From Oxalobacteraceae bacterium OTU3CINTB1 (GTDB lineage: Bacteria; Pseudomonadota; Gammaproteobacteria; Burkholderiales; Burkholderiaceae_D), in assembly GCA_024123955.1 (NCBI GenBank), contig CP099652.1:5642001-5706000 (forward strand): DNA of 64,000 nt, in the 5' to 3' direction. This document shows positions 1 through 64,000 of this stretch, piece by piece. Each line of letters opens with the position of its first letter. Position 1 is the stretch's first letter. A model generated the notes under the pieces. It was not told where the DNA came from, searched no databases, and worked only from the letters and a program-made list of their open reading frames with translations. Both the position numbers and the translations under genes were made by a program.

Positions 1-33
1 CAACGCCGTCAACCGTTTAATTTGCGGTAAGTT

Positions 34-68
34 GCCAAAAAAATACAGTATTCCGGGTATTTTTCGGC
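34..68. terminator. AT-rich hairpin near window start
   Basis: GCC-A7-TAC at 34-46 faces GTATTTTTCGGC at 57-68 around a loop of about 10 bases, giving a near-perfect AT-rich stem closed by a GCC/GGC clamp. It lies upstream of the first gene and could terminate an off-window gene. There is no clean T tract after it, so the function is uncertain. Confidence 0.3.
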
Positions 69-196
69 GTATATTCACGCGCCTGAGATTGCGCAATCAT
101 CGTGCGCGGCATCGGCGAGGCCGTCGGCGGCAGCTTGGACGAGCCGGCCTCGCTGTGACACAATGTTTTGTTTATTCCATCATTTCAGGAGACACC

Positions 197-1195
197 GTGT
201 CCGCACCAAGCTTCCCCGCCCAATGGCAAGCCGTCGTCGATCAGGCCGCGACGGCGCTGCGCGCATTGGCGCTCGACGAATCGGCCAAGGAAAAATTCTG
301 CAACGACCCGCTGCTGCGCGCCTACATGCACAAGGTCTCGCATCGCTACGTGGCGGGCCAGACGGTCGCGGAAGCGCTGGCGCGCGTCGAGAGCATCATC
401 GCCCAGGGCCACGCGGCCTCGGTCGAATACATGGGCGAGAGCGTGCGCGACGAAGCCTTCGCGATGGCGGAGACGGAAGTGTTCATGGAACTGACACGCG
501 CGGTCGGCCAGCGCAACCTGAACTGCTCGATCTCGCTGGACCTGTCGCACGTCGGGTCGATGGTGGACCTGGAGCTGAGCTACCGGAACCTGCGCCGCGT
601 GGCGCTGGCGGCGGCGAAGATCAACCGCGAAGTGATGATCTCGATGGAAGGCGCGGACCGCGCCGACGACATCTACGCCATCTACGCGCGGCTGCACAAG
701 GAGGACGGCTTGCACAACGTCGGCATCACCGTGCCGGCCAAGCGCCACCGCACCGCGCGCGACCTGCCGGAGTTGATGAAGATTCCCGGCCGCATCCGGC
801 TGGTCAAAGGCGCGTTTCTGGAGTCGGCGGAGATCTCCTACGACCGCAACAGCCCGGAGCTGGCGGCGGCGTATCGCAAGTACGCCGGAGAGCTGCTGCT
901 AAGCGGCCACAAGTGCTCGATTGCCACGCACGACCGTTCGATCCAGGCGGACCTCGGCGAACTGATTCTGAAGGAGCGCATCGATCCGCGCTGGTATGAA
1001 TTCGAATCCTTGATCGGCCTGGGCGCCGAAAACATCGCCGGACTCAAGGCGCGCGGCTTCCCCACCCGCGAATACGTGGTCTTCGGCGAGGAGCATTTCC
1101 TCTACGTGCTCAACCGCATCGCCGAGGAACCGGTGCGGGTGTATCAGGCGATTGTGGATGTGATGGGTACGCCCGCAATGGCGGCGATTCAATAA
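197..1195 (+). CDS. Proline dehydrogenase family protein (monofunctional PRODH-like)
   Basis: A predicted FAD enzyme of 332 residues that would oxidise L-proline to pyrroline-5-carboxylate, the first step of proline catabolism. The fold is suggested by SLDLSHVGS, INREVMISMEG, RIRLVKGAFLES, IATHDRS and the C-terminal YVVFGEEHFLYVLNRIAEEP, which sits where PRODH proteins carry their substrate-binding RRxxE region. It lacks the P5C dehydrogenase half of PutA. The GTG start was chosen because CAGGAGA lies 5 bases upstream; the open frame runs further up but has no ribosome site there. A VOC gene follows after 10 bases and is probably cotranscribed. The substrate is inferred from family only. Confidence 0.75.
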   Translation: MSAPSFPAQWQAVVDQAATALRALALDESAKEKFCNDPLLRAYMHKVSHRYVAGQTVAEALARVESIIAQGHAASVEYMGESVRDEAFAMAETEVFMELTRAVGQRNLNCSISLDLSHVGSMVDLELSYRNLRRVALAAAKINREVMISMEGADRADDIYAIYARLHKEDGLHNVGITVPAKRHRTARDLPELMKIPGRIRLVKGAFLESAEISYDRNSPELAAAYRKYAGELLLSGHKCSIATHDRSIQADLGELILKERIDPRWYEFESLIGLGAENIAGLKARGFPTREYVVFGEEHFLYVLNRIAEEPVRVYQAIVDVMGTPAMAAIQ

Positions 1196-1205
1196 GGAGA
1201 CACAG

Positions 1206-1568
1206 ATGGCAGATTTCACCAATGTCAGATTCACGCTGGGCGTGCTTGATCTCGCCAGGTCCACGAACTACTACACGTCGGTTCTCGGTCTGGAGATAGA
1301 CTTCACGGCGCCGGGCTGGACGTTTCTGTCGCGTGGCAGCTTTCGCGTGATGCTCGGCGAGTGCACGGATTCGGTTCCGCCGGCGGAACTTGGCGATCAC
1401 TCATGGTATGGCTATGTGACCGTATCGGACGCCGCCGCCGTGTTTGCCGAGTACCAAGCGGCCGGCGCCGAGTTCACGCAGACGCTGGCGGACAAGCCGT
1501 GGGGCATGCGCGAGTTTGGCGTTCGCACCATCGACGGCCATCGCATCATGTTCGGACAGGAACTCTAG
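1206..1568 (+). CDS. VOC family (glyoxalase/bleomycin resistance-like) protein
   Basis: A 120-residue single-module vicinal oxygen chelate protein. VRFTLGVLDLARSTNYYTSVLGLEID is the typical first beta-alpha-beta unit, and the C-terminal GMREFGVRTIDGHRIMFGQ is the usual closing motif. Members bind a divalent metal and act as lyases, isomerases, dioxygenases or drug-binding proteins, so the substrate cannot be told. AAGGAG lies just upstream of the ATG. It follows the proline dehydrogenase-like gene closely. Confidence 0.8.
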   Translation: MADFTNVRFTLGVLDLARSTNYYTSVLGLEIDFTAPGWTFLSRGSFRVMLGECTDSVPPAELGDHSWYGYVTVSDAAAVFAEYQAAGAEFTQTLADKPWGMREFGVRTIDGHRIMFGQEL

Positions 1569-1571
1569 TCA

Positions 1572-1802
1572 TCAATGAAGACGGAATTCGACCAGTGTCG
1601 AAATGGCTGCCTCGGCCTCGCGTACCGAGCGGGCTGATGGGCGCGCCCCAGCGGCGACGGCCCAGGCCAGAACCCAGTGGCCGGCCGTGATTTCCTCGGA
1701 CGCAGTTTTTGCTTGCAGCATGCGGCGGGCAGCCTCGTTCATGCGTTGCACGGCATAGGCTTTGCGGGTGCTTTTGATGGGAGCGATAACGATGGATTTC
1801 AT
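1572..1802 (-). CDS. Small conserved-looking hypothetical protein
   Basis: 76 residues, starting MKSIVIAPIKSTRKAYAVQRMNEAARRML. The ATG at 1802 has GAGG at good spacing; the longer open frame upstream has no such signal. The chain is mostly predicted helix with a basic N-terminal half and an Ala-rich middle. I do not recognise a family. It converges on the VOC gene, with only 3 bases between the two stop codons. Confidence 0.45.
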   Translation of the reverse strand: MKSIVIAPIKSTRKAYAVQRMNEAARRMLQAKTASEEITAGHWVLAWAVAAGARPSARSVREAEAAISTLVEFRLH

Positions 1803-1889
1803 GGCAAACCTCACTGTGAACATCCTCGTTTTACGCAACGCGCACGAAAATGGATTCAACTCCAGTAAAGAAACCGTTGCCACGGTTCC

Positions 1890-1985
1890 ACGTAGGGCGG
1901 ATTAGGCGGGACGCCGTAATCCGCCATGGATGAGCCGTCGGCGGCGCATGCATGGCGGATTACGCTTCGCTAATCCGCCCTACGT
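1890..1985. repeat. REP pair (BIME-like), heads outward
   Basis: Two inverted REP units, each with head ACGTAGGGCGGATTA and tail TAATCCGCCAT, joined by a GC-rich linker with a GCCGTCGGCGGC core. The left inner hairpin is GGCG-GGA-CGCC, the right one is GC-GAA-GC, and each has an extra G next to TAATCC. The pair sits between the ends of convergent/tandem genes, the usual place for REPs. Confidence 0.85.
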
Positions 1986-2024
1986 GTCTCAACGTCAGTT
2001 TTAACGTCAACGCCTGATGCGAGC

Positions 2025-3815
2025 TTAGAACTGGTCCTCGCTCAACGCCAGCACGCCGGCGCTGCCGTCGATGATCGCCGTGCGCAGGCCCGACGATTGC
2101 GACAGGATGTGGTCGGCGAAGAAGCGCGCGGTGGCGATCTTGGCTTTGTAGAAGCCGGCGTCGCCTTCGTTGGCGTCCAGCTTCTTCTGCGCGATCACCG
2201 CCGCACGCGCCATCTGCCAGCCACCCAGCACGATGCCGGCCAGTTTCAGGTACAGCACGCTGCCCGAGAACACGCCCTTGATGTCGCTCTTCATGTTGGC
2301 GACGACGTACTCCACCACCGCCTCCAGATCCCTGCTGCCGGCCGACAGCTGCGCCAGGATCGCCTTGAAATCGGCCGAGCCGCTTGCGGCCAGCTCCGCT
2401 TCGGTCGCGCGCACCTGGGCGATGATGCCCCTGGCGACAGCGCCGCCGTCGCGCACGGTCTTGCGGCCGACCAGATCGTTGGCCTGGATCGCGGTCGTGC
2501 CCTCGTAAATCGTCAAAATCTTCGCATCGCGATAGTGCTGCGCGGCGCCGGTTTCTTCGATGAAGCCCATGCCGCCATGCACCTGCACGCCATCACGGGC
2601 GACGTCTTGCGACATCTCGGTCGACCAGCCCTTGATGATCGGCACCAGATACTCGTACACCGCCAGATTGGCCTTGCGCGTTTCCGCGTCGGCGTGGCTG
2701 TGGGCGACATCGCTGATGCCGGCGCCGACGTAGGCCAGCGCGCGCGCCGCCTCGGTTTGCGAACGCATATTCATCAACATGCGGCGCACGTCCGGATGAT
2801 GGATGATCGCCACCGGACCGGCCGAGCCGGCCAGATCGCGCGACTGCACGCGGTCTTTGGCGAACGCCACCGCCTTTTGATACGCGCGCTCGGCCAGGCC
2901 GATGCCCTGCAGGCCGACGCCGAAACGCGCCGCGTTCATCATGATGAACATGTATTCCAGGCCGCGATTTTCCTCGCCGACCAGGGTGCCGATGGCGCCG
3001 CCGTGGTCGCCGAATTGCAGCACGGCGGTCGGACTGGCCTTGATGCCCAGCTTGTGTTCGAGCGAGACGCAGTGCGCGTCGTTGCGCTCACCGATCGAGC
3101 CATCGCCGTTGACCAGGAACTTCGGGACGATGAACAGCGAGATACCTTTAACGCCAGCCGGCGCATCCGGGGTGCGCGCCAGGACCAGGTGAACGATGTT
3201 CTCGGAGAAATCGTGCTCGCCGTAGGTGATGTAGATCTTGGTGCCGAACACCTTGTAGGTGCCGTCGCCCTGCGGCACGGCGCGGGTGCGCACGGCGGCC
3301 AGGTCGGAGCCGGCTTGCGGCTCGGTCAGGTTCATGGTGCCGGTCCATTTGCCCGACACCAGGTTTTCCAGGTAGATGGCTTTCTGCTCGTCGCTGCCGG
3401 CCGTCAGCAGCGCTTCGATCGCGCCATCCGACAGCAACGGGCACAGCGCGAACGAGATGCTGCCCGCATTGAGCATTTCGATGCACGGGGTCGCCAGCAG
3501 CTTGGGCAAGCCCTGGCCGCCAAACTCCACCGGATGCTGCACACCCTGCCAGCCAGCCTCGCCGAACGCCTTGAAGGCTTCCTTGAAGCCCTTGGACGTG
3601 GTCACCTGGCCGTCGTGCCAATAGCTCGGCTCCTTGTCGCTCGGATGGTTCAACGGCGCGATGACGTTGCTGACGAATTTCGCGTTCTCTTCCAGGATGG
3701 CTTCGGCCGTGTCCGGGGTCGCGTCTTCATTGCCCGGCAGCGCGTTGACGCCGGCCAGGTCCGCCAGTTCGTTCATGACGAACAGCATGTCTTTCAGGGG
3801 TGCTTGATAGGGCAT
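2025..3815 (-). CDS. Acyl-CoA dehydrogenase, long DmdC-like type
   Basis: 596 residues, the length of the DmdC/AcdA-like branch with an extra C-terminal domain rather than the usual 380. It would oxidise an acyl-CoA (or a methylmercapto- or aryl-propionyl-CoA) at the alpha-beta bond using FAD. Visible landmarks are MNLTEPQAGSDL, the family signature near the flavin, KIYITYGEHD, and RDGVQVHGGMGFIEETGAAQHYRDAKILTIYEGT. ATG 3815 is preceded by GGAGA; an upstream ATG at 3845 has no ribosome site. It lies 75 bases downstream of etfA, so enzyme and electron acceptor are probably coexpressed. The chain length of the substrate is unknown. Confidence 0.9.
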   Translation of the reverse strand: MPYQAPLKDMLFVMNELADLAGVNALPGNEDATPDTAEAILEENAKFVSNVIAPLNHPSDKEPSYWHDGQVTTSKGFKEAFKAFGEAGWQGVQHPVEFGGQGLPKLLATPCIEMLNAGSISFALCPLLSDGAIEALLTAGSDEQKAIYLENLVSGKWTGTMNLTEPQAGSDLAAVRTRAVPQGDGTYKVFGTKIYITYGEHDFSENIVHLVLARTPDAPAGVKGISLFIVPKFLVNGDGSIGERNDAHCVSLEHKLGIKASPTAVLQFGDHGGAIGTLVGEENRGLEYMFIMMNAARFGVGLQGIGLAERAYQKAVAFAKDRVQSRDLAGSAGPVAIIHHPDVRRMLMNMRSQTEAARALAYVGAGISDVAHSHADAETRKANLAVYEYLVPIIKGWSTEMSQDVARDGVQVHGGMGFIEETGAAQHYRDAKILTIYEGTTAIQANDLVGRKTVRDGGAVARGIIAQVRATEAELAASGSADFKAILAQLSAGSRDLEAVVEYVVANMKSDIKGVFSGSVLYLKLAGIVLGGWQMARAAVIAQKKLDANEGDAGFYKAKIATARFFADHILSQSSGLRTAIIDGSAGVLALSEDQF

Positions 3816-3890
3816 CTTATGTCTCCAAGAAAAAAGCCACGGCAATCCGGCGGTGCCGGATCAGCGTGGCTCGGGTGCGCTCAGGCTGTA

Positions 3891-4823
3891 TCAGCCCAGT
3901 TCTGCGACCAGTTGCGGCACGATTTCGAACAGATCGCCAACGATGCCGTAGTCGGCCACCGAGAAGATCGGTGCTTCCGGATCTTTGTTGATCGCGACGA
4001 TGGTCTTCGAATCCTTCATGCCGGCCAAGTGCTGGATCGCGCCGGAGATACCGACGGCGATGTACAGGGTCGGCGCGACGATCTTGCCGGTCTGGCCCAC
4101 TTGCCAGTCGTTCGGCACGTAGCCGGCGTCGACCGCTGCCCGTGAGGCGCCCATGGCGGCGTTGAGCTTGTCGGCCAGCGGTTCCAGGATCTTGAAGGCG
4201 TCGCCCGAACCCATGCCGCGGCCACCGGAAACGATGACTTTGGCGGCGGTCAGCTCAGGACGGTCCGACTTGGCCAGCTCGCGGCCGACAAAGCTCGACT
4301 TGCCCGAATCGCCGACGGCGGTGACGGTCTCGGTCGCGGCCGAACCACCGGTGGCGGCGGCGGCGTCGAAGCCGGTCGAGCGCACGGTGATGACCTTGAT
4401 CTTGTCCGACGATTGCACGTAGGCGATGGCGTTACCGGCATAGATCGGACGCTCGAAGGTGTCGGGCGAATCGACTTTGGTGATTTCAGAAATCTGCGCG
4501 ACGTCCAGCTTGGCGGCCACGCGCGGCAGGATGTTCTTGCCGTAGGCGGTGGCCGGGGCCAGGATGTGGCTGTACGAGCCTGCCAGCGCCAGCACCTGCT
4601 CGGCGACGTTCTCGGCCAGGCCGTCGGCGAAGTGCGCGGCGTCGGCCACGATGACTTTCGACACGCCGGCGATTTGCGCGGCGGCGGCTGCGGCGGCACC
4701 GGCGTTGGAACCTGCGACCAGCACGTGCACGTCGCCGCCGCACTGGGCGGCCGCGGTCACGGTGTGGAGGGTGCTGCCCTTCAGGCTGGCGTTGTCGTGT
4801 TCTGCGATGACTAATGCGACCAT
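3891..4823 (-). CDS. etfA: Electron transfer flavoprotein subunit alpha
   Basis: 310 residues, normal for EtfA. With EtfB it forms the FAD/AMP heterodimer that carries electrons from acyl-CoA dehydrogenases to ETF-ubiquinone oxidoreductase. The C-terminal FAD-binding region is intact: [56 protein letters not shown] and [26 protein letters not shown] precedes the ATG. It starts 10 bases after the etfB stop and is followed by an acyl-CoA dehydrogenase, a standard fatty-acid oxidation operon. Confidence 0.97.
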
Positions 4824-4833
4824 GATTGTTCCT

Positions 4834-5583
4834 TTAGATGACTTTGGCTTCGGTGCGCAGTTTTGCGACCAGGGTGGCGACGTCCGGGACCTTGATGCCG
4901 GCCGAGCGCTTGGCAGGCTCGACGACTTTCAGGGTTTTCAGGCGCGGGGTCACATCGACGCCCAGGTCTTCCGGCTTGGTCACGTCCAGCGGCTTTTTCT
5001 TCGCCTTCATGATGTTCGGCAGGGTCACATAGCGCGGCTCGTTCAGGCGCAAGTCGGTGGTGACGATCGCCGGCAGGGTCAGCGCCAGGGTTTCCAGGCC
5101 GCCGTCCACTTCGCGGGTGACGGTCACTTTGCCGTCCTCCAGCACCACTTTCGACGCGAACGTCGCTTGCGGCCAACCCAGCAGGGCCGCCAGCATCTGG
5201 CCGGTCTGGTTGGAGTCGTCGTCGATCGCCTGCTTGCCCAGGATGATCAGCTGTGGCTGTTCCTTGTCGGCCAGCGCCTTGAGCAGCTTGGCAACGGCCA
5301 GCGGCTCCAGCTCGACCGAGGTCTCGACCAGGATGCCGCGATCGGCACCGATCGCCATGCCGGTACGCAGGGTTTCCTGGCACTGGGTCACGCCGCACGA
5401 CACCGCCACCACTTCGGTGACCTTGCCGGCTTCCTTCAGGCGCATCGCCTCTTCCAGCGCAATCTCATCGAAAGGGTTCATCGACATTTTGACGTTGGCG
5501 ATATCGACGCCAGTGCCGTCGGACTTGACGCGAACCTTGACGTTATAGTCGACCACGCGTTTGACGGGTACCAAGACTTTCAT
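4834..5583 (-). CDS. etfB: Electron transfer flavoprotein subunit beta
   Basis: 249 residues, the usual EtfB length. It begins [20 protein letters not shown], followed by [30 protein letters not shown] and [35 protein letters not shown], which form the AMP-binding fold and the ETF-beta signature. It is first in the leftward operon etfB-etfA-acyl-CoA dehydrogenase. The upstream region 5584-5768 should hold the operon promoter. Confidence 0.97.
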
Positions 5584-5694
5584 AGCTGTGCCTTTGGGAA
5601 AATGTATAAATGTTCGGGACTAAATGTGGGCTAGATTATATGAGAAATCCGCCGCGCACAAGAAATTAAAGCACGATCGTGCGATTTTTCGCTA

Positions 5695-5737
5695 GTAGAA
5701 ACCGTCTAAAAAGTATTTCCTTAGACGGCGGTTCTAC
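5695..5737. terminator. Hairpin between tusA-like gene and etfB
   Basis: GTAGAAACCGTCTAA (5695-5709) faces TTAGACGGCGGTTCTAC (5721-5737) around an 11-base loop, with a two-base bulge between the two stem blocks. It lies just downstream of the TusA-like stop and upstream of etfB on the same strand. There is no T tract, so it could be a weak terminator, a processing site or a repeat. Confidence 0.4.
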
Positions 5738-5768
5738 GAGGGAAGAGTGACGCAGGGATGGCAGGCGC

Positions 5769-6026
5769 TTATTTGCGCTGCATCAAAAAGACGAATTCGC
5801 GTCCGGTTTGCACGTGGGACAGCAGCGCGTTGCCGGTTTGTTTGGCGAACGCCTGGAAGTCGCGCACGGAACCAGGGTCGGTTGCCATGATGCGCAGCAC
5901 TTCGCCGCTTTGCAGCTCGGATAAGGCTTTTTTAGCCTTAAGAATCGGCAGCGGGCAATTCAGGCCACGCGCGTCGAGTTCTTTATGGAATTCCATGATT
6001 TCGTTTTCAAGTATCGTGTCGGTCAT
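5769..6026 (-). CDS. TusA-like sulfurtransferase (sulfur carrier)
   Basis: 85 residues from ATG 6026, with the SirA/TusA core LDARGLNCPLPILKAKKAL. Cys24 in the CPxP motif carries the persulfide in known TusA proteins, which relay sulfur to tRNA thiolation, molybdenum cofactor or sulfur oxidation. The C-terminal LLSHVQTGREFVFLMQRK matches the family's last strand. A shorter start (MEFHKELDARG, 5996) would also give a complete domain; neither start has a strong ribosome site. No sulfur genes lie nearby, so the partner is unknown. Confidence 0.85.
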   Translation of the reverse strand: MTDTILENEIMEFHKELDARGLNCPLPILKAKKALSELQSGEVLRIMATDPGSVRDFQAFAKQTGNALLSHVQTGREFVFLMQRK

Positions 6027-6116
6027 CAAGAACCCGCTAGTTTGTTGAGCACTTTCGCCATAGTACTCCAATTTGCAGCCGTTGACGCGCTGCACCAAAA
6101 TAGTTCATTGCGCGTT

Positions 6117-6139
6117 GCAAGTTCGCAACGGGAACTTGC
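6117..6139. promoter_or_regulatory. Inverted repeat upstream of tusA-like gene
   Basis: GCAAGTTC (6117-6124) and GAACTTGC (6132-6139) form a perfect 8-bp stem with a 7-base loop, about 90 bases upstream of the TusA-like start. It may be an operator or a leader hairpin; no protein is identified. Confidence 0.3.
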
Positions 6140-6167
6140 GATTTTACAATAAGTCTGCTTAAACAAC

Positions 6168-6196
6168 AGCGGCCCGCGCTTGACACGCGGGCCGCT
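6168..6196 (-). terminator. Probable alaS terminator
   Basis: AGCGGCCCGCG (6168-6178) and CGCGGGCCGCT (6186-6196) form a perfect 11-bp GC stem with a 7-base loop, 46 bases downstream of the alaS stop. Read on the minus strand it is followed by GTTGTTT, a short, imperfect U-rich tail. Confidence 0.65.
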
Positions 6197-6242
6197 CAGG
6201 TGGTGCGTTAGCGCCGTGGTTGCAGGCTGATAGCTACCGCGC

Positions 6243-8861
6243 TTATTTCGAAGCGCGCTCGCCCACCCACGCCGCCACACCGGCGAGCGCCGCCGGCAAG
6301 CCGCTCGGATCGGTACCGCCGGCCTGCGCCATATCGGGGCGACCACCGCCTTTTCCGCCCACTTGTTGTGCAACGAAGTTCACCAGCTCGCCGGCCTTGA
6401 CCTTGGAGGTGGCGTCCGCCGTGACGCCGGCGATCAGGCTGACCTTGCCGTCGGCGACGCTTGCCAGCACGATGGCCGCGGTCTTCAGCTTGTCCTTCAG
6501 CTTGTCCATGGTCTCGCGCAGGCGGGCCACGTCGGCGCCGTCCAGCGTGGCCGCCAGCACCTTGATGCCGTTGACGTCCACCGCTTGCGTGACCAGCTCG
6601 TCGCCCTGCCCAGAAGCCAGCTTCGACTTCAGCGCGGCCAGTTCCTTCTCCAGCGCCTTGACATGGTCCTGCACCTGGCCGATACGTGCGGTCAGTTCTT
6701 CAGGATTCGACTTCAGCGCGGCGGCCGCTTCCAGCAGGCGGCGGTTCATCGACTGCACCAGCGCCAGCGCGCCCTCGCCGGTCACCGCTTCGACGCGGCG
6801 GATACCGGCGGCGACGCCGCTTTCCGAGATGATCTTGAACAGGCCGATGTCGCCGGTGCGCTGCACGTGGACGCCGCCGCACAGCTCTTTCGAGGTGCCG
6901 ATGTCGAGCACGCGCACTTCGTCGCCGTACTTCTCGCCGAACAGCGCCATCGCGCCATGCTTGACGGCGTCGTCGAACGACATGTGCTGCGCCTTGGTCG
7001 CGTGGTTTTCCAGGATCTCTTTATTGACCTTGGCTTCCACTTCGGCGATCTGCTCGGCCGTCAGCGGCGCGTTGTGGCTGAAGTCGAAACGGGTTTTGTC
7101 CGCGTCGACCAGCGAGCCCTTTTGCGCCACGTGGCCGCCCAGCACTTCGCGCAGGGCTTTGTGCATCAGGTGGGTCGCCGAGTGGTTGCGGATGGTGCGC
7201 GCGCGCTTGCCCTGGTCGACGTCGGCGCTGACCGCGTCGCCCACTTTGAGCGAACCGGCGGACAAGGTGCCGTGGTGGCCGAACACGTCGGCCTGGATTT
7301 TCAGCGTGTCGTCGACGTTGAAGGCGGCGGCGCCGGCAGTGATCGTGCCCTGGTCACCGACCTGGCCGCCCGATTCGGCGTAGAACGGCGTGGTGTCCAG
7401 CACCACGATGCCCGACTGGCCGGCCGTCAGTTCCTGCACTGCGGTGCCGCCCGTGTACAGCGCGACGATCTTGGCGGTGGCGTGGCTCAGGTTGTCGTAA
7501 CCGACGAATTTGTTCTTCTCGCCCGCGTATTCGACCTTGCTGTCCTTGATGGACTTGCCGCCTTTGCGCGACAGTTCCTGGCTTTCCTTCAGGGCGGCGT
7601 CATAGCCTTCCTGGTCGAAGCTGATGTTGCGCTCGCGGCAGATGTCTGCCGTCAGGTCCGGCGGGAAGCCGTAGGTTTCGTACAGGGTGAAGGCGGTGGC
7701 GCCGTCGATGCCGGTGCTGTCCTTGGCCAGTTGGGCTTCCAATACTTTCATGCCGGTTTCCAGCGTCTCGCCGAAACGCTCTTCCTCGGCCTTCAACATT
7801 TGCGCCACGCGGTCCTTGGCTTCTTCCAGCTCCGGATAGGCGCCGCCCATCTCGATCGCCAGGTCGGCCACCAGCTTGTAGAAGAACGGCTTGGTCTGGC
7901 CCAGCTTGTGGCCGTGGCGCAGCGCGCGGCGGATGATGCGGCGCAGGACGTAGGCGCGGCCTTCGCTGCCCGGAATCACGCCGTCGACGATCATGAACGC
8001 CGAAGCGCGGATGTGGTCGGCGATCACGCGCAGCGACTTGTTTTCCAGGTCGGTGGCGCCGGTTTCGCGCGCGGCGGCCTTGATCAGGGCCTGGAACAGG
8101 TCGATCTCGTAGTTCGAATGCACGTGCTGCAGCACGGCGGCCAGGCGCTCCATGCCCATGCCGGTGTCGACGCACGGCTTCGGCAGCTTGTGCATCACGC
8201 CCGCTTCGTCGCGGTTGAACTGCATGAACACCAGGTTCCAGATTTCGATGAAACGGTCGCCGTCTTCGTCCGGCGAGCCAGGCGGGCCGCCTGGAATGTC
8301 GGCGCCGTGGTCGTAGAAGATCTCGGTGCACGGGCCGCATGGGCCGGTGTCGGCCATCTGCCAGAAGTTATCCGAAGCGTAACGTGAACCCTTGTTGTCG
8401 CCGATGCGGATGATGCGCTCTTTCGGCACGCCCACTTCGTTGGCCCAGATATCGTAGGCCTCGTCATCTTCCATGTAGACGGTCACGGTCAGCTTCTCTG
8501 CCGGCAGGCCGTAAACCTTGGTCAGCAGTTCCCAGGCGAAGTTGATGGCGTCGCGCTTGAAATAGTCGCCGAAGCTGAAGTTACCCAGCATTTCGAAGAA
8601 GGTGTGGTGGCGCGCGGTGTAGCCGACGTTTTCCAGATCGTTGTGCTTGCCGCCGGCGCGCACGCAGCGCTGCACGGAGGTGGCGCGGGTGTACGGACGG
8701 CTGTCGGTGCCGGTGAACACGTCCTTGAATTGCACCATGCCGCTGTTGGTCAGCAGCAAGGTCGGGTCGTTGCCAGGTACCAGGGAGCTGGAACGGACAA
8801 TCGAATGACCCTTGGATTCAAAAAACTTGAGGAATTTGTCGCGGATTTCAGATGATTTCAT
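6243..8861 (-). CDS. alaS: Alanyl-tRNA synthetase
   Basis: 872 residues, close to the roughly 875 of other bacterial AlaS. It charges tRNA-Ala and edits mischarged Ser/Gly. The N-terminus [51 protein letters not shown] is the class II catalytic start. The editing domain carries [11 protein letters not shown] and [13 protein letters not shown], which supply the zinc ligands. The C-terminal [17 protein letters not shown] is the C-Ala domain. The open frame extends upstream to 9047, but homology begins at ATG 8861. Confidence 0.97.
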
Positions 8862-8941
8862 GTCGTGAGCAGAGGTAGCTGGCAAATGCAAAGGGTTGAT
8901 TATATATGACCCCGCCAGGGGAAGGGTTGCCAGGCTGGCTG

Positions 8942-9694
8942 TCAGGCAAACGTTGGCCCGATCAGATCGATGCGGTCGGTGCAAAAGCCGTCCACGCCCC
9001 AGGACAGGATCTCCCTGCCCCGCTCGGGCTCGTTGACGGTATAGCAAAACAAGCCATAGCCGGCGGCCTTGATCGCCCGCGCCAGGTCGCTGGTCAGATG
9101 CTTGTGGTTGGTATGGATGGCGACCGCGCCCAACTCCCGCGCCTGCGCCTGCCAGTCGTCGGGAATCCGGTCCAGCAAGTAGCCGCGCGGCAGGTAGGGG
9201 GCGGCGTCGCGGGCGGCCGCCAAGGCGGCAAAGCTGAACGATGACAACAAGGGGACGGCGGCCGGGTCGCCGGCGGCGATCTCGACGGCGTAGCTGTCGC
9301 GGGTTACCTTGGCCACCCAGCGGCCCGTTTCCACCTCAAAACCGTCGGCCGGCTTGATTTCCACGTTCATCCAGATGCGCTGGGCCTTGCAGTAATCGAT
9401 GAATTGCGTGTAATACGGCACCGGTTCGTCCTTGAACTGCGGGCCGAACCAGGCGCCCGCGTCCATGGCAGCCAGGTCGATGGCGTCGGTGTCCGGCACG
9501 CTGCCCCGGCCCGCCACCGTGCGGCCGAAGTCGGGATCGTGCATGACCATGCCGATGCCGTCGCGCGACAGCATCACGTCGAACTCGACGGCATGGAAGC
9601 CGTAAGCCAGGCCCGCGCGCAGGCCGGCGACCGTGTTTTCAGGCGCCAGGGTCCCGCCGCCGCGATGTGCAACAATTTTAGGATACGGCCACAT
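8942..9694 (-). CDS. ugpQ: Glycerophosphodiester phosphodiesterase (UgpQ-like)
   Basis: 250 residues with no signal peptide, so cytoplasmic like UgpQ. It hydrolyses glycerophosphodiesters to glycerol-3-phosphate and an alcohol. The active-site sequences are intact: [40 protein letters not shown] and WMNVEIKP. The C-terminal [32 protein letters not shown] closes the GDPD barrel. ATG 9694 has GGGAGG at 7 bases. It diverges from the CoA-transferase gene at 9809. Confidence 0.93.
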
Positions 9695-9808
9695 AGCTCT
9701 GCCTCCCACGCAAATATTTGTTATAAAACCAACGCCCACCCTATCACGAATGCTGCGCAGACACTACACTGGCGGCCTGATAGGATTACTCAAAAGGTTA
9801 GACATATC

Positions 9809-11044
9809 ATGACAGCTCAAAAAGCGTTAAGCCACATCCGCGTGCTCGACCTGAGCCGGGTGCTGGCCGGACCATGGTGCTCGCAGAACCTGGCCGACCT
9901 GGGCGCCGACGTCATCAAGATCGAACGTCCCGGCGGCGGCGACGACACCCGCGCCTGGGGCCCGCCCTACGCCAAAGACGCCGACGGCAACGACACCACC
10001 GAGGCCGCCTACTACCTGGCCGCCAACCGCGGCAAGCGCTCGGTCACGATGGACATCGCCAGCGCCGAAGGCCAGGCGCTGCTGCGCGAGCTGGTCAAGC
10101 ATTGCGACGTGGTGCTGGAAAACTACAAGGTCGGCCAACTGAAACGCTACGGCCTCGATTACGAATCGCTCAAGGCGATCAAGCCCGACCTGGTCTACTG
10201 CTCGGTGACCGGCTTCGGCCAGGACGGCCCGTATGCGCACCGCGCCGGCTACGATTTCCTGATCCAGGGGATGGGCGGCTTGATGTCGGTGACCGGCGAG
10301 CGCGACGACCTGCCCGGCGGCGGCCCGCAAAAAGCCGGCGTCGCGCTGACCGACCTGATGACCGGCATGTACGCCACCATCGCCATTCTGGCCGCGCTGA
10401 CCCAGCGCGACCGCGACGGCGGCGGCCAGTACATCGACATGGCGCTGCTGGACGTGCAGGTGGCGATGCTGGCCAACATGGGCAGCAATTACCTGAACAG
10501 CGGCAAGCCGCCCAAGCGCTGGGGCAACGCGCATCCGAACATCGTGCCGTATCAAACCTTCGCCTGCTCGGACGGCTACATCATCGTCGCCACCGGCAAC
10601 GACGGCCAGTATCAAAAGTTTGTCGAAGCGGGCGGACGCGGCGACCTGGCCTTCCACGAGCGCTACGCCACCAATCCACTGCGCGTGAAAAACCGCGACG
10701 AGCTGGTGCCGCTGCTGGCCGCCATGGTGCTGACGCAACCCCGTGATTTCTGGATCGACAAGCTGGAGGCGGTCGGCGTGCCGTGCGGCCCGATCAACAA
10801 CCTCGACGATGTCTATAAAAATCCGCAGGTGCTGGCGCGCGAACTGGTGATGGAAGTGCCGCACCCGACCGCCGGCAAGGTCAGGCTGGTGCGCAGCCCG
10901 ATGCGCATGTCCGGCGCGCCGGCCGACGACGAGTCGACCCTGCCACCGCCGCTGCTGGGCCAGCACACCGACGAAGTACTGCGCGATTTGCTCGGCCACA
11001 GCGAAGCCGACATCGCCACCCTGCGCAACAAAGGAGTCCTTTAA
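9809..11044 (+). CDS. CaiB/BaiF family CoA-transferase
   Basis: 411 residues, typical of class III CoA-transferases, which move CoA between carboxylic acids through an aspartyl-CoA. Motifs are RVLDLSRVLAGPWCSQNLADLGADVIKIERP at the start and GVALTDLMTGMYA, whose Asp182 corresponds to the catalytic Asp. VPCGPINNLDDVYKNPQVLARE is the conserved C-terminal block. AAAAGG lies upstream of ATG 9809; the open frame starts earlier, inside the divergent gene. A GNAT gene starts 2 bases after the stop. The acid substrate is unknown. Confidence 0.9.
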   Translation: MTAQKALSHIRVLDLSRVLAGPWCSQNLADLGADVIKIERPGGGDDTRAWGPPYAKDADGNDTTEAAYYLAANRGKRSVTMDIASAEGQALLRELVKHCDVVLENYKVGQLKRYGLDYESLKAIKPDLVYCSVTGFGQDGPYAHRAGYDFLIQGMGGLMSVTGERDDLPGGGPQKAGVALTDLMTGMYATIAILAALTQRDRDGGGQYIDMALLDVQVAMLANMGSNYLNSGKPPKRWGNAHPNIVPYQTFACSDGYIIVATGNDGQYQKFVEAGGRGDLAFHERYATNPLRVKNRDELVPLLAAMVLTQPRDFWIDKLEAVGVPCGPINNLDDVYKNPQVLARELVMEVPHPTAGKVRLVRSPMRMSGAPADDESTLPPPLLGQHTDEVLRDLLGHSEADIATLRNKGVL

Positions 11045-11046
11045 GT

Positions 11047-11502
11047 ATGAGCAGCAACGTATCGTTGGAAGAAATTACCGGTCACAACTTCGAGGCGTTC
11101 ATGGAGATGGAGCTGCCCGAGCACCAGCGCGACTTCATCGCCAGCAATGCGTTTTCGATCGCGCAAGCCAAGTTCTACGCCGATTACATCCCGCGCGGTA
11201 TCTATTGCGACGGCGAGCCGGCCGGCTTCCTGCTGTACGACCGCCAGTCGAACGACAATCCGGGCGAGTACGGCATCTACCGCTTCATGGTGGACTTCCC
11301 GCAACAAGGCAAAGGCATCGGCCGGCGCGCGATGGCGCTGCTGCTGGACGAGCTCAAGGCCAAGCCGGACGTCAAGCTGATCACGATCTGCTACAAGCCG
11401 GGCAACCTCGCCGCGCGGACGTTCTACCAAAGCTTTGGCTTCGAGGAAACCGGCCTCGACGAGATCGGCGAGATGATCGCGGTGATCAAGGTGGCGGATT
11501 AA
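11047..11502 (+). CDS. GNAT family N-acetyltransferase
   Basis: 151 residues with the acetyl-CoA binding signature QQGKGIGRRAMALLLDELKAK and the C-terminal CYKPGNLAARTFYQSFGFEETG, in the style of diamine/spermidine acetyltransferases (BltD/PaiA-like). The ATG follows the CoA-transferase stop by two bases, and the ribosome site AAAGGAG lies inside the end of that gene, so translation is coupled. The acceptor substrate is not evident. Confidence 0.85.
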   Translation: MSSNVSLEEITGHNFEAFMEMELPEHQRDFIASNAFSIAQAKFYADYIPRGIYCDGEPAGFLLYDRQSNDNPGEYGIYRFMVDFPQQGKGIGRRAMALLLDELKAKPDVKLITICYKPGNLAARTFYQSFGFEETGLDEIGEMIAVIKVAD

Positions 11503-11526
11503 CACGGCGCATCCGCCGGTGCCGCC

Positions 11527-11856
11527 TCACCTTGAAACATCGCGCTTCAACTCGATGATCTGACTGTGCATCTGGGTGACCGAGCCCTTCATCTGCGCGG
11601 ACAACTGCGGAATGTTGACGCACACCCGTTTGGCGCGCTCGGCCATCAATTCCATGTCGCGGATCAGCTTGTTGATGCGCGGCGTGTCCTGCGACAGCAA
11701 GATCTCGCGCGCCGTGTCCGACAGCCGGTCGACGCGCTGGATGCTGTCGCGCAGCTCGCTCGGCAGATTGGGCTCGGCGGAACTGGCCTGCGCCGCCTGC
11801 CCTATCGCTTGCTCAAGTAAATGGAACCGGTGCTCGATGTCGTTCATTTGCAGCAT
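11527..11856 (-). CDS. Hypothetical coiled-coil protein
   Basis: 109 residues, hydrophilic and almost entirely predicted helix, with heptad-like spacing (IEHRFHLLEQAIGQA, IQRVDRLSDTAREILL, KLIRDMELMAERAKRV). It has no membrane segment or signal peptide. GGGGAGG lies at ideal distance from ATG 11856, so the gene is likely real. It converges on the GNAT gene with 24 bases between stops. I do not recognise a family. Confidence 0.65.
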   Translation of the reverse strand: MLQMNDIEHRFHLLEQAIGQAAQASSAEPNLPSELRDSIQRVDRLSDTAREILLSQDTPRINKLIRDMELMAERAKRVCVNIPQLSAQMKGSVTQMHSQIIELKRDVSR

Positions 11857-12067
11857 GGTGACTCCTCCCCTGTAGGATCAGGCACAGGCGTGCCAGTGCA
11901 GATTCGACCCTCGGCCATACAAGCAGTTTCAGCCTCCGCGCCCGCTCATTGACGCAGGTCAGACCGCCAGCGAAATCGCCTTCGCTTTCACATGGGCCAG
12001 CTGTGCTACGCAGGCCCAGCCGCATCTGTTAGTATTAATTAACAAAGCCCGCACCGCCAGAACGGAC

Positions 12068-15000
12068 ATGGACAGCCACCAGTATTCCGCACACCTCCGC
12101 GACACCGAACAGCAGCCGTTGGAGCAGTTTTTCGCCCATAGTCCTTATTTCGCTTTTTCGATCGACGAAGGCGGCAAGCTGCTGTGGCTCAACGGCCACA
12201 CGCGCTCGGCGCTCGGCCCCGTCGCGGACGGGACGCCGGCCGCCGCGCTGTATGCGACCTGGTCGGTGCCTATGTTCAAGGACGAGGCGCTGCCGACGGC
12301 GCGCGCGCGCGGCTACTGGCGCGGCGAGCTCGAGCTTGTCGGCGCCGGCGGCGTGCCGCACATGGTCACGCAAACGGTCGAATGGCGCCGCGCCACGGCG
12401 CACCAGCCCGGACACTACCTGTGCCTGTCGTACCCGCTCGACGACTACGACGTGTTCGAGTCGCGGCTGCGCTTCAAGCACCTGTTCGAAGCCCACCCGC
12501 AACCGATGTGGGTGTATGACTTGCATACGCTGCAGTTCCTGGTCGTCAACGCCGCCGCCGTCGCCCACTACGGCTACACGGAGGCCGAATTCCTGCAGAT
12601 GACGATCAAGGACATCCGTCCGCCCGAACAGCACGCACGGCTGGAAAGCAACCTGGCCAGCGCCCCGGTCAAGGGCGCCGAGCGCGCCGGCAGCTGGACC
12701 CACATCAAGCGCGACGGCAGCCATATCGAAGTGGAAATCTCGTCGCACTCGGTGACCATCGCCGGCCATCCGTCGCGCTTCGTCGTCGCGCACGACGTCA
12801 CCGAACAATTGCAGATGGCGGCCGAGCTGCACGCCTCGCGCGAACTGAAGAACCTGGTCATCAACCAGATCCCGCACCAGATTTTCTGGAAGGGACTCGA
12901 CGGCAACTACCTCGGCGGCAACCAAGTCTTCGCCCATGCGGCCGGGCTCGCCAGCACCACGCAAGTGCCCGGCAAGCGCGACGAGCAAATGCCGTGGGCG
13001 CACAACGCCGAGGCCATCCGCGCCGAGGATGCCGCCATCGTCGCCACCGGCCGGCCACAGCTGGACTACCAGGACCACATGACCCTGGCCGACGGCTCGG
13101 TGCACTGGTTCCTGATCAGCAAGCTGCCGTTCCACGACCAGTACGGCAACATCATCGGCGTGCTCGGCATGATCGAGGACATCACCGAGCGCAAACAAAA
13201 CGAAATGATGCTGCAACTGCGGAGGCGCGCGCTCGACGCCAGCGTCAACGCCATCGTCATCACCGCACACGGCCCGGACGGCGACGTGATTGAATACGCC
13301 AATCCCGCCTTCGCCCGGCTGTTCGGCCACAGCGGCGCCGAAGCCAATGGCCGGCGCCTGGAACTGATGCTCGGCCACGAGCAGCACAACGACGACGGCG
13401 AGGCCCTGCGCGCGGCGCTGCAGTCGCGCCAGGAGGTGACGTTGCTGATGGGCGCGCGCCATCGCGACGGCACCCCGCTGTGGACCCAGCTGCACCTGGC
13501 GCCGGTGCACACCGGCGCCGAGATCACCCACCACGTCTGCGTGCTGACCGACCTGACCGAAACCATCAACTACCAGGCACAGCTGGAGCACCAGGCCAGC
13601 CACGACGCGCTGACCGGCCTGCCCAACCGGGCGCTGTTCGGCGACCGCATGGCGCAGGCGATCAGCTACGCCCAGCGCTACGGCCACAGCGTGTGGGTCG
13701 CGTTCATCGACCTCGACAACTTCAAGCTGGTCAACGACAGCGAAGGCCACCAGGCCGGCGACGAGCTGCTGTGCACCATCGGCGCGCGCCTGAGCGCCTG
13801 CCTCGACACCAGCGACACCGTCGCCCGGCTCGGCGGCGACGAGTTCCTGCTGCTGATGCCGGACGCCGACGGCCGCCCCATGTCACTCCTGCTCGAACAA
13901 GTGCTCGACGCCGTCGGCGCGCCGGTGGCGCTGGGCAAACAGCTGTTCACCGTCACCTGCAGCATCGGCGTCAGCGTCTACCCCAACGACGGCGCCGAAC
14001 CGCAGCAACTGCTCAAGCATGCCGACATCGCCATGTACCGCGCCAAGGAGGCCGGCCGCAACCAGATCCAGTTCTACGAGGCGGCCATGCACACCCGCAT
14101 CGCCGAGCGCACGATGATCGAGGCCGAGCTGCGCCACGCGCTGCCGCGCAACGAGCTCAGTCTGCAGTACCAGCCCAAGGTGGATTTGCGCAGCGGCGCC
14201 GTGGTGGGCATGGAAGCGCTGCTGCGCTGGCGCCATCCGGCCATGGGCATGGTGTCGCCGGCGCGCTTCATCGGCGTGGCCGAGGAGACCGGCATGATCG
14301 TGGCGATCGGCCGCTGGGTGCTGCGCGCCGCCTGCGCGCAGAACAAGGCCTGGCAAGCGGCCGGGCTGACGCCGCTGCGGGTGGCCGTCAACCTGTCGGC
14401 GCGCCAGTTCCGCGATCCGGCGCTGGCCGGCGAGATCCTGGCGGCCCTGTCCGACAGCGGCCTGGAGGCGCAATACCTGGAGCTGGAGCTGACCGAGAGC
14501 CTGATGATGCACAACGTCGGCGAGGCGGTGGCGGTGGTCGAGCAGCTCAAGCGGCTCGGCATCGCGCTGTCGATCGACGACTTCGGCACCGGCTACTCGA
14601 GCCTGGCCTATCTAAAACAGTTCCCGGTCGATTACCTGAAGATCGACCAATCCTTCACGCGCGAGATGCTGACCGAGCCGAAGGTGGCCGCGATCGTGCG
14701 CTCGGTGCTGGCGCTCGGCCACAGCCTGGGCTTCAAGGTGATCGCCGAAGGCGTCGAAACCGAGGCGCAGCTGGCCTACCTGCGGCGTCATGGCTGCGAC
14801 GAGATGCAAGGCTACTTCTTCAGCCGGCCGCTGCCGCCGGACGACTTCGCCGAACTGCTGCGGCAGGAGCGCGGGCTGGCGCCGCAACCGAGCGTGGCGC
14901 CGCGGCCGCAGCAAACCTTGCTGCTGCTGGACGACGAACCGTCGATCCGCGCGTCGCTCAAGCGCCTGTTCCGGGTCGACGGCTACGATATCCTCGGCGC

Positions 15001-15304
15001 CGAGACACCCGAGCAGGCGTTCGACCTGCTTGCCATGAATGAAGTGCAAGTGGTCATCAGCGAGCAGCAGATGCCCGGCATGAACGGCACCGAATTCCTC
15101 AGCCGGGTAAAGAACCTGTACCCGGGCACGATACGCATCATCCTGTCCGGCTCCGCCGATCTGGAATCGGTGCTCAACGCCATCAACCGTGGCGAGATCT
15201 ACCGCTTCTACACGAAGCCGTGGGACGACCAGACCTTGCGAGAAAACATACAGGAAGCTTTCGCATACCACCGGCTGCTGCATGCCGATCAGGGGAAGGT
15301 ATGA
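12068..15304 (+). CDS. Multi-PAS GGDEF-EAL protein with C-terminal receiver
   Basis: 1078 residues with no membrane segment, so a cytoplasmic cyclic-di-GMP enzyme. PAS-like domains are at about 15-130, 135-260, 265-380 and 385-505; then GGDEF (motif 589-593, RLGGDEF), EAL (motif 716-718, EALLRWRHP) and a receiver at about 950-1070. The EAL residues look intact (AVNLSARQF, DDFGTGYSS, KIDQSF, EGVETEAQL). The RxxD inhibitory site before GGDEF reads DTSD, so it is lost. In the receiver the acidic pair DDE (955-957), Ser and KPW are present, but the phospho-acceptor Asp is Glu999 (VVISEQQMPGMNG). Its stop codon lies within the parD operator. Confidence 0.93.
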   Translation: MDSHQYSAHLRDTEQQPLEQFFAHSPYFAFSIDEGGKLLWLNGHTRSALGPVADGTPAAALYATWSVPMFKDEALPTARARGYWRGELELVGAGGVPHMVTQTVEWRRATAHQPGHYLCLSYPLDDYDVFESRLRFKHLFEAHPQPMWVYDLHTLQFLVVNAAAVAHYGYTEAEFLQMTIKDIRPPEQHARLESNLASAPVKGAERAGSWTHIKRDGSHIEVEISSHSVTIAGHPSRFVVAHDVTEQLQMAAELHASRELKNLVINQIPHQIFWKGLDGNYLGGNQVFAHAAGLASTTQVPGKRDEQMPWAHNAEAIRAEDAAIVATGRPQLDYQDHMTLADGSVHWFLISKLPFHDQYGNIIGVLGMIEDITERKQNEMMLQLRRRALDASVNAIVITAHGPDGDVIEYANPAFARLFGHSGAEANGRRLELMLGHEQHNDDGEALRAALQSRQEVTLLMGARHRDGTPLWTQLHLAPVHTGAEITHHVCVLTDLTETINYQAQLEHQASHDALTGLPNRALFGDRMAQAISYAQRYGHSVWVAFIDLDNFKLVNDSEGHQAGDELLCTIGARLSACLDTSDTVARLGGDEFLLLMPDADGRPMSLLLEQVLDAVGAPVALGKQLFTVTCSIGVSVYPNDGAEPQQLLKHADIAMYRAKEAGRNQIQFYEAAMHTRIAERTMIEAELRHALPRNELSLQYQPKVDLRSGAVVGMEALLRWRHPAMGMVSPARFIGVAEETGMIVAIGRWVLRAACAQNKAWQAAGLTPLRVAVNLSARQFRDPALAGEILAALSDSGLEAQYLELELTESLMMHNVGEAVAVVEQLKRLGIALSIDDFGTGYSSLAYLKQFPVDYLKIDQSFTREMLTEPKVAAIVRSVLALGHSLGFKVIAEGVETEAQLAYLRRHGCDEMQGYFFSRPLPPDDFAELLRQERGLAPQPSVAPRPQQTLLLLDDEPSIRASLKRLFRVDGYDILGAETPEQAFDLLAMNEVQVVISEQQMPGMNGTEFLSRVKNLYPGTIRIILSGSADLESVLNAINRGEIYRFYTKPWDDQTLRENIQEAFAYHRLLHADQGKV

Positions 15305-15321
15305 TAAGGTATTACTTATCA
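15302..15321. promoter_or_regulatory. Predicted ParD operator
   Basis: TGATAAG (15302-15308) and CTTATCA (15315-15321) are perfect 7-base inverted arms around 6 bases, directly upstream of the RHH antitoxin gene. Ribbon-helix-helix antitoxins bind such palindromes to repress their own operon. The left arm overlaps the stop codon of the preceding gene. Confidence 0.55.
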
Positions 15322-15343
15322 CAAACGCACAGGGAGCGCTCTT

Positions 15344-15634
15344 ATGGCCGCTACAATTGCCCGCCCCATGTCGATCAAGCTTGACCCCGATACTCGCGCC
15401 CGTCTTGAGCAACTAGCGCAGTCGCGCCGCAGGACTCCGCACTGGATGCTTCGCGAGGCCGTCGCACAATATGTCGAGCGGGAGGAGAAGCGTGAAGCAT
15501 TCAAACAGGATACGCTTAAGGCGTGGGAGGAGTATCAAACCTCCGGATTGCATGTCACAGCGGACGAGGCCGACGCTTGGCTGGCGCAGCTGGCCGATGG
15601 CAACGACATCGAACCACCCGAATGTCACGACTGA
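15344..15634 (+). CDS. Ribbon-helix-helix antitoxin (ParD/CopG type)
   Basis: 96 residues. The N-terminal MSIKLDPDTRARLEQLAQSRRRTPHWMLREAVAQYVEREEKREAF is a complete ribbon-helix-helix DNA-binding fold, and the tail would wrap the toxin. GGGAG precedes the ATG. The stop overlaps the start of a ParE-type toxin remnant by 13 bases, the usual coupled arrangement. Since the toxin is broken, this antitoxin is an orphan that may persist as a regulator or protect against a related toxin. Confidence 0.85.
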   Translation: MAATIARPMSIKLDPDTRARLEQLAQSRRRTPHWMLREAVAQYVEREEKREAFKQDTLKAWEEYQTSGLHVTADEADAWLAQLADGNDIEPPECHD

Positions 15635-15857
15635 TCTGGTCGCCCCGCGACACGCGCAGTGCACGCGGTCAGGCAAGGCGTCACGATGCTTGGGCATCGT
15701 CCAGAAATTGGGCGGCCCACTGAGGACATGGAGGAGGTGTTCCAGGAATGGTCAATTGATCTTGGCGACAGTGGCTATGTAGCGCTACCGAATTGACCCC
15801 GATACCAATACCGTCGTCATTTTAGCGGTACGTCACCAGAAAGAATCGGGCGAGTAA
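15622..15857 (+). pseudogene. ParE-type toxin, broken by deletion and frameshift
   Basis: The ATG at 15622 reads MSRLIWSPR, the normal ParE N-terminus. About 17-20 residues are then missing, and homology resumes in another frame with RAVHAVRQGVTMLGHRPEIGRPTEDMEEVFQEWSIDLGDSGYVAL, up to about 15785. A two-base loss near 15785 breaks the frame again; the last part, YRIDPDTNTVVILAVRHQKESGE, ends at TAA 15855-15857. All pieces lie in ParE order, so this is a decayed toxin gene and not chance. No intact toxin could be made without two frameshifts. Confidence 0.8.
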
Positions 15858-15974
15858 ACGCGGCATAGCCGTGTGCGAAGCGCCGGATTAGACCATCGGG
15901 ACCGCGCGGCGATACTTGCGATTGAGTTGCAATTAAGATAAATCGCGGCGCGCGGCGCGGCTACAATGCCGGCC

Positions 15975-16628
15975 ATGAGAATACAACGCCAAAACCGTTG
16001 GTCCGGCCTACTTGTGACGGGTGTGGCGCACCTCGTGGTTCTTTACTTCCTTTTGCAAAGCCAGCTTGCGAAGGACGCCCCACGTGCGCGGCGCGACGCG
16101 ATTCAATGGTTGCTGCCTTTGCCGAAGGCGATAGCGCCGAGCGTGGAGAGACCGCCGGCGGCCCGTGTCAAAACGCCGACCGCCGCGCCTCGGCAAATTT
16201 CCCCAGTTGCCAAATCCGCGTCGGCAGCGCCCATCGCGGCAAGCGCTAACGAAGCGGCACCAACGCCAGCCCCCTACGATCCCTTCGCACAAACACCGGC
16301 CGAGCCGCAGCCGCACACCAGCACCGACAGCATCCTGGCGCAGGCCAGGCGCGACGCCGGCAAGATCGACAAGGAACTCCGCAAGACGTTTCCCATCGCC
16401 GAGGCGCTGCCGCCGCCCGACAGCAAGCAGGCCAGGCTGCAACGCGGCTTCGACGCCGCCCGCGAGGCGGTCCCGCCAAAATGGTATCAAGCGGCCAGAA
16501 TGGTGGAGCTGAGCACGCCGGACGGCGAGAACAAGACCCGTACCTACAAAATCGTCACCGCCCTGCTGACCTATTGCATCAACATCTATCCGGACGGCAG
16601 GAAGAGCTACACCGACTGCCCCCGCTGA
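15975..16628 (+). CDS. Membrane-anchored Pro/Ala-rich hypothetical protein
   Basis: 217 residues from MRIQRQNRWSGLLVTG. One N-terminal membrane segment (about residues 11-27, LLVTGVAHLVVLYFLL) is followed by a Pro/Ala-rich linker (about 40-105) and a compact C-terminal domain with two Cys, ending INIYPDGRKSYTDCPR. This is the layout of TonB-like periplasmic proteins, but there is no TonB C-terminal motif. An ATG at 15966 is an alternative start. I do not recognise a family; function unknown. Confidence 0.65.
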   Translation: MRIQRQNRWSGLLVTGVAHLVVLYFLLQSQLAKDAPRARRDAIQWLLPLPKAIAPSVERPPAARVKTPTAAPRQISPVAKSASAAPIAASANEAAPTPAPYDPFAQTPAEPQPHTSTDSILAQARRDAGKIDKELRKTFPIAEALPPPDSKQARLQRGFDAAREAVPPKWYQAARMVELSTPDGENKTRTYKIVTALLTYCINIYPDGRKSYTDCPR

Positions 16629-17888
16629 TTATTTTTCCGCCGCGCCCAGCGGCGCCAGACGGCGCAGCCGCAACGCCACCAGCATCGCCAGCGACAGCGC
16701 CAGGCCCAGCACCATCACCACGCCGGGCCAGCCGCCGCGGCCCCACATGACGCCGGTGGCCGAACCGATCACGCTCGAACCAAGGTAGTAGAAGAACAGG
16801 TACAGCGCCGACGCCAGCGCCTTGCTGGTGGTCGCGCGCCGACCGACCCAGCTGCTGGCGACCGAGTGCGTGGCGAAGAAACCGTAGGTGAACAGCGCCA
16901 CGCCGGCCACGATCAGCGGCAGCCAGTTGGACAAGGTCAGCAGCAAGCCGACGATCATGATGGCCATCACCGCCCACAACACGTGGCGGCGGCCGAAGCG
17001 ATCGGCCAGGCGCCCGGCCCAGACCGAACTGTAGATCCCCAGCAGATACAGGAACGACACGGCGCCGACCAGGCTATGGTTCAAGCCGAACGGCGCGCCC
17101 AGCAGGCGATAGCCGATGTAGTTGTACAGGCTGACGAACGCGCCCATCAGCAGGAAAGCCAGCGCGAACAGCCACGGCATGCCGCGATCGGACAGATGCA
17201 GTTTGAAACCCGAGGCCATCGAGCGCAGGCCGCCGCCGGCCGGCACGAAGTGACGCGAAGCCGGCAGGCTGCGCCAGAATTCCCACGCCGCCAGCACGCC
17301 GGCGACGCCCACCGCGCCCACCGCCAGGCGCCACGAAAAATGGTCGCTCAGCACAGAGGTGATGACCCGCCCCGCCATGCCGCCGAAAGCGCTGCCGCTG
17401 ATGTACAGGCCCATCGACAGCCCGAGCGAGGTCGGCTCGATCTCCTCGCCCAGGTAGGCCATGGCAATGGCCGGCATGCCGCCCAGCGCGATGCCCAGCA
17501 GCGCGCGCATCGCCAGCAGTTGCGAATAGTTGTGGGCGAACGCGCTCAATATTGTCATCAGCGCGGCGATCGCCATCGCCGCTACCATCAGCGGCTTGCG
17601 GCCCAGGCGCTCGGACATGGCGCTCGACGCCACCAGCGACAAGGCCAGCGCGGCGGTCGATACCGACAGGACCATGCTGCTCTGCGCGGCGCTCAAGGCG
17701 AATTCGTGGGATAGCAAGGGCATCAGCGGCTGCACGCAGTACAGCAGCGCGAAACAGGAAAAGCCGCCGAAGAACATCGCACGGTTGCTGCGTTTGAATT
17801 CGGCGCTGCCGGCGGCGATGCGTGGCGCCGGCCCGTAGGGCGTCGGCGGTAAGGGTAAAGAGGATGCTGAAGCTATGCTTGAAGACAT
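16629..17888 (-). CDS. MFS transporter (YnfM-like)
   Basis: 419 residues with about 12 hydrophobic segments, an inner-membrane secondary transporter. MSERLGRKPLM is the conserved loop 2-3 motif, and MRALLGIALGGMPAIAMAYLGEEI is the fifth-helix region seen in YnfM-type drug/arabinose-efflux relatives. The stop abuts the previous gene's stop. It diverges from a LysR gene (18006), which probably controls it. ATG 17888 has GGAA upstream; ATG 17906 is an alternative. The substrate is unknown. Confidence 0.85.
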   Translation of the reverse strand: MSSSIASASSLPLPPTPYGPAPRIAAGSAEFKRSNRAMFFGGFSCFALLYCVQPLMPLLSHEFALSAAQSSMVLSVSTAALALSLVASSAMSERLGRKPLMVAAMAIAALMTILSAFAHNYSQLLAMRALLGIALGGMPAIAMAYLGEEIEPTSLGLSMGLYISGSAFGGMAGRVITSVLSDHFSWRLAVGAVGVAGVLAAWEFWRSLPASRHFVPAGGGLRSMASGFKLHLSDRGMPWLFALAFLLMGAFVSLYNYIGYRLLGAPFGLNHSLVGAVSFLYLLGIYSSVWAGRLADRFGRRHVLWAVMAIMIVGLLLTLSNWLPLIVAGVALFTYGFFATHSVASSWVGRRATTSKALASALYLFFYYLGSSVIGSATGVMWGRGGWPGVVMVLGLALSLAMLVALRLRRLAPLGAAEK

Positions 17889-17938
17889 GTTGGTGTTCCG
17901 ATGCAAATCTCAATGAAGTCATCTTAGGATTGCACTGT

Positions 17939-17966
17939 ACGACTGTCCAATATATATTTAAGTCGT
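17939..17966. promoter_or_regulatory. Candidate LysR operator in divergent promoter
   Basis: ACGACT (17939-17944) and AGTCGT (17961-17966) are perfect inverted arms around an AT-rich 16-base centre, in the 117-base gap between the divergent MFS and LysR genes. The place suits an autoregulatory LysR site. No T-N11-A motif is clear-cut. Confidence 0.35.
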
Positions 17967-18005
17967 TAGTCATACTTTAAAAAGATAACAAAAAGGAGCT
18001 TCGGC

Positions 18006-18899
18006 TTGGAACTACGTCATTTGCGCTACTTCGTCGCCGTCGCCGAGGAGCTGAGCTTTACCCGCGCGGCCGAGCGTCTGCACATCGGCCAGCCGCCGCT
18101 GAGCCATCAGATCCAGATGCTGGAAGCCGAAGTGGGCGCGCAGCTGCTGGAGCGTAGCAAACGCTGGGTGCGCCTGACTGAGGCGGGAAAACTGTTCCTG
18201 GACGATGCGCGGCGCGTGCTGGTGCTGTCGGAGCAGGCGGTGCAGACGGCGCGCCGTGCCGAGCGCGGCGAGGCCGGGGAATTGCGGGTCGGCTTCACGT
18301 TTTCTACGCCGCTGACGCCGCTGTTCGCGACCGTCATCAACCGCTACCGCCAGCGCTATCCCGGCGTTACCTTGACCCTGCACGAGCGATCGACCCTGGC
18401 GCAGATCAACGCGCTGGCCAGCCGCGAGCTCGATCTGGGGCTGGTGCGGCCGCCGGAGTCGGCACTGCCCGAGGCGGTGATGACGACCGAGTTGCGGCGC
18501 GATCCGCTGGTGATGGTGCTGCCGGAGGAGCATCCGCTGGCGGCCAGGGAAACCTTGCGGATCAGCGATCTGGAGGGGCAGCCGCTGGTGATGTATCCGA
18601 AGACGGCCGGCACCGGCATTCATCCGCAGATTTTCCGGCTGTGCCGCGCGGCGGGCTTCGAGCCGACCATCGCCATGGAAGCCGGCGAGGCGTCGACGAT
18701 GGCGGGACTGGTGGCGGCGGGTTTCGGGATCGCGGTGCTGCCGAGTTCGTTCGACATCATCCGCTTGAGCGGGGTGCTGTACCGGCCGCTGGCCGACCAG
18801 GACGCCACCACGGCGCTGCTGCTGGCGCAGCGAAAAGATGAGATATCGCCGCTGGTGGCGGCGTTCAGGGCGATCGCGCTGGAGGCGGCGAGCGGGTGA
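18006..18899 (+). CDS. LysR family transcriptional regulator
   Basis: 297 residues with the N-terminal winged helix-turn-helix MELRHLRYFVAVAEELSFTRAAERLHIGQPPLSHQIQMLEAEVG, then a substrate-binding domain (ELRVGFTFSTPLTPLFATVI onward) in the BenM/CatM style. The start is TTG at 18006 with a strong AAGGAG 8 bases upstream. It is divergent from an MFS exporter, the usual pattern for a LysR that senses the exported compound. Confidence 0.9.
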   Translation: MELRHLRYFVAVAEELSFTRAAERLHIGQPPLSHQIQMLEAEVGAQLLERSKRWVRLTEAGKLFLDDARRVLVLSEQAVQTARRAERGEAGELRVGFTFSTPLTPLFATVINRYRQRYPGVTLTLHERSTLAQINALASRELDLGLVRPPESALPEAVMTTELRRDPLVMVLPEEHPLAARETLRISDLEGQPLVMYPKTAGTGIHPQIFRLCRAAGFEPTIAMEAGEASTMAGLVAAGFGIAVLPSSFDIIRLSGVLYRPLADQDATTALLLAQRKDEISPLVAAFRAIALEAASG

Positions 18900-18913
18900 C
18901 GCCGCTGGCGGCA

Positions 18914-18952
18914 CATGGCGGATTACGGCGTTTCGCCTAATCCGCCCTACGT
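18914..18952. repeat. REP unit, tail-first orientation
   Basis: ATGGCGGATTA...TAATCCGCCCTACGT with inner stem GGCG-AAA-CGCC. It pairs with the unit at 19039, but here the CGTAGGG heads face inward across about 86 bases, opposite to the other pairs in the window. Confidence 0.8.
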
Positions 18953-19038
18953 GTCGCCACGAAAAATCGTCTTACGCGGCCGCCGCAAATCGTCGTGCGT
19001 TCCACGGATGAATCGCGCCGCGTAAACACCCCGGATAC

Positions 19039-19072
19039 ACGTAGGGCGGATTAGCGCAGCGTAATCCGCCAT
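19039..19072. repeat. REP unit, head-first orientation
   Basis: ACGTAGGGCGGATTA...TAATCCGCCAT with inner stem GC-GCA-GC. It lies 30 bases past the stop of the leftward cluster gene at 19102. The 86 bases between the two units hold no gene that I can see. Confidence 0.8.
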
Positions 19073-19101
19073 CGACGAGCCGCCGCCAGCCCATCCATCA
19101 A

Positions 19102-20001
19102 TCACGAATAATCGGCGTCCAATTCGGACCCGGCATAATTCTCCAACTCGGCAAACAAGGTCTTCATCGCCGTGCGTCCCTTGATGTGCTGGATGACGGT
19201 ACAGGTCTGGCGATAACTATCGATCCGGTCCAGCAGCACCGGATGATGCTGCACCGGCACCTTGGCCACCAGCGCCGCCCAGCCCTCCTCGTAATCGGGC
19301 TTGTTCTTGCGTACCGATTTGACGAAACGCTCGAACTCCTTCTGCCCGGTGCGGGCCACCACCCTGCCCCCGCCCTCGATGGCGAAGATGATCGCCAGCG
19401 CGATCACGCCCTCGGCGTTCAAATCCGTATCGCTGACCGGCCCCTCGGTGTTGTGCCTGCGCAGCCAGCCGGCCAGGCGCACAATCGCCTGCACCTCCTT
19501 GCGCTGCTTCAGCATCACCGAATAGCGGTCGCCGCCGTTCCAGTTCTGGTTCGGGTCGGTCTGGCACAGCTCGATGAACAGGTCGCGCAAGCGGCGCGCC
19601 GAATACACCGGATCGGTATCGTACTCGCCGACCAGGGTATCCTCCGGCAACGCCGACAATTCCTTGATCATCCTGAAGCCGATCTGGAACGCATGCTCCG
19701 CGCCGTGCTCGATCAGGTAGTCGAGCGCCGCCAGGTCCGTCTCGTTCGGAATCACGTGATCGAGTCCCAACGACACCCCGCCCACCGTCAACTGCAGCGC
19801 CTTCTGGATGCCCTCGGCGGTGCGGTCGTTGGTGAACTTTTCGGCCACCATCGCCGTGATGCCGGTCAGCTCGTCGGCCAGGGCGTAGGCGGCGTCATCG
19901 TCCGGATGGGTCGCCAGTTGCTGGATCGCGCGCGTCAGGCGCGGCAAATTCTCTACTACTAATGCTGGCAGCATCGCTTCGGCGTCCTTCGAAATTTCCA
20001 T
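19102..20001 (-). CDS. Unknown protein, last gene of J-domain cluster
   Basis: 299 residues, soluble, mostly predicted helix, with no recognised domain. Notable stretches are LPALVVENLPRLTRAIQQLATHPDDDAAYALADEL and VIALAIIFAIEGGGRVVARTGQKEFERFVKSVRKNKPDYEEGWAALVAKVPVQ. ATG 20001 overlaps the stop of the upstream gene (TTGATGGA), so the two are translationally coupled; a TTG at 20004 is the other possible start. It belongs to a four-gene leftward cluster that begins with a J-domain protein. Confidence 0.75.
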   Translation of the reverse strand: MEISKDAEAMLPALVVENLPRLTRAIQQLATHPDDDAAYALADELTGITAMVAEKFTNDRTAEGIQKALQLTVGGVSLGLDHVIPNETDLAALDYLIEHGAEHAFQIGFRMIKELSALPEDTLVGEYDTDPVYSARRLRDLFIELCQTDPNQNWNGGDRYSVMLKQRKEVQAIVRLAGWLRRHNTEGPVSDTDLNAEGVIALAIIFAIEGGGRVVARTGQKEFERFVKSVRKNKPDYEEGWAALVAKVPVQHHPVLLDRIDSYRQTCTVIQHIKGRTAMKTLFAELENYAGSELDADYS

Positions 20002-20003
20002 CA

Positions 20004-20780
20004 AGAGAAAATGCCGGTGCCGACGCTACGGCGCGAACCGGCCTTGGCGCTGCGGGTCGACGGTACCTGCTTGCGCAAGCGGTACAGCAATTCTTTGGTC
20101 GAACGCTGCAGGAAGGTCGGCTCGTCGTCCGGGTCGTCGCTGAACTCGGCGTCGGCCAGGTCGGCGCTGTGGCGGAACTCCGGGAACAGCTCGAACAAGG
20201 AGCGGTCCCAGCCGTCTTCCGAGGCTTGCGCCAGCGCGATCGCCAGTGGCACGACGTCGTTGTCCGACGAGGTCTGGCCGGTCAGGTACGGGCCCTTGGC
20301 GATGATCTCGCCGGCCACTTCCAGGATTTCCTTCGGCGCCATCGAGAACAGGATGGCGAAGATGGTGGCGCCGTGGTCGGTCGCCGACGCGGCCTGCAGC
20401 AATTCGCTGCGGCGCTCCTCGTCGTCGGTCGAGAACACCACGCCGTGCACGTGCGCGAACAGCGATTCGGCGATGCGCTCCGGGTCGTCCTCGATCAGGT
20501 CGTCCTGCCAGGTCGCGGCGAAGAAGGCCAGGCTGTCGGCCCAGGCCTTGGGCGGCACCAGCAAGGTCGCCAGCGACATCTTGCCGCCGTCGAAGCCGGC
20601 CATGTGCAGCGCGGTCACTTGCGGCGGGATGTTGCTCAACACTTCCACCACCGCCAGGTCGCCGAACTGGTCGGCCGCTTCGGCGAAGGCTTGCTCGGCG
20701 TGGCCCAGCGAGCCGGCCAGCACCAGTTCGGTCACTTGCTTGCTCAGCGCGGGCAAATTGCTCTTGTTGTCGTCGGACAT
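20004..20780 (-). CDS. Unknown acidic protein, third gene of J-domain cluster
   Basis: 259 residues with no signal peptide or membrane helix. It begins MSDDNKSNLPALSKQVTELVLAGSLGHAEQAFAEAADQFGD and has a conspicuously acidic middle (WQDDLIEDDPER, DAEFSDDPDDEPTF) and a basic tail (RSAKAGSRRSVGTG). I recognise no domain. Its stop codon is shared with the start region of the next gene; the strict end may be 20001. Three bases separate it from the gene before, so the cluster is tightly packed. Confidence 0.75.
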
Positions 20781-20783
20781 GGT

Positions 20784-21281
20784 TTAATCCTCCTTGTCGA
20801 ACATTTGGGCGAAGTCGTCGGTCGCGTTGTCCTCGTCCTCGATATCGTCGCCGTCGTCGTTGGCCGACAGCTGTTCCAGCGATTGGTCGTCGTCGTCCCA
20901 CTTGCGCGGATGCTTGAACAGGAAGGCGGTGATGATGGCCTGGCGCGCCAGTTCCGGCAGATTTTCTTCCAGCGCCGCATACATCTGTTGCGCCGCCTCG
21001 CCTTTGCACGAGGCCATCGCGAAGACGCGCGCCGGGTCGCCGAACTCGTAGTCCTGGGCTTCGGCCAGCAAGCCTTTCGGGTCGCTGAACTCGAGGTGGT
21101 CGACCAGGGCGAAGGCCAGCATATTGACATCCTCGATGCCGCCGCCGCTGGCGTACTCGGACACCAGCGCGTCGATCATGCGCTGGTAGTTCTTGCGGTC
21201 GGGGGGATCGCCCAGAATGCCTTCGATCTGGCCTTCCAGTTCGCGCGATTGATAGGCGAATTCGGGGTGTACTTTTCTCAT
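20784..21281 (-). CDS. Unknown acidic protein, second gene of J-domain cluster
   Basis: 165 residues starting MRKVHPEFAYQSRELEGQIEGILGDPPDRKNYQRMIDALVSEYASGGG. The C-terminal 35 residues are extremely acidic (KWDDDDQSLEQLSANDDGDDIEDEDNATDDFAQMFDKED). Soluble and helix-rich. The frame extends upstream through the J-domain gene in a wrong reading, so ATG 21281 is chosen by position, 22 bases after the J-domain stop; its ribosome site is weak. Function unknown; an acidic tail next to a J protein suggests chaperone or adaptor roles, which is inference. Confidence 0.7.
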   Translation of the reverse strand: MRKVHPEFAYQSRELEGQIEGILGDPPDRKNYQRMIDALVSEYASGGGIEDVNMLAFALVDHLEFSDPKGLLAEAQDYEFGDPARVFAMASCKGEAAQQMYAALEENLPELARQAIITAFLFKHPRKWDDDDQSLEQLSANDDGDDIEDEDNATDDFAQMFDKED

Positions 21282-21303
21282 TGCTTGCTTTCGTTTTAAT
21301 GTA

Positions 21304-21597
21304 TTACGCTGGCGGCAGCACGGTGCCGTGCAGGTTGAAGACCGAGCGCCATAACTGGTACGCTTCGGCTTCGGAATCGATGATGATGCGGTGGTTGACG
21401 CTCTGGTTGTATTCCTCGCGCTTGACCGGGTCGGACAGGATCTCGTAAGCCTTGGTGATGCTTTTGAAGCGCGCCTCGGCGCCGGGCGCCTGGTTGCGGT
21501 CCGGGTGGAAGCGCATTGCCAGCGAGCGGTATATCTTTTTGATCTCGTCTTCGGTGGCGTTGGGCGCGATCCCCAGCGTGTTGTAGTGATTTTCCAT
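21304..21597 (-). CDS. Small J-domain (DnaJ-like) protein
   Basis: 97 residues: a single J domain, [65 protein letters not shown], with HPD at 31-33, then a 30-residue tail. J domains stimulate the ATPase of Hsp70/DnaK. It lacks the G/F, zinc-finger and substrate domains of DnaJ, so it is a type III J protein whose partner decides specificity. GGAG lies 8 bases before ATG 21597. It is first in a leftward cluster with three unknown genes, and divergent from glnS. Confidence 0.9.
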
Positions 21598-21720
21598 TTT
21601 GGAAACTCCGCGGCCATGTGCCGAAACAATTAAAGGCGAATTATACCCGTCGCACCAGCGCCCATCCCGGCCCGGCCGCCGCGACGCAGCATTTCCCCTC
21701 AGCCCACGGAGGGGATACGG

Positions 21721-21726
21721 TAAAAT
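21721..21726 (+). promoter_or_regulatory. Candidate -10 box of glnS
   Basis: GTAAAAT (TAAAAT at 21721-21726) lies about 38 bases before ATG 21764. It supports that start over the in-frame ATG at 21725, which would overlap the -10 box. No convincing -35 hexamer is seen. Confidence 0.35.
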
Positions 21727-21763
21727 GCCCTTTACACGAACTCTTGCAAAGCCCACTTTTCAG

Positions 21764-23530
<1,767 letters not shown>

Positions 23531-23547
23531 GACGACTAAGCCCTCAG

Positions 23548-23587
23548 AAACCGGCGCCCTTCGCAAGGAGGCGCCGGTTTTTTTTCG
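23548..23587 (+). terminator. Rho-independent terminator of glnS
   Basis: AAACCGGCGCC and GGCGCCGGTTT form an 11-bp GC-rich stem with a loop of about 11 bases, followed by a run of eight or more T. It lies 18 bases after the glnS stop. Confidence 0.95.
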
Positions 23588-23633
23588 TTCCCGCACTCGG
23601 GCACTCCTCAGGATAAATGGCATTATTTATAAA

Positions 23634-23676
23634 TTTACTTGACTAGCATTAGTAATATTTTCTATATTCAAGTAAA
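23634..23676 (+). promoter_or_regulatory. Promoter and inverted repeat of CHASE kinase gene
   Basis: TTGACT (23639-23644) and TATATT (23663-23668) are separated by 18 bases, a good sigma-70 promoter. TTTACTTGA (23634-23642) and TCAAGTAAA (23668-23676) are perfect 9-base inverted arms that flank and overlap both hexamers, so a bound protein would block the promoter. The DNA is far more AT-rich than its surroundings. Confidence 0.6.
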
Positions 23677-23712
23677 GTGGCGACCACTGAAGTTGCTTGA
23701 AAGGCAATCGCA

Positions 23713-25569
23713 ATGGAGGTACTTCTCGCGCAGCGACAAATGTTTTCCCCGCCAAAATCCGTCTGGTGGGCGGGGGTCATGCTGTCCCTGGGCGTGGGCG
23801 CGCTGTGCTATGTTGCCGCCTATAAAATGGTCGAATACGACGCCGGCGAGCGCTTCATGCACCAGGCGCGCAACGCCCAGTACCACATCAGCTCGCGCAT
23901 CGACACCTATGCCGACGTGCTGCGCGCCACGGCCAGCTACTTCGACGCCAGCGGCAAGGTCGAGCGCGAAGACTTCCACCGCTTCGTGCGCGGACTGAAA
24001 CTGGCGACCCAGTTTCCCGCGCTGGTCAGCATCAATTACGCGGAGTACATCACCGAAGCGCAGCGCGGGGATTTCGAAAAGGTCGCGCGCCGCAGCGGCG
24101 ACGGCACCGCCAACGGCTATCCCGACTACGTGATCCAGCCGACCGGCCGCCGCGCCGACTATTCCGTCATCACCATGATCGAGCCGATCGCGGCGTTCCG
24201 CTGGCGGGTCGGTCTCGATATCACGCACAAGCCGGCGGTGGCGCAGGCGCTGGCCAACGCGCGCGACACCGGCGAAATCAGCACCTCCGGCAAGCAGATC
24301 GACATGGACAGCTTCGGCCAGGGCGGCGGCATGGCGATCCGGCTGCCGCTGTACAACAAGGATATGCCGCTGACCACCACCCAGGAGCGCCGCGCCGCCT
24401 ACCGGGGTTCGGTCGGGATAGGCTTCAGCGTACCGCGCCTGGTGCAACTGGCGATGGACCAGATGCAAGTGCGCGACGTGCGCCTGCGCCTGTACGACGG
24501 CGGCGAAAGCAACGACCGCTCCTCGGCCGCGTCGGCCCCCTCCCTGTTGTTCGACAACAAGGTCAACGGCGGCGAGAACGTGCGCTCGGCCGACCAGTTC
24601 GGCATCGTGCTGCCGCTGACGTTCAACGGCCGCCAGTGGCATGCCCACTTCAGCGCGCCCAAGGCGGCCTGGTCCAGCCGCTTCGACCTGTTCCTGCCGT
24701 GGCTGGCCATGTTGAGCGGTTTTATCGGCTCGCTGCTGTTCTACCTGCTGATCCACACGCTGTCGTCGTCGCGCATGCGGGCGATCAAGATGGCTAAGGT
24801 CATGACCAAGGAATTGCGCGACAGCCAGGCCAAGCTGCAACAGTCGCACCATAAGCTGCGCCGGCTGGCCGCGCACGCGGACCAGATCAAGGAGCAGGAG
24901 CGCAAGCGCATCGCGCGCGAAATCCATGACGACCTCGGCCAGAACCTGCTGGTGCTGCGCATCGAGGCGGACATGCTGGCCACCCGTACCCGCCACCGCC
25001 ATCCGCGCCTGCACGCCCGCGCGAAAAGTACGCTCAGCCAGATCGACAGCACCATCAAAAGCGTGCGCCATATCATCAACGACCTGCGGCCGAACGTGCT
25101 GGACCTGGGCCTGAACGCGGCCGTCGAATGGCAGATCGCCCAGTTCCGCCAGCGCTCCGGCATGGTGTGCGAGCTGATCGAGCACCAGCGCGACATCCGC
25201 ATCGACGACCATTGCGCCACCGCCTTCTTCCGCGTGCTGCAGGAATCGCTGAGCAATATCGTCCAGCACGCGCACGCCAGCCTGGTCCGGGTGGAATTGC
25301 GGCAGGCCGGCGGCATGCTGAGCATGACCATCACCGACAATGGCGTCGGCATGCGGGCGAGCAATCGCAACAAGGTCGGATCGTTCGGCCTGGTCGGCAT
25401 CGAGGAGCGCATCAGCCTGCTCGGAGGCGTGTGCTCCATCATCGGCAGTCCCAACGCCGGCACCACGGTCGCCATCTCGGTGCCGATCGACCACGTCCCA
25501 CCGCCTTCCAACGACGATCTGACCGACATCAACGACACCGGCCACTTGACCGCCAACGTCATCGCTTGA
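23713..25569 (+). CDS. CHASE-domain sensor histidine kinase, NarX/DesK class
   Basis: 618 residues. A first membrane helix (about 16-38), a periplasmic CHASE sensor (about 70-310), a second helix (about 327-350), then HisKA_3 with RKRIAREIHDDLGQNLLVLRIEADM; His405 is the phospho-site. The ATPase has RVLQESLSNIVQHAHAS, ITDNGVGM and GSFGLVGIEERISLLGG. CHASE domains bind small extracellular ligands. No response regulator lies next to it, so it is an orphan. ATG 23713 follows GAAAGG. The downstream neighbour is the Cys-repeat protein, with its own promoter region. Confidence 0.9.
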   Translation: MEVLLAQRQMFSPPKSVWWAGVMLSLGVGALCYVAAYKMVEYDAGERFMHQARNAQYHISSRIDTYADVLRATASYFDASGKVEREDFHRFVRGLKLATQFPALVSINYAEYITEAQRGDFEKVARRSGDGTANGYPDYVIQPTGRRADYSVITMIEPIAAFRWRVGLDITHKPAVAQALANARDTGEISTSGKQIDMDSFGQGGGMAIRLPLYNKDMPLTTTQERRAAYRGSVGIGFSVPRLVQLAMDQMQVRDVRLRLYDGGESNDRSSAASAPSLLFDNKVNGGENVRSADQFGIVLPLTFNGRQWHAHFSAPKAAWSSRFDLFLPWLAMLSGFIGSLLFYLLIHTLSSSRMRAIKMAKVMTKELRDSQAKLQQSHHKLRRLAAHADQIKEQERKRIAREIHDDLGQNLLVLRIEADMLATRTRHRHPRLHARAKSTLSQIDSTIKSVRHIINDLRPNVLDLGLNAAVEWQIAQFRQRSGMVCELIEHQRDIRIDDHCATAFFRVLQESLSNIVQHAHASLVRVELRQAGGMLSMTITDNGVGMRASNRNKVGSFGLVGIEERISLLGGVCSIIGSPNAGTTVAISVPIDHVPPPSNDDLTDINDTGHLTANVIA

Positions 25570-25636
25570 CCCCCTCCGGTTTACCCCGTCGCTGGCTAGG
25601 AGAAGTCAGCGGATTGTAGGAATTTCCTCAGAAACA

Positions 25637-25650
25637 TTGATAAATATCAA
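25637..25650 (+). promoter_or_regulatory. FNR/Anr box upstream of Cys-repeat gene
   Basis: TTGATAAATATCAA matches the consensus TTGAT-N4-ATCAA at all ten defined positions. FNR-type activators bind it under low oxygen. If it sits at -41.5, transcription would start near 25685, and AAAAAT at 25673-25678 is at the -10 position (4 of 6). The gene starts at 25730. Confidence 0.65.
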
Positions 25651-25729
25651 ACGTGAAGAGCCAAAGTTAAGCAAAAATCAATTGCTTCGTAACGTTTTTT
25701 TAACCCGTATCAATCAAGAGGAGATGTCC

Positions 25730-26581
25730 ATGAACGTCATCAACGCCCTGGATCTGGACCCAATCAAGGTCAAGCTGATGCATAAAGAATCCGGCGAAGG
25801 TTGGTCGCTGGAACATGTTAACGCTATCGAGCTGGAATACCGCCGCTTCCTGACGCTGATGAAAAAATACCCCCACGAACAGACCGCGCCGCTGGTCGAC
25901 GTGGACACGTTCTGGCACTACCATATTCTCGATACGATGAAATACGCCGCCGATTGCGAGGCCGTGTTCGGCTACTTCCTGCACCATTTCCCGTATGTCG
26001 GCATGCGCGGTGAGGAAGACGAAGCGGCGCTGGCGCGCATCGGGCAGCGCATGAAGGAATTGTACGAAGCGGAATTCGGCGAGGACTATGTGCGTCCGGC
26101 AAAGCGTGCTTTCGAAGGCGCGACCCAAGCCAATGCCTTCTGCGGTTCGCCCGAAATGCAGGCCAACGCATTCTGCGGCTCGCCCGAGAAGCAGGCCAAC
26201 GCCTTCTGCGGCTCGCCCGAAAAGCAAGCCAACGCCTTCTGCGGCTCGCCAGAAAAGCACGCCAACGCCTTCTGCGGCTCGCCAGAAAAGCAAGCAAATG
26301 CCTTCTGTGGCTCGCCTGAAATACACGCCAACGCTTTCTGCGGCTCGCCGGAAAAGCAGGCGAACGCCTTCTGCGGTTCCCCAGAGAAGCAAGCCAACGC
26401 ATTTTGCGGCAGCCCGGAGAAGCAAGCCAACGCCTTCTGCGGCTCCCCAGAGAAACAAGCGAACGCGTTTTGCGGCTCTCCTGAAGAGAAAGTCGCTTTT
26501 TGCGGCAGCCCGGAAAAGGCAATAGCCGCCAAGGTCCCGAACCAGCCTGGCCTGTTCAGCGGCCGTCCGACCCTGAGCTAA
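25730..26581 (+). CDS. Cys-repeat protein with (Q/H)ANAFCGSPE repeats
   Basis: 283 residues. Residues 1-130 form a compact domain: LMHKESGEGWSLEHVNAIELEYRRFLTLMKKYP and VDTFWHYHILDTMKYAADCEAVFGYFLHHFP, which resembles the GRDP-like (formerly DUF1399) WHxH region (Trp62, His63, His65). Residues 133-253 are eleven tandem 11-residue repeats, QANAFCGSPEK with small changes, plus a twelfth degenerate KVAFCGSPEK, each with one Cys. Codons differ between copies while the protein is kept. GAGGAG sits 6 bases before ATG 25730; no secretion signal. Function unknown: metal or thiol chemistry, or a modified multi-core peptide, is possible. Confidence 0.85.
   Translation: MNVINALDLDPIKVKLMHKESGEGWSLEHVNAIELEYRRFLTLMKKYPHEQTAPLVDVDTFWHYHILDTMKYAADCEAVFGYFLHHFPYVGMRGEEDEAALARIGQRMKELYEAEFGEDYVRPAKRAFEGATQANAFCGSPEMQANAFCGSPEKQANAFCGSPEKQANAFCGSPEKHANAFCGSPEKQANAFCGSPEIHANAFCGSPEKQANAFCGSPEKQANAFCGSPEKQANAFCGSPEKQANAFCGSPEEKVAFCGSPEKAIAAKVPNQPGLFSGRPTLS
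26126..26518 (+). repeat. Tandem 33-bp coding repeats
   Basis: Twelve contiguous 33-base units (the last degenerate, 30 bases) inside the Cys-repeat gene. The units vary mostly at third positions, e.g. TGCGGCTCG, TGTGGCTCG, TGCGGCAGC. They have no spacers, so this is not a CRISPR array. Confidence 0.95.
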
Positions 26582-26623
26582 AAAGCCACCGGCGGCCGGA
26601 GCACCAAGCGTGATCTGAACCAG

Positions 26624-26655
26624 GTAGGGCGGATTAGCGAAGCGTAATCCGCCAT
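26624..26655. repeat. Single REP unit
   Basis: GTAGGGCGGATTA...TAATCCGCCAT with inner stem GC-GAA-GC, 42 bases after the Cys-repeat gene. The rest of the gap 26582-26772 shows no gene. Confidence 0.8.
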
Positions 26656-26772
26656 CTCCGGTCCGCCAACAACCTACGCGCTGCCGGCGTTGCCATCAAC
26701 ATAAGCAACACCAACCGGCGGCATGATTAAAAAAGTGGCATACTCTGAACTCCAACGTCCCGGGAGCTCATC

Positions 26773-26967
26773 ATGGCCATCAATTCAGTCGCCTCAAACA
26801 GCGCCGCAGTCCAATCAACGCCGCCACCGCGCCAGGCGGAGCCGGTCCAGGCCGCGCCCAAGCCTGCCGAGCAAGCGGCGCCACCGCCGCCTCAGCAGGC
26901 AGCAACCGCGCCCACCGTCAACAGCAACGGCCAGCGCATCGGCACGACGATCAGTACGTCAGCGTAA
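26773..26967 (+). CDS. Small Pro/Ala/Gln-rich protein
   Basis: 64 residues: MAINSVASNSAAVQSTPPPRQAEPVQAAPKPAEQAAPPPPQQ, then TVNSNGQRIGTTISTSA. Low complexity and probably disordered, with no signal peptide or membrane segment. GGGAG lies 8 bases before the ATG and a strong terminator follows, which supports expression. Similar N-termini (MA-SV-S--) occur in the DUF5610 protein of this window, but the similarity is too short to mean much. Function unknown. Confidence 0.55.
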   Translation: MAINSVASNSAAVQSTPPPRQAEPVQAAPKPAEQAAPPPPQQAATAPTVNSNGQRIGTTISTSA

Positions 26968-27007
26968 AAGAACCCCGGCGGGGCCGATCAAAACCGGACC
27001 CACCTAA

Positions 27008-27050
27008 GACAACGGCGCGTTACCGTGAGGTGCGCGCCGTTGTCTTTTTT
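27008..27050 (+). terminator. Strong rho-independent terminator
   Basis: GACAACGGCGCG (27008-27019) and CGCGCCGTTGTC (27033-27044) form a perfect 12-bp stem with a 13-base loop followed by TTTTTT. It ends the small Pro-rich gene's transcript and separates it from the leftward HTH gene. Confidence 0.92.
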
Positions 27051-27062
27051 GTTGGTCGCCTA

Positions 27063-27302
27063 TCAGGCCGCCATCAGTTCGCGCAGCTCGCGGATGCTGA
27101 AATCGCTGATCTCGTGCATACGGATCAGGATGGTTGCACCAATCGGGAGGGTATTGTGGCGAATTTTGCTGATGACTGGAGGTGCTACTTCCAGGGCGCG
27201 CGACAACGCAGCATCGTTTTTCAGTTGCAGCTTTTCGATGATGGCGTCGAGGACGCGGTTCGGATTGTAGGTCGGGGAGGCGGTGATTTCTTTGATAGAC
27301 AT
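27063..27302 (-). CDS. Small helix-turn-helix DNA-binding protein
   Basis: 79 residues from MSIKEITASPTYNPNRVLDAIIEKLQLKNDAALSRALEVAPPVISKIRHNTLPIGATILIRMHEISDFSIRELRELM. DAALSRALEVAPPVISKIRHN is a Cro/XRE-like helix-turn-helix. It has no other domain and would act as a small repressor-like regulator. The ribosome site is weak; the longer frame to 27335 lacks one too. The AT-rich 27303-27571 upstream should hold its promoter. Targets are unknown. Confidence 0.75.
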   Translation of the reverse strand: MSIKEITASPTYNPNRVLDAIIEKLQLKNDAALSRALEVAPPVISKIRHNTLPIGATILIRMHEISDFSIRELRELMAA

Positions 27303-27383
27303 AATGTTTAAGTAGGTTCGTGGCCGCTTTCGCAAAAAAACGACACATGGGTAAATAAAATTTTTAGCTCAATTACCAGTGAA

Positions 27384-27422
27384 GCACTACAAAACGCGAA
27401 CTTTTATGCCGGTTTTTAGTGC
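27384..27422. promoter_or_regulatory. Imperfect inverted repeat in AT-rich gap
   Basis: GCACTACAAAAC (27384-27395) and GGTTTTTAGTGC (27411-27422) are imperfect inverted arms, upstream of the HTH gene. The whole 27303-27571 gap is unusually AT-rich for this genome. It may hold an operator for the HTH protein; nothing else is recognised there. Confidence 0.25.
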
Positions 27423-27571
27423 CTAGCCGCGATAATACACGTTTTTGTTAACGAACGGCTAACCCGAGCTATTTTTGTGTGAGATTTTGATAGATTTTAC
27501 ACCCATTTCTTATGCTAGGAAGAAATTTGTTGCAAGAAAGGGTATAAAACATTGTAAAGTTTTGTAGCAAC

Positions 27572-27817
27572 TCAGTTAGAGCGGCTGAGGCCGGAGGCCA
27601 GAAAACACCATTCGACGGCCATCAAGGTGGCCAGTTGCGCAATGGTGCTTGGCAGGAAAATGGTCGACGCCGATCCGAAACCCGGATTGCTGGACGAGCA
27701 GCCCCAGCCCAGTTGCCGGCGAATTTCTTCGGGCGTTGGCGGAGGACGGCGGGCGCACTCACGCAGCTGCATGTAGGCACGAACCTGCTCTTTCGTCGGA
27801 TGCAAAGTGGCTGGCAT
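27572..27817 (-). CDS. Small hypothetical protein
   Basis: 81 residues: MPATLHPTKEQVRAYMQLRECARRPPPTPEEIRRQLGWGCSSSNPGFGSASTIFLPSTIAQLATLMAVEWCFLASGLSRSN. The N-terminal half is polar with a helical PTPEEIRRQLGW motif; the C-terminal half has a weakly hydrophobic helix. AGGAG lies 8 bases before ATG 27817, so expression is plausible. I recognise no family. It runs in the same direction as the HTH gene across the AT-rich gap. Confidence 0.6.
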   Translation of the reverse strand: MPATLHPTKEQVRAYMQLRECARRPPPTPEEIRRQLGWGCSSSNPGFGSASTIFLPSTIAQLATLMAVEWCFLASGLSRSN

Positions 27818-27849
27818 ACGCGAGCTCCTCTTAGTAATGACAACGATAT

Positions 27850-27877
27850 CGCATCAAGCCCTGCTTTGTTTGATGCG
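27850..27877. promoter_or_regulatory. Inverted repeat upstream of small gene
   Basis: CGCATCAA (27850-27857) and TTGATGCG (27870-27877) are perfect 8-base inverted arms 33 bases upstream of the leftward gene at 27817, a position for an operator. The rest of 27818-28099 shows no gene. Confidence 0.35.
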
Positions 27878-28099
27878 CGTCAAGCAAGTCATCTTGATAG
27901 TTTGACACAGAAAGCTGACATAGGGCTTGCACTGGTATAAGTCTCCCTATCTTTTTACACCTTTTCGCCGAGCAACTACAAGCGGCACACCGCTACTATG
28001 TGCGGGTAGCAACGCTCGACATGATCTGGTCGTTTAAAATGACGTTTTTCCCGCCTCCGGCCGGACCGACAACCGCAATTCAACAACACTAAGGCGCTC

Positions 28100-28351
28100 A
28101 TGACCTACGAAGAATTCCTCGATGAGGTAACCACCCTGCTACACGAGATCTACGACCTCGACGATGCGGCGGCGATCAAGCTGGTGGTTGACGCCCAGGA
28201 CGCCGATTATTTTGTCGCGCACGACCACAAGGAAGAGATGCGCACGCTGGAACAGGCGAAGAAAGACGCCACCGCGCTCTACGAAGCGAAACAGAACCGC
28301 AATCAGACGCAACGCAAGCAGCAGTTGCGCAAGGTCCAGCAAAAGAAATAA
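28100..28351 (+). CDS. Small charged hypothetical protein
   Basis: 83 residues: MTYEEFLDEVTTLLHEIYDLDDAAAIKLVVDAQDADYFVAHDHKEEMRTLEQAKKDATALYEAKQNRNQTQRKQQLRKVQQKK. An acidic helical N-terminal half and a strongly basic, Gln/Lys-rich tail, predicted to be a long helix. No signal or membrane segment. No strong ribosome site. Not recognised; the basic tail could bind nucleic acid, which is inference. Confidence 0.6.
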   Translation: MTYEEFLDEVTTLLHEIYDLDDAAAIKLVVDAQDADYFVAHDHKEEMRTLEQAKKDATALYEAKQNRNQTQRKQQLRKVQQKK

Positions 28352-28396
28352 ACGGTAACCGGGCGGCCCGCCTTACACTCCCGCCGCCCGCCACCG

Positions 28397-29299
28397 TCAC
28401 ATCTGCGCCAGCATTCCCGCCACCGTCGGATAGCGCAGCCGCACGCCCAATTCCCGCTTGATGCGTCCATTGCTCAGCCTGCGCGATTCGGACATGAACG
28501 ACAACAGCGCCGGGGTGATCACCTGTTGCAATTCCGCACGCGGCAAACGCGGCGGCCGTTGCATGCCGAAAGCGTCCGCCACCGCGTCGAAGTACTCCGC
28601 CATCTTCATGTCGCTGTCGTCGACCGCATGGTAGATACGGTTTGGCAAGCCACCAAACAGCGCGCTGACGATGATCGTGGCCAGGTCGTCGGCATGGATG
28701 TGGTTGGTATAAACGTCCTCGGCGGCCAGCAAGGCCGGCGTACCCTGTTGCAAGCGCTTGATCGGCAGCCGCTCGGCCCCATAAATCCCCGGCACGCGCA
28801 GGATGGACAAGTTCGAACCGGCACGCACCGCCCAACGCCGCAGCACGCCCTCCGCGTCGACACGGCGCGTGGCCCGGGGGTTGCGCGGCGCCACCGGACG
28901 GCTCTCGTCAAACAACGCGCCGCCACAGTCGCCGTACACCCCCGTGGTGCTGACATAAACCATGCGGCCTTGCTCAGGTAAAATGGCGGTCAGGTTACGC
29001 GTTCGCCGGTCCAGCGCGCCCTCGGCGGGCGGCGGCGCCAGGTGCACCACGTATTGCGCCAGTCCGGCCAGGCGCCGCAGGCTGGCGGGATGGTCGAGAT
29101 CGGCCACCAGCGGCACGGCGCCCAGCGCGCGCAGTTCGGCGCGCCGCTCGGGCTGGCTGGTGGTGGCGAACACGCGGAAATGGCGCCGCAGCAGCGGCAC
29201 CAGGCGCATGCCGACGTCGCCGCAGCCGACGATCAAAAGACGCGGCCGGTTGAATGCCTGGGAATGGTGTTTGTGATTGATTAGCTTGATGTTTTTCAT
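28397..29299 (-). CDS. NAD-dependent epimerase/dehydratase-like SDR
   Basis: 300 residues of the extended/atypical SDR class (YeeZ-like). The NAD-binding glycines are in RLLIVGCGDVGMRLVPLL, then VYVSTTGVYGDCGG and ILRVPGIYGAERLPIKRL with NHIHADDLATII. The usual YxxxK is not obvious, as in atypical SDRs, so catalysis is uncertain. ATG 29299 is used; the open frame runs far upstream through the divergent gene. It is divergent from the ferredoxin-reductase gene with 12 bases between starts. Confidence 0.82.
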   Translation of the reverse strand: MKNIKLINHKHHSQAFNRPRLLIVGCGDVGMRLVPLLRRHFRVFATTSQPERRAELRALGAVPLVADLDHPASLRRLAGLAQYVVHLAPPPAEGALDRRTRNLTAILPEQGRMVYVSTTGVYGDCGGALFDESRPVAPRNPRATRRVDAEGVLRRWAVRAGSNLSILRVPGIYGAERLPIKRLQQGTPALLAAEDVYTNHIHADDLATIIVSALFGGLPNRIYHAVDDSDMKMAEYFDAVADAFGMQRPPRLPRAELQQVITPALLSFMSESRRLSNGRIKRELGVRLRYPTVAGMLAQM

Positions 29300-29311
29300 C
29301 TGAAGGATTGT

Positions 29312-30340
29312 ATGACGTTTCAAATTACTGTACAGCCTAGCGGCCACCAATTCAGCTGCGAGGAAGACGAAACCGTCCTGGCGGCGGCCATCCGCGCCGG
29401 TGTCGGCTTGCCCTACGGCTGCAAGAACGGCGCCTGCAGTTCCTGCCGCGGCAAGGTCCTGTCCGGCTCGGTGACGCACAAGGCGCACCAGGAGCGCGCG
29501 CTGAGCAAGGCGGACGAAGCGGCCGGCTACTCGCTGTTCTGCTGCGCCACCGCGCACGAAGACCTGGTGATCGAAGCGCGCGAGGTGGCCGGCAGCGACG
29601 ACTATCCTATCCGCAAGATGCCCTCGCGCGTCGCGACGCTGGAAAAAGTGGCGCCGGACGTGGTCGTGATGACCTTGCAGCTGCCCGCCAACGAGACGCT
29701 CAAATTCCGCGCCGGCCAGTATATCGAATTCATGCTGCGCGACGGCAAGCGCCGCAGCTACAGCCTGGCGTCGCCGCCGGACCAGGACCAGCCGCTGGCG
29801 CTGCACATCCGCCACCTGCCGGGCGGCCTGTTCACCGACCAGGTGTTCACCACGATGAAGGAGCGCGACATCCTGCGCTTCGAAGGCCCGATGGGCACCT
29901 TCTTCGTGCGCGAGGATACCGACAAGCCGATGGTGCTGCTGGCCTCGGGCACCGGCTTCGCGCCGATCAAGGCCATCGTCGAGCACCTGCGCGCGCAGGA
30001 CTCGCAGCGCCAGATGACGCTGTACTGGGGCGGGCGCCGCCCGCAGGACCTGTACATGGACGCGCTGTGTCGCCAATGGGAAGCGATCCTGCCCAACTTC
30101 ACCTACGTGCCGGTGATCTCGGCCGCGCTGCCGGAAGACAATTGGAGCGGCCGCACCGGCTACGTGCACGCGGCCGTCATGGCCGACCTGCCCGACCTGT
30201 CCGGCCACCAGGTGTACGCCTGCGGCGCGCCGGTGATGGTCGACTCGGCCAAGCAGGACTTTGTCGCGCAATGCCGCCTGCCGGAGGAGGAATTCTACGC
30301 CGACGCCTTCACCACAGAAGCCGACATCAACAAACCGTAA
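29312..30340 (+). CDS. 2Fe-2S ferredoxin-NAD(P)H reductase (CDP-6-deoxy-glucoseen reductase-like)
   Basis: 342 residues. A plant-type ferredoxin domain with Cys37, Cys42, Cys45 and Cys77 (YGCKNGACSSCRGKV, LFCC), then an FAD domain (GQYIEFMLRDGKRRSYSLASPP) and an NAD domain (MVLLASGTGFAPIKAIVEHL, VYACGAPVMVDSAKQDF). Betaproteobacterial homologues are often named CDP-6-deoxy-delta-3,4-glucoseen reductase, but no deoxysugar genes lie here. It more likely supplies electrons to an unidentified oxygenase or similar enzyme. Confidence 0.88.
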   Translation: MTFQITVQPSGHQFSCEEDETVLAAAIRAGVGLPYGCKNGACSSCRGKVLSGSVTHKAHQERALSKADEAAGYSLFCCATAHEDLVIEAREVAGSDDYPIRKMPSRVATLEKVAPDVVVMTLQLPANETLKFRAGQYIEFMLRDGKRRSYSLASPPDQDQPLALHIRHLPGGLFTDQVFTTMKERDILRFEGPMGTFFVREDTDKPMVLLASGTGFAPIKAIVEHLRAQDSQRQMTLYWGGRRPQDLYMDALCRQWEAILPNFTYVPVISAALPEDNWSGRTGYVHAAVMADLPDLSGHQVYACGAPVMVDSAKQDFVAQCRLPEEEFYADAFTTEADINKP

Positions 30341-30403
30341 CAGCATCCAACCGGGAGCGGACTGGGATGCGGAGTCCCAGGACCCCGCTCCCAGAAAGCC
30401 CCA

Positions 30404-31654
30404 ATGTCCGACAGTTCCGCCCCTTCAAGCGCTGGCAATGGCTTCAGCGTTCTGCGTCACCGCAACTTCGCACTCTACCTCAGCGCCCGCACCCTCGCCA
30501 CCCTTGCCGTCCAGATGCAAAACGTCGCCATCGGCTGGCAGGTGTATTCGATGACGCACAATCTGTTCGACCTCGGCCTGATCGGCCTGGCGCAGTTCGC
30601 GCCCTTCCTGCTGCTGATCCTGATCGCCGGCCACGCCGCCGACCGCTACGACCGCCGCAACCTGATCGCCATCGCGCTCGCCGCCCAGCTGCTGTGCGGC
30701 CTGACCTTGCTGGCCTTTACCATGGCCGGCCTCAGTACCGTGTGGCCCGTGTTTGCCGTGCTGGTGCTGTTCGGCAGCGCGCGCGCCTTCATGGGGCCGG
30801 CCACGCAGGCGATCCTGGTCAACCTGGTGCCGCCGGAAAGCTTCAGCAAGGCCGTCGCGCTGAGCTCGTCGAGCTTCCACGTGGCCGTGATCCTCGGGCC
30901 GACCCTGGGCGGCCTGTTCTACCTGGCCGGGCCGAAAACGGTATATGTGATTTCCTCGGCGCTGCTGGTGGCCGCCGTGGTGATGATGTGCATGGTCAAA
31001 TCGGTCAAGCAGCCGAGCAACCGCGAACCGGCCACCTGGCACACGGTGCTCGAGGGCCTGCGCTTCGTGCGCTCGCGGCCCGTGGTGCTGGGCGCCATCT
31101 CGCTCGACCTGTTCGCCGTGCTGTTCGGCGGCGCCACCGCGCTGCTGCCGGCGCTGGCGCACGACGTGCTGCACGTCGGCCCGACCGGCCTGGGCATGCT
31201 GCGTACCGCCCCGGGCGCCGGCGCCGCGCTGTGCTCGATCGCACTGGCCTTCTTCCCGATCACGCGCCGGGTCGGCATGTGGATGTTCGGCGGCGTGGCC
31301 GTGTTCGGCATGGGTACGCTGGTGCTCGGTGCCACCTCCACCTTCATTGTCGCGCTGGTGGCCTTGTTCCTGATGGGCGCCGGCGACATGATCAGCGTCT
31401 ACGTGCGCCACCTGCTGGTGCAATACGAAACGCCGGACGCGATACGCGGACGCGTGAGCGCGGTCAACTCGGTGTTCATCGGTGCCTCCAACGAACTGGG
31501 CGAGTTCGAATCGGGCGTCACCGCCGGCTGGATGGGGCTGACGCGCGCCATCCTGTTCGGCGGCGCCGCCACCCTGGCCGTGACGGGACTGTGGGCCTGG
31601 CTGTTCCCGGTCCTGTCGCGCATGGACCGTTTCCCGCACGAGGATAAAAAATGA
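30404..31654 (+). CDS. MFS transporter (EntS/MFS_3 type)
   Basis: 416 residues with about 12 hydrophobic segments, inner membrane. It begins with a cytoplasmic LRHRNFALYLSARTLATLAVQMQNVAIGWQVY, the MFS_3 signature, with AGHAADRYDRRNL as loop 2-3 and DAIRGRVSAVNSVFIGASNELGEFESG in the C-terminal half, as in EntS-like siderophore exporters. The substrate is unknown; no siderophore genes lie nearby. The stop overlaps the next gene's ATG by 4 bases. Confidence 0.9.
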   Translation: MSDSSAPSSAGNGFSVLRHRNFALYLSARTLATLAVQMQNVAIGWQVYSMTHNLFDLGLIGLAQFAPFLLLILIAGHAADRYDRRNLIAIALAAQLLCGLTLLAFTMAGLSTVWPVFAVLVLFGSARAFMGPATQAILVNLVPPESFSKAVALSSSSFHVAVILGPTLGGLFYLAGPKTVYVISSALLVAAVVMMCMVKSVKQPSNREPATWHTVLEGLRFVRSRPVVLGAISLDLFAVLFGGATALLPALAHDVLHVGPTGLGMLRTAPGAGAALCSIALAFFPITRRVGMWMFGGVAVFGMGTLVLGATSTFIVALVALFLMGAGDMISVYVRHLLVQYETPDAIRGRVSAVNSVFIGASNELGEFESGVTAGWMGLTRAILFGGAATLAVTGLWAWLFPVLSRMDRFPHEDKK

Positions 31655-32319
31655 CGCTCCTGTCGAAGTTCCTGCCCAAGATCGCACACAGCCGCCCGCA
31701 CCTGACCCTGGCCGTCGTGATCGGGGCGGTGGTGCTGCCCTTGCTGCCCGGCCACTGGCGCTGGCTCAGCCGCGTGCTGACGGCGTGGGACGTGACGGTC
31801 TGGATCTACCTGGCGACGATGGGCTGGATGATGCTGCGTGCCGACCAGCACGACATCAAACGCGCTGCCTGCCGCCAGGACGAGAAGGGGCCGGTGATCC
31901 TGGCGACCTTGTCGATCGCCGTGATGATCAGCCTGGCCGCCATCGTTTCGCAGCTGACCACGCTCAAGGACGCCCCGCATGCCGATCTTGCGATGCACTA
32001 CGGCTTCGTCGTGCTGACGTTGACAGGCTCCTGGTTCATGGTGGGCGTGATGTTCTGCTCCCATTATGCGCACCTGTATTACACCCACCCCGGCGGCGAA
32101 CCGGCGCTCGGCTTCCCGGACCGCCACCTGAAGCCGAACTATTGGGACTTCCTGTATTTCTCGTTCACGATCTCGGTGGCGGTGCAGACCTCGGACGTGA
32201 CGGTGCGCTGCCGGCGCCTGCGCAAGGTGGTGCTGGGCCAATCGGTGCTGTGCTTCTTCTACAACCTGGCGATTCTCGGTCTTTCCATCAATATTGCAGC
32301 GTCTCTCATCAACGGTTAG
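31651..32319 (+). CDS. DUF1345 family membrane protein
   Basis: 222 residues with about five hydrophobic segments. The family motif region HYAHLYYTHPGGEPALGFPDRHLKPNYWDFLYFSFTISVAVQTSDVTVRCRRLRKVVLGQSVLCFFYNLAILGLSIN is clear. DUF1345 proteins have no known biochemical role. ATG 31651 overlaps the MFS stop (ATGA), so the two are translationally coupled. Confidence 0.9.
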   Translation: MTLLSKFLPKIAHSRPHLTLAVVIGAVVLPLLPGHWRWLSRVLTAWDVTVWIYLATMGWMMLRADQHDIKRAACRQDEKGPVILATLSIAVMISLAAIVSQLTTLKDAPHADLAMHYGFVVLTLTGSWFMVGVMFCSHYAHLYYTHPGGEPALGFPDRHLKPNYWDFLYFSFTISVAVQTSDVTVRCRRLRKVVLGQSVLCFFYNLAILGLSINIAASLING

Positions 32320-32389
32320 CTACTTAACGAGAACCTAAGGCAAAAAGGAGTAATATGGATTCGCAGTTCAACAACACAGGAGCAAGCAT

Positions 32390-32761
32390 ATGCAGATCAA
32401 TATTAATTCCGACAAAACCATCGATCGCAACGCAGGTCTGGACGAGCATGTGCAATCAGTCGTGAGCAACGCGCTGCATCGCTTTGGTGAGCAGATCACC
32501 AGCGTGGAAGTGCACTTGAGCGACAATGTGGGTCAAAAATCAGTGGACGGCGACAACCGCGTCCTGATGGAAGCCCGGGTTACCGGATACAAGCCGATCG
32601 CCGTGAGCGATCACGCCGCCACCTTGCACCAGTCGATCGGCGGCGCCGCCGACAAACTCAAACGCGCGCTCGACAGCGCCCTGGGCCGCCTGCACGACAA
32701 GGACAAGCGCCACGCGGCCGATCCGGTCGTGGCCACGGCCGATACGGACGAAGACGAGTAA
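32390..32761 (+). CDS. HPF/RaiA-family ribosome-associated protein
   Basis: 123 residues starting MQININSDKTIDRNAGLDEHVQSVVSNALHRFGEQITSVEVHLSDNVGQKSVDGDNRVLMEARVTGYKPIAVSDHAATLHQSIGGAADKLKRALDSALGRLHDK. The beta-alpha-beta-beta-beta-alpha order matches hibernation factors, but it is a divergent form with an acidic tail. These bind the small subunit and silence ribosomes in stress. AGGAG lies 7 bases before the ATG. It follows DUF1345 after 70 bases, probably with its own promoter. Confidence 0.75.
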   Translation: MQININSDKTIDRNAGLDEHVQSVVSNALHRFGEQITSVEVHLSDNVGQKSVDGDNRVLMEARVTGYKPIAVSDHAATLHQSIGGAADKLKRALDSALGRLHDKDKRHAADPVVATADTDEDE

Positions 32762-32795
32762 TTCCGGCTTCGTACCGAGTAGCCCTCGAGGAGAC

Positions 32796-32891
32796 ACGTA
32801 GGACGGATTAGCGTAGCGTAATCCGCCATGCATGCGCCGTCGGCGGCTCAACGATGGCGGATTACGCGCTTCGCGCTAATCCGCCCTACGT
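32796..32891. repeat. REP pair (BIME-like), heads outward
   Basis: Two inverted REP units joined by the GCATGCGCCGTCGGCGGC-type linker. The left inner stem is GC-GTA-GC, the right GCGC-GAA-GCGC. The left head carries GGACGG in place of GGGCGG. It lies between two convergent genes. Confidence 0.85.
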
Positions 32892-32918
32892 AGTTCAGAT
32901 TGGTTCACAGTGCATCGG

Positions 32919-33698
32919 CTATGCCTGGCTTAGCTCGCGCAAATACCGCAGCCCCTGCAGCGACCGGCTGCCATACCACGACATCATTTCCCCATCGACC
33001 AGCAGCACCGGTTTGCCCAGCTGCTTTTCCAGCGCAAACGCATGAGCCTCCGTGAATCGATACGGTTCGCTCGACAGCAGCACGCCGTCGACGCCGGCCA
33101 CCAGCTCCGAAGACCACGCGAATTGCGGATACCGCACCTCGCCCATATCCGGCACGCTCCAGCCGATCTCCTCGAGCATGCGCGCGATATAGGTATCGCG
33201 CGAAATCGTCATCCACGGGTCCTGCCAGATGCAGTACAACATCGTCTGCGGCGGCCCTTTCGGCGCAGCCTGCAACAACGCATATTCCGCCTCGAACGCC
33301 GCGCACCAGCGCTCGGCCGCCTCGACTTTGCCGAACACGCCTCCCATCAAACGCGCCAGCGCCAGGTTATCGCGCGGCCGCATCGGATGGGTCACGACGA
33401 TATTGGGAATAAACTCAGCCAAGGCCTCGACGGTCGGCTTTTCGTTCTCGTCGATGTTGACCACCAGATGCGTCGGCGCCAGCTTGCGTATCTTTTCAAT
33501 GTTGACATCCTTGGTGCCACCCACCTTGGGAATGGCTTGCACAACATCGGCCGGATGGATGCAGAAACCGGTGCGTCCCACCAGCTGCTGCGCCAACCCG
33601 AGATCGCACAGCAGCTCGGTAATCGACGGCACCAGCGAGACGATGCGCGCATTCGGTTCCGCCGGGTGCTCGGTGCCGAGCGCATCGATATAAGTCAT
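32919..33698 (-). CDS. Cobalamin/metal-chelate-binding protein, BtuF-like, no signal peptide
   Basis: 259 residues of the helical-backbone metal receptor family (periplasmic_binding_2). RIVSLVPSITELLCDLGLAQQLVGRTGFCIHP at the start, KVGGTKDVNIEKIRKLAPTHLVVNIDENEKPTVEAL, and LYCIWQDPWMTISRDTYIARMLEEIGW are as in BtuF-like proteins. No signal peptide or lipobox is visible from ATG 33698, and no BtuCD genes are adjacent. It may be cytoplasmic, or the true start could lie upstream (open to 33887), but that stretch is not signal-like. Confidence 0.8.
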   Translation of the reverse strand: MTYIDALGTEHPAEPNARIVSLVPSITELLCDLGLAQQLVGRTGFCIHPADVVQAIPKVGGTKDVNIEKIRKLAPTHLVVNIDENEKPTVEALAEFIPNIVVTHPMRPRDNLALARLMGGVFGKVEAAERWCAAFEAEYALLQAAPKGPPQTMLYCIWQDPWMTISRDTYIARMLEEIGWSVPDMGEVRYPQFAWSSELVAGVDGVLLSSEPYRFTEAHAFALEKQLGKPVLLVDGEMMSWYGSRSLQGLRYLRELSQA

Positions 33699-33851
33699 AA
33701 GGTTTTCCGTCTTGATAGCAATGGCAATATTGAAGCACTCCACACCACAACGCGCAACAACTACGTGACCCGGCCCCCTCGTTTGGGTATGATGTTTGAG
33801 TGTCATAAGAATGCCTGCCAGCACAAATCGCTGCGCCATTGAAAGATTATC

Positions 33852-34832
33852 TTGAAACAAATCAGCACCTTCGGCGCCTCCAGCCACCAGATCGGCGACT
33901 TGCAGTTGTTACGCAACGCGAATGACGACGCCGCCATCGCCAAATTGCTGGCGCACTGCCCCGTCATGCGGCTGGAAGCGGACGAAGCGGTCACGGACTC
34001 GAGCAAGGCGCGGCTGTATATCGTGCTGCGCGGCGCGCTGTCGGTGGCCACCGACACCCGCACCGGCATGGCCGACGGCACGGTCAGCAAGATCCTGCCG
34101 GGCGAAAGCGTGGGCGAGCAATCGGTGCTCGACGAGGAAGCCAATTTGTCGAGCATCACCGCGCTGGAGGAAAGCGACGTGCTGGTGATCGAAGCGGAGA
34201 TCGTCTGGCAATTAATTGACGAATCGAACGTGCTGGCGCGCAATCTGCTGCGCCTGTTGTCGTTCCGCATACGCGCCGCCAACGCGCAGTTGCGCCGGCG
34301 CCAGAAACTGGGCGAGTTCTACCGTCAGCTATCGATGATCGACGGCCTGACGGGCCTGTACAACCGCGCCTGGCTCAACGATTTGCTGCCGACGATGATC
34401 ACCACCGCGCACGGCTCGAATTCGCCGCTGGCGCTGATCATGATCGATCTGGACCACTTTAAACGTTTCAATGACAGCCATGGCCACCTGGCCGGCGACC
34501 AAGCGCTGCGCTCGGCCGCGCAGGTGCTCAGCGGCGCGCTGCGCCCGACCGATTTCGCCGTGCGCTACGGCGGCGAGGAAATGATGGTGCTGCTGCCGGA
34601 CACGCAGCGCAAAGTGGCGCTGGCGGTCGCCGAACGCTTGTGCGAGCGGATGCAGCAAGCGGTGGTGTTCAGCGACATGCGCGCGCCGCTGCCGCACATC
34701 ACCGCCTCGTTCGGCGTCGCGATATTGCAGCCCCACCAGAACGAACAAGACCTGATCGCCGCCGCCGACGCCGCGCTGTACCGTGCCAAGGAGCTGGGCC
34801 GCAATCAGGTGGTGCAGGAAGAGCTGGCGTAA
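33852..34832 (+). CDS. Cyclic-nucleotide-binding-like domain GGDEF protein
   Basis: 326 residues. Residues about 15-140 form a cNMP-binding-like beta roll (YIVLRGALSVATDTRTGMADGTVSKILPGESVGEQSVLDEEANLSSITALEESDVLVI). Residues about 160-322 form a GGDEF domain, SMIDGLTGLYNRAWL, with active-site GGEEM at 240-244 and inhibitory site RPTD at 231-234. It would make cyclic-di-GMP with feedback control. The start is TTG 33852; the first ATG is at residue 71, inside the beta roll. It is divergent from the BtuF-like gene. Confidence 0.88.
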   Translation: MKQISTFGASSHQIGDLQLLRNANDDAAIAKLLAHCPVMRLEADEAVTDSSKARLYIVLRGALSVATDTRTGMADGTVSKILPGESVGEQSVLDEEANLSSITALEESDVLVIEAEIVWQLIDESNVLARNLLRLLSFRIRAANAQLRRRQKLGEFYRQLSMIDGLTGLYNRAWLNDLLPTMITTAHGSNSPLALIMIDLDHFKRFNDSHGHLAGDQALRSAAQVLSGALRPTDFAVRYGGEEMMVLLPDTQRKVALAVAERLCERMQQAVVFSDMRAPLPHITASFGVAILQPHQNEQDLIAAADAALYRAKELGRNQVVQEELA

Positions 34833-34847
34833 TCCGCCAGGCTCCGC

Positions 34848-36290
34848 CTACTGCGCCGGAGCGATCAACTCCACGTACTCGTAGAGCTCGGCCAGAATCT
34901 GCTCGGCCCGCTCATCCGCATCCTGCTGCAGATGATCGATCTCGCCGAAGAACTGATCGATACTGCGCGCACCGCCGGCCCCATCGTAAAACCGCGCCGC
35001 CCGATGCTGCTCCCAGTGCTCCATCTCCGGCTCCGACAAAGTCTCCGGGAAATTGCGCGCGCGATACCGGAACAGCAATTCCACCAGGCGCGGATCGTCG
35101 AACGAAGGCGAAGCGACCGCCAACTTCGCCGGCGCCTCCTTGCGCAGGGACTCCAGCAGACGGCGATCTTCCTTGCCGATAAAACCGTTATACAAATCCT
35201 CGTCGACATCGAGTTCCGCGCCGGGCGGACGATAAAACACTTGCTCCCACTCGATATCCATATTGCGTCCGGCGGCAGCCAACGCGGCGAACGCCTTGCC
35301 CTGCTCCAGATCGATCCCCCACTGCGCGGCCATGGCCGGCGAGAGCGTCTTCAGGTTGGACACCAGCATCGGCGATTTGTTCAGATGGATGCTCTTGACC
35401 GGCAAACGCGACATGCCTTCCGGCAGCGCGTCGGCGCGCGTGAAGATGCGCGTGCGTATCGTGTCCGCATCCAGCGTGAACAACTCGGTCGGATCGTAGG
35501 TGCAATCCCAGACGATGACTTCGTTCTTGTTGGTCGGATGCGTCGCCAGCGGCCACACCAGCGCGATGCAGCCGCGCTCGGCCGGGAACATACCCGACAC
35601 GTGCAGGAACGGCGCGCGCAGCTGCGGCGCCAGATGCATGCCGATCTCGTCGGCCACGCGGTCCTTCTTGTGCAGCGCGAAGCAAAAGTCGAACAGTTTC
35701 GGCTGTTTCTGCTTGATCAGGCGCGCCAGCGCGATGGTGGCGCGTACGTCGGACAGCGCGTCGTGCGCCGCCTCGTGCAGCAGGCCGTTGGCCTTGGCCA
35801 AATCTTCCAGCCGGAAGCTGGGCTTGCCGTCGGCCTTCTTCGGCCACTCGATGCCTTCCGGACGCAGCGCATAGGTCATCCGCACCACATCCAGCAGGTC
35901 CCAGCGGCCGCACTGGTTCTGCCATTCGCGCGCGTATGGGTCGATCAGGTTGCGCCAGAACATGAAGCGGGTGATTTCATCGTCGAAACGGATCGTGTTG
36001 TAACCGACGCCGACGGTGCCCGGCTTGGAAAACGCCTGCTCGATGGTGGCGGCGAACTGATGCTCGGGCACGCCCCATTCCAGGCACTGCTGCGGCGTGA
36101 TGCCGGTGATCAGGCAAGATTGCGGATCAGGCAAGAAGTCATTGGCCGGCTTGCAATACAACATGATCGGATCGCCGATCTCGTTGAGGTCGGCGTCGGT
36201 GCGGATCGCGGCGAATTGCGCCGGGCGGTCGCGACGCGTCTGCGCGCCAAAAGTTTCGTAGTCGTGCCAGAGAAAAGTCTGTGTGGTCAT
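34848..36290 (-). CDS. sbcB: Exodeoxyribonuclease I
   Basis: 480 residues, the usual ExoI length. It degrades single-stranded DNA 3' to 5' in recombination and mismatch repair. The DEDDh exonuclease begins MTTQTFLWHDYETFGAQTRRDRPAQFAAIRTD, with YCKPANDFLPDPQSCLITGITPQ, VGYNTIRFDDEITRFMFWRNL and HEAAHDALSDVRATIALARLIK. The ExoI C-terminal domain follows (RYRARNFPETLSEPEMEHWEQH). It converges on the GGDEF gene with 15 bases between. Confidence 0.97.
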   Translation of the reverse strand: MTTQTFLWHDYETFGAQTRRDRPAQFAAIRTDADLNEIGDPIMLYCKPANDFLPDPQSCLITGITPQQCLEWGVPEHQFAATIEQAFSKPGTVGVGYNTIRFDDEITRFMFWRNLIDPYAREWQNQCGRWDLLDVVRMTYALRPEGIEWPKKADGKPSFRLEDLAKANGLLHEAAHDALSDVRATIALARLIKQKQPKLFDFCFALHKKDRVADEIGMHLAPQLRAPFLHVSGMFPAERGCIALVWPLATHPTNKNEVIVWDCTYDPTELFTLDADTIRTRIFTRADALPEGMSRLPVKSIHLNKSPMLVSNLKTLSPAMAAQWGIDLEQGKAFAALAAAGRNMDIEWEQVFYRPPGAELDVDEDLYNGFIGKEDRRLLESLRKEAPAKLAVASPSFDDPRLVELLFRYRARNFPETLSEPEMEHWEQHRAARFYDGAGGARSIDQFFGEIDHLQQDADERAEQILAELYEYVELIAPAQ

Positions 36291-36366
36291 AGAGGCGCAT
36301 TCAGGGGTGCTACAGTTATTCTAAAAACTGCCGATAATTCAATGGTATTCCAACCGGAGCAACATC

Positions 36367-36945
36367 ATGGCTACTCCCGTCTCAGTCACATCAGGCAGCA
36401 CGGCCGCCAAGGCCGCACCACTCCAGGCGAAGGACGTCCAGGCCAAGGACGAGAGCACGATGTCGGTCGGCGCCAAGGCCAAGGCGCAACTCAACGCTTC
36501 CATCGTACAAGCTTCTTTGACGGTATCGTTGAAATCGTCCAACGATCCGATGTCGGTCGTGCTGAAAACGGCGCTGACCGGCATTAACGAGGCGCTCAAG
36601 GACCAGTTCGGCGACAACGCCATCCAGAACGCCATGTCGCAGGACAATACGCCGGAAGGCACCGCGAGCCGCATTGTATCGCTGTCGACGGCATTTTACG
36701 ATGCGTTCAAGCAGCAGAACCCGGGTGTGGATGAGGAGACGTTGCTCAACAAGTTCGTCGACACCCTGAAAAAGGGTGTCGACCAGGGCTTCGGCGAGGC
36801 GCGCGACGTGCTGGAAGGATTGAAGGCACTCGGTGGCGAGGTCGCCGGCAACATCGACAAGACCTACGAATTGGTGCAGAAAGGGTTTGAGGATTTCATC
36901 GCCTCGCGCCTGGCGAAGCCGGCCGAGGAAACAGAAAAACCGTAG
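36367..36945 (+). CDS. DUF5610 domain-containing protein
   Basis: 192 residues. A Ser/Thr/Ala-rich N-terminal 35 residues, then a helical domain: MSVVLKTALTGINEALKDQFGDNAIQNAMSQDNTPEGTASRIVSLSTAFYDAFKQQNPGVDEETLLNKFVDTLKKGVDQGFGEARDVLEGL, typical of DUF5610. No signal peptide. CGGAGCAAC lies before the ATG. Its TAG stop codon is supplied by the head of a REP unit (CCGTAGGGCGG). It is divergent from sbcB. Function unknown. Confidence 0.85.
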   Translation: MATPVSVTSGSTAAKAAPLQAKDVQAKDESTMSVGAKAKAQLNASIVQASLTVSLKSSNDPMSVVLKTALTGINEALKDQFGDNAIQNAMSQDNTPEGTASRIVSLSTAFYDAFKQQNPGVDEETLLNKFVDTLKKGVDQGFGEARDVLEGLKALGGEVAGNIDKTYELVQKGFEDFIASRLAKPAEETEKP

Positions 36946-37036
36946 GGCGGATTAGGCGGAACGCCGTAATCCGCCATTGCATGCGTCTCGGCGGCGCACG
37001 CAATGGCGGATTACGCTGCGCTAATCCGCCCTACGT
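36941..37036. repeat. REP pair (BIME-like), heads outward, overlapping a stop codon
   Basis: Two inverted REP units with inner stems GGCG-GAA-CGCC (left) and GC-GCA-GC (right). The left head contributes the TAG stop of the DUF5610 gene at 36943-36945. The linker again has a TCGGCGGCGCACGC-like core. It lies between convergent genes. Confidence 0.87.
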
Positions 37037-37064
37037 GTCTCCCCGAACTGCACGCTCCATGGCC

Positions 37065-37886
37065 TCAACCGCGATGCAAATTGATCGCGTCGCGCGTCTC
37101 CAGCGCCACGCGGCGCGCTGCCGAAGCGAAATCCTCACCGGCCTGCGGCGCGGCGTACAAAATCGCGCGCGACGAGTTGATCATCATGCCGGCGCCAGCC
37201 GCCGTCTTACCGGACTTGACCGTGGCCGCGATGTCGCCGCCCTGGGCGCCGATACCCGGCACCAGCAATGGCATATCGCCAACGATCGCCCTCACCTGCG
37301 CCAGTTCCTCGGGGAAGGTCGCGCCCACCACCAGCGCGCATTGACCGTTGGCATTCCACTTTTCCGCCACCAGACGCGCCACATGCTGATACAGCGGCTT
37401 GCCGTCGACGTTCAGGAACTGCAGATCCGAACCGCCCGCATTGGAGGTACGGCACAGCACGATAATGCCGCGATCGGCCCACTCCATATACGGCTCCACC
37501 GAATCCGAACCCATATACGGGCTGACGGTGACGGCGTCGGCACCGTAGCGGTCGTAGGCTTCGCGGGCATACTGGCGCGCCGTGGCGCCGATGTCGCCGC
37601 GCTTGGCGTCCAGGATCACGGGGATATGCGGATAGTTCTCGCGCGCATAGGCGCAGATTTTTTCCAGCTGGTCTTCCGCGCTGAGCGCCGCGAAATAAGC
37701 GATCTGCGGCTTGAACGAGCAGGCCAGGTCGGCTGTCGCGTCGATGATCTCGCGGCAGAAATGATAAATACCTTGCGGGTCGTTCTGGAACTGGACCGGC
37801 AGCTTGGCCATGTCCGGATCCAGGCCCACGCACAGCAGGGAGTCGTTGGCCGTCCACGCGGCAGACAATTTGTTGATGAAATTCAC
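37065..37886 (-). CDS. pyrF: Orotidine 5'-phosphate decarboxylase, type 2
   Basis: 273 residues, the longer type found in betaproteobacteria. It makes UMP from OMP. The catalytic Asp-Lys-Asp array is [18 protein letters not shown]; the phosphate-binding end is [20 protein letters not shown] and [14 protein letters not shown]. The start is GTG 37886, with AAAAGGTG just upstream; the open frame continues to 37910 without a ribosome site. Confidence 0.96.
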
Positions 37887-37985
37887 GACGCACCTTTTAA
37901 TCTGTTGCAAACCCTCTATTGTAACGCGCCCCCACCGGGCTGTTAGAATTTGCGCTCCATCCCAGAACGCTCAGAAAGCACTCCT

Positions 37986-38747
37986 ATGAAATTATCCCAA
38001 AAAGTCGCGATCGTGACCGGCGCCACCCAAGGCATAGGCTTGGCGTGCGCCCAACGCCTGATCACCGAAGGCGCGAAAGTCATGCTGGTCGATATCAAAC
38101 CGGAGGGCGAGCAAGCCGCCGCCGCGTTGGGCGAACAGGCCCGCTTCTTCGCCGCCGACGTCAGCCAGAAGGCCGATGTGGACGCGCTGGTCGCCGCCAC
38201 CATGGCCGCTTTCGGCCGTATCGACATTTTGATCAACAACGCCGGCGTCACCCACGCCGCCGACTTCCTCGACGTCACCGAGGACGATTTCGACCGTGTC
38301 CTGCGCATCAACCTGAAATCGATGTTCCTGTGCGGCCAGGCGGTCGCGCGCGAGATGGTCAAGCACCAAAGCGGCTGCATCATCAACATGTCCAGCGTCA
38401 ACGCCGAACTGGCGATCCCGAACCAGGTGCCGTATGTGGTATCCAAGGGCGCGATCAATCAGTTGACCAAGGTAATGTCGCTCAACCTGATCCCGCACGG
38501 CATCCGCGTCAACGGCATCGGTCCCGGCACCATCCTGACGGAACTGGCAAAGAAGGCAGTGATGTCCAGCCCGGAAGCGCGCAACACCATTTTGTCGCGC
38601 ACGCCGATGGGCCGCTGCGGCGAGCCGGAGGAAGTCGCGTCGATCGCCGCCTTCCTCGCCAGCGACGACGCCAGCTATATGACCGGGCAAACCTTGTATG
38701 TGGACGGCGGCCGGCTGGCCTTGAATTACACCGTCCCCGTCAAATAA
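37986..38747 (+). CDS. Short-chain dehydrogenase/reductase (SDR)
   Basis: 253 residues of the classical SDR type. NAD(P) binding: VAIVTGATQGIGLACAQRL; structural NNAG: LINNAGVTHAADF; catalytic Ser, Tyr and Lys in INMSSVNAELAIPNQVPYVVSKGAINQ. The acidic residue after strand 2 (MLVDIKPEG) favours NAD over NADP. The C-terminal ASYMTGQTLYVDGGRLALNY is complete. ATG 37986 follows CACTCCT, a weak site. The substrate is unknown. Confidence 0.92.
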   Translation: MKLSQKVAIVTGATQGIGLACAQRLITEGAKVMLVDIKPEGEQAAAALGEQARFFAADVSQKADVDALVAATMAAFGRIDILINNAGVTHAADFLDVTEDDFDRVLRINLKSMFLCGQAVAREMVKHQSGCIINMSSVNAELAIPNQVPYVVSKGAINQLTKVMSLNLIPHGIRVNGIGPGTILTELAKKAVMSSPEARNTILSRTPMGRCGEPEEVASIAAFLASDDASYMTGQTLYVDGGRLALNYTVPVK

Positions 38748-38767
38748 ATGGCGATAAATACAGAGTT

Positions 38768-38869
38768 ATGCGCCTGCCTGATGTCTGGTATCTGAAACAA
38801 CAATTAGACACATATCTGGTGGAGTCCCATAATTACACCTGTCTCCACTATTCTCCTCCAAGAAAATAG
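38768..38869 (+). CDS. Possible 33-residue small protein
   Basis: MRLPDVWYLKQQLDTYLVESHNYTCLHYSPPRK, starting 20 bases after the SDR stop and ending 5 bases before a strong terminator. The base composition is more AT-rich than neighbouring genes. GTGGAG and CTCCAC inside it can pair. No good ribosome site is seen. It could equally be a leader-like or 3' untranslated RNA. Of the 322-base gap 38748-39069, this and the terminator and hairpin below are all I see. Confidence 0.25.
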   Translation: MRLPDVWYLKQQLDTYLVESHNYTCLHYSPPRK

Positions 38870-38873
38870 TTTT

Positions 38874-38903
38874 AAGCCCGCTTTAACCAGCGGGCTTTTT
38901 TTT
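38874..38903 (+). terminator. Rho-independent terminator of SDR gene
   Basis: AAGCCCGCT (38874-38882) and AGCGGGCTT (38889-38897) form a perfect 9-bp stem with a 6-base loop, followed by a run of T to 38903. Confidence 0.95.
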
Positions 38904-39007
38904 GCCCTTTTTTCGCTCGTATTGTGTTTTGTCATAGCCGCGTCATATTGCCGCCCTATACTCATTACATCTTAAGTACATGCAACCGATAGGCATGACT
39001 GAAGAAA

Positions 39008-39031
39008 GGTGCACCGGGAACCCGGTGCACC
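39008..39031. repeat. Perfect 24-base inverted repeat upstream of vanZ-like gene
   Basis: GGTGCACCGGG and CCCGGTGCACC flank AA. The arms are perfect over 11 bases. It lies 38 bases before the VanZ-like start and could be an operator or an extruding hairpin in the leader. Confidence 0.5.
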
Positions 39032-39069
39032 ACTCCCCATTTCTCGCAGTGCGTGGTATTGTCTGGTTT

Positions 39070-39462
39070 ATGATCAAGCAACTACTTCTGACTTCATCGC
39101 ACGCCAAACTGCGCTACCGAACCGCCATCTTCCTGTATCTGCTGATTCTGATCTTCGGCTCGATTCCCGGCGCCCGCAAGGATATCGGCGAGGTCGCATC
39201 CGGCGTCATCCTGCACTCGATGGCGTACGCCGGCCTGGCCTTCCTGATCTTTACGGGCGGCACGGGCAGCCCGATGCAACGTGCAGGCAAAGCCGTGCTC
39301 ACCATCGCGGCCATGGGCGCCGTGGACGAGGTCGTGCAAAGCTTCCTGCCCTACCGCCACGGCGCCATTTCCGATTGGCTGGTCGACTGCAACGCCGCCA
39401 TCCTGACTTCGCTGGTCATGTGGGCCTTGTGGACGCGTTTCCGTATCCAGACGCAAACTTAA
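39070..39462 (+). CDS. VanZ-like family membrane protein
   Basis: 130 residues with about four hydrophobic segments (FLYLLILIFGSIPG, SMAYAGLAFLIFTGG, LTIAAMGAVDEVVQSFL, AAILTSLVMWALW). The family signature is VDEVVQSFLPYRHGAISDWLVDCNAA. VanZ proteins are linked to teicoplanin resistance in enterococci; the role in Gram-negatives is unknown. ATG 39070 lacks a clear ribosome site; upstream in-frame ATGs (38980, 38995) would translate the hairpin and look non-coding. Its 3' end overlaps the leftward gene by 47 bases. Confidence 0.82.
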   Translation: MIKQLLLTSSHAKLRYRTAIFLYLLILIFGSIPGARKDIGEVASGVILHSMAYAGLAFLIFTGGTGSPMQRAGKAVLTIAAMGAVDEVVQSFLPYRHGAISDWLVDCNAAILTSLVMWALWTRFRIQTQT

Positions 39463-39688
39463 GGTTGGGGCTGACATCAGCAGGGCTGACATCGGCGGAA
39501 AAGCTTCTCCCGCACCCGGTCGCCGATTCCACATCCAAACGCATTTGCTGCAATTGCTCGGCTTGGGCCGCGCGTACCAGTCCGTGCAATGCATGAGTGA
39601 GCAAATGCCTGCAGCGGGGATCCTGCTTTTCCCCACAGGCTAGAGTGATTAACTCTTCGATAATAGTGTCTGTCACGCGCGTCAACAT
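39416..39688 (-). CDS. Unknown 90-residue protein behind an FNR/Anr box
   Basis: MLTRVTDTIIEELITLACGEKQDPRCRHLLTHALHGLVRAAQAEQLQQMRLDVESATGCGRSFSADVSPADVSPNLKFASGYGNASTRPT. The first 55 residues are predicted helical with two Cys and two His (LACGEKQDPRCRHLLTHALH); the tail is polar. AAAGGA lies 7 bases before ATG 39688, better than the upstream ATG at 39718. A perfect FNR/Anr box lies upstream at -41.5 to a predicted start site. I recognise no family. Its 3' end overlaps the VanZ gene. Confidence 0.6.
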   Translation of the reverse strand: MLTRVTDTIIEELITLACGEKQDPRCRHLLTHALHGLVRAAQAEQLQQMRLDVESATGCGRSFSADVSPADVSPNLKFASGYGNASTRPT

Positions 39689-39717
39689 ATCGATGTCCTT
39701 TAAAGTGATACCGAACA

Positions 39718-39762
39718 ATTATTGTCTGCGGGTAGCATGTTTCAATTGATGTACATCAATTG
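39718..39762 (-). promoter_or_regulatory. FNR/Anr-dependent promoter (box 39746-39759)
   Basis: TTGATGTACATCAA at 39746-39759 matches TTGAT-N4-ATCAA perfectly and is the core of a perfect 20-base palindrome at 39743-39762. On the minus strand AATAAT (39723-39718) matches TATAAT at 5 of 6, and its implied start near 39711 places the box at -41.5, the class II FNR geometry. It may also act on the rightward lipoprotein gene at 39850. Confidence 0.75.
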
Positions 39763-39849
39763 TGACGGGATAGGCAGGAACAAATAAGCATCGCGTCGCT
39801 CTCACCCAAGTGGCTGGCCCACTTTGATTAACCAACGGGGAGGCGAAAA

Positions 39850-40392
39850 ATGTACATCACTAAGCAAAATAAATGGGTTGCAGTTTTATGCATGGCGGCG
39901 GTGGCCGGGTGCGCTTCGGACGGGACGTCCGACAGTTCGTCGAGTGCCAACACTGGCTATACGGCGCCGGGCACCACGGCAGCGTCCAGCACTGCCGGAA
40001 CCAGCAGTCCAAGCAGTACCGGAACCGGGGAAACCGGCAGCAGCACCGCGGGAACCGGGACCGGCAGCATGGGGAGCACAGGCAGCACGGGGGCGATGGG
40101 CAGCGCCGGCACGACGGGCGGCATCGCGAGTGCCGGAGACACCAGCTCCGCGCAAACCTCGTATGGAACAGTGCAATCCATTGACCAGATGCAGCGTCAG
40201 GATGTTGGCGCTGGCGCAGTGGGCGCCGCGGCGGCAGGTGGCGCCATGGGCGGTTCGCCAACCGACCGCGTATACCGCGTCACCGTAAAGATGGACGACG
40301 GCAGCAGCCAACTGGTGGTGGTCGACTCCATGCCTGGCTACAAAATAGGTGACCGGGTCCGCTACAACAACGGCACCCTCACGCCGTATTAA
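39850..40392 (+). CDS. Low-complexity outer-membrane-type lipoprotein
   Basis: 180 residues. A signal peptide with lipobox AVAGC (Cys21; Ala at +2 favours the outer membrane). Residues about 22-100 are Ser/Thr/Gly repeats. The C-terminal half has GAGAVGAAAAGGAMGG, a glycine-zipper-like segment, and VYRVTVKMDDGSSQLVVVDSMPGYKIGDRVRYNNGTLTPY, as in SlyB/YcfJ-type lipoproteins. GGGAGG lies 6 bases before the ATG. It faces the FNR/Anr palindrome from the right. Confidence 0.82.
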   Translation: MYITKQNKWVAVLCMAAVAGCASDGTSDSSSSANTGYTAPGTTAASSTAGTSSPSSTGTGETGSSTAGTGTGSMGSTGSTGAMGSAGTTGGIASAGDTSSAQTSYGTVQSIDQMQRQDVGAGAVGAAAAGGAMGGSPTDRVYRVTVKMDDGSSQLVVVDSMPGYKIGDRVRYNNGTLTPY

Positions 40393-40401
40393 TACAGTTG
40401 C

Positions 40402-41313
40402 TTAATACAGCTGTTCGACCTGATAGCCGCGCCGCTTGAGCAACTGCGGCAGGCCATCATCACCCACCAGATGCAGCAGGCCAACGCCGACAAAGGCGAC
40501 TTTGTCCTGCTGCATGATGCGCTCGATATTGGCGGCCATTTCAGGGTTCCGTTTGCCCAGCAGTACGCGCTGCATGAAGCCGGCGGAGATCGAATCGCCG
40601 GTGGTGGCCGATTGCCACGCGGCCTTGATGCCTGGCGCGTCGGCTGAACTCCATGCGTCGATCAACGCCTTCGATTTTTTCAGCGACGAACCGCTCGCCA
40701 GATCGGCCAGGCTTTCCACCAAATACTGCTCTTGCTGGCGCGCGTCCAGCATGTCGAACAGGCCCAGCTGATATTCCGCGCTCTCCAGTTCCTGCACGCT
40801 CTTGTCCTGCTTCTGCGCGGCGGCCAGCAGCGCGTATTCCACCGCCTGACTGCGCTGGAATCCATGCGTATCCAACTCCGTCCCGACCAGCAGATTGGCG
40901 ATCAGCCATGGCTTGTAGTGCTGCACCGATTGCAGCGACAAGCCAGCCTTGGCCAAGGCGGCGACCATGTTGTTCAAGGTGGCCGGGCTCAGGTGGTTCT
41001 GCACGATGTCGCCGTCCGGATAACGGCCATGACGCGCCAACGCCTTCTGGAAAGGCAAATCCTGACGAATATCGAGCTCGAGGACCAAGGTATTAGAATC
41101 GAGCAACGCCCGCGATGCCTCGGCATCGAGCGGATAAAAACCGTCCTTGCCGACATGAATGGTGCCAAACAAATAGCTGACTTTGCCTTCATGGGTGATG
41201 CGGTACAGCTGGCCACGGCGCTGCGAACTCGTCTCGCTCACGCCGGCGGCAAATGCCGCCTGGCTGACAAGGCTGAGCAACAACGCAAACATGATGACAA
41301 GTTTCTTAGGCAT
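40402..41313 (-). CDS. TraB/GumN family protein, secreted
   Basis: 303 residues with a signal peptide (MPKKLVIMFALLLSLVSQAAFA). The family's first motif is GQLYRITHEGKVSYLFGTIHVGKDGFYPL, and the last is VAFVGVGLLHLVGDDGLPQLLKRRGYQVEQLY. These proteins resemble the Tiki/EreA metalloprotease fold; the GTIH and VGxxHL histidines are the expected metal ligands. ATG 41313 has GGGAA upstream. The substrate is unknown. Confidence 0.88.
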   Translation of the reverse strand: MPKKLVIMFALLLSLVSQAAFAAGVSETSSQRRGQLYRITHEGKVSYLFGTIHVGKDGFYPLDAEASRALLDSNTLVLELDIRQDLPFQKALARHGRYPDGDIVQNHLSPATLNNMVAALAKAGLSLQSVQHYKPWLIANLLVGTELDTHGFQRSQAVEYALLAAAQKQDKSVQELESAEYQLGLFDMLDARQQEQYLVESLADLASGSSLKKSKALIDAWSSADAPGIKAAWQSATTGDSISAGFMQRVLLGKRNPEMAANIERIMQQDKVAFVGVGLLHLVGDDGLPQLLKRRGYQVEQLY

Positions 41314-41601
41314 GCGAATTCCCGACGATAGCAGGAGATGCCATCGAAATAACATTATTTAAGAGGGATGGGAGCAGCTCGGCGTGGCGCTTTACTGTTT
41401 CCTATGGTAAATCAGGAAAGCGTTGGAGAAAACTTTTTTGTGACATTTGGCGCCCGTGTCGGCAAATTAAACACACTTAAATAGCAGGGAAATAATAAAA
41501 AAGCTGTGCAAATATAAATATATTGGCGCTTTAACACGGTAAAACCACATGCGCGCCAAGGGCTTCATTGAAACCTGTGGGGTTGGCCCGATATATTATT
41601 C

Positions 41602-42609
41602 ATGATTCCATTTTCCATACTCGACCTCGCCCCGATCGCCGAAGGCAGCAGCGCTTCCGCATCGTTCCGCAACACACTCGACCTCGCCCAGCACGGCGAG
41701 CGTTGGGGTTATCAGCGCTACTGGCTCGCCGAACACCACGGCATGCCGGGCATCGCCAGCGCGGCGACCGCGGTGGTGATGGCGCATGTGGCCGGCGGCA
41801 CATCGACCATCCGCGTCGGCGCCGGCGGCATCATGCTGCCCAACCACGCGCCGCTGGTGATCGCCGAGCAGTTCGGCACGCTGGAAGCGCTCTACCCCGG
41901 CCGCATCGACCTTGGACTGGGCCGCGCGCCCGGTTCCGACCAGATCACGGCGCGCGCACTGCGCCGCACCCTGGAAACGGACGCGGACGCTTTCCCGCAG
42001 GACGTGTTGGAGTTGCAAGATTACATGTCCGATGCGCCGCGCCAGCGCGTGCTGGCCGTGCCCGGCAAAGGCGCCAAGGTGCCGCTGTGGATACTGGGTT
42101 CCAGCACCTTCGGCGCGCAATTGGCCGCGCACATGGGTTTGCCGTTCGCCTTCGCCTCGCACTTCGCGCCACAGATGATGATGCAAGCGCTGACCTTGTA
42201 CCGCGCCAACTTCCAGCCGTCGGCGCAACTGGCCAAGCCTTATGTCATGCTCGGCTTCAACGTCTTCGCCGCCGACACGGACGAGGAGGCACGCCTGCGC
42301 GCCACCTCGATGCAGCAAGCCTTTGTCAACCTGCGCACCGGCAAGCCGTCACGGCTGCAGCCACCGCAACCTGGCTATCTCGAGTCGCTGGGCCTGCCCG
42401 AACGCGCGATGCTGGACTCCGTGCTGTCGTGCAGCGCGATCGGCGCGCCGGAGACGGTCGGCCGCCAGTTACAGGAGTTCATCAACCGCACCGGCGCCGA
42501 TGAGCTGATGATCACCTCGCAGATCTTCGAGCACGAGCACCGACTCCGTTCATACGAAATCACGGCCGAGGTGCACCAGTCGCTGAAGCGCGCAGAGGCG
42601 GGTATTTAA
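41602..42609 (+). CDS. LLM-class flavin-dependent monooxygenase
   Basis: 335 residues of the bacterial luciferase-like family, close to the YhbW/MsnO8 branch: [49 protein letters not shown] at the start, then [43 protein letters not shown]. It uses FMNH2 and oxygen; the substrate is unknown. No clear ribosome site precedes ATG 41602. The 288 bases before it (41314-41601) are AT-rich, and I see only promoter-like DNA there. Confidence 0.9.
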
Positions 42610-42639
42610 GGCCACGGGTTGTAGATTTCACGGGGATCC

Positions 42640-42735
42640 ACGTAGGGCGGATTAGCGCAGCGTAATCCGCCATGCATGCGCCGTCGACGGATCATAGATG
42701 GCGGATTACGGCGTTCCGCCTAATCCGCCCTACGT
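42640..42735. repeat. REP pair (BIME-like), heads outward
   Basis: Two inverted REP units with inner stems GC-GCA-GC (left) and GGCG-GAA-CGCC (right), joined by a linker starting GCATGCGCCGTCGACGG. It lies between the monooxygenase stop and the MFS gene. Confidence 0.87.
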
Positions 42736-42832
42736 GTATTCAGGGCATAGCTCGGTCCGAAAAATCAATCACGCTCAGCAGCATTTTGCAATCGCCGGTA
42801 AAATCGCGGCCTGCAAAATGAAGGAGCGTCAC

Positions 42833-44050
42833 GTGAGCCAGTCCCACGCCCAGCAAGATCTTTCCCCCGGCATGGTCTGGCTATTCGCCGTCGCGACCGG
42901 TCTGATCGTCGCCAATCTGTATTACGCGCAAACCCTGATCGGCCCGATCGGCCGCGCCACCGGCCTCGCCCCCAGCGCGGCCGGCCTGATCGTCACCCTC
43001 ACGCAAGTCGGCTATTGCGTCGGACTGCTGTTTATCGCCCCGCTCGGCGACCTGGTGGAAAACCGGCGCCTGATCTTCATCGCTTTGCTGACCAGCGCGG
43101 TCGCCTTGCTGGCCACCTCCGCCATCAGCGATCCGACACTGTTCCTGCTGGCCGCCTTTTGCATCGGCCTCGGCACCGTCGCCGCGCAAATCGTCGTGCC
43201 GTTCGCCGCCCACATGTCGCGGCCCGAAACGCGCGGCCAAACAGTCGGGAAGGTCATGAGCGGCCTGATGATGGGCATCATGCTCGCCCGTCCCGTCGCC
43301 AGCCTGATCGCCGACGCCTTGAACTGGCATGCCGTGTTCCTCATCTCCGCCGTCACCACCACCGCCCTCGCCTTCCTGCTGCGGGCCCGGCTGCCGCAGC
43401 GCCATCCGAACTCCGGCCTGCGCTACTTTGAGCTGCTGGGTTCGATGTGGCACCTGCTCAAGAGCACCCCGATCCTGTGCCGGCGCGCCGCCTACCAGGC
43501 CTGCATGTTCGGCGCCTTCAGCCTGTTCTGGACCAGCGTATCGCTCGAGCTGACGGGGCCGTACTTCCACCTCAGCCAGACAGGCGTCGCCATTTTCGCA
43601 CTGGTCGGGATCGCCGGCGCGGTTGCCTCGCCGATCGCGGGCAAGCGTGCCGACCAGGGTAAAAGCCTGTCGACCACGTTCATCGCGTTCGCGCTGGCGG
43701 CCATGGCGTTCCTGCTGCCGCTGGCGATACACGCCGACCGCATCGTCGACCTGGGCGTGCTGGTGCTCACTTCGATCTTGCTGGACATGGGCGTCTCGGC
43801 CAGTCTGGTGACGGGGCAGCGGGCGATCTTCGCGCTGCCTGCGGAGATCCGCGCGCGCCTGAACGGGCTCTACATAGCGCTGTTCTTCATGGGCGGCGCG
43901 ATCGGCTCGTCGCTGGGCGGCTGGATGTTCGCCGCGCACGGATGGCGCGGCGTGTTGTGGGCGGGCTTGGTGTTCCCGCTGGTGGCGCTGTTCGTGTTCG
44001 CCAGCGAGCCCGGGGTCAGGTCCACTTTTTCTACACGGGCTGATCGCTAA
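42833..44050 (+). CDS. MFS transporter
   Basis: 405 residues with about 12 hydrophobic segments. MVWLFAVATGLIVANLYYAQTLIGPIGRATGLAPSAAGLIVTLTQVGYCVGLLFIAPLGDLVENRRLI is the first part of a YgaY/YfcJ-like drug-type MFS protein. The start is GTG 42833 because AAGGAG stands 6 bases before it; the open frame begins inside the REP. The substrate is unknown. Confidence 0.87.
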   Translation: MSQSHAQQDLSPGMVWLFAVATGLIVANLYYAQTLIGPIGRATGLAPSAAGLIVTLTQVGYCVGLLFIAPLGDLVENRRLIFIALLTSAVALLATSAISDPTLFLLAAFCIGLGTVAAQIVVPFAAHMSRPETRGQTVGKVMSGLMMGIMLARPVASLIADALNWHAVFLISAVTTTALAFLLRARLPQRHPNSGLRYFELLGSMWHLLKSTPILCRRAAYQACMFGAFSLFWTSVSLELTGPYFHLSQTGVAIFALVGIAGAVASPIAGKRADQGKSLSTTFIAFALAAMAFLLPLAIHADRIVDLGVLVLTSILLDMGVSASLVTGQRAIFALPAEIRARLNGLYIALFFMGGAIGSSLGGWMFAAHGWRGVLWAGLVFPLVALFVFASEPGVRSTFSTRADR

Positions 44051-44065
44051 CGGCCCGCGCGGGCT

Positions 44066-44959
44066 TTATTTACGGTGCATTTTGCCGTCGGCGCTGTAGT
44101 CGATCTCCTGCAACAGGATCGAGCGCCGATGGTCGCCGCCGCCCGGCAATACGTTGTCGTGGTAGAACAGCAGCGTCTTGCCGTCATGCTCCAGGATCGC
44201 CTGGTGATTGGTCGAGATCTTCAGGAAGTCGATCAGCACGCCCCGATATTCAAACGGCCCCAGCGGCGACTTGCCGGTCGCGTAGACGATCTGCCCCGGC
44301 CAGCCGGTCGAGAACGAGAAGTAATACACGCCCTTGTGCTGATGCAGGAACGGCGCCTCGCCATAGGCGGTCTTGGCCGGAAACTTGTCCACCGCCACAT
44401 TCTTGATGCCGCCCACCGCGCTCCTCAAGTCGGCCGACAGCTCGACCACCTTCGGCACCCGCGTGCCGAAGTACAAATAGATATGCTTGTCCTTATCGAT
44501 AAACACCGCCGGATCGATCGGTTCGTCGCCCGCGTTGGCGTCGCGCGGCGTTTCGACCAAGGGCTTGCCGATCAGGTCGACAAACGGCCCCATCGGGCTA
44601 TCGCTGACGGCCACGCCGATTTGCTTGCCACCCACCGGCGCGAAGAAATAGTATTTTCCGCCATGCTCGACCGCTTCCGGCGCCCACGCCTTGGCGTCCG
44701 CACTGGCCCACTTGAAGATACTGGCCGGCAAAATCGGGCCATGATCCTTCCAGCTCTTCAAATCGGGAGACGTCAGCACCCGCCATGACGTCGAGTCCCA
44801 ATACTTGCCCGAATTGTTTTGATCGTCGGTCGCGTAGACGACATACTGTCCGGCAAAAAAGTGCGGCGATGGATCGGCTGCGAAATTTTTCGTCAGCAAA
44901 GTTTGCGCGCCTGCGCAGGCGCCCGCTGTCAGCAGCAAGGTGGCCAAAATCGTTTTCAT
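44066..44959 (-). CDS. Glycoside hydrolase family 43 protein, secreted
   Basis: 297 residues with a signal peptide (MKTILATLLLTAGACAGA). The five-bladed propeller catalytic acids are visible: Asp in NFAADPSPHFF (base), Asp in DEPIDPAVFID and Glu in AYGEAPFLHQH (acid). HQAILEHDGKTLLFYHDNV holds the usual His. Members cleave arabinan or xylan side chains, so plant polysaccharides are likely substrates. GGAGA lies before ATG 44959. Confidence 0.9.
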   Translation of the reverse strand: MKTILATLLLTAGACAGAQTLLTKNFAADPSPHFFAGQYVVYATDDQNNSGKYWDSTSWRVLTSPDLKSWKDHGPILPASIFKWASADAKAWAPEAVEHGGKYYFFAPVGGKQIGVAVSDSPMGPFVDLIGKPLVETPRDANAGDEPIDPAVFIDKDKHIYLYFGTRVPKVVELSADLRSAVGGIKNVAVDKFPAKTAYGEAPFLHQHKGVYYFSFSTGWPGQIVYATGKSPLGPFEYRGVLIDFLKISTNHQAILEHDGKTLLFYHDNVLPGGGDHRRSILLQEIDYSADGKMHRK

Positions 44960-45037
44960 GAAGTCTCCAATATTTTTATTGCGACAATGGTAAAACTGAT
45001 AATGACCGCCAAGATATAACTTTATTGGGTTCAGCCA

Positions 45038-45065
45038 TAAAAAAAGCAGCCACGAAGGCTGCTTT
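45038..45065 (-). terminator. Terminator of M28 peptidase gene
   Basis: On the minus strand AAAGCAGCC and GGCTGCTTT pair over 9 bp with a 5-base loop, followed by a run of eight T. It lies 20 bases after the peptidase stop. Confidence 0.92.
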
Positions 45066-45084
45066 CCGGCAGAACAAGCAGCGC

Positions 45085-46716
45085 TTACTTGACGTTGCGC
45101 GGCTTGGCGAACGCGTCGCCGGCCTTCCATTCAGGCAGCTTCGGGCTATCGGCGACCATGCGGCCGAGGTTCAGCGTGTACTGCGCCATCTGCACCATGC
45201 CCGACAGATCCCAGCCAGCGTCGTACTCGTCGCTGACTTGGTGATAGCGCTTGCCGTAAGCGTCCGCCTTGAGCTTGGAGCCGGCCGGGTCCTTGATGTA
45301 CTCGCGGCCACCGTCGATCGAGAACGCCGGCACACCCTGCTTGGCAAAGCTGAAGTGGTCGCTACGGAAGTAGCCGCCGGCGAGATCCGGTTCGGCCTTG
45401 GCGATGTGCATGCCCATCTTCTTGGCGGTGGCCTCGGCCATCTTGCCCAGTTCGGTGCGCTCGCTACCCTGGGTGCCGATATCGCGCGTGGCGCCGACAA
45501 AATTCAGGCTGTCCAGGTTCAGGTTGGCGGCGGTCTTTGCCAGCGGCCACAGCGGCGCCGTGGCGTAGGCCGCGCTGCCCAGCAGGCCCTGCTCCTCGGC
45601 GGCGACCCACAGGAACATCTGGCTGCGCTTGGCCGGTGCGCGCACCGCCTGTTGCGCCATCGCCAGCAAACCGGCCGTGCCGGAAGCGTTGTCGACCGCG
45701 CCGTTGAAGATGGTATCCCCACTATCGCCTTGCTTGCCGAGGTGATCGTAATGCGCGCTGTAAATGACGACTTCATCTTTCAGCTTCGGATCGGTGCCCG
45801 GCACCACGGCGGCGACGTTGAACTGCTCGACCTTGCGCACGGCCGCTTTCATCTCACCGCTCAGTTTGGCGGCCAGCGGCACCGGTTTGAAGTCCTTGCC
45901 CTCGGCGGCGGTGCGCAGCGCGTCCAGGTCCTGGCCGGCTGCCTTGAACAGGGTGCGGGCCGTGTCGTCCGTCATCCAGCCCTGCAGCTCGGTGCCGAGG
46001 GTGCCGGCCGCCAACTGGAAGCGCTCCACACCCGACCAGCTGTTCTGGATCACGCTCCAGCCATACGACGCGGTTGGCGTGGTATGAATCAGCAACACGC
46101 CGGCGGCGCCCTGGCGCTTGGCTTCCTCGAACTTGTAGGTCCAGCGGCCATAATAAGTCAGGCCCTTGCCGTTGAAGCGGTTCGGCTGCTCGGCGCTCGG
46201 CTGCGGATCGTTGACCATCATGACCAGGATCTTGCCTTTGAGGTCGGCGCCCTTGAAATCGTCCCACTGCTCGTCCTGCGCGGTGATGCCATAGCCGACG
46301 AACACCAAGTCGGCGTTGAAACTGTGCGCGGCGGTCGCGTCGCCCGGCGCGAACACCCAGTCCTTGCCAAAGCTGATCGGCAGCGCCTGGCCGCCCGCTT
46401 CCAGCTTCAGCGTGCTCTCGGCCGGCAGCGTTTTGACGCCGGCGATCTGCACCGCCTGGCGATAGCTGTCACCGTTGCCGGGTTTCAAACCCAGCGCCAG
46501 CGACTGCGTTTCCAGGTAGGAGACGGTCAGGTCGGCGCCGCGCTGACCGGTGCCACGCCCTTCCAGCAAATCGCTGGACAGGAACGCGAGGTGCGCGCGC
46601 AGCGGCGCTTCCTGCACCACGGCAGCGGTTTTGCCGCTGGCCGCGAGGGCGGGGAAAGCCAGCGCCAGGCTGATGGCCAAGGCGGAGGCAACAAAGGATG
46701 GGGTCATTTTTTGCAT
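45085..46716 (-). CDS. M28 family zinc metallopeptidase, exported
   Basis: 543 residues with a signal peptide (MQKMTPSFVASALAISLALAFPALA). A PA domain is inserted (about 130-260), then the M28 zinc site: YSAHYDHLG, GAVDNASGTAGLL, AAEEQGLLGS, LNLDSLN and YHQVSDEYD. It probably acts as an aminopeptidase in the periplasm or outside the cell. AGGA lies before ATG 46716; the open frame extends upstream through gluQRS but is not coding there. Confidence 0.94.
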   Translation of the reverse strand: MQKMTPSFVASALAISLALAFPALAASGKTAAVVQEAPLRAHLAFLSSDLLEGRGTGQRGADLTVSYLETQSLALGLKPGNGDSYRQAVQIAGVKTLPAESTLKLEAGGQALPISFGKDWVFAPGDATAAHSFNADLVFVGYGITAQDEQWDDFKGADLKGKILVMMVNDPQPSAEQPNRFNGKGLTYYGRWTYKFEEAKRQGAAGVLLIHTTPTASYGWSVIQNSWSGVERFQLAAGTLGTELQGWMTDDTARTLFKAAGQDLDALRTAAEGKDFKPVPLAAKLSGEMKAAVRKVEQFNVAAVVPGTDPKLKDEVVIYSAHYDHLGKQGDSGDTIFNGAVDNASGTAGLLAMAQQAVRAPAKRSQMFLWVAAEEQGLLGSAAYATAPLWPLAKTAANLNLDSLNFVGATRDIGTQGSERTELGKMAEATAKKMGMHIAKAEPDLAGGYFRSDHFSFAKQGVPAFSIDGGREYIKDPAGSKLKADAYGKRYHQVSDEYDAGWDLSGMVQMAQYTLNLGRMVADSPKLPEWKAGDAFAKPRNVK

Positions 46717-46845
46717 GATGTCCTGAAGGCGTGGATGATGAAGACGGCTGAATTCAGCGCGCGCACATTGTAAGACATTTGCCGGAGCCGCCGGCCGCCA
46801 TCCATTGCGCAGCGCAGCATCCGCCCGCCGCGTTAAAATGGCGCC

Positions 46846-47769
46846 ATGACCGATCGCATCGCTACCGCAGACAACTACGTAGGCCGCTTCGCGCCGTCCC
46901 CAACCGGACCGCTGCACATCGGCTCGCTGGTGGCGGCCATGGCCAGCTATCTGGACGCCAAGGTGCACCACGGACAGTGGCTGGTGCGCATCGAAGACGT
47001 CGACGGCGACCGCAACGTGGCCGGCGCCGACCAGCACATCCTGGCCTCGCTGGACCGCTGCGGTATGCGTTGGGACGGCGAGGTCACCTGGCAAAGCCGC
47101 CGCACCGGTCTGTATGAGCAAGCGCTGCTGCGCCTCGGCGACCTGGCCTACCCCTGCGGCTGCTCCCGCAAGGAAATCGCCGATTCGCAACTGAGCCTGA
47201 CCGGCAGGCAGGCGCAAGCGCTGATCTATCCCGGCACCTGCCGTCACGGCCTGGCGCCGGGCAAAAGCGCCCGCGCGCTGCGCCTGAAAGTGCCGCAATC
47301 GCCGCACTGCGTGATCGGCTTCGACGACCGCTGGGCCGGTCACGTCAGCCAGGATTTGACCGACGAAGCGGGCGACTTCGTCATCAAACGCGCCGACGGC
47401 TTCTGGGCCTATCAACTGGCGGTGGTGGTGGACGACGGCGACCAGCGCGTGACCGATATCGTGCGCGGCGCCGACCTGCTCGACTCGACCCCGCGCCAAA
47501 TCTATTTGCAACAAGCGCTCGGCCTGCCGCAACCGCGCTACCTGCACGTACCGGTGGTGGTCAACGAGCTGGGCGAAAAATTATCCAAGCAGACCGGCGC
47601 GATGGCCTTCGACAACGGCGCGCCGCCGGAGCTGCTGCTGCAACAAGCGCTGCTGCCGGCCGCGCGCTTCCTCGGCATGGATTTCCAGGCCGACACGATC
47701 GAAAGCTTCTGGCGGAGCGCCACACCGGCCTGGGCACAAGTTCTGCGGAATCTGCCTATTTCGCAGTAG
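46846..47769 (+). CDS. gluQ: Glutamyl-Q tRNA(Asp) synthetase
   Basis: 307 residues, a GluRS catalytic core without the anticodon domain. It attaches glutamate to queuosine in tRNA-Asp. NYVGRFAPSPTGPLHIGSLVAAMASYLDA is the HIGH region, EKLSKQTGA is the KMSKS loop, and YPCGCSRKEI with YPGTCRHG provides the zinc ligands. A TAAAAT hexamer about 12 bases before the ATG hints at a short leader. Confidence 0.95.
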   Translation: MTDRIATADNYVGRFAPSPTGPLHIGSLVAAMASYLDAKVHHGQWLVRIEDVDGDRNVAGADQHILASLDRCGMRWDGEVTWQSRRTGLYEQALLRLGDLAYPCGCSRKEIADSQLSLTGRQAQALIYPGTCRHGLAPGKSARALRLKVPQSPHCVIGFDDRWAGHVSQDLTDEAGDFVIKRADGFWAYQLAVVVDDGDQRVTDIVRGADLLDSTPRQIYLQQALGLPQPRYLHVPVVVNELGEKLSKQTGAMAFDNGAPPELLLQQALLPAARFLGMDFQADTIESFWRSATPAWAQVLRNLPISQ

Positions 47770-47837
47770 TCTCGACATCGCTCAAGCCCGGCAGAGCCGT
47801 GCGCCGCCCGCCCGGATTTTTCATCTACACTGGCGCC

Positions 47838-49340
47838 ATGGAAGTCGAACTCAAACTATTACTTGCCCCCGCCGACAACGAGGCGCTGATGCGCCACCCG
47901 CTGATCGCCGCCCACGCCAGCGGTCCCGCGCGCGCGCAACAAATGACGGCGCGCTACTTCGATACGCCGGACCTGCATTTCCTGCACCACGGCGCGGGCC
48001 TGCGCGTGCGCAAGGTCGGCGAAGAATGGAGTCAGACGATGAAGGCCGGCGGCAGCGTGCAAAGCGGCTTGCATAGCCGCAATGAGTGGGAGTGCCCGGT
48101 GGACCGGGCCTGGCCGCGCCTCGGCCGCTTGCGCAAACTGATCGGCAACGATCCGCAATGGCGCGACATGCTGGACCTGCCGGATCTGAAGGAGCGGCTG
48201 GAACCGCTGTTTTTGGTGGAAGTGGAGCGCCACACGTGGGATCTGGAGATCGAAGGCAATTCGATCGAGCTGGTGCTCGACCACGGCTACATCGAACGCC
48301 ACGGCCGCAAAATCGACATCAACGAAATCGAACTGGAACTCAAGGAAGGCGAACCCGCAGCGCTGTATTCCTTCGCGCTGGAACTGCACCAGCAGATTCC
48401 CCTTCGGCTCAGCAACATCAGCAAGGCCGAACAGGGCTACCTGCTGTGCCGCCAAACCGGCAGCGCGCCCTACCGCGCCCAGGCGCTGACCCTCGACCCG
48501 GACGCCACGGTCAGCGACGCGCTCAAAACCATCCTCGACAACTGCCTGCAACACATCCAGCGCAACGAGGAAGCCGTCATTCATGGCGACGATCCTGAAA
48601 CCTTGCACCAGATGCGCGTCGGCCTGCGCCGCCTGCGTTCGGCCTTAAAACTGTTCGACAACGCCGCTCCCTGTCCGGAAGCGCTGGCGGCCGACATCGC
48701 CTGGCTGGGCACGGAGCTGGGCGCCGCGCGCGACGCCGACGTGCTGTTGATGTCGACCTTGCCGCGCATCCAGTCCAATCCCGGTGGCAAGAACGGGCTG
48801 CTGGAACTGCAAGCGCTGGCCTTGGCCGCCGCGCGCGGCTACCGCAAAACGGCCGCGAAAGCGCTGCTGTCGCCCCGCTACACGCAACTATTATTATCGA
48901 TGGGGGTGTGGATGCAGCACATCGCCACGGACGTGCCCGACAGCCCGCTGCCGAAATTCGTCCACTCGACGATGCAGCGGCTGCACAAGCAACTGATCAA
49001 GCGCGCCAACCGCATGGACGACGATGACGCCGCTTCCATCCACCGCACCCGCATCGCCGCCAAGCGCGCCCGCTACGCGCTAGAATTTTTCCACTCGCTA
49101 TACCGGCAGAAGGGCTCGCGCCAGTATCTGAAGACGCTGGCGGCGATCCAGTCGGAGCTCGGCCAGCACAACGACCTGATCACCGCCGACCGGCTATTGC
49201 AGGAAATGGCGGAGCAGCATCCGGACGCGGCCGACACCATCGGCTACGCGCGCGGCTATCTGCAAGCGCTGCAGTCGCAACAGCCGGTCGACCTGGACCA
49301 GCTCCGCGACACCTTGCACCACCTCAAGCTGCCGCATTGA
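47838..49340 (+). CDS. CYTH and CHAD domain-containing protein
   Basis: 500 residues. The N-terminal CYTH domain (about 1-200) has the ExExK motif (EVELK, 2-6) and is a triphosphate hydrolase fold, probably inorganic triphosphatase. The C-terminal CHAD domain (about 220-495) is helical with conserved His and basic residues (VIHGDDPETLHQMRVGLRRLRSALK, IHRTRIAAKRARYALEFF) that bind polyphosphate. ATG 47838 begins the CYTH motif directly; the longer frame from 47799 has no support. Confidence 0.94.
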   Translation: MEVELKLLLAPADNEALMRHPLIAAHASGPARAQQMTARYFDTPDLHFLHHGAGLRVRKVGEEWSQTMKAGGSVQSGLHSRNEWECPVDRAWPRLGRLRKLIGNDPQWRDMLDLPDLKERLEPLFLVEVERHTWDLEIEGNSIELVLDHGYIERHGRKIDINEIELELKEGEPAALYSFALELHQQIPLRLSNISKAEQGYLLCRQTGSAPYRAQALTLDPDATVSDALKTILDNCLQHIQRNEEAVIHGDDPETLHQMRVGLRRLRSALKLFDNAAPCPEALAADIAWLGTELGAARDADVLLMSTLPRIQSNPGGKNGLLELQALALAAARGYRKTAAKALLSPRYTQLLLSMGVWMQHIATDVPDSPLPKFVHSTMQRLHKQLIKRANRMDDDDAASIHRTRIAAKRARYALEFFHSLYRQKGSRQYLKTLAAIQSELGQHNDLITADRLLQEMAEQHPDAADTIGYARGYLQALQSQQPVDLDQLRDTLHHLKLPH

Positions 49341-49353
49341 CTACGACCTCAGT

Positions 49354-49776
49354 CTACCGCGCCGCGCCGCTCGCGGCGGGCACCGGCTTCGACGTCACCG
49401 TCCAGGCCAGCGTGCCGGTGCATTTGGCCCGGGCCACCGCCGACAAGGTGTCGTCGGCCTCCTCGCTCGCCAGCGGATACTCCCTGGTCCCCTCGATCTT
49501 GAAATGCAAATCGGGCATGGTGGAGCTGGCGGTCTTCGACAGCACCGGCACATAACCACGCTCGGCAAGGATCAGCCGGCAAGGCTCCATGCCCTTCAAA
49601 TCGAACGATTCCAGCTTGATGCTGAACACCCAGCGCTCCGCGACGCCGCGCGCGGCCAGCACGGGGTCGGGCAGCATCAGGTTCGATGGCAAGGTGGCGG
49701 CGCCGGCATGGGCGGAGAACACGGCGGCGGCCAGCAAAGCGGCGCGGGCGGCGGAGGAAACAAGACGGCGGGACAT
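49354..49776 (-). CDS. Secreted hypothetical protein
   Basis: 140 residues with a clear signal peptide (MSRRLVSSAARAALLAAAVFSAHAGA). The mature part has two Cys (MEPCRLIL, RAKCTGTLAW) that could form a disulfide. GAGGA lies 7 bases before ATG 49776, favouring it over ATG 49782. It converges on the CYTH-CHAD gene. No family recognised. Confidence 0.7.
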   Translation of the reverse strand: MSRRLVSSAARAALLAAAVFSAHAGAATLPSNLMLPDPVLAARGVAERWVFSIKLESFDLKGMEPCRLILAERGYVPVLSKTASSTMPDLHFKIEGTREYPLASEEADDTLSAVARAKCTGTLAWTVTSKPVPAASGAAR

Positions 49777-49811
49777 GGGCATTCCTCAAAATCAATCAAG
49801 CCGCCATGGTA

Positions 49812-50411
49812 TCAGCCCACGAGTATCGGATACAGCGTGGCCACCAGCAACAGCGCCATCACCACGTTAAAGATGCGCACCGAGCGCGGGTCCTGCAACA
49901 GGCGGCGCATGGCCACGCCGAACATCGCCCACGCGCCGACGCCGAACGTGCCGACCGCGTTGAACACCAGCGCCAGCTGCGCCACGTCGACGGCGCCGAA
50001 CCCCTGCGGCAGATAGGTCGTGATCGCGCTGATGGCCATGACCCAGGCCTTGGGATTAATCCACTGGAAAGCCGCCGCGCCGACAAACCCCATCGGTTTG
50101 GACCGCGCCGCCTGCTCGGCGTTCATCGGCGCCGCGTTGGCCAGCTTCCACGCCAGCCATAGCAGGTAAATCGCGCCCACATACTTCAGTATCAGCTGCA
50201 ACATCGGAAACCGGACGAACACCGCGTGCAGCCCCAGCCCGGTGGCGAAGATCATGAACGCGAACCCGAAGGTGATGCCGAACAAATGCGGCAGCGAGCG
50301 CTTGAACCCGTAGTTCAGCCCGGAAGCCATGATCATCGCGTTGTTGGGTCCGGGCGTGATCGACGTGACGGCGGCGAAGGTGCACAAGGGCAGCAAGAGT
50401 TCGGGCGACAT
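49812..50411 (-). CDS. LysE/RhtB family exporter
   Basis: 199 residues with about six hydrophobic segments. The family signature is ITPGPNNAMIMASGLNYGFKRSLPHLFGITFGFAFM, with KYVGAIYLLWLAWKLA and FQWINPKAWVMA. It exports amino acids or similar metabolites. It lies 27 bases or so upstream of the secreted protein gene on the same strand. Its substrate is unknown. Confidence 0.92.
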   Translation of the reverse strand: MSPELLLPLCTFAAVTSITPGPNNAMIMASGLNYGFKRSLPHLFGITFGFAFMIFATGLGLHAVFVRFPMLQLILKYVGAIYLLWLAWKLANAAPMNAEQAARSKPMGFVGAAAFQWINPKAWVMAISAITTYLPQGFGAVDVAQLALVFNAVGTFGVGAWAMFGVAMRRLLQDPRSVRIFNVVMALLLVATLYPILVG

Positions 50412-50505
50412 GATTTATCCAGTGGTGGTAACCGGTCCATTGTAGTCACAACTGTGCAGGCGCGTACCGGTACACTTCTGCACACTATGCACGCACGTGT
50501 ATTGG

Positions 50506-51504
50506 TCACTTGGCCGGTACGAGCTTCGGCGCCCTCGGTTTGGCCGAGGATTGCGCCGGTTTGCGCTGGCGGCCCAGCAGCTTGTAGAAGCTCTCCAGCT
50601 CGCGCCGCACCAGGTCCTGGCCGTTCTCGATGACGAAATCCTGGAACGACGCGGCCACCTTGGGAATCGGCTGGCCGCTCAGGTGCATGATGTGCCAGTC
50701 CGCCTCCACCGGATTTTCCTGCATCGGCAGGATCGCCAGCAGGCCGGCCTCGAACTCCAGCCCGCAGGCGTGCACCGACAGGAATCCCAGCCCCAGCCCG
50801 GCCGACACCATGCGCTTGATCGCCTCGTTGCTGGACACCTCGGAGCCGAATTCGGCCGGGTGTCCCGCCTCGCGCAACAGCTTTTCGACCGCCGTGCGGG
50901 TACCGGAGCCGCGCTCGCGCACCATCAGGTTGGCGGCCATGACGTCGTTGAGCGTGATTTTTTTCTTCTTCATCAGCGGATGCGCGGGACTGGCCACGAA
51001 CGCCATCGGATGGCGCGCGAACTTGGCCGCGTTGGTGCGCAGCTCGCGCGGCGGCGTGCCCATAATGGCCAGGTCGATCTCCTGGCGCGCCAGCATGTTG
51101 ACGATCTCCGAGCGGTTCCCCACCTGCAGCTTGAGGCGCACGTCCGGGCGCTCGAGCGTGAACGGCACCAGCATCGGCGGCAGCAAATGCTCGGCGGTGG
51201 TGACGGCGCCGATGCGCAAGGTGCCGCTGGTGACGCCCTGCAGCGCCGCCAGTTCGTCGCCGGCCTGCTCCAGCAGCCGCAGGATGCGCTCCGAGAAGGT
51301 GGCCATCACCTCGCCGGCGGCGGTGAGCTGGATGTTGCGTCCCACCTTGCGCGTGAGCGCGATGCCGGCGATGTCCTCCAGCGTGCGCAGTTGCAGCGAG
51401 ACGGCCGGCTGCGTGACGTGCATCGCCTCGGCCGCGCGCGACACGCTCTCGTGGCGGGCCACCAACACCAGCGATTGCAGCTGGCGGAAACTGGCGTGAT
51501 ACAT
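50506..51504 (-). CDS. LysR family regulator, CbbR-like
   Basis: 332 residues: FRQLQSLVLVARHESVSRAAEAMHVTQPAVSLQLRTLEDIAGIALTRKVGRNIQLTAAGE, the winged helix-turn-helix of the CbbR/CysB-type group, then a substrate domain with LKLQVGNRSEIVNMLARQEIDLAIMG and a basic tail (GRQRKPAQSSAKPRAPK). It diverges from a HAD gene (51606) that resembles CbbY, which fits the CbbR likeness. No Rubisco genes are in the window. Confidence 0.9.
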   Translation of the reverse strand: MYHASFRQLQSLVLVARHESVSRAAEAMHVTQPAVSLQLRTLEDIAGIALTRKVGRNIQLTAAGEVMATFSERILRLLEQAGDELAALQGVTSGTLRIGAVTTAEHLLPPMLVPFTLERPDVRLKLQVGNRSEIVNMLARQEIDLAIMGTPPRELRTNAAKFARHPMAFVASPAHPLMKKKKITLNDVMAANLMVRERGSGTRTAVEKLLREAGHPAEFGSEVSSNEAIKRMVSAGLGLGFLSVHACGLEFEAGLLAILPMQENPVEADWHIMHLSGQPIPKVAASFQDFVIENGQDLVRRELESFYKLLGRQRKPAQSSAKPRAPKLVPAK

Positions 51505-51521
51505 AAGCTCTCCCTTATCAA

Positions 51522-51584
51522 CTATCGAATATCTTTAATTTTTCTTTTGTAGATTCTACCGTTATATTTACGTCAATGCGATAG
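51522..51584. promoter_or_regulatory. Divergent LysR/HAD promoter region with inverted repeats
   Basis: GTAGATTCTAC at 51549-51559 is an 11-base palindrome around one T. CTATCG (51522-51527) and CGATAG (51579-51584) form a wider inverted pair. The AT-rich region 51505-51605 lies between divergent genes and is the likely LysR binding region. Confidence 0.4.
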
Positions 51585-51605
51585 ATCAAATTTTGAGGAA
51601 ACGAT

Positions 51606-52316
51606 ATGAGCATAGACGTGATCTTCCTCGGCCTCGACGGCGTACTGTTCGACACCGAAGCGCTGCACCTGGCGGCCTGCAATGCGGCCTTCGCCAACGC
51701 CGGCCTGTCGATACGCTGGACCCTGCCGGCCCTGCGCGCGGCCGCCGCCACCCACGGCTATGCGCGCGCCATCGGCACCGTCATCACCCGCGAGCTTTTC
51801 GGCCGTGACAAGAGCCGCGCGGCGGAACTGTACGCCGACAAGCACCGCCAGTTCCATCAGGCGATCGTCGCCAACCCGCCGGCTGCGCTGCCGGCAGCGC
51901 TCACGCTGATCGACGACGCCATCGCCGCCGGCTGCAAGATCTGCATCCTCACCGACCTGCCGGCGCCCGCCACCTCGGCGCTGCTGGCCAACAGCTTCGG
52001 CGCGCACGTCAACAGCGTATTCACCGTCGTCACCGGGGGCGCCGCTTTCGACGGCCCGTCCGGCACCGGCCCTTATGCCAGGGCGCTGCACGCGATGGGC
52101 GTGACGCCCGGCGACGCCATCGCCATCGACACCGCCGTCCCAAGCCTGCGCGCCGCCGGGGAAGCCGGCCTGTGGACGGTATCGGTCGCCCCCTACGGCG
52201 CCGACGTGGTCCGCCCGCGCCAATTCATCACCTTCGAAGCGCTGAACGAACTGCGCTCCAGCCCCTACACCCCCGACCAGCAGCAAGAGCAAGACCACCA
52301 ACACCTGGCCGCATAG
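51606..52316 (+). CDS. HAD-like protein (CbbY-like) lacking catalytic residues
   Basis: 236 residues with the HAD/CbbY layout: VIFLGLDGVLFDTEALH, a helical cap, ICILTDLPAP (motif II Thr), and AIAIDTAVPSLRAAGEAGLW (motif IV). The nucleophile Asp is replaced by Gly9 (normally FDLDGVL), no motif III Lys is visible in FDGPSGTGPYARAL, and motif IV has IDTA in place of EDS. It is probably inactive as a phosphatase and may bind a sugar phosphate. GAGG lies before ATG 51606. Divergent from the CbbR-like gene. Confidence 0.85.
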   Translation: MSIDVIFLGLDGVLFDTEALHLAACNAAFANAGLSIRWTLPALRAAAATHGYARAIGTVITRELFGRDKSRAAELYADKHRQFHQAIVANPPAALPAALTLIDDAIAAGCKICILTDLPAPATSALLANSFGAHVNSVFTVVTGGAAFDGPSGTGPYARALHAMGVTPGDAIAIDTAVPSLRAAGEAGLWTVSVAPYGADVVRPRQFITFEALNELRSSPYTPDQQQEQDHQHLAA

Positions 52317-52344
52317 GACGCAAACGCGGAATGACTACGGAAAC

Positions 52345-52380
52345 ACGTAGGGCGGATTAGCGCAAAGCGCGTAATCCGCC
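52345..52380. repeat. Single REP unit
   Basis: ACGTAGGGCGGATTA...TAATCCGCC with inner stem GCGC-AAA-GCGC, 29 bases after the HAD gene and 47 before ndh. Confidence 0.8.
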
Positions 52381-52426
52381 AAGCTCCGCCACCAGCACCA
52401 ATCGACTCACCAACCTGGAGAAAAAA

Positions 52427-53701
52427 ATGGAAACGATCGTCATCGTAGGGGGAGGTGCGGGCGGACTGGAACTCGCCACCCGTCTTGGAGACACACTGGG
52501 CGCCGGCAAGCGCGCCCGCATCCTGCTGGTGGACCGCTCACCGGGCCACTTCTGGAAACCGCTGCTGCACACCGTCGCCTCCGGAAAATGCGACCCGCAG
52601 GTCACGGAACTGGCCTTTACCGCGCAAGCCCTGGACCACGACTTCGAATTCCTGCAAGGCGAAGTGCTGTGCGTGGACCGCGCCCACCAAACCATCACCC
52701 TCACCCCGCGCGGCGGCCGCCAGGACGATGGCGTGTGCCGCACCATAGGCTACGACAAGCTGGTGCTGGCCCTGGGCGCGGTCACCAACTTCTACAGCGT
52801 CCCGGGCGCCGCCCGCCACGCGATGACCCTGGACAGCGTGGCCGACGCCGAAGCCTTCCGCCGCCGCTTCGTCGACGGCTGCATCCGCGCCGGCGAGCGC
52901 AAGGAGCAGCTCAATGTCGTCATCGTCGGCGGCGGTGCCACCGGCGTCGAACTGGCGGCGGAACTGAGCAACAGCGCCCGCGCGCTGGCCGACTACCGGG
53001 TCCACACGCTCGATCCGGAACGCGAAATCCGCATCACCGTCATCGAGCGTGGCGACAACCTGCTGCCCCACCTGCACCCGCTGCAATCGCAGCGCGCCTG
53101 CAACCACCTGCGCTCGCTCGGCATCGACGTGCGCACCGCGACAGCCGTCGCCCACGTCACCGACAACGCGGTGATCGACAGCACCGGAGTGGCCCATCGC
53201 GCCGACCTGACCTTGTGGGCGGCCGGTGTCGAAGCGCCGGAGCTGTGCGCCACGCTCGGCCTGACGCTCAACCACATCCGCCAGATCGTGGTCGATTCCA
53301 GCCTGCGCGCAGCCTGCGACAGCCGCATCCATGCCTTCGGCGACTGCGCCAGTTACGTTTGCCCGATCAAGGGCGCGGCCCCGCCGCGCGCCCAGGTCGC
53401 ACACCAGCAAGCCATGTTCCTGGCCGCGCTGCTGGCGCGCCGCGACGACGGGCCGCGCCCCGAGTTCCGCTACCACGACTACGGCTCGCTGGTTTCGCTC
53501 GGACCGCAGGCGGCGGTCGGCGTGCTGACCGGCGCCCTCACCGGCAAGAGCATCCGCGTCGGCGGCGCCGCGGCCAGCCTGCTGTATGCGTTGATGTACC
53601 AAAAACACCTGCTGCAGCTACATGGCAGCTTGCGCATGGCGGCCCACACGCTGGTCGACTGGCTGCGCGCGAAGATCCTGCCGCCGGTGCGATTGCATTA
53701 G
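52427..53701 (+). CDS. ndh: Type II NADH dehydrogenase
   Basis: 424 residues. It passes electrons from NADH to quinone without pumping protons. FAD binding: ETIVIVGGGAGGLELATRLGD; NADH binding: LNVVIVGGGATGVELAAELSN; conserved FRYHDYGSLVSLGPQAAVG and VAHQQAMFLAALL. A C-terminal hydrophobic/amphipathic segment (LLQLHGSLRMAAHTLVDWL) would dock it to the inner membrane. GGAGAA lies upstream of the ATG. Confidence 0.93.
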   Translation: METIVIVGGGAGGLELATRLGDTLGAGKRARILLVDRSPGHFWKPLLHTVASGKCDPQVTELAFTAQALDHDFEFLQGEVLCVDRAHQTITLTPRGGRQDDGVCRTIGYDKLVLALGAVTNFYSVPGAARHAMTLDSVADAEAFRRRFVDGCIRAGERKEQLNVVIVGGGATGVELAAELSNSARALADYRVHTLDPEREIRITVIERGDNLLPHLHPLQSQRACNHLRSLGIDVRTATAVAHVTDNAVIDSTGVAHRADLTLWAAGVEAPELCATLGLTLNHIRQIVVDSSLRAACDSRIHAFGDCASYVCPIKGAAPPRAQVAHQQAMFLAALLARRDDGPRPEFRYHDYGSLVSLGPQAAVGVLTGALTGKSIRVGGAAASLLYALMYQKHLLQLHGSLRMAAHTLVDWLRAKILPPVRLH

Positions 53702-53724
53702 CGCCAGACCCGCACTGCCATACA

Positions 53725-53750
53725 GGGACGTACCCCCCGGGGTACGTCCC
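53725..53750. repeat. Perfect 26-base palindrome
   Basis: GGGACGTACCCC and GGGGTACGTCCC are perfect 12-base arms around CC, 23 bases after the ndh stop. There is no T tract. It may be a transcription terminator of the GC-only type or a repeat element; similar GGGG-ending palindromes are common in this group of bacteria. Confidence 0.6.
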
Positions 53751-53827
53751 CTAAGTGGTGACGCTAGCGTATCGCTAAAGGCATACCGGGTTGAGGCTAC
53801 CCGGTGTCCAGCGCCGGGGAACCGTTC

Positions 53828-53833
53828 TATAAT
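53828..53833 (+). promoter_or_regulatory. Perfect -10 box next to the start codon
   Basis: TATAAT lies 6 bases before ATG 53840, with TGTCCA 17 bases upstream as a weak -35. Transcription would begin at or next to the ATG, so the mRNA may be leaderless. Confidence 0.5.
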
Positions 53834-53839
53834 GGGTTC

Positions 53840-55387
53840 ATGACCACCATCACTCCATTAAGCCGGGACACGGCCGCCAACCCGGCGGCCGGCGTCACCA
53901 CATCGACCTCCCGCGTCGCATCCCCGACCGCCAGCGGCCAGGCCTCCGCCACCCGTGTCGACGGCGCATCGACCATGGTATCGCTTAGCGGCGGCCAGGA
54001 TAGCCGACAGCCCAAAGCCGTGGTCTGGGAGAACCGCACCCGCAGCACGTCCAGCACGATGATGGCGCGGAACTTCGGCGAGCAGCCGGTTGCGGGACGC
54101 CTCAAAGGCCTCGGCGGCGAACTGCTGAAACAGGTCGCCTACGACGGCGAGGATTTCTCGCAGTCGATCCAGCAAGCCCCTACCGGCGTGCAAGCCGACA
54201 CCTACGACATGCTGGTATCGCCGTCTCAGGTGTCGCAGCACGGCATGGGCGACAACCGCATCGGGCTGACCATCACCACCCGCAGCGGCGTCACGGTCGA
54301 ACTGTCGCTGGACGCCGGCGACAACAGCATCGCGGTCGAAGCGAAAAGTAGCGGCAAGCTCACCGAAGTGGAACGCAAGGCGCTGGGAAAATTGTCGGAA
54401 GCCTTCCAGAAAGCGGTCGACGGTCTGACCGAAGACCCGCCGCGCGTCGATCTGGCCGGCCTGACGCAGTTCGACAGCGCGGTCCTGTCATCGATCGATC
54501 TGAAGGGCGAGATCAAGCTCAGTCCCAAGGAAACGCAGCGCCTCGAATTTCATGCCGACAGCAGCAAGCGCACCGTCAGTTTCAGCGGGCCGGATGGCGT
54601 GGCCAAGATCGGCGTGGACCTCAGCCAGCCGGCCAGCTGGGGCAGCAAGGAGCAGCAGGCAAAGGCGCTCAACCGCTATCTGCAACAGGTCGACCAGGCC
54701 GGCATGCGCGGCCAGGGCAACGCCGCCATGCTCACCATGTTCAAGGACGCGATGGTCGACATGAACAGCGACTACGGCACGCCGCCGGTGGCGCCGCGCG
54801 ACATGCTGCTCACCGACCGCGATCGCGCCACGACCACCGGCCTGGCCGACTTCACCGCCTCCGTCACGCAGACCGAGGTGGCGTCCAATCCCGCCAAGTC
54901 CACCGAGAAGGACAGCTTCGCCTACGAGCTGTCGCAAAAGACCAAGATCTCCGGCAGCTCGCAAATGGACCTGGCGCTCTCGCAGCAGCAACAGTCGCAC
55001 CTGAAGGCGCGCTACCATGCGCCGGTTTCCCCGACGGCGACGTTGGCGCTGGACCTGGAGCCGCAGTCGCAGAACTACAAATACATGATGATCGACGAAT
55101 CGGCCAGCAGCACCACCAGCATCGAATACGACAAGGGCAAGCTGGTGAAGGCCTCGCTGGAGATGCAGGCCAGCCGTTCGACGCGGGTTCTGGAATACAT
55201 GTTCGGAAAACTCAAGGATGACCACACCACCCCGTCCGGCAAGGCGATGACACGCGACCTGCTGCCGACGCTGGACCCGCAAGACGGCGGCCAATCCATG
55301 GACGACTATGACCGCGCGCAAATGCTGTCCAAGGTGAACGACGCCATCTTCCTGCAATCGGATCCCGACGCGCTGCCGGCGAATTGA
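53840..55387 (+). CDS. Unknown 515-residue protein
   Basis: 515 residues with no signal peptide or membrane helix. A Ser/Thr/Ala-rich N-terminal 60 residues is followed by a mixed alpha/beta middle (RIGLTITTRSGVTVELSLDAGDNSIAVEAKSSGKLTEVERKALGKLSEAFQKAVDGL) and a polar C-terminal part. The Thr/Ser-rich start recalls the DUF5610 protein and surface or flagella-associated proteins, but I see no true domain match. No ribosome site; a -10 box touches the start. A DinB gene follows after 20 bases. Confidence 0.8.
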   Translation: MTTITPLSRDTAANPAAGVTTSTSRVASPTASGQASATRVDGASTMVSLSGGQDSRQPKAVVWENRTRSTSSTMMARNFGEQPVAGRLKGLGGELLKQVAYDGEDFSQSIQQAPTGVQADTYDMLVSPSQVSQHGMGDNRIGLTITTRSGVTVELSLDAGDNSIAVEAKSSGKLTEVERKALGKLSEAFQKAVDGLTEDPPRVDLAGLTQFDSAVLSSIDLKGEIKLSPKETQRLEFHADSSKRTVSFSGPDGVAKIGVDLSQPASWGSKEQQAKALNRYLQQVDQAGMRGQGNAAMLTMFKDAMVDMNSDYGTPPVAPRDMLLTDRDRATTTGLADFTASVTQTEVASNPAKSTEKDSFAYELSQKTKISGSSQMDLALSQQQQSHLKARYHAPVSPTATLALDLEPQSQNYKYMMIDESASSTTSIEYDKGKLVKASLEMQASRSTRVLEYMFGKLKDDHTTPSGKAMTRDLLPTLDPQDGGQSMDDYDRAQMLSKVNDAIFLQSDPDALPAN

Positions 55388-55407
55388 ACCACTCAATGAG
55401 CGATTGA

Positions 55408-55956
55408 ATGAGCACACCCGAGCACTTCGTCCTGCTGGCGGCCTACAACGCCGACATGAACCGCAACCTCTACGCTGCGGCGGCCAAACTGACGCCGGAC
55501 GAATTGACGGCGGACCGCAAGGCCTTCTTCGGCTCCGTCGCCGGCACCATGAACCACCTGCTGGCCGGCGACACCATCTGGCTCAAGCGCTTCGCCACGC
55601 ACCCGGCCAATTTCCCGGCGCTGTCCGCGATGAGCGGGATGCCGCAACCCGGTGGCCTGGCACACAGCTTCAGCGATGATCTGGCCACCCTGCGCCGCCA
55701 CCGCGAACAACTGGACGCCATCATCAACGCCTGGGCGCGGCAGCTCACCGCCGCCGACCTGGCGCATGCCTTCGAATACCGCAGCACCAAGGGGGATGTT
55801 TACCGCAAGCGTTTCGGCAGCGTGCTGGCGCACTTTTTCAACCACCAGACCCACCACCGGGGCCAGGCCAGCACCTTGCTGACCCAGGCGGGCGTCGACA
55901 TCGGCGTCACCGACCTGTTGTTGTGGGTACCCGACCTGGAACCGGCAACCCCATGA
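55408..55956 (+). CDS. DinB family protein
   Basis: 182 residues, a four-helix bundle with the metal-binding histidines: MNHLLAGDTIW (His in helix 2) and FNHQTHHRGQASTLL (His pair in helix 4). DinB/YfiT-like proteins are metal-dependent transferases or hydrolases; several act in thiol metabolism. The stop overlaps the next ATG by 4 bases, so it is coupled to the LdhA-like gene. Confidence 0.9.
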   Translation: MSTPEHFVLLAAYNADMNRNLYAAAAKLTPDELTADRKAFFGSVAGTMNHLLAGDTIWLKRFATHPANFPALSAMSGMPQPGGLAHSFSDDLATLRRHREQLDAIINAWARQLTAADLAHAFEYRSTKGDVYRKRFGSVLAHFFNHQTHHRGQASTLLTQAGVDIGVTDLLLWVPDLEPATP

Positions 55957-57008
55957 AAATCGCCGTCTACAGCGCCCAACCTTATGACCGCCGCTTCCTC
56001 GACGAAGCGCGGCTCGAGGCGGTGGACACCACGCCGGCGTCGCCGATCGACGCCGTCTACTTCGCCAACCGCCTGACCATCGACACGGTGCCGCTGGCCC
56101 ACGGCTGCGCCGCGGTCTGCGTCTTCGTCAACGACATTCTCGATGCGGAGGTGCTGGAAGCCTTGCACGCGCTGGGCGTGCGCGCCGTGCTGCTGCGCTG
56201 CGCCGGCTTTAACAACGTCGATGTGCAGGCCGGCGAGCGGCTCGGCATGTTCATGGCCCGCGTGCCCACCTACGCGCCGGAAGCGGTGGCCGAACACGCG
56301 CTGGCGCTGGTGATGACGCTCAACCGCCGCACCCACCGCGCCTACGCGCGCGTCCGGGAAGGCAATTTCGCGCTCGACGGCCTGCTCGGCATGACCTTGC
56401 ACGGCAAGACCGTCGGCATCGTCGGCGCCGGCCAGATCGGCACCGCCGCCGCCCAGATCTTCAAGGGCATCGGCTGCACGGTGCTGGTCAGCGATCCGGC
56501 GCCGCAGCTCCAGCTGCAACTGGGCGCCATCGCCGCGCGCGTCACGCTGGAACAGCTGCTGGCGCAATCGGACATCGTCTCCCTGCATTGCCCGCTGGTG
56601 GACGCCACGCGCCACCTGATCAATGCCGGCAGCCTGGCGCTGATGAAGCCGGGCGCGATGCTGGTCAACACCTCCCGCGGCGCGCTGATCGACACCATGG
56701 CCGTCATCGCCGCGCTCAAGTCCAAGCAACTGGGCGCGCTGGCGATCGACGTCTACGAACAGGAAAGCGACCTGTTTTTCCACGATCATTCGAGCGACAT
56801 CATCGACGACGACGTTTTCCAGCGGCTGATGACGTTCCCGAATGTGCTGGTCACCGGCCACCAGGGCTTTTTCACCATCGAAGCGATGCGCGAAATCGCC
56901 GCCGTCACCTTCGCCAACCTGGCGGCCTTCATGCGCGGCGAGCCGACCGCTAACGCATTGGCCCCCGGCGCGCCGGCCGACTTAGCATCGCAATCCTCAA
57001 AAAAGTGA
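55953..57008 (+). CDS. ldhA: D-2-hydroxyacid dehydrogenase (D-lactate dehydrogenase type)
   Basis: 351 residues. NAD binding GKTVGIVGAGQIGTAAAQIF, active-site VNTSRGALIDT, and catalytic His in VLVTGHQGFFTIEAM. VYEQESDLFFHDHSSDIIDDDVFQRLMTFPNVLVTGHQ is characteristic of fermentative LdhA, which reduces pyruvate to D-lactate. ATG 55953 overlaps the DinB stop (ATGA). The last 15 residues are an extra polar tail. Confidence 0.93.
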   Translation: MKIAVYSAQPYDRRFLDEARLEAVDTTPASPIDAVYFANRLTIDTVPLAHGCAAVCVFVNDILDAEVLEALHALGVRAVLLRCAGFNNVDVQAGERLGMFMARVPTYAPEAVAEHALALVMTLNRRTHRAYARVREGNFALDGLLGMTLHGKTVGIVGAGQIGTAAAQIFKGIGCTVLVSDPAPQLQLQLGAIAARVTLEQLLAQSDIVSLHCPLVDATRHLINAGSLALMKPGAMLVNTSRGALIDTMAVIAALKSKQLGALAIDVYEQESDLFFHDHSSDIIDDDVFQRLMTFPNVLVTGHQGFFTIEAMREIAAVTFANLAAFMRGEPTANALAPGAPADLASQSSKK

Positions 57009-57074
57009 TCACCCGGCGGCCTTTTCCCCGGTAACATCACCTTTACTCAGAATACCGATCCACCGGAGAAGGTC

Positions 57075-58469
57075 ATGTCCCTCGCTTACCGCGCCACCGC
57101 CGATTTCGCCAAGTTGAACCACCCGATGCGGGTGCCGCTGTCGGCCGAGATCCACTCACGCCCCTTCCTGCAATTGCAGGCGCCGGAAAGCCTGACCCAC
57201 TTCGCGCTCTACCTGCAACAGGACCAGCCTTCGCAAAAATACCATCGCGGCACGCAGCACCAGATTTTGCAGCAGCTGTGCACCCATTACGGCGTGGCGG
57301 GACCGCATCCGCAGGCGCGCTACTTCTTCCACGACTTCGGACGTTTTCGCCTGAAGTGGGAATGCCACACCGAATTCGCCACTTACACCTTCGTCGAACG
57401 CGGCGAGCCGGGACTGGACTTCCGCACGGCGTTCGACCGCATGCCGCTGCAGCACGTGCCGCAGGAATGGCTGGCGGGCCTGCATGGAAAAATCATCGTC
57501 GCCTCGCACGTGGTGCTGCGCAACGGCGACAGCGCCGGCGCCGACGAACAAGCCATCGCCGAACTGTTTCAAGGTAAATCGATGGTCGGCAGCAGCGTGG
57601 GCAGCGGCGCCGAGGTCTGGACCGATTTCCTGATCCAGCCCGATGGCTTCAGCCGCTTCATCGTGCGCGACTTGGGCCTGCGCGAATTCCAGGCCGGCCG
57701 CCTGGTCGGGCGCCTGCTGGAAATCGAGAACTACCGCATGATGGCCCTCCTCGGCCTGCCGCACGCCGAAGCCTCGCAGCCGCTGTTGAACGGTATCGAA
57801 AACGAACTGGCCGACCTGACGGCCACCCTGGTGCAGGCCGACATGCCGCAGTCGCTGGACGCGCGCGGGCCCGACGCGCACGAGGAACAGAACCTGCTGC
57901 ACCGTATCACCAGCCTGGCCGCGCGGCTGGAAAAGCTCTCGGTCAACAACAGCTACCGCTTCGCCGCGTCGCAAGCGTATTTCAGCCTGGTACAGGCCCG
58001 CATCCACGAGCTGCGCGAGGTGCGCATGACCGGCATTCCGACGCTGGCCGAATTCATGGGCCGCAGGCTGGCGCCGGCGATCCATACCTGTACCTCGGTC
58101 TCGCAGCGGCAGGAAGCGCTGGCCAAGCGTATCGCCCGCAGCAACGACCTGCTGCGCACCCGCGTCGGCATCGAGCAGGAACGCCAGAACCGCAAGATCC
58201 TGCAATCGCTGGACGCGCGCGCGGCCCAGCAACTGCGGCTGCAACAGGCGGTCGAAGGACTGTCGGCGGTGGCGATCTCGTACTACACGCTGGGATTGAT
58301 CGGCTATGCGGGCAAGGCGATGAAGGCCGGCGGACTGCCGGTCAATCCGGACATCCTGCAGGGTGTGGCAGTGCCGGTGGTGATCCTGGCGGTGTGGATG
58401 GGACTACGGCGGGTGCACAAGCAGCTGACGGCGCGCGGCACGGCCGCCGCCCAGCGCCATCCGGCCTGA
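57075..58469 (+). CDS. DUF3422 family membrane protein
   Basis: 464 residues. The family signature is at the start: NHPMRVPLSAEIHSRPFLQLQAPESLTHFALYL, with RFRLKWECHTEFATYTFVERG. The C-terminal part has a coiled coil (LLRTRVGIEQERQNRKILQSLDARAAQQLRLQQAVEGLSAVAISYYTLGLIGYAGKA) and two hydrophobic segments (about 400-445), so it is anchored in the inner membrane with a cytoplasmic body. Function unknown. AGGAG-like CCGGAGAAGG precedes the ATG. Confidence 0.93.
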   Translation: MSLAYRATADFAKLNHPMRVPLSAEIHSRPFLQLQAPESLTHFALYLQQDQPSQKYHRGTQHQILQQLCTHYGVAGPHPQARYFFHDFGRFRLKWECHTEFATYTFVERGEPGLDFRTAFDRMPLQHVPQEWLAGLHGKIIVASHVVLRNGDSAGADEQAIAELFQGKSMVGSSVGSGAEVWTDFLIQPDGFSRFIVRDLGLREFQAGRLVGRLLEIENYRMMALLGLPHAEASQPLLNGIENELADLTATLVQADMPQSLDARGPDAHEEQNLLHRITSLAARLEKLSVNNSYRFAASQAYFSLVQARIHELREVRMTGIPTLAEFMGRRLAPAIHTCTSVSQRQEALAKRIARSNDLLRTRVGIEQERQNRKILQSLDARAAQQLRLQQAVEGLSAVAISYYTLGLIGYAGKAMKAGGLPVNPDILQGVAVPVVILAVWMGLRRVHKQLTARGTAAAQRHPA

Positions 58470-58491
58470 AGACACCCGGCTAACAAACACT

Positions 58492-58528
58492 CGTAGGGCG
58501 GATTAGCGCGCAGCGCGTAATCCGCCAT
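58492..58528. repeat. Single REP unit
   Basis: CGTAGGGCGGATTA...TAATCCGCCAT with inner stem GCGC-GCA-GCGC, between the convergent DUF3422 and MCP genes. Confidence 0.8.
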
Positions 58529-58552
58529 GAGCCGCCAACAGCGCCTAACAAA

Positions 58553-60148
58553 TCACGAAAGTCGCAGCCGCGTCGACAGCCTGCCGGCGCCGGCGCCACC
58601 CTCCACCGTGAACCGCCCCACCTGCGACAGCAAGGCTTGCGCCTGTTCGCGCATGCTCGCGGCGGCGGCGGCGGCCTGCTCGACCAGCGCCGCGTTCTGC
58701 TGCGTCATCTCGTCCATCTGACCGATCGCGCGGTTGACCTGCTCGATGCCGGAGCTTTGCTGCTCGCTCGCCTGCGTGATCTCGCCCATGATCTCGGCCA
58801 CCTTTTGCACGCTGGCCACCACCTCGCTCATGGTCTGGCCGGCACGGTCCACCAGCCGCCCGCCCTCGTCGACCTTGCCGACGGAATCGTCGATCAAGCC
58901 CTTGATCTCCTTGGCCGCCGACGCCGAGCGTTGCGCCAGGTTGCGCACCTCGGACGCCACCACCGCGAAGCCGCGTCCCTGCTCGCCGGCGCGCGCCGCT
59001 TCCACGGCCGCGTTGAGCGCCAGGATGTTGGTCTGGAAGGCGATACCGTCGATGACGCCGATGATGTCGACGATTTTGCTGGAGCTGGCCTTGATCGACC
59101 CCATGGTCTCGACCACCTGCCCGACCACGTCGCCGCCGCGCACGGCGATGCCGCTCGCCGTCACCACCAGCTCATTGGCATGGCGCGCGCTGTCGGCGTT
59201 CTGCCGCACGGTGCTGGTCAACTCCTCCATCGAGCTGGCGGTTTCCTCCAGCGCGCCGGCCTGCGCCTCGGTGCGCGCCGACAAATCGGCGTTGCCGGCC
59301 GCGATCTCCTGCGCCGCCACGGTGATGGTGTCGGTCGACAGGCGCACGTCGCCAACCAGCTGCGACAGGCTGCCGTTCATCTTGCCCAGCGCGTCGAGCA
59401 GCTGGCCGGTCTCGTCGCGCGCCTGGTTCTCCACGCGCGAGGTCAGGTCGCCCTCGGCCACGCGGCGCGCCAGCGCCACCGCGCGCTCCAGCGGCTCCGC
59501 GATCGAGCGGCCCAGCGCATAGGCCAGCGTCCCGCCCAGCAGCAGGATCACAATCGCCAGCGCGATCATCAGGTTGCGGCTGGCGACATTGATGTCTTCG
59601 ATTTCCGCGGTGGCCGCGTCGATCTGGCGGCGCTGTTCCTTCAATAGCGCTTCGGCCGTGGCCAGATACGTCACGCTGGCAGGTGTGTAGACCTCCCGCA
59701 TTTGCTGTTGCGCCTCGTCGACCTTGCCGGCCTTCTTGAGCGCCAGGGTGGCGTCGCGGGAGGCGAGGAACGCCTTGCGCCGCGCGCCCAGCTCCGCGAA
59801 CAGGGACTTTTCGGCGTCGCTGTCCATGCGCGCCTCGACCTGCTTTTGCAGCGCGCTGGAAGCGTCCGACGATGCCTTGATGTTTGCGGCGAAGTAGTCG
59901 CCCAGGCTGGCGTCGGTGCTGACAATGATGGCGGTGGTGCGCGGCACCGCCGCGAACATGTAGCGATACCAGTCCTGCAGATAGCGCTCGGTGGCCATCG
60001 GCTCGTCGATCATGTGGCGGGTGGCGGCCGCCACGCTGTTCAAGCGGGTGATGCTGATCACGATGGCGATCAGCGCCAGCAGCAGGATGCTGGCGAAGCC
60101 CAGGACGAGACGACGTTTGACACTAATGTTGTTTAGTAATTGGAACAT
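58553..60148 (-). CDS. Methyl-accepting chemotaxis protein
   Basis: 531 residues. First membrane helix about 12-32, a periplasmic four-helix bundle (about 33-185), second helix about 190-212, HAMP ([26 protein letters not shown]), and the signalling domain with hairpin tip [44 protein letters not shown]. It senses a ligand and controls CheA. There is no NWETF-type pentapeptide at the end (RLSTRLRLS). ATG 60148 is chosen over 60157 because AGGATGG precedes it at better spacing. Confidence 0.93.
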
Positions 60149-60274
60149 TCGGCCCATCCTGTGAGGGAAACGCTGCGATTGTGCAGCAACCGAAACATGA
60201 TAGCCCCAAACTAAGGCGTAAACTTCACATTGTTACCCTTAAACAACAATTGCCACCAACGACAAGTCACCCGC

Positions 60275-61162
60275 CTAGCCCGCCATGGCCGGCGGCAGGA
60301 CAGGCAGGTCGGCCTCGCTGCGCTGAACCGGCTGGCTAAAGCGTTCGGTCAGGAAGCTGGCGATGCGCTGCTGCGTCGATTCCAGATAGGGGATGTTCAT
60401 ATGGTCGGAATCGGGCACGATTTCGTCCGCGTGCAAGGTGCCGAGTTTTTGCACCAGCAAATCGGTATGCGAATGCGGCACCACATCGTCGAACGCCGCG
60501 CGCAGCACATAGGTCGGCGCCTTCAACTGGTGCGCATATTTAACCGACTCGAATTTATGCCGCAGCACATACTCCACCGGCAGCGTCCTGAATTTGCGCT
60601 TGGCGATCGCCAGGATCGAATCGTAGGGCGTGATCAGCACGATGGCGCTGGCCTCTCGCTCCATCGCCACCTGCACCGCCACGCCGGAACCGAGGCTGCG
60701 GCCGACGACGGCGATGCGGGCCGGATCGACGTGATGACGCTCGCTGAGCCAGTCGAACAGCATGCGCCCGTCCTCGACGAAATGCGCCTCGGCCGGATCG
60801 CCGTGCGAATCGCCGTAGCCGCGATAATTTACCGCCAGCACCGCCATGCCGGGGAATAGCTTGCCGGCGTCGCGCGCCACCCATGACACCTCCTCCGAGC
60901 GGCCGCCGAAATAGATCACGCCCGGCGTCTGTCCCGCCACCAGCGGCGTCATAAGCCACCCGGACAAACGCGTGCCGTCCTTCGCGCGGATCACGATGGG
61001 GCGGGTGCGATGGCCGGTGCTGTAAGGTTTGAGCACCTCGCGGCGGCTGCCGAGAGGATTAAACAGCAGCCGTTTTTGGTTGGCCGCGACCGCCGCCGTC
61101 AATCCCATCCACAGCACGCTGACGATGCCGGCCAAACCGGCGACTTTTTTTGAATTGTCCAT
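60275..61162 (-). CDS. Membrane-anchored alpha/beta hydrolase
   Basis: 295 residues. A single N-terminal hydrophobic segment (VAGLAGIVSVLWMGLTAAVAA) serves as anchor or uncleaved signal. The nucleophile elbow is VVGRSLGSGVAV, with Asp in FDDVVPHSHT and His in DSDHMNIPYL, as in the BEM46/YfhR-like group. Substrate unknown. It diverges from the hydrolase gene at 61317. Confidence 0.87.
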   Translation of the reverse strand: MDNSKKVAGLAGIVSVLWMGLTAAVAANQKRLLFNPLGSRREVLKPYSTGHRTRPIVIRAKDGTRLSGWLMTPLVAGQTPGVIYFGGRSEEVSWVARDAGKLFPGMAVLAVNYRGYGDSHGDPAEAHFVEDGRMLFDWLSERHHVDPARIAVVGRSLGSGVAVQVAMEREASAIVLITPYDSILAIAKRKFRTLPVEYVLRHKFESVKYAHQLKAPTYVLRAAFDDVVPHSHTDLLVQKLGTLHADEIVPDSDHMNIPYLESTQQRIASFLTERFSQPVQRSEADLPVLPPAMAG

Positions 61163-61316
61163 CCCTCTACTTTACCCTCGTCTTGACTCTCTGCTGTACG
61201 CCAGCGTACAAATACATTTGCCCGTGGCAAACATCAAATGCGGGCAGGCCGCCTGTTTCTAAAGATAACAGGGGCGAACCGGTATAATCTGCGCTTCGTT
61301 TTGCTCTCCGCCTCCT

Positions 61317-62096
61317 ATGAAACCGGCCACCGTCCTGCTGCACAGCTCCATGAGTTCCAAGGCCCAGTGGGCGGCACTTGTCGAACAGCTCACGCCTGAT
61401 TTCCGCTGCATCCCGCTCGATTTGCTCGGCTACGGCGCCGCGCCCTATCCGCAGGGCGCCGGCCAGGGCGAAGCATACACCCACACGCTGGCCCACGAAG
61501 CGGACGCCATCGCCGAGGCCATCGCCGCGCAACTGGCGCCGGACCAAGCGTTCCACCTGGTCGGCCACTCGTTCGGCGGCGCCTCCGCGCTGCACCTGGC
61601 GCGCCGCATGCCGGGACGCGTACGCACGTTGACATTGTTCGAACCGGTCGCCTTCCACCTGCTGCCGGAGCAGGACGCGGCGCGGGTGGAAATTGTCACC
61701 GTCGTCGGCGGCATCATGGCATGCGCCTACGACCGCGACGCCACCCGCATCTTCATCGACTACTGGAACCGCGCGGGCGCGTTCGACGCCGCGCCGGCTT
61801 CGGCGCAGGACAAGATGATCGCGCAAATCGCCAAGGTCAAGCTGGATTTCCAGGCGCTGCTGGGCGAGCCGGTCTCCTTTGCCGACCTGGCCGTGCTGAC
61901 GATGCCGGCGCTGGTGCTGTCCGGCCAGCACAGTCCCGCCTCGACCCGGTCGCTGGCGGCGCAACTGGCGGCCGCGTTGCCCAACGCGCGGGCGCTGCAA
62001 ACACGCGGCGGCCATATGGGACCGATCACCCATGGCGACGCGATCAACCCCACCATCGCCGCGTTCCTGCGCGGTGAAGACCTGGCCCAAGGCTGA
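61317..62096 (+). CDS. Alpha/beta hydrolase
   Basis: 259 residues, cytoplasmic. The nucleophile elbow is HLVGHSFGGASALHLARRMPGRVRTLTLFEPVAF, and the C-terminal His is in TRGGHMGPITHGD; ALVLSGQHSPAS holds the region of the acid. It begins MKPATVLLHSSMSSKAQW, the oxyanion-hole strand. The next hydrolase gene starts one base after the stop, so the two form an operon. Substrate unknown. Confidence 0.9.
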   Translation: MKPATVLLHSSMSSKAQWAALVEQLTPDFRCIPLDLLGYGAAPYPQGAGQGEAYTHTLAHEADAIAEAIAAQLAPDQAFHLVGHSFGGASALHLARRMPGRVRTLTLFEPVAFHLLPEQDAARVEIVTVVGGIMACAYDRDATRIFIDYWNRAGAFDAAPASAQDKMIAQIAKVKLDFQALLGEPVSFADLAVLTMPALVLSGQHSPASTRSLAAQLAAALPNARALQTRGGHMGPITHGDAINPTIAAFLRGEDLAQG

Positions 62097-62097
62097 C

Positions 62098-62967
62098 ATG
62101 CAAAATAACCTCCCATCGCGCGGCGCGGCCTCGCTCCTTCAACGCGGCCTGCTGGCACTGGCGTTCAGCGCCGCTGCCGTCCTGTCGCATGCCGCTGTCA
62201 AGCCGGTGACGGTGGCGCCCGAGGTCACTGGCGAATGGGTCACGCCCGACGGCGCATGGGACGGCCGGACCGTGTTGCTGCTGCACGGCTTCGCCGACGA
62301 CCTGAATGGCGCCGGGGACCTGAGCAAACGCATGTCGACCAAGCTGGCGCAAGTGGGTATCGCCTCGCTGCGCATCAACTTCCGTGGCGAAGGCGCGCGC
62401 ATGCGCAGCGAAATCGACTCGACGCTCGACACCCGGATCGCCGACACCGAGGCCGCGTATGCGTTCCTGCAAAAGCAGCCCGGCGTCAAGATCGCGCACA
62501 GCGCGGTGCTGGGCTGGAGTTTGGGCGGCGCCACAGCCATGCTCGTGGGTGGAAAGCATCCCGAATGGTTCCGCAGCATGGTGCTGTGGTCCACGCCGAG
62601 CGGGGATATTTACAAGTACATGATGTCGAAGCCGACGGCGCAGAAGGCTGTGCGGGACGGCGTGGCATCGGAGGTGGTGCCAGGCTGGAAAACCATCGTC
62701 ACCAAGCGCGAGTTCTACGAGAGCTTCAAGGGCGTGGACCTGGACAAATCGCTGGCCAGGTATCCGGGCGCGTTTTTGACCGTCCGTGGCAGCAAGGACT
62801 ACCTGCCGCAGCGTGATTTCGACTTGATCCGCATCGCGCCGGGCAAGCCCGCGCAAGCGGAAATGATCGACGGCGCGGATCACGTATTCAACGTGTTCGA
62901 GGCCGGAAGCCCGGCGGCTCAGCGCCTGATCGATCTCACCGCCGCGTGGCTCGCAAAAACCCTGTAA
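62098..62967 (+). CDS. Exported alpha/beta hydrolase
   Basis: 289 residues with a signal peptide (LLQRGLLALAFSAAAVLSHA). VLLLHGFADDLNG is the oxyanion loop, VLGWSLGGATAML the nucleophile elbow, and GADHVFNVF holds the catalytic His. ATG 62098 follows the previous stop directly (TGACATG), so the two hydrolases are coupled; one acts inside, the other outside the cytoplasm. Substrate unknown. Confidence 0.88.
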   Translation: MQNNLPSRGAASLLQRGLLALAFSAAAVLSHAAVKPVTVAPEVTGEWVTPDGAWDGRTVLLLHGFADDLNGAGDLSKRMSTKLAQVGIASLRINFRGEGARMRSEIDSTLDTRIADTEAAYAFLQKQPGVKIAHSAVLGWSLGGATAMLVGGKHPEWFRSMVLWSTPSGDIYKYMMSKPTAQKAVRDGVASEVVPGWKTIVTKREFYESFKGVDLDKSLARYPGAFLTVRGSKDYLPQRDFDLIRIAPGKPAQAEMIDGADHVFNVFEAGSPAAQRLIDLTAAWLAKTL

Positions 62968-62975
62968 CGACGGCG

Positions 62976-63081
62976 GGGGTCAAGTCTGACATTCGGACAC
63001 GAGCACATCCTTGAGCGCCCCGCATCCTTCATGCCTGGAGCCATACCTATCAGCTCGTGTCCGAATGTCAGACTTGACCCC
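62976..63081. repeat. Perfect 29-bp inverted repeat with 48-base centre
   Basis: The arm at 62976-63004 (starts GGGGTCAAGTCTGACATTCG) is the exact reverse complement of 63053-63081. The 48-base centre holds no gene. It lies between two convergent genes, 9 bases after the hydrolase stop and 11 before the GH2 stop. It could be a small MITE-like element, a REP-type pair or a very long bidirectional terminator. Confidence 0.9.
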
Positions 63082-63091
63082 GATAGGTTTT

Positions 63092-64000
63092 CTAGTCACC
63101 TACGACGATATCGATCGTATTTTCCAGCCAGATCCCCAGGTTGGGCGTGCGGCCGCGCTGCGCCGACGGTCCCAGTTCATGCGGCGGGTGGAACTTGGTC
63201 CCAATCGGCAGGATCGCGTTCAGGAACGAGATATCCCCCGGCGGGAAATCAATGTGCGTGGCCTTCGGCTCGAAGCCTTCGCCGCTGGCCTCCCTTGGCG
63301 TGAAGAGCCGCAGCGCGATGTCCTCGCTGTGATTGATGAACGTGATCGGCAGGTTGTTGGTCGCCAGCTTTGCCCAGTAGACCTTGTCGTGGAAGCCCTT
63401 GAACTCTGGATAGTTCCAAGACAGGCCAGTGATGGTGTCGTTGTAGTCCTTCTGCCATACGTCGAACTCCACGCCCTGCGTGCGATTTTTCCACACGCGA
63501 TAAGGACCACGTCCCAGCCAGCGCATCGAATTCACCTGCGCGTCCGGATAATCGAAGGTCACGCCCAACGCATCGGCGGGTTTGCCACCTTCCATGTTGT
63601 ACGCGTAGTTGACGCTCAAGGTGCCGGCGGCATTGAGGCGCCAGTTCACCTTGCGCAGATTGCCCGTATATTCGGCTTGGACAAGCACGTCGTTGCCATC
63701 GCGCCGCGCGGCGATGCGCTTCAACGTCGCGGCGCCCGCCACCAGGCGCGGGCCGTTCGTCAGCGGCACAATCGTATCTCCCTTCTTCAGCGCACGCAGA
63801 TAGCCCGTGCTCTTGTCGATGACGGCGCTTAGCGCGCCGGCCTTCAGCTCGAAGCCGTCGCCCGCCTCCGTCAACGTGGCCGCGCTTGACGCCGCGGCCA
63901 CCGGTTGCATGCGCTGCGCCACCTGCTGCGCGCTGGCGATCATCCACGACCATGTGTAGATCTCGCGGCCGCCGCGGTCCGTCGCCGTGAAGTACAAGGC
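63092..64000 (-). CDS. Glycoside hydrolase family 2 beta-galactosidase, C-terminal part
   Basis: At least 302 residues of the protein's end; the 5' part lies beyond the window. The sequence is the beta-galactosidase small-chain domain: FELKAGALSAVIDKSTGYLRALKKGDTIVPLTNGPRLV, DYPDAQVNSMRWLGRGPYRVWKNRTQGVEFDVWQKDYND, then a short galactose-binding end. The catalytic Glu residues are upstream and cannot be checked. With GH43 at 44 kb it suggests plant polysaccharide use. Confidence 0.88.
   Translation of the reverse strand, partial: ALYFTATDRGGREIYTWSWMIASAQQVAQRMQPVAAASSAATLTEAGDGFELKAGALSAVIDKSTGYLRALKKGDTIVPLTNGPRLVAGAATLKRIAARRDGNDVLVQAEYTGNLRKVNWRLNAAGTLSVNYAYNMEGGKPADALGVTFDYPDAQVNSMRWLGRGPYRVWKNRTQGVEFDVWQKDYNDTITGLSWNYPEFKGFHDKVYWAKLATNNLPITFINHSEDIALRLFTPREASGEGFEPKATHIDFPPGDISFLNAILPIGTKFHPPHELGPSAQRGRTPNLGIWLENTIDIVVGD

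Follow-up and report, generated by a model that had tools for sequence, protein, structure and literature searches.

A GRDP-like domain protein of Oxalobacteraceae with a tail of repeated short Cys or Ser cores and a putative Fnr-type promoter

Within the 64,000-nucleotide stretch of DNA analysed here (the window), taken from Oxalobacteraceae bacterium OTU3CINTB1, a GRDP-like N-terminal domain is joined to a tail of twelve closely similar units. The interpretation that we prefer, at a probability of roughly 0.38, is that the gene encodes an Fnr-induced carrier of repeated short cores that are read, and perhaps modified, in trans. Under this proposal Fnr would induce a cytosolic carrier protein, the GRDP-like domain would act as a recognition or carrier module, and the tail would present a dozen copies of the short core A-F-C-G to a partner reading them in trans. 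Covalent modification, as in multi-core precursors, would most likely fall on the Cys, which a sister clade replaces by Ser, or on the preceding aromatic residue, and the pathway would be tied to the adjacent CHASE sensor kinase. That the tail is modified, what modifies it, and that the CHASE kinase senses or controls the outcome are the parts that we infer. Reading and modification in trans ranks first as the most likely explanation, with a non-covalent multivalent scaffold next. The array gene combines a strongly selected motif, an almost exclusive use of either Cys or Ser within each protein, a candidate Fnr-type promoter that is conserved and a steady kinase neighbour, and our search of open-licence PMC papers found no description of the repeat. 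If such tails are modified, they would open a group of peptide-tailed proteins.

The array gene and its promoter region

The translation start is likely the ATG at 25730, since the matching ATG is the start in the close relatives L013-L015; an in-frame ATG at 25724 is a possible alternative, but it lies directly on the AGGAG. The sequence-only reading had placed the feature at 25637..26581, and of these limits the gene end stands, whereas 25637 is the TTG at the first base of the Fnr box and not a start (Table 1).

Table 1. Features of the array gene and its surroundings, in window coordinates
Feature	Position	Strand	Remarks
CHASE-domain sensor histidine kinase	23713..25569	+	CHASE 1.8e-34, HisKA_3, HATPase_c
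Fnr/Anr box TTGATAAATATCAA	25637..25650	+	0 mismatches; 79 bp upstream of ATG
-10-like hexamer AAAAAT	25673..25678	+	32 bases from box, centre to centre (class II spacing)
Repeat protein gene	25730..26581	+	283 aa; ATG start, AGGAG before ATG
N-terminal GRDP-like domain, residues 1-132	25730..26125	+	WHYH and HH motifs
Array: eleven exact units plus a shorter twelfth, core A-F-C-G	26126..26518	+	TRF, direct reading
C-terminal segment with RPTLS	26519..26578	+	alignments and translations

The earlier description of eleven exact Cys units and one degenerate copy behind a domain of about 130 residues agrees with ours, the domain being 132 residues long. The first unit begins at Q133, and eleven units of the form [QH]ANAFCGSPE[KMIE], each of 11 residues (Q in the first place in nine, H in two), tile the array without gaps; the twelfth, degenerate unit, KVAFCGSPEK, is shorter by one residue. 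The tail holds 12 Cys, and TRF returned a 33-bp period with 11.1 copies. Between the eleven equal units the mean silent difference (pS) is 0.71 and the mean replacement difference (pN) 0.04, and AFCGSPE is kept in all twelve units, so that the earlier claim of mainly silent differences and a pattern kept by selection was upheld by the count. It is this silent divergence of twelve units with almost no replacement that lends support to reading in trans. Many relatives finish in RP[RTS]L, which the RPTLS end resembles, as seen, uncounted, in alignments and translations.

By eye, the N-terminus MNVINALDLDPIKVKLMHKE does not look like a signal peptide and the spacers of the array show no constant protease site. 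The predicted structure is helical over residues 1-120 (pLDDT 82-98 over 10-residue blocks) and draws short strands in the tail at a pLDDT of about 65 and below. An antisense ORF of 148 aa on the minus strand (window 26086-26532) spans the array and is probably a by-product of the 33-base unit. Downstream, a 64-aa protein (window 26773-26967) gave no match in a Pfam scan; its end, GQRIGTTISTSA, is like that of small YjfB_motility proteins such as L217:7369-7569 (PF14070).

The Fnr motif is TTGAT-N4-ATCAA, and class II promoters follow a rule for the spacing from box to -10 element. A single box is weak evidence, because three sites with at most one mismatch occur in the window against 0.86 expected by chance, and the real test is conservation. 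Counting the window's own gene, a box with at most one mismatch lies within 250 bases of 32 of 39 repeat genes and a perfect box in 21 of 39, compared with means of 0.1 and 0, respectively, in mononucleotide shuffles; when the first copy per locus is taken, such a box is present in 28 of 30. A -10 hexamer with 4/6 matches stands 35-36 bases from the start of the box in 26 of the 32 box-bearing genes, the position that the class II rule predicts; the hexamers include AAAAAT, CAAAAT and AAGAAT, and the bases between box and hexamer vary. The perfect FNR site and the weak -10 at the right distance, both pointed out by the sequence-only reading, are therefore confirmed and conserved in relatives, and an Fnr-type promoter for the repeat gene is supported, as a prediction, on firmer ground than that reading could have known.

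The source genome has 26 perfect Fnr sites, whereas the control pattern, its reverse, occurs nowhere. Of the 26, 15 were looked at, and five of these fall within a listed ORF, so that some sites are not promoters. One genomic site precedes a gene that by eye resembles a cbb3-type oxidase, and a second perfect box in the window (39746-39759) stands 90 bases upstream of a lipoprotein-like ORF (39850-40392).

A short core with either Cys or Ser

We parsed 292 relatives, a set that was not dereplicated and leans towards the window protein, and found 247 with at least three motifs. The motif residue in these repeat proteins is Cys only in 136, Ser only in 106, and Cys together with a single Ser match in five, of which at least two (L140, P0151) are spurious Ser matches; that is, 242 of the 247 use Cys alone or Ser alone, and 105 of the 106 Ser-only proteins have no Cys in the tail. 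The residue before the Cys or Ser is F, Y, W, H or M and practically of one kind per protein in 222 of 247, while G or A usually follows the Cys or Ser. What is kept is the core A-[F/Y/W/H/M]-[C/S]-[G/A] at variable spacing, in 3-19 copies per protein. Two core types are mixed within some Janthinobacterium proteins.

Dereplication (280 of the 292 rows passed filters and 138 were left) gave 70 Cys rows and 35 Ser rows. On a quick tree that is poorly resolved, with 63 of 135 inner branches open, the exchange between Cys and Ser amounts to two changes, or four when outgroups are scored as a third state. Cys looks ancestral, because the six repeat loci outside the Telluria/Janthinobacterium group all carry it. 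Across the core, pS exceeds pN in all 62 proteins whose DNA was examined (10 Cys, 52 Ser) and pN is 0 in 45 of the 62, a pN that is biased downwards because motifs picked by pattern miss those with a lost Ala or with a fourth residue outside G/A/S/T. The array, the Fnr box and the CHASE neighbour are all retained by Ser genes. On these observations, what selection maintains is a short core in which either Cys or Ser is accepted, in many copies and at variable spacing. A single aromatic kind combined with a Cys-or-Ser choice per protein, even though the kinds used vary from species to species, fits a specific partner, although turnover of units also homogenises arrays.

The alternative that survives best, and one that we regard as possible if somewhat doubtful, is a multivalent scaffold: the aromatic cores would serve as stickers or docking sites, binding one another or a partner with no covalent change, and would thereby cluster the protein under low oxygen. 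A GRDP-like domain followed by a low-complexity tail is also the layout of plant GRDP proteins, as far as partial accounts of them go, and the spaced aromatics, the range of motif numbers, the variable spacing and the lack of an enzyme adjoining the gene all suit a scaffold. Plain stickers, however, would tolerate more change than is seen in AFCGSPE across twelve units, and stickiness alone would not call for so strict a limit to one aromatic kind within a protein.

A structural repeat, such as a beta-solenoid or a cross-beta fibre stacked by the 11-residue unit, appears improbable to us: the model of the window protein does draw short strands, though at the low pLDDT given above, and the commonest start-to-start spacings of the core, 6 to 21 residues, speak against a solenoid and fit linear cores rather than a fold.

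Less probable still is the proposal of the sequence-only reading that a regular array of thiols stores metal or buffers redox state. Twelve regularly spaced Cys behind a conserved Fnr-type promoter would suit it, as would the apparently ancestral Cys; homologues without repeat Cys, which that reading had itself named as a refuting result, were found in number, however, with array, promoter and neighbour kept, and single Cys about ten residues apart would make a poor metal site. A metallothionein-like or thiol-storage protein was rejected on the same ground, Cys not being conserved across the family. Since many relatives have Ser in place of Cys, a partner probably reads the tail, which would then not be a store of reactive sulfur. 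The last alternative, a low-complexity tail of little function homogenised by unequal crossing-over, can draw on a motif number that differs (12 against 15) between near-identical relatives with 98 percent domain identity and on one relative with a pS of only 0.16, but high silent divergence with almost no replacement in the window protein makes it very unlikely.

The kinase neighbour and candidate modifying enzymes

The CHASE kinase is a probable functional neighbour of the repeat gene. Of the 34 loci from the Telluria group, all have glnS and the CHASE histidine kinase gene upstream, and 33 have a small HTH gene downstream. A tblastn search with four queries found a CHASE match within 4 kb at 75 of the 78 loci of the repeat class. 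In 71 it is upstream and codirectional, in three upstream and divergent, and in one downstream; eight of the 78 are duplicates, and among distinct contigs the figure is 67 of 70, in three arrangements. Of the three misses, L169 shows by eye a frame-broken CHASE kinase, L146 is cut near the gene, and L140 has a PAS-GGDEF-EAL protein on the other side of the repeat gene. None of 42 other-class loci has a CHASE match nearby, which is a soft control in that these loci come from other phyla, several have short flanks and L076 repeats L097. Seven CHASE matches occur in the 6.87 Mb of the source genome, and we therefore estimate chance adjacency at below 1 percent per gene. As 71 of the 75 neighbours share one arrangement, mostly through inherited synteny, the independent evidence is confined to the three arrangements. 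At L141 and L144 the repeat gene lies between the CHASE kinase and a sensor that by eye looks DctB-like, with a gene for a TRAP-type binding protein further off.

No maturation enzyme, protease or exporter was recognised among the conserved neighbours of Telluria-group repeat loci, nor any modifying enzyme in the six other betaproteobacterial repeat loci inspected, which speaks against a multi-core precursor of a modified peptide, an option that the sequence-only reading had also raised. The class A dioxygenase, which is linked to DCWHDC tails in distant relatives, gave matches in three of 26 genomes of the repeat-array clade, all weak, and SPASM radical SAM gave no match in the source genome. 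An MNIO gene is present in all 25 same-genus genomes, often on the contig of the repeat gene at a distance of some 45-100 kb, the distance in the source genome being about 64 kb; with no MNIO gene adjoining the repeat gene, we rejected a bufferin-type MNIO substrate. A DUF2282-like bufferin gene lies near the genus MNIO in four of seven stretches and is Pfam-confirmed in one. An MNIO-DUF2063 fusion adjoining a DUF2282 bufferin gene was seen at L217:5226-7179.

YcaO enzymes act on both Cys and Ser, and a YcaO enzyme would for that reason suit the exchange of these residues in the core. The source genome has two YcaO genes, both far from the repeat gene, and a YcaO gene beside its precursor was accordingly set aside. 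One of the two, at L226:4830-7085, encodes an OsmC-YcaO-YcaO_C fusion of 751 aa, and the genes near it look by eye like arsenic-resistance genes. YcaO is common, being found in 117 of 145 family genomes, and it occurs in 39 of the 40 with a strong domain match (1e-30 or better) against 78 of the other 105 (Fisher 0.0008, kinship ignored), the 40 genomes having been chosen by domain match and not by tail. With kinship uncorrected and the enzyme common, YcaO is a lead only. A more ambitious version of our proposal, in which an enzyme acting in trans, such as a YcaO encoded elsewhere in the genome, would turn the Cys or Ser cores of an Fnr-induced multi-core protein into azolines or the like, the product would be sensed by the CHASE kinase and lineage-specific cores would act as private signals, we consider unlikely.

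Domain family, distant relatives and comparison with known systems

The N-terminal domain belongs to a family with thousands of database members, and searches of open-licence PMC papers gave no bacterial function for it. PF07173 (GRDP-like) scores 22.5 bits on the window protein, just under the curated cut-off of 22.7; among relatives, L121, L122, L128, L182 and L184 score above the cut-off, and L101, L129 and L140 below. A protein search with the window protein returned 2966 relatives, and for 120 relatives PF27765 is listed as a precomputed match; PF27765 was absent from the local Pfam hits for the window protein, perhaps because the local copy lacks the model. An NCBIfam scan gave no match, TIGR04222 included. 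Invariant columns in 46 chosen sequences include W62, H63, H65, I66, L67, D68, T69, D75, H85 and H86. The domain is present in all 37 same-genus genomes, ten of which have two strong copies close together, and for this reason looks housekeeping rather than like a patchy natural product; it was matched in 45 of 145 genomes of the family sample (40 at 1e-30 or better), 22 of 274 of the class sample and 29 of 398 of the phylum sample.

From a scan of named genomes the best 80 of 215 relatives' loci were kept, and among these 22 (L097-L118) have a tail of the DCWHDC..RCWHAC type or close to it, in taxa that by title include Bacteroidota, Leptospirales, Gammaproteobacteria, Myxococcales, Opitutae and others. 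All 22 have a gene for a TauD-type dioxygenase, which is fused in four and adjoining in 17, while in the remaining locus it lies about 1.2 kb downstream; aligned dioxygenase rows keep H[TS]DH and the distal His, and Pfam TauD matched in the three genes tested. Upstream, a gene for a LytTR-type regulator is shared by seven of these loci and one for a LytS-type kinase by six (Pfam on L106 only), and at L104 and L108 a radical SAM protein, viperin-like by eye (PF04055 in L108), lies near the dioxygenase/GRDP pair. A second tail class, represented in Betaproteobacteria, a Helicobacter, a Neisseria and other taxa, carries CP.CG; in most members RP[RTS]L or a similar sequence comes next. L185, with the tail CAATRCR, has a TauD neighbour too. 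L194 encodes a TIGR04222 protein (3.2e-35) with a related N-terminal domain, then a membrane part and a GGCGG tail. From the DCWHDC, CP.CG and L194 tails it follows that the pairing of a GRDP-like domain and a short tail containing Cys is a recurrent one, in some lineages beside an oxidising enzyme, and this favours the proposed modification.

Several known systems share part of this design. Ustiloxin-type and cyanobactin precursors are multi-core peptide precursors, and like the window protein they carry many near-identical short cores behind an N-terminal part; the window protein differs in that no enzyme cluster was recognised, there is no constant cleavage site and no signal-peptide look, and it occurs in every same-genus genome examined. 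The GRDP-like domain proteins (PF07173) share with it the WHxHIL.T and HH.P motifs and the order of domain and low-complexity tail, whereas no comparable motif array was found in the partial descriptions of the plant members. Bufferins (DUF2282, MNIO-modified) are likewise Cys-containing precursors and are present in the genus, yet they are described with a signal peptide and an MNIO operon (PMC12452194), and the window protein shows neither, the first as judged by eye. In the same source, subsets of TIGR04222 proteins are proposed as MNIO substrates (PMC12452194); L194 resembles the window protein in its related N-terminal domain and Cys-bearing low-complexity tail, while the window protein has no TIGR04222 match, no adjoining MNIO gene and a Cys that can be replaced by Ser. 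In the TauD/DCWHDC system, finally, a homologous N-terminal domain again precedes a short conserved Cys tail, with a linked enzyme gene at every locus and one motif pair in place of an array, and this dioxygenase-linked class is directly testable by co-expression.
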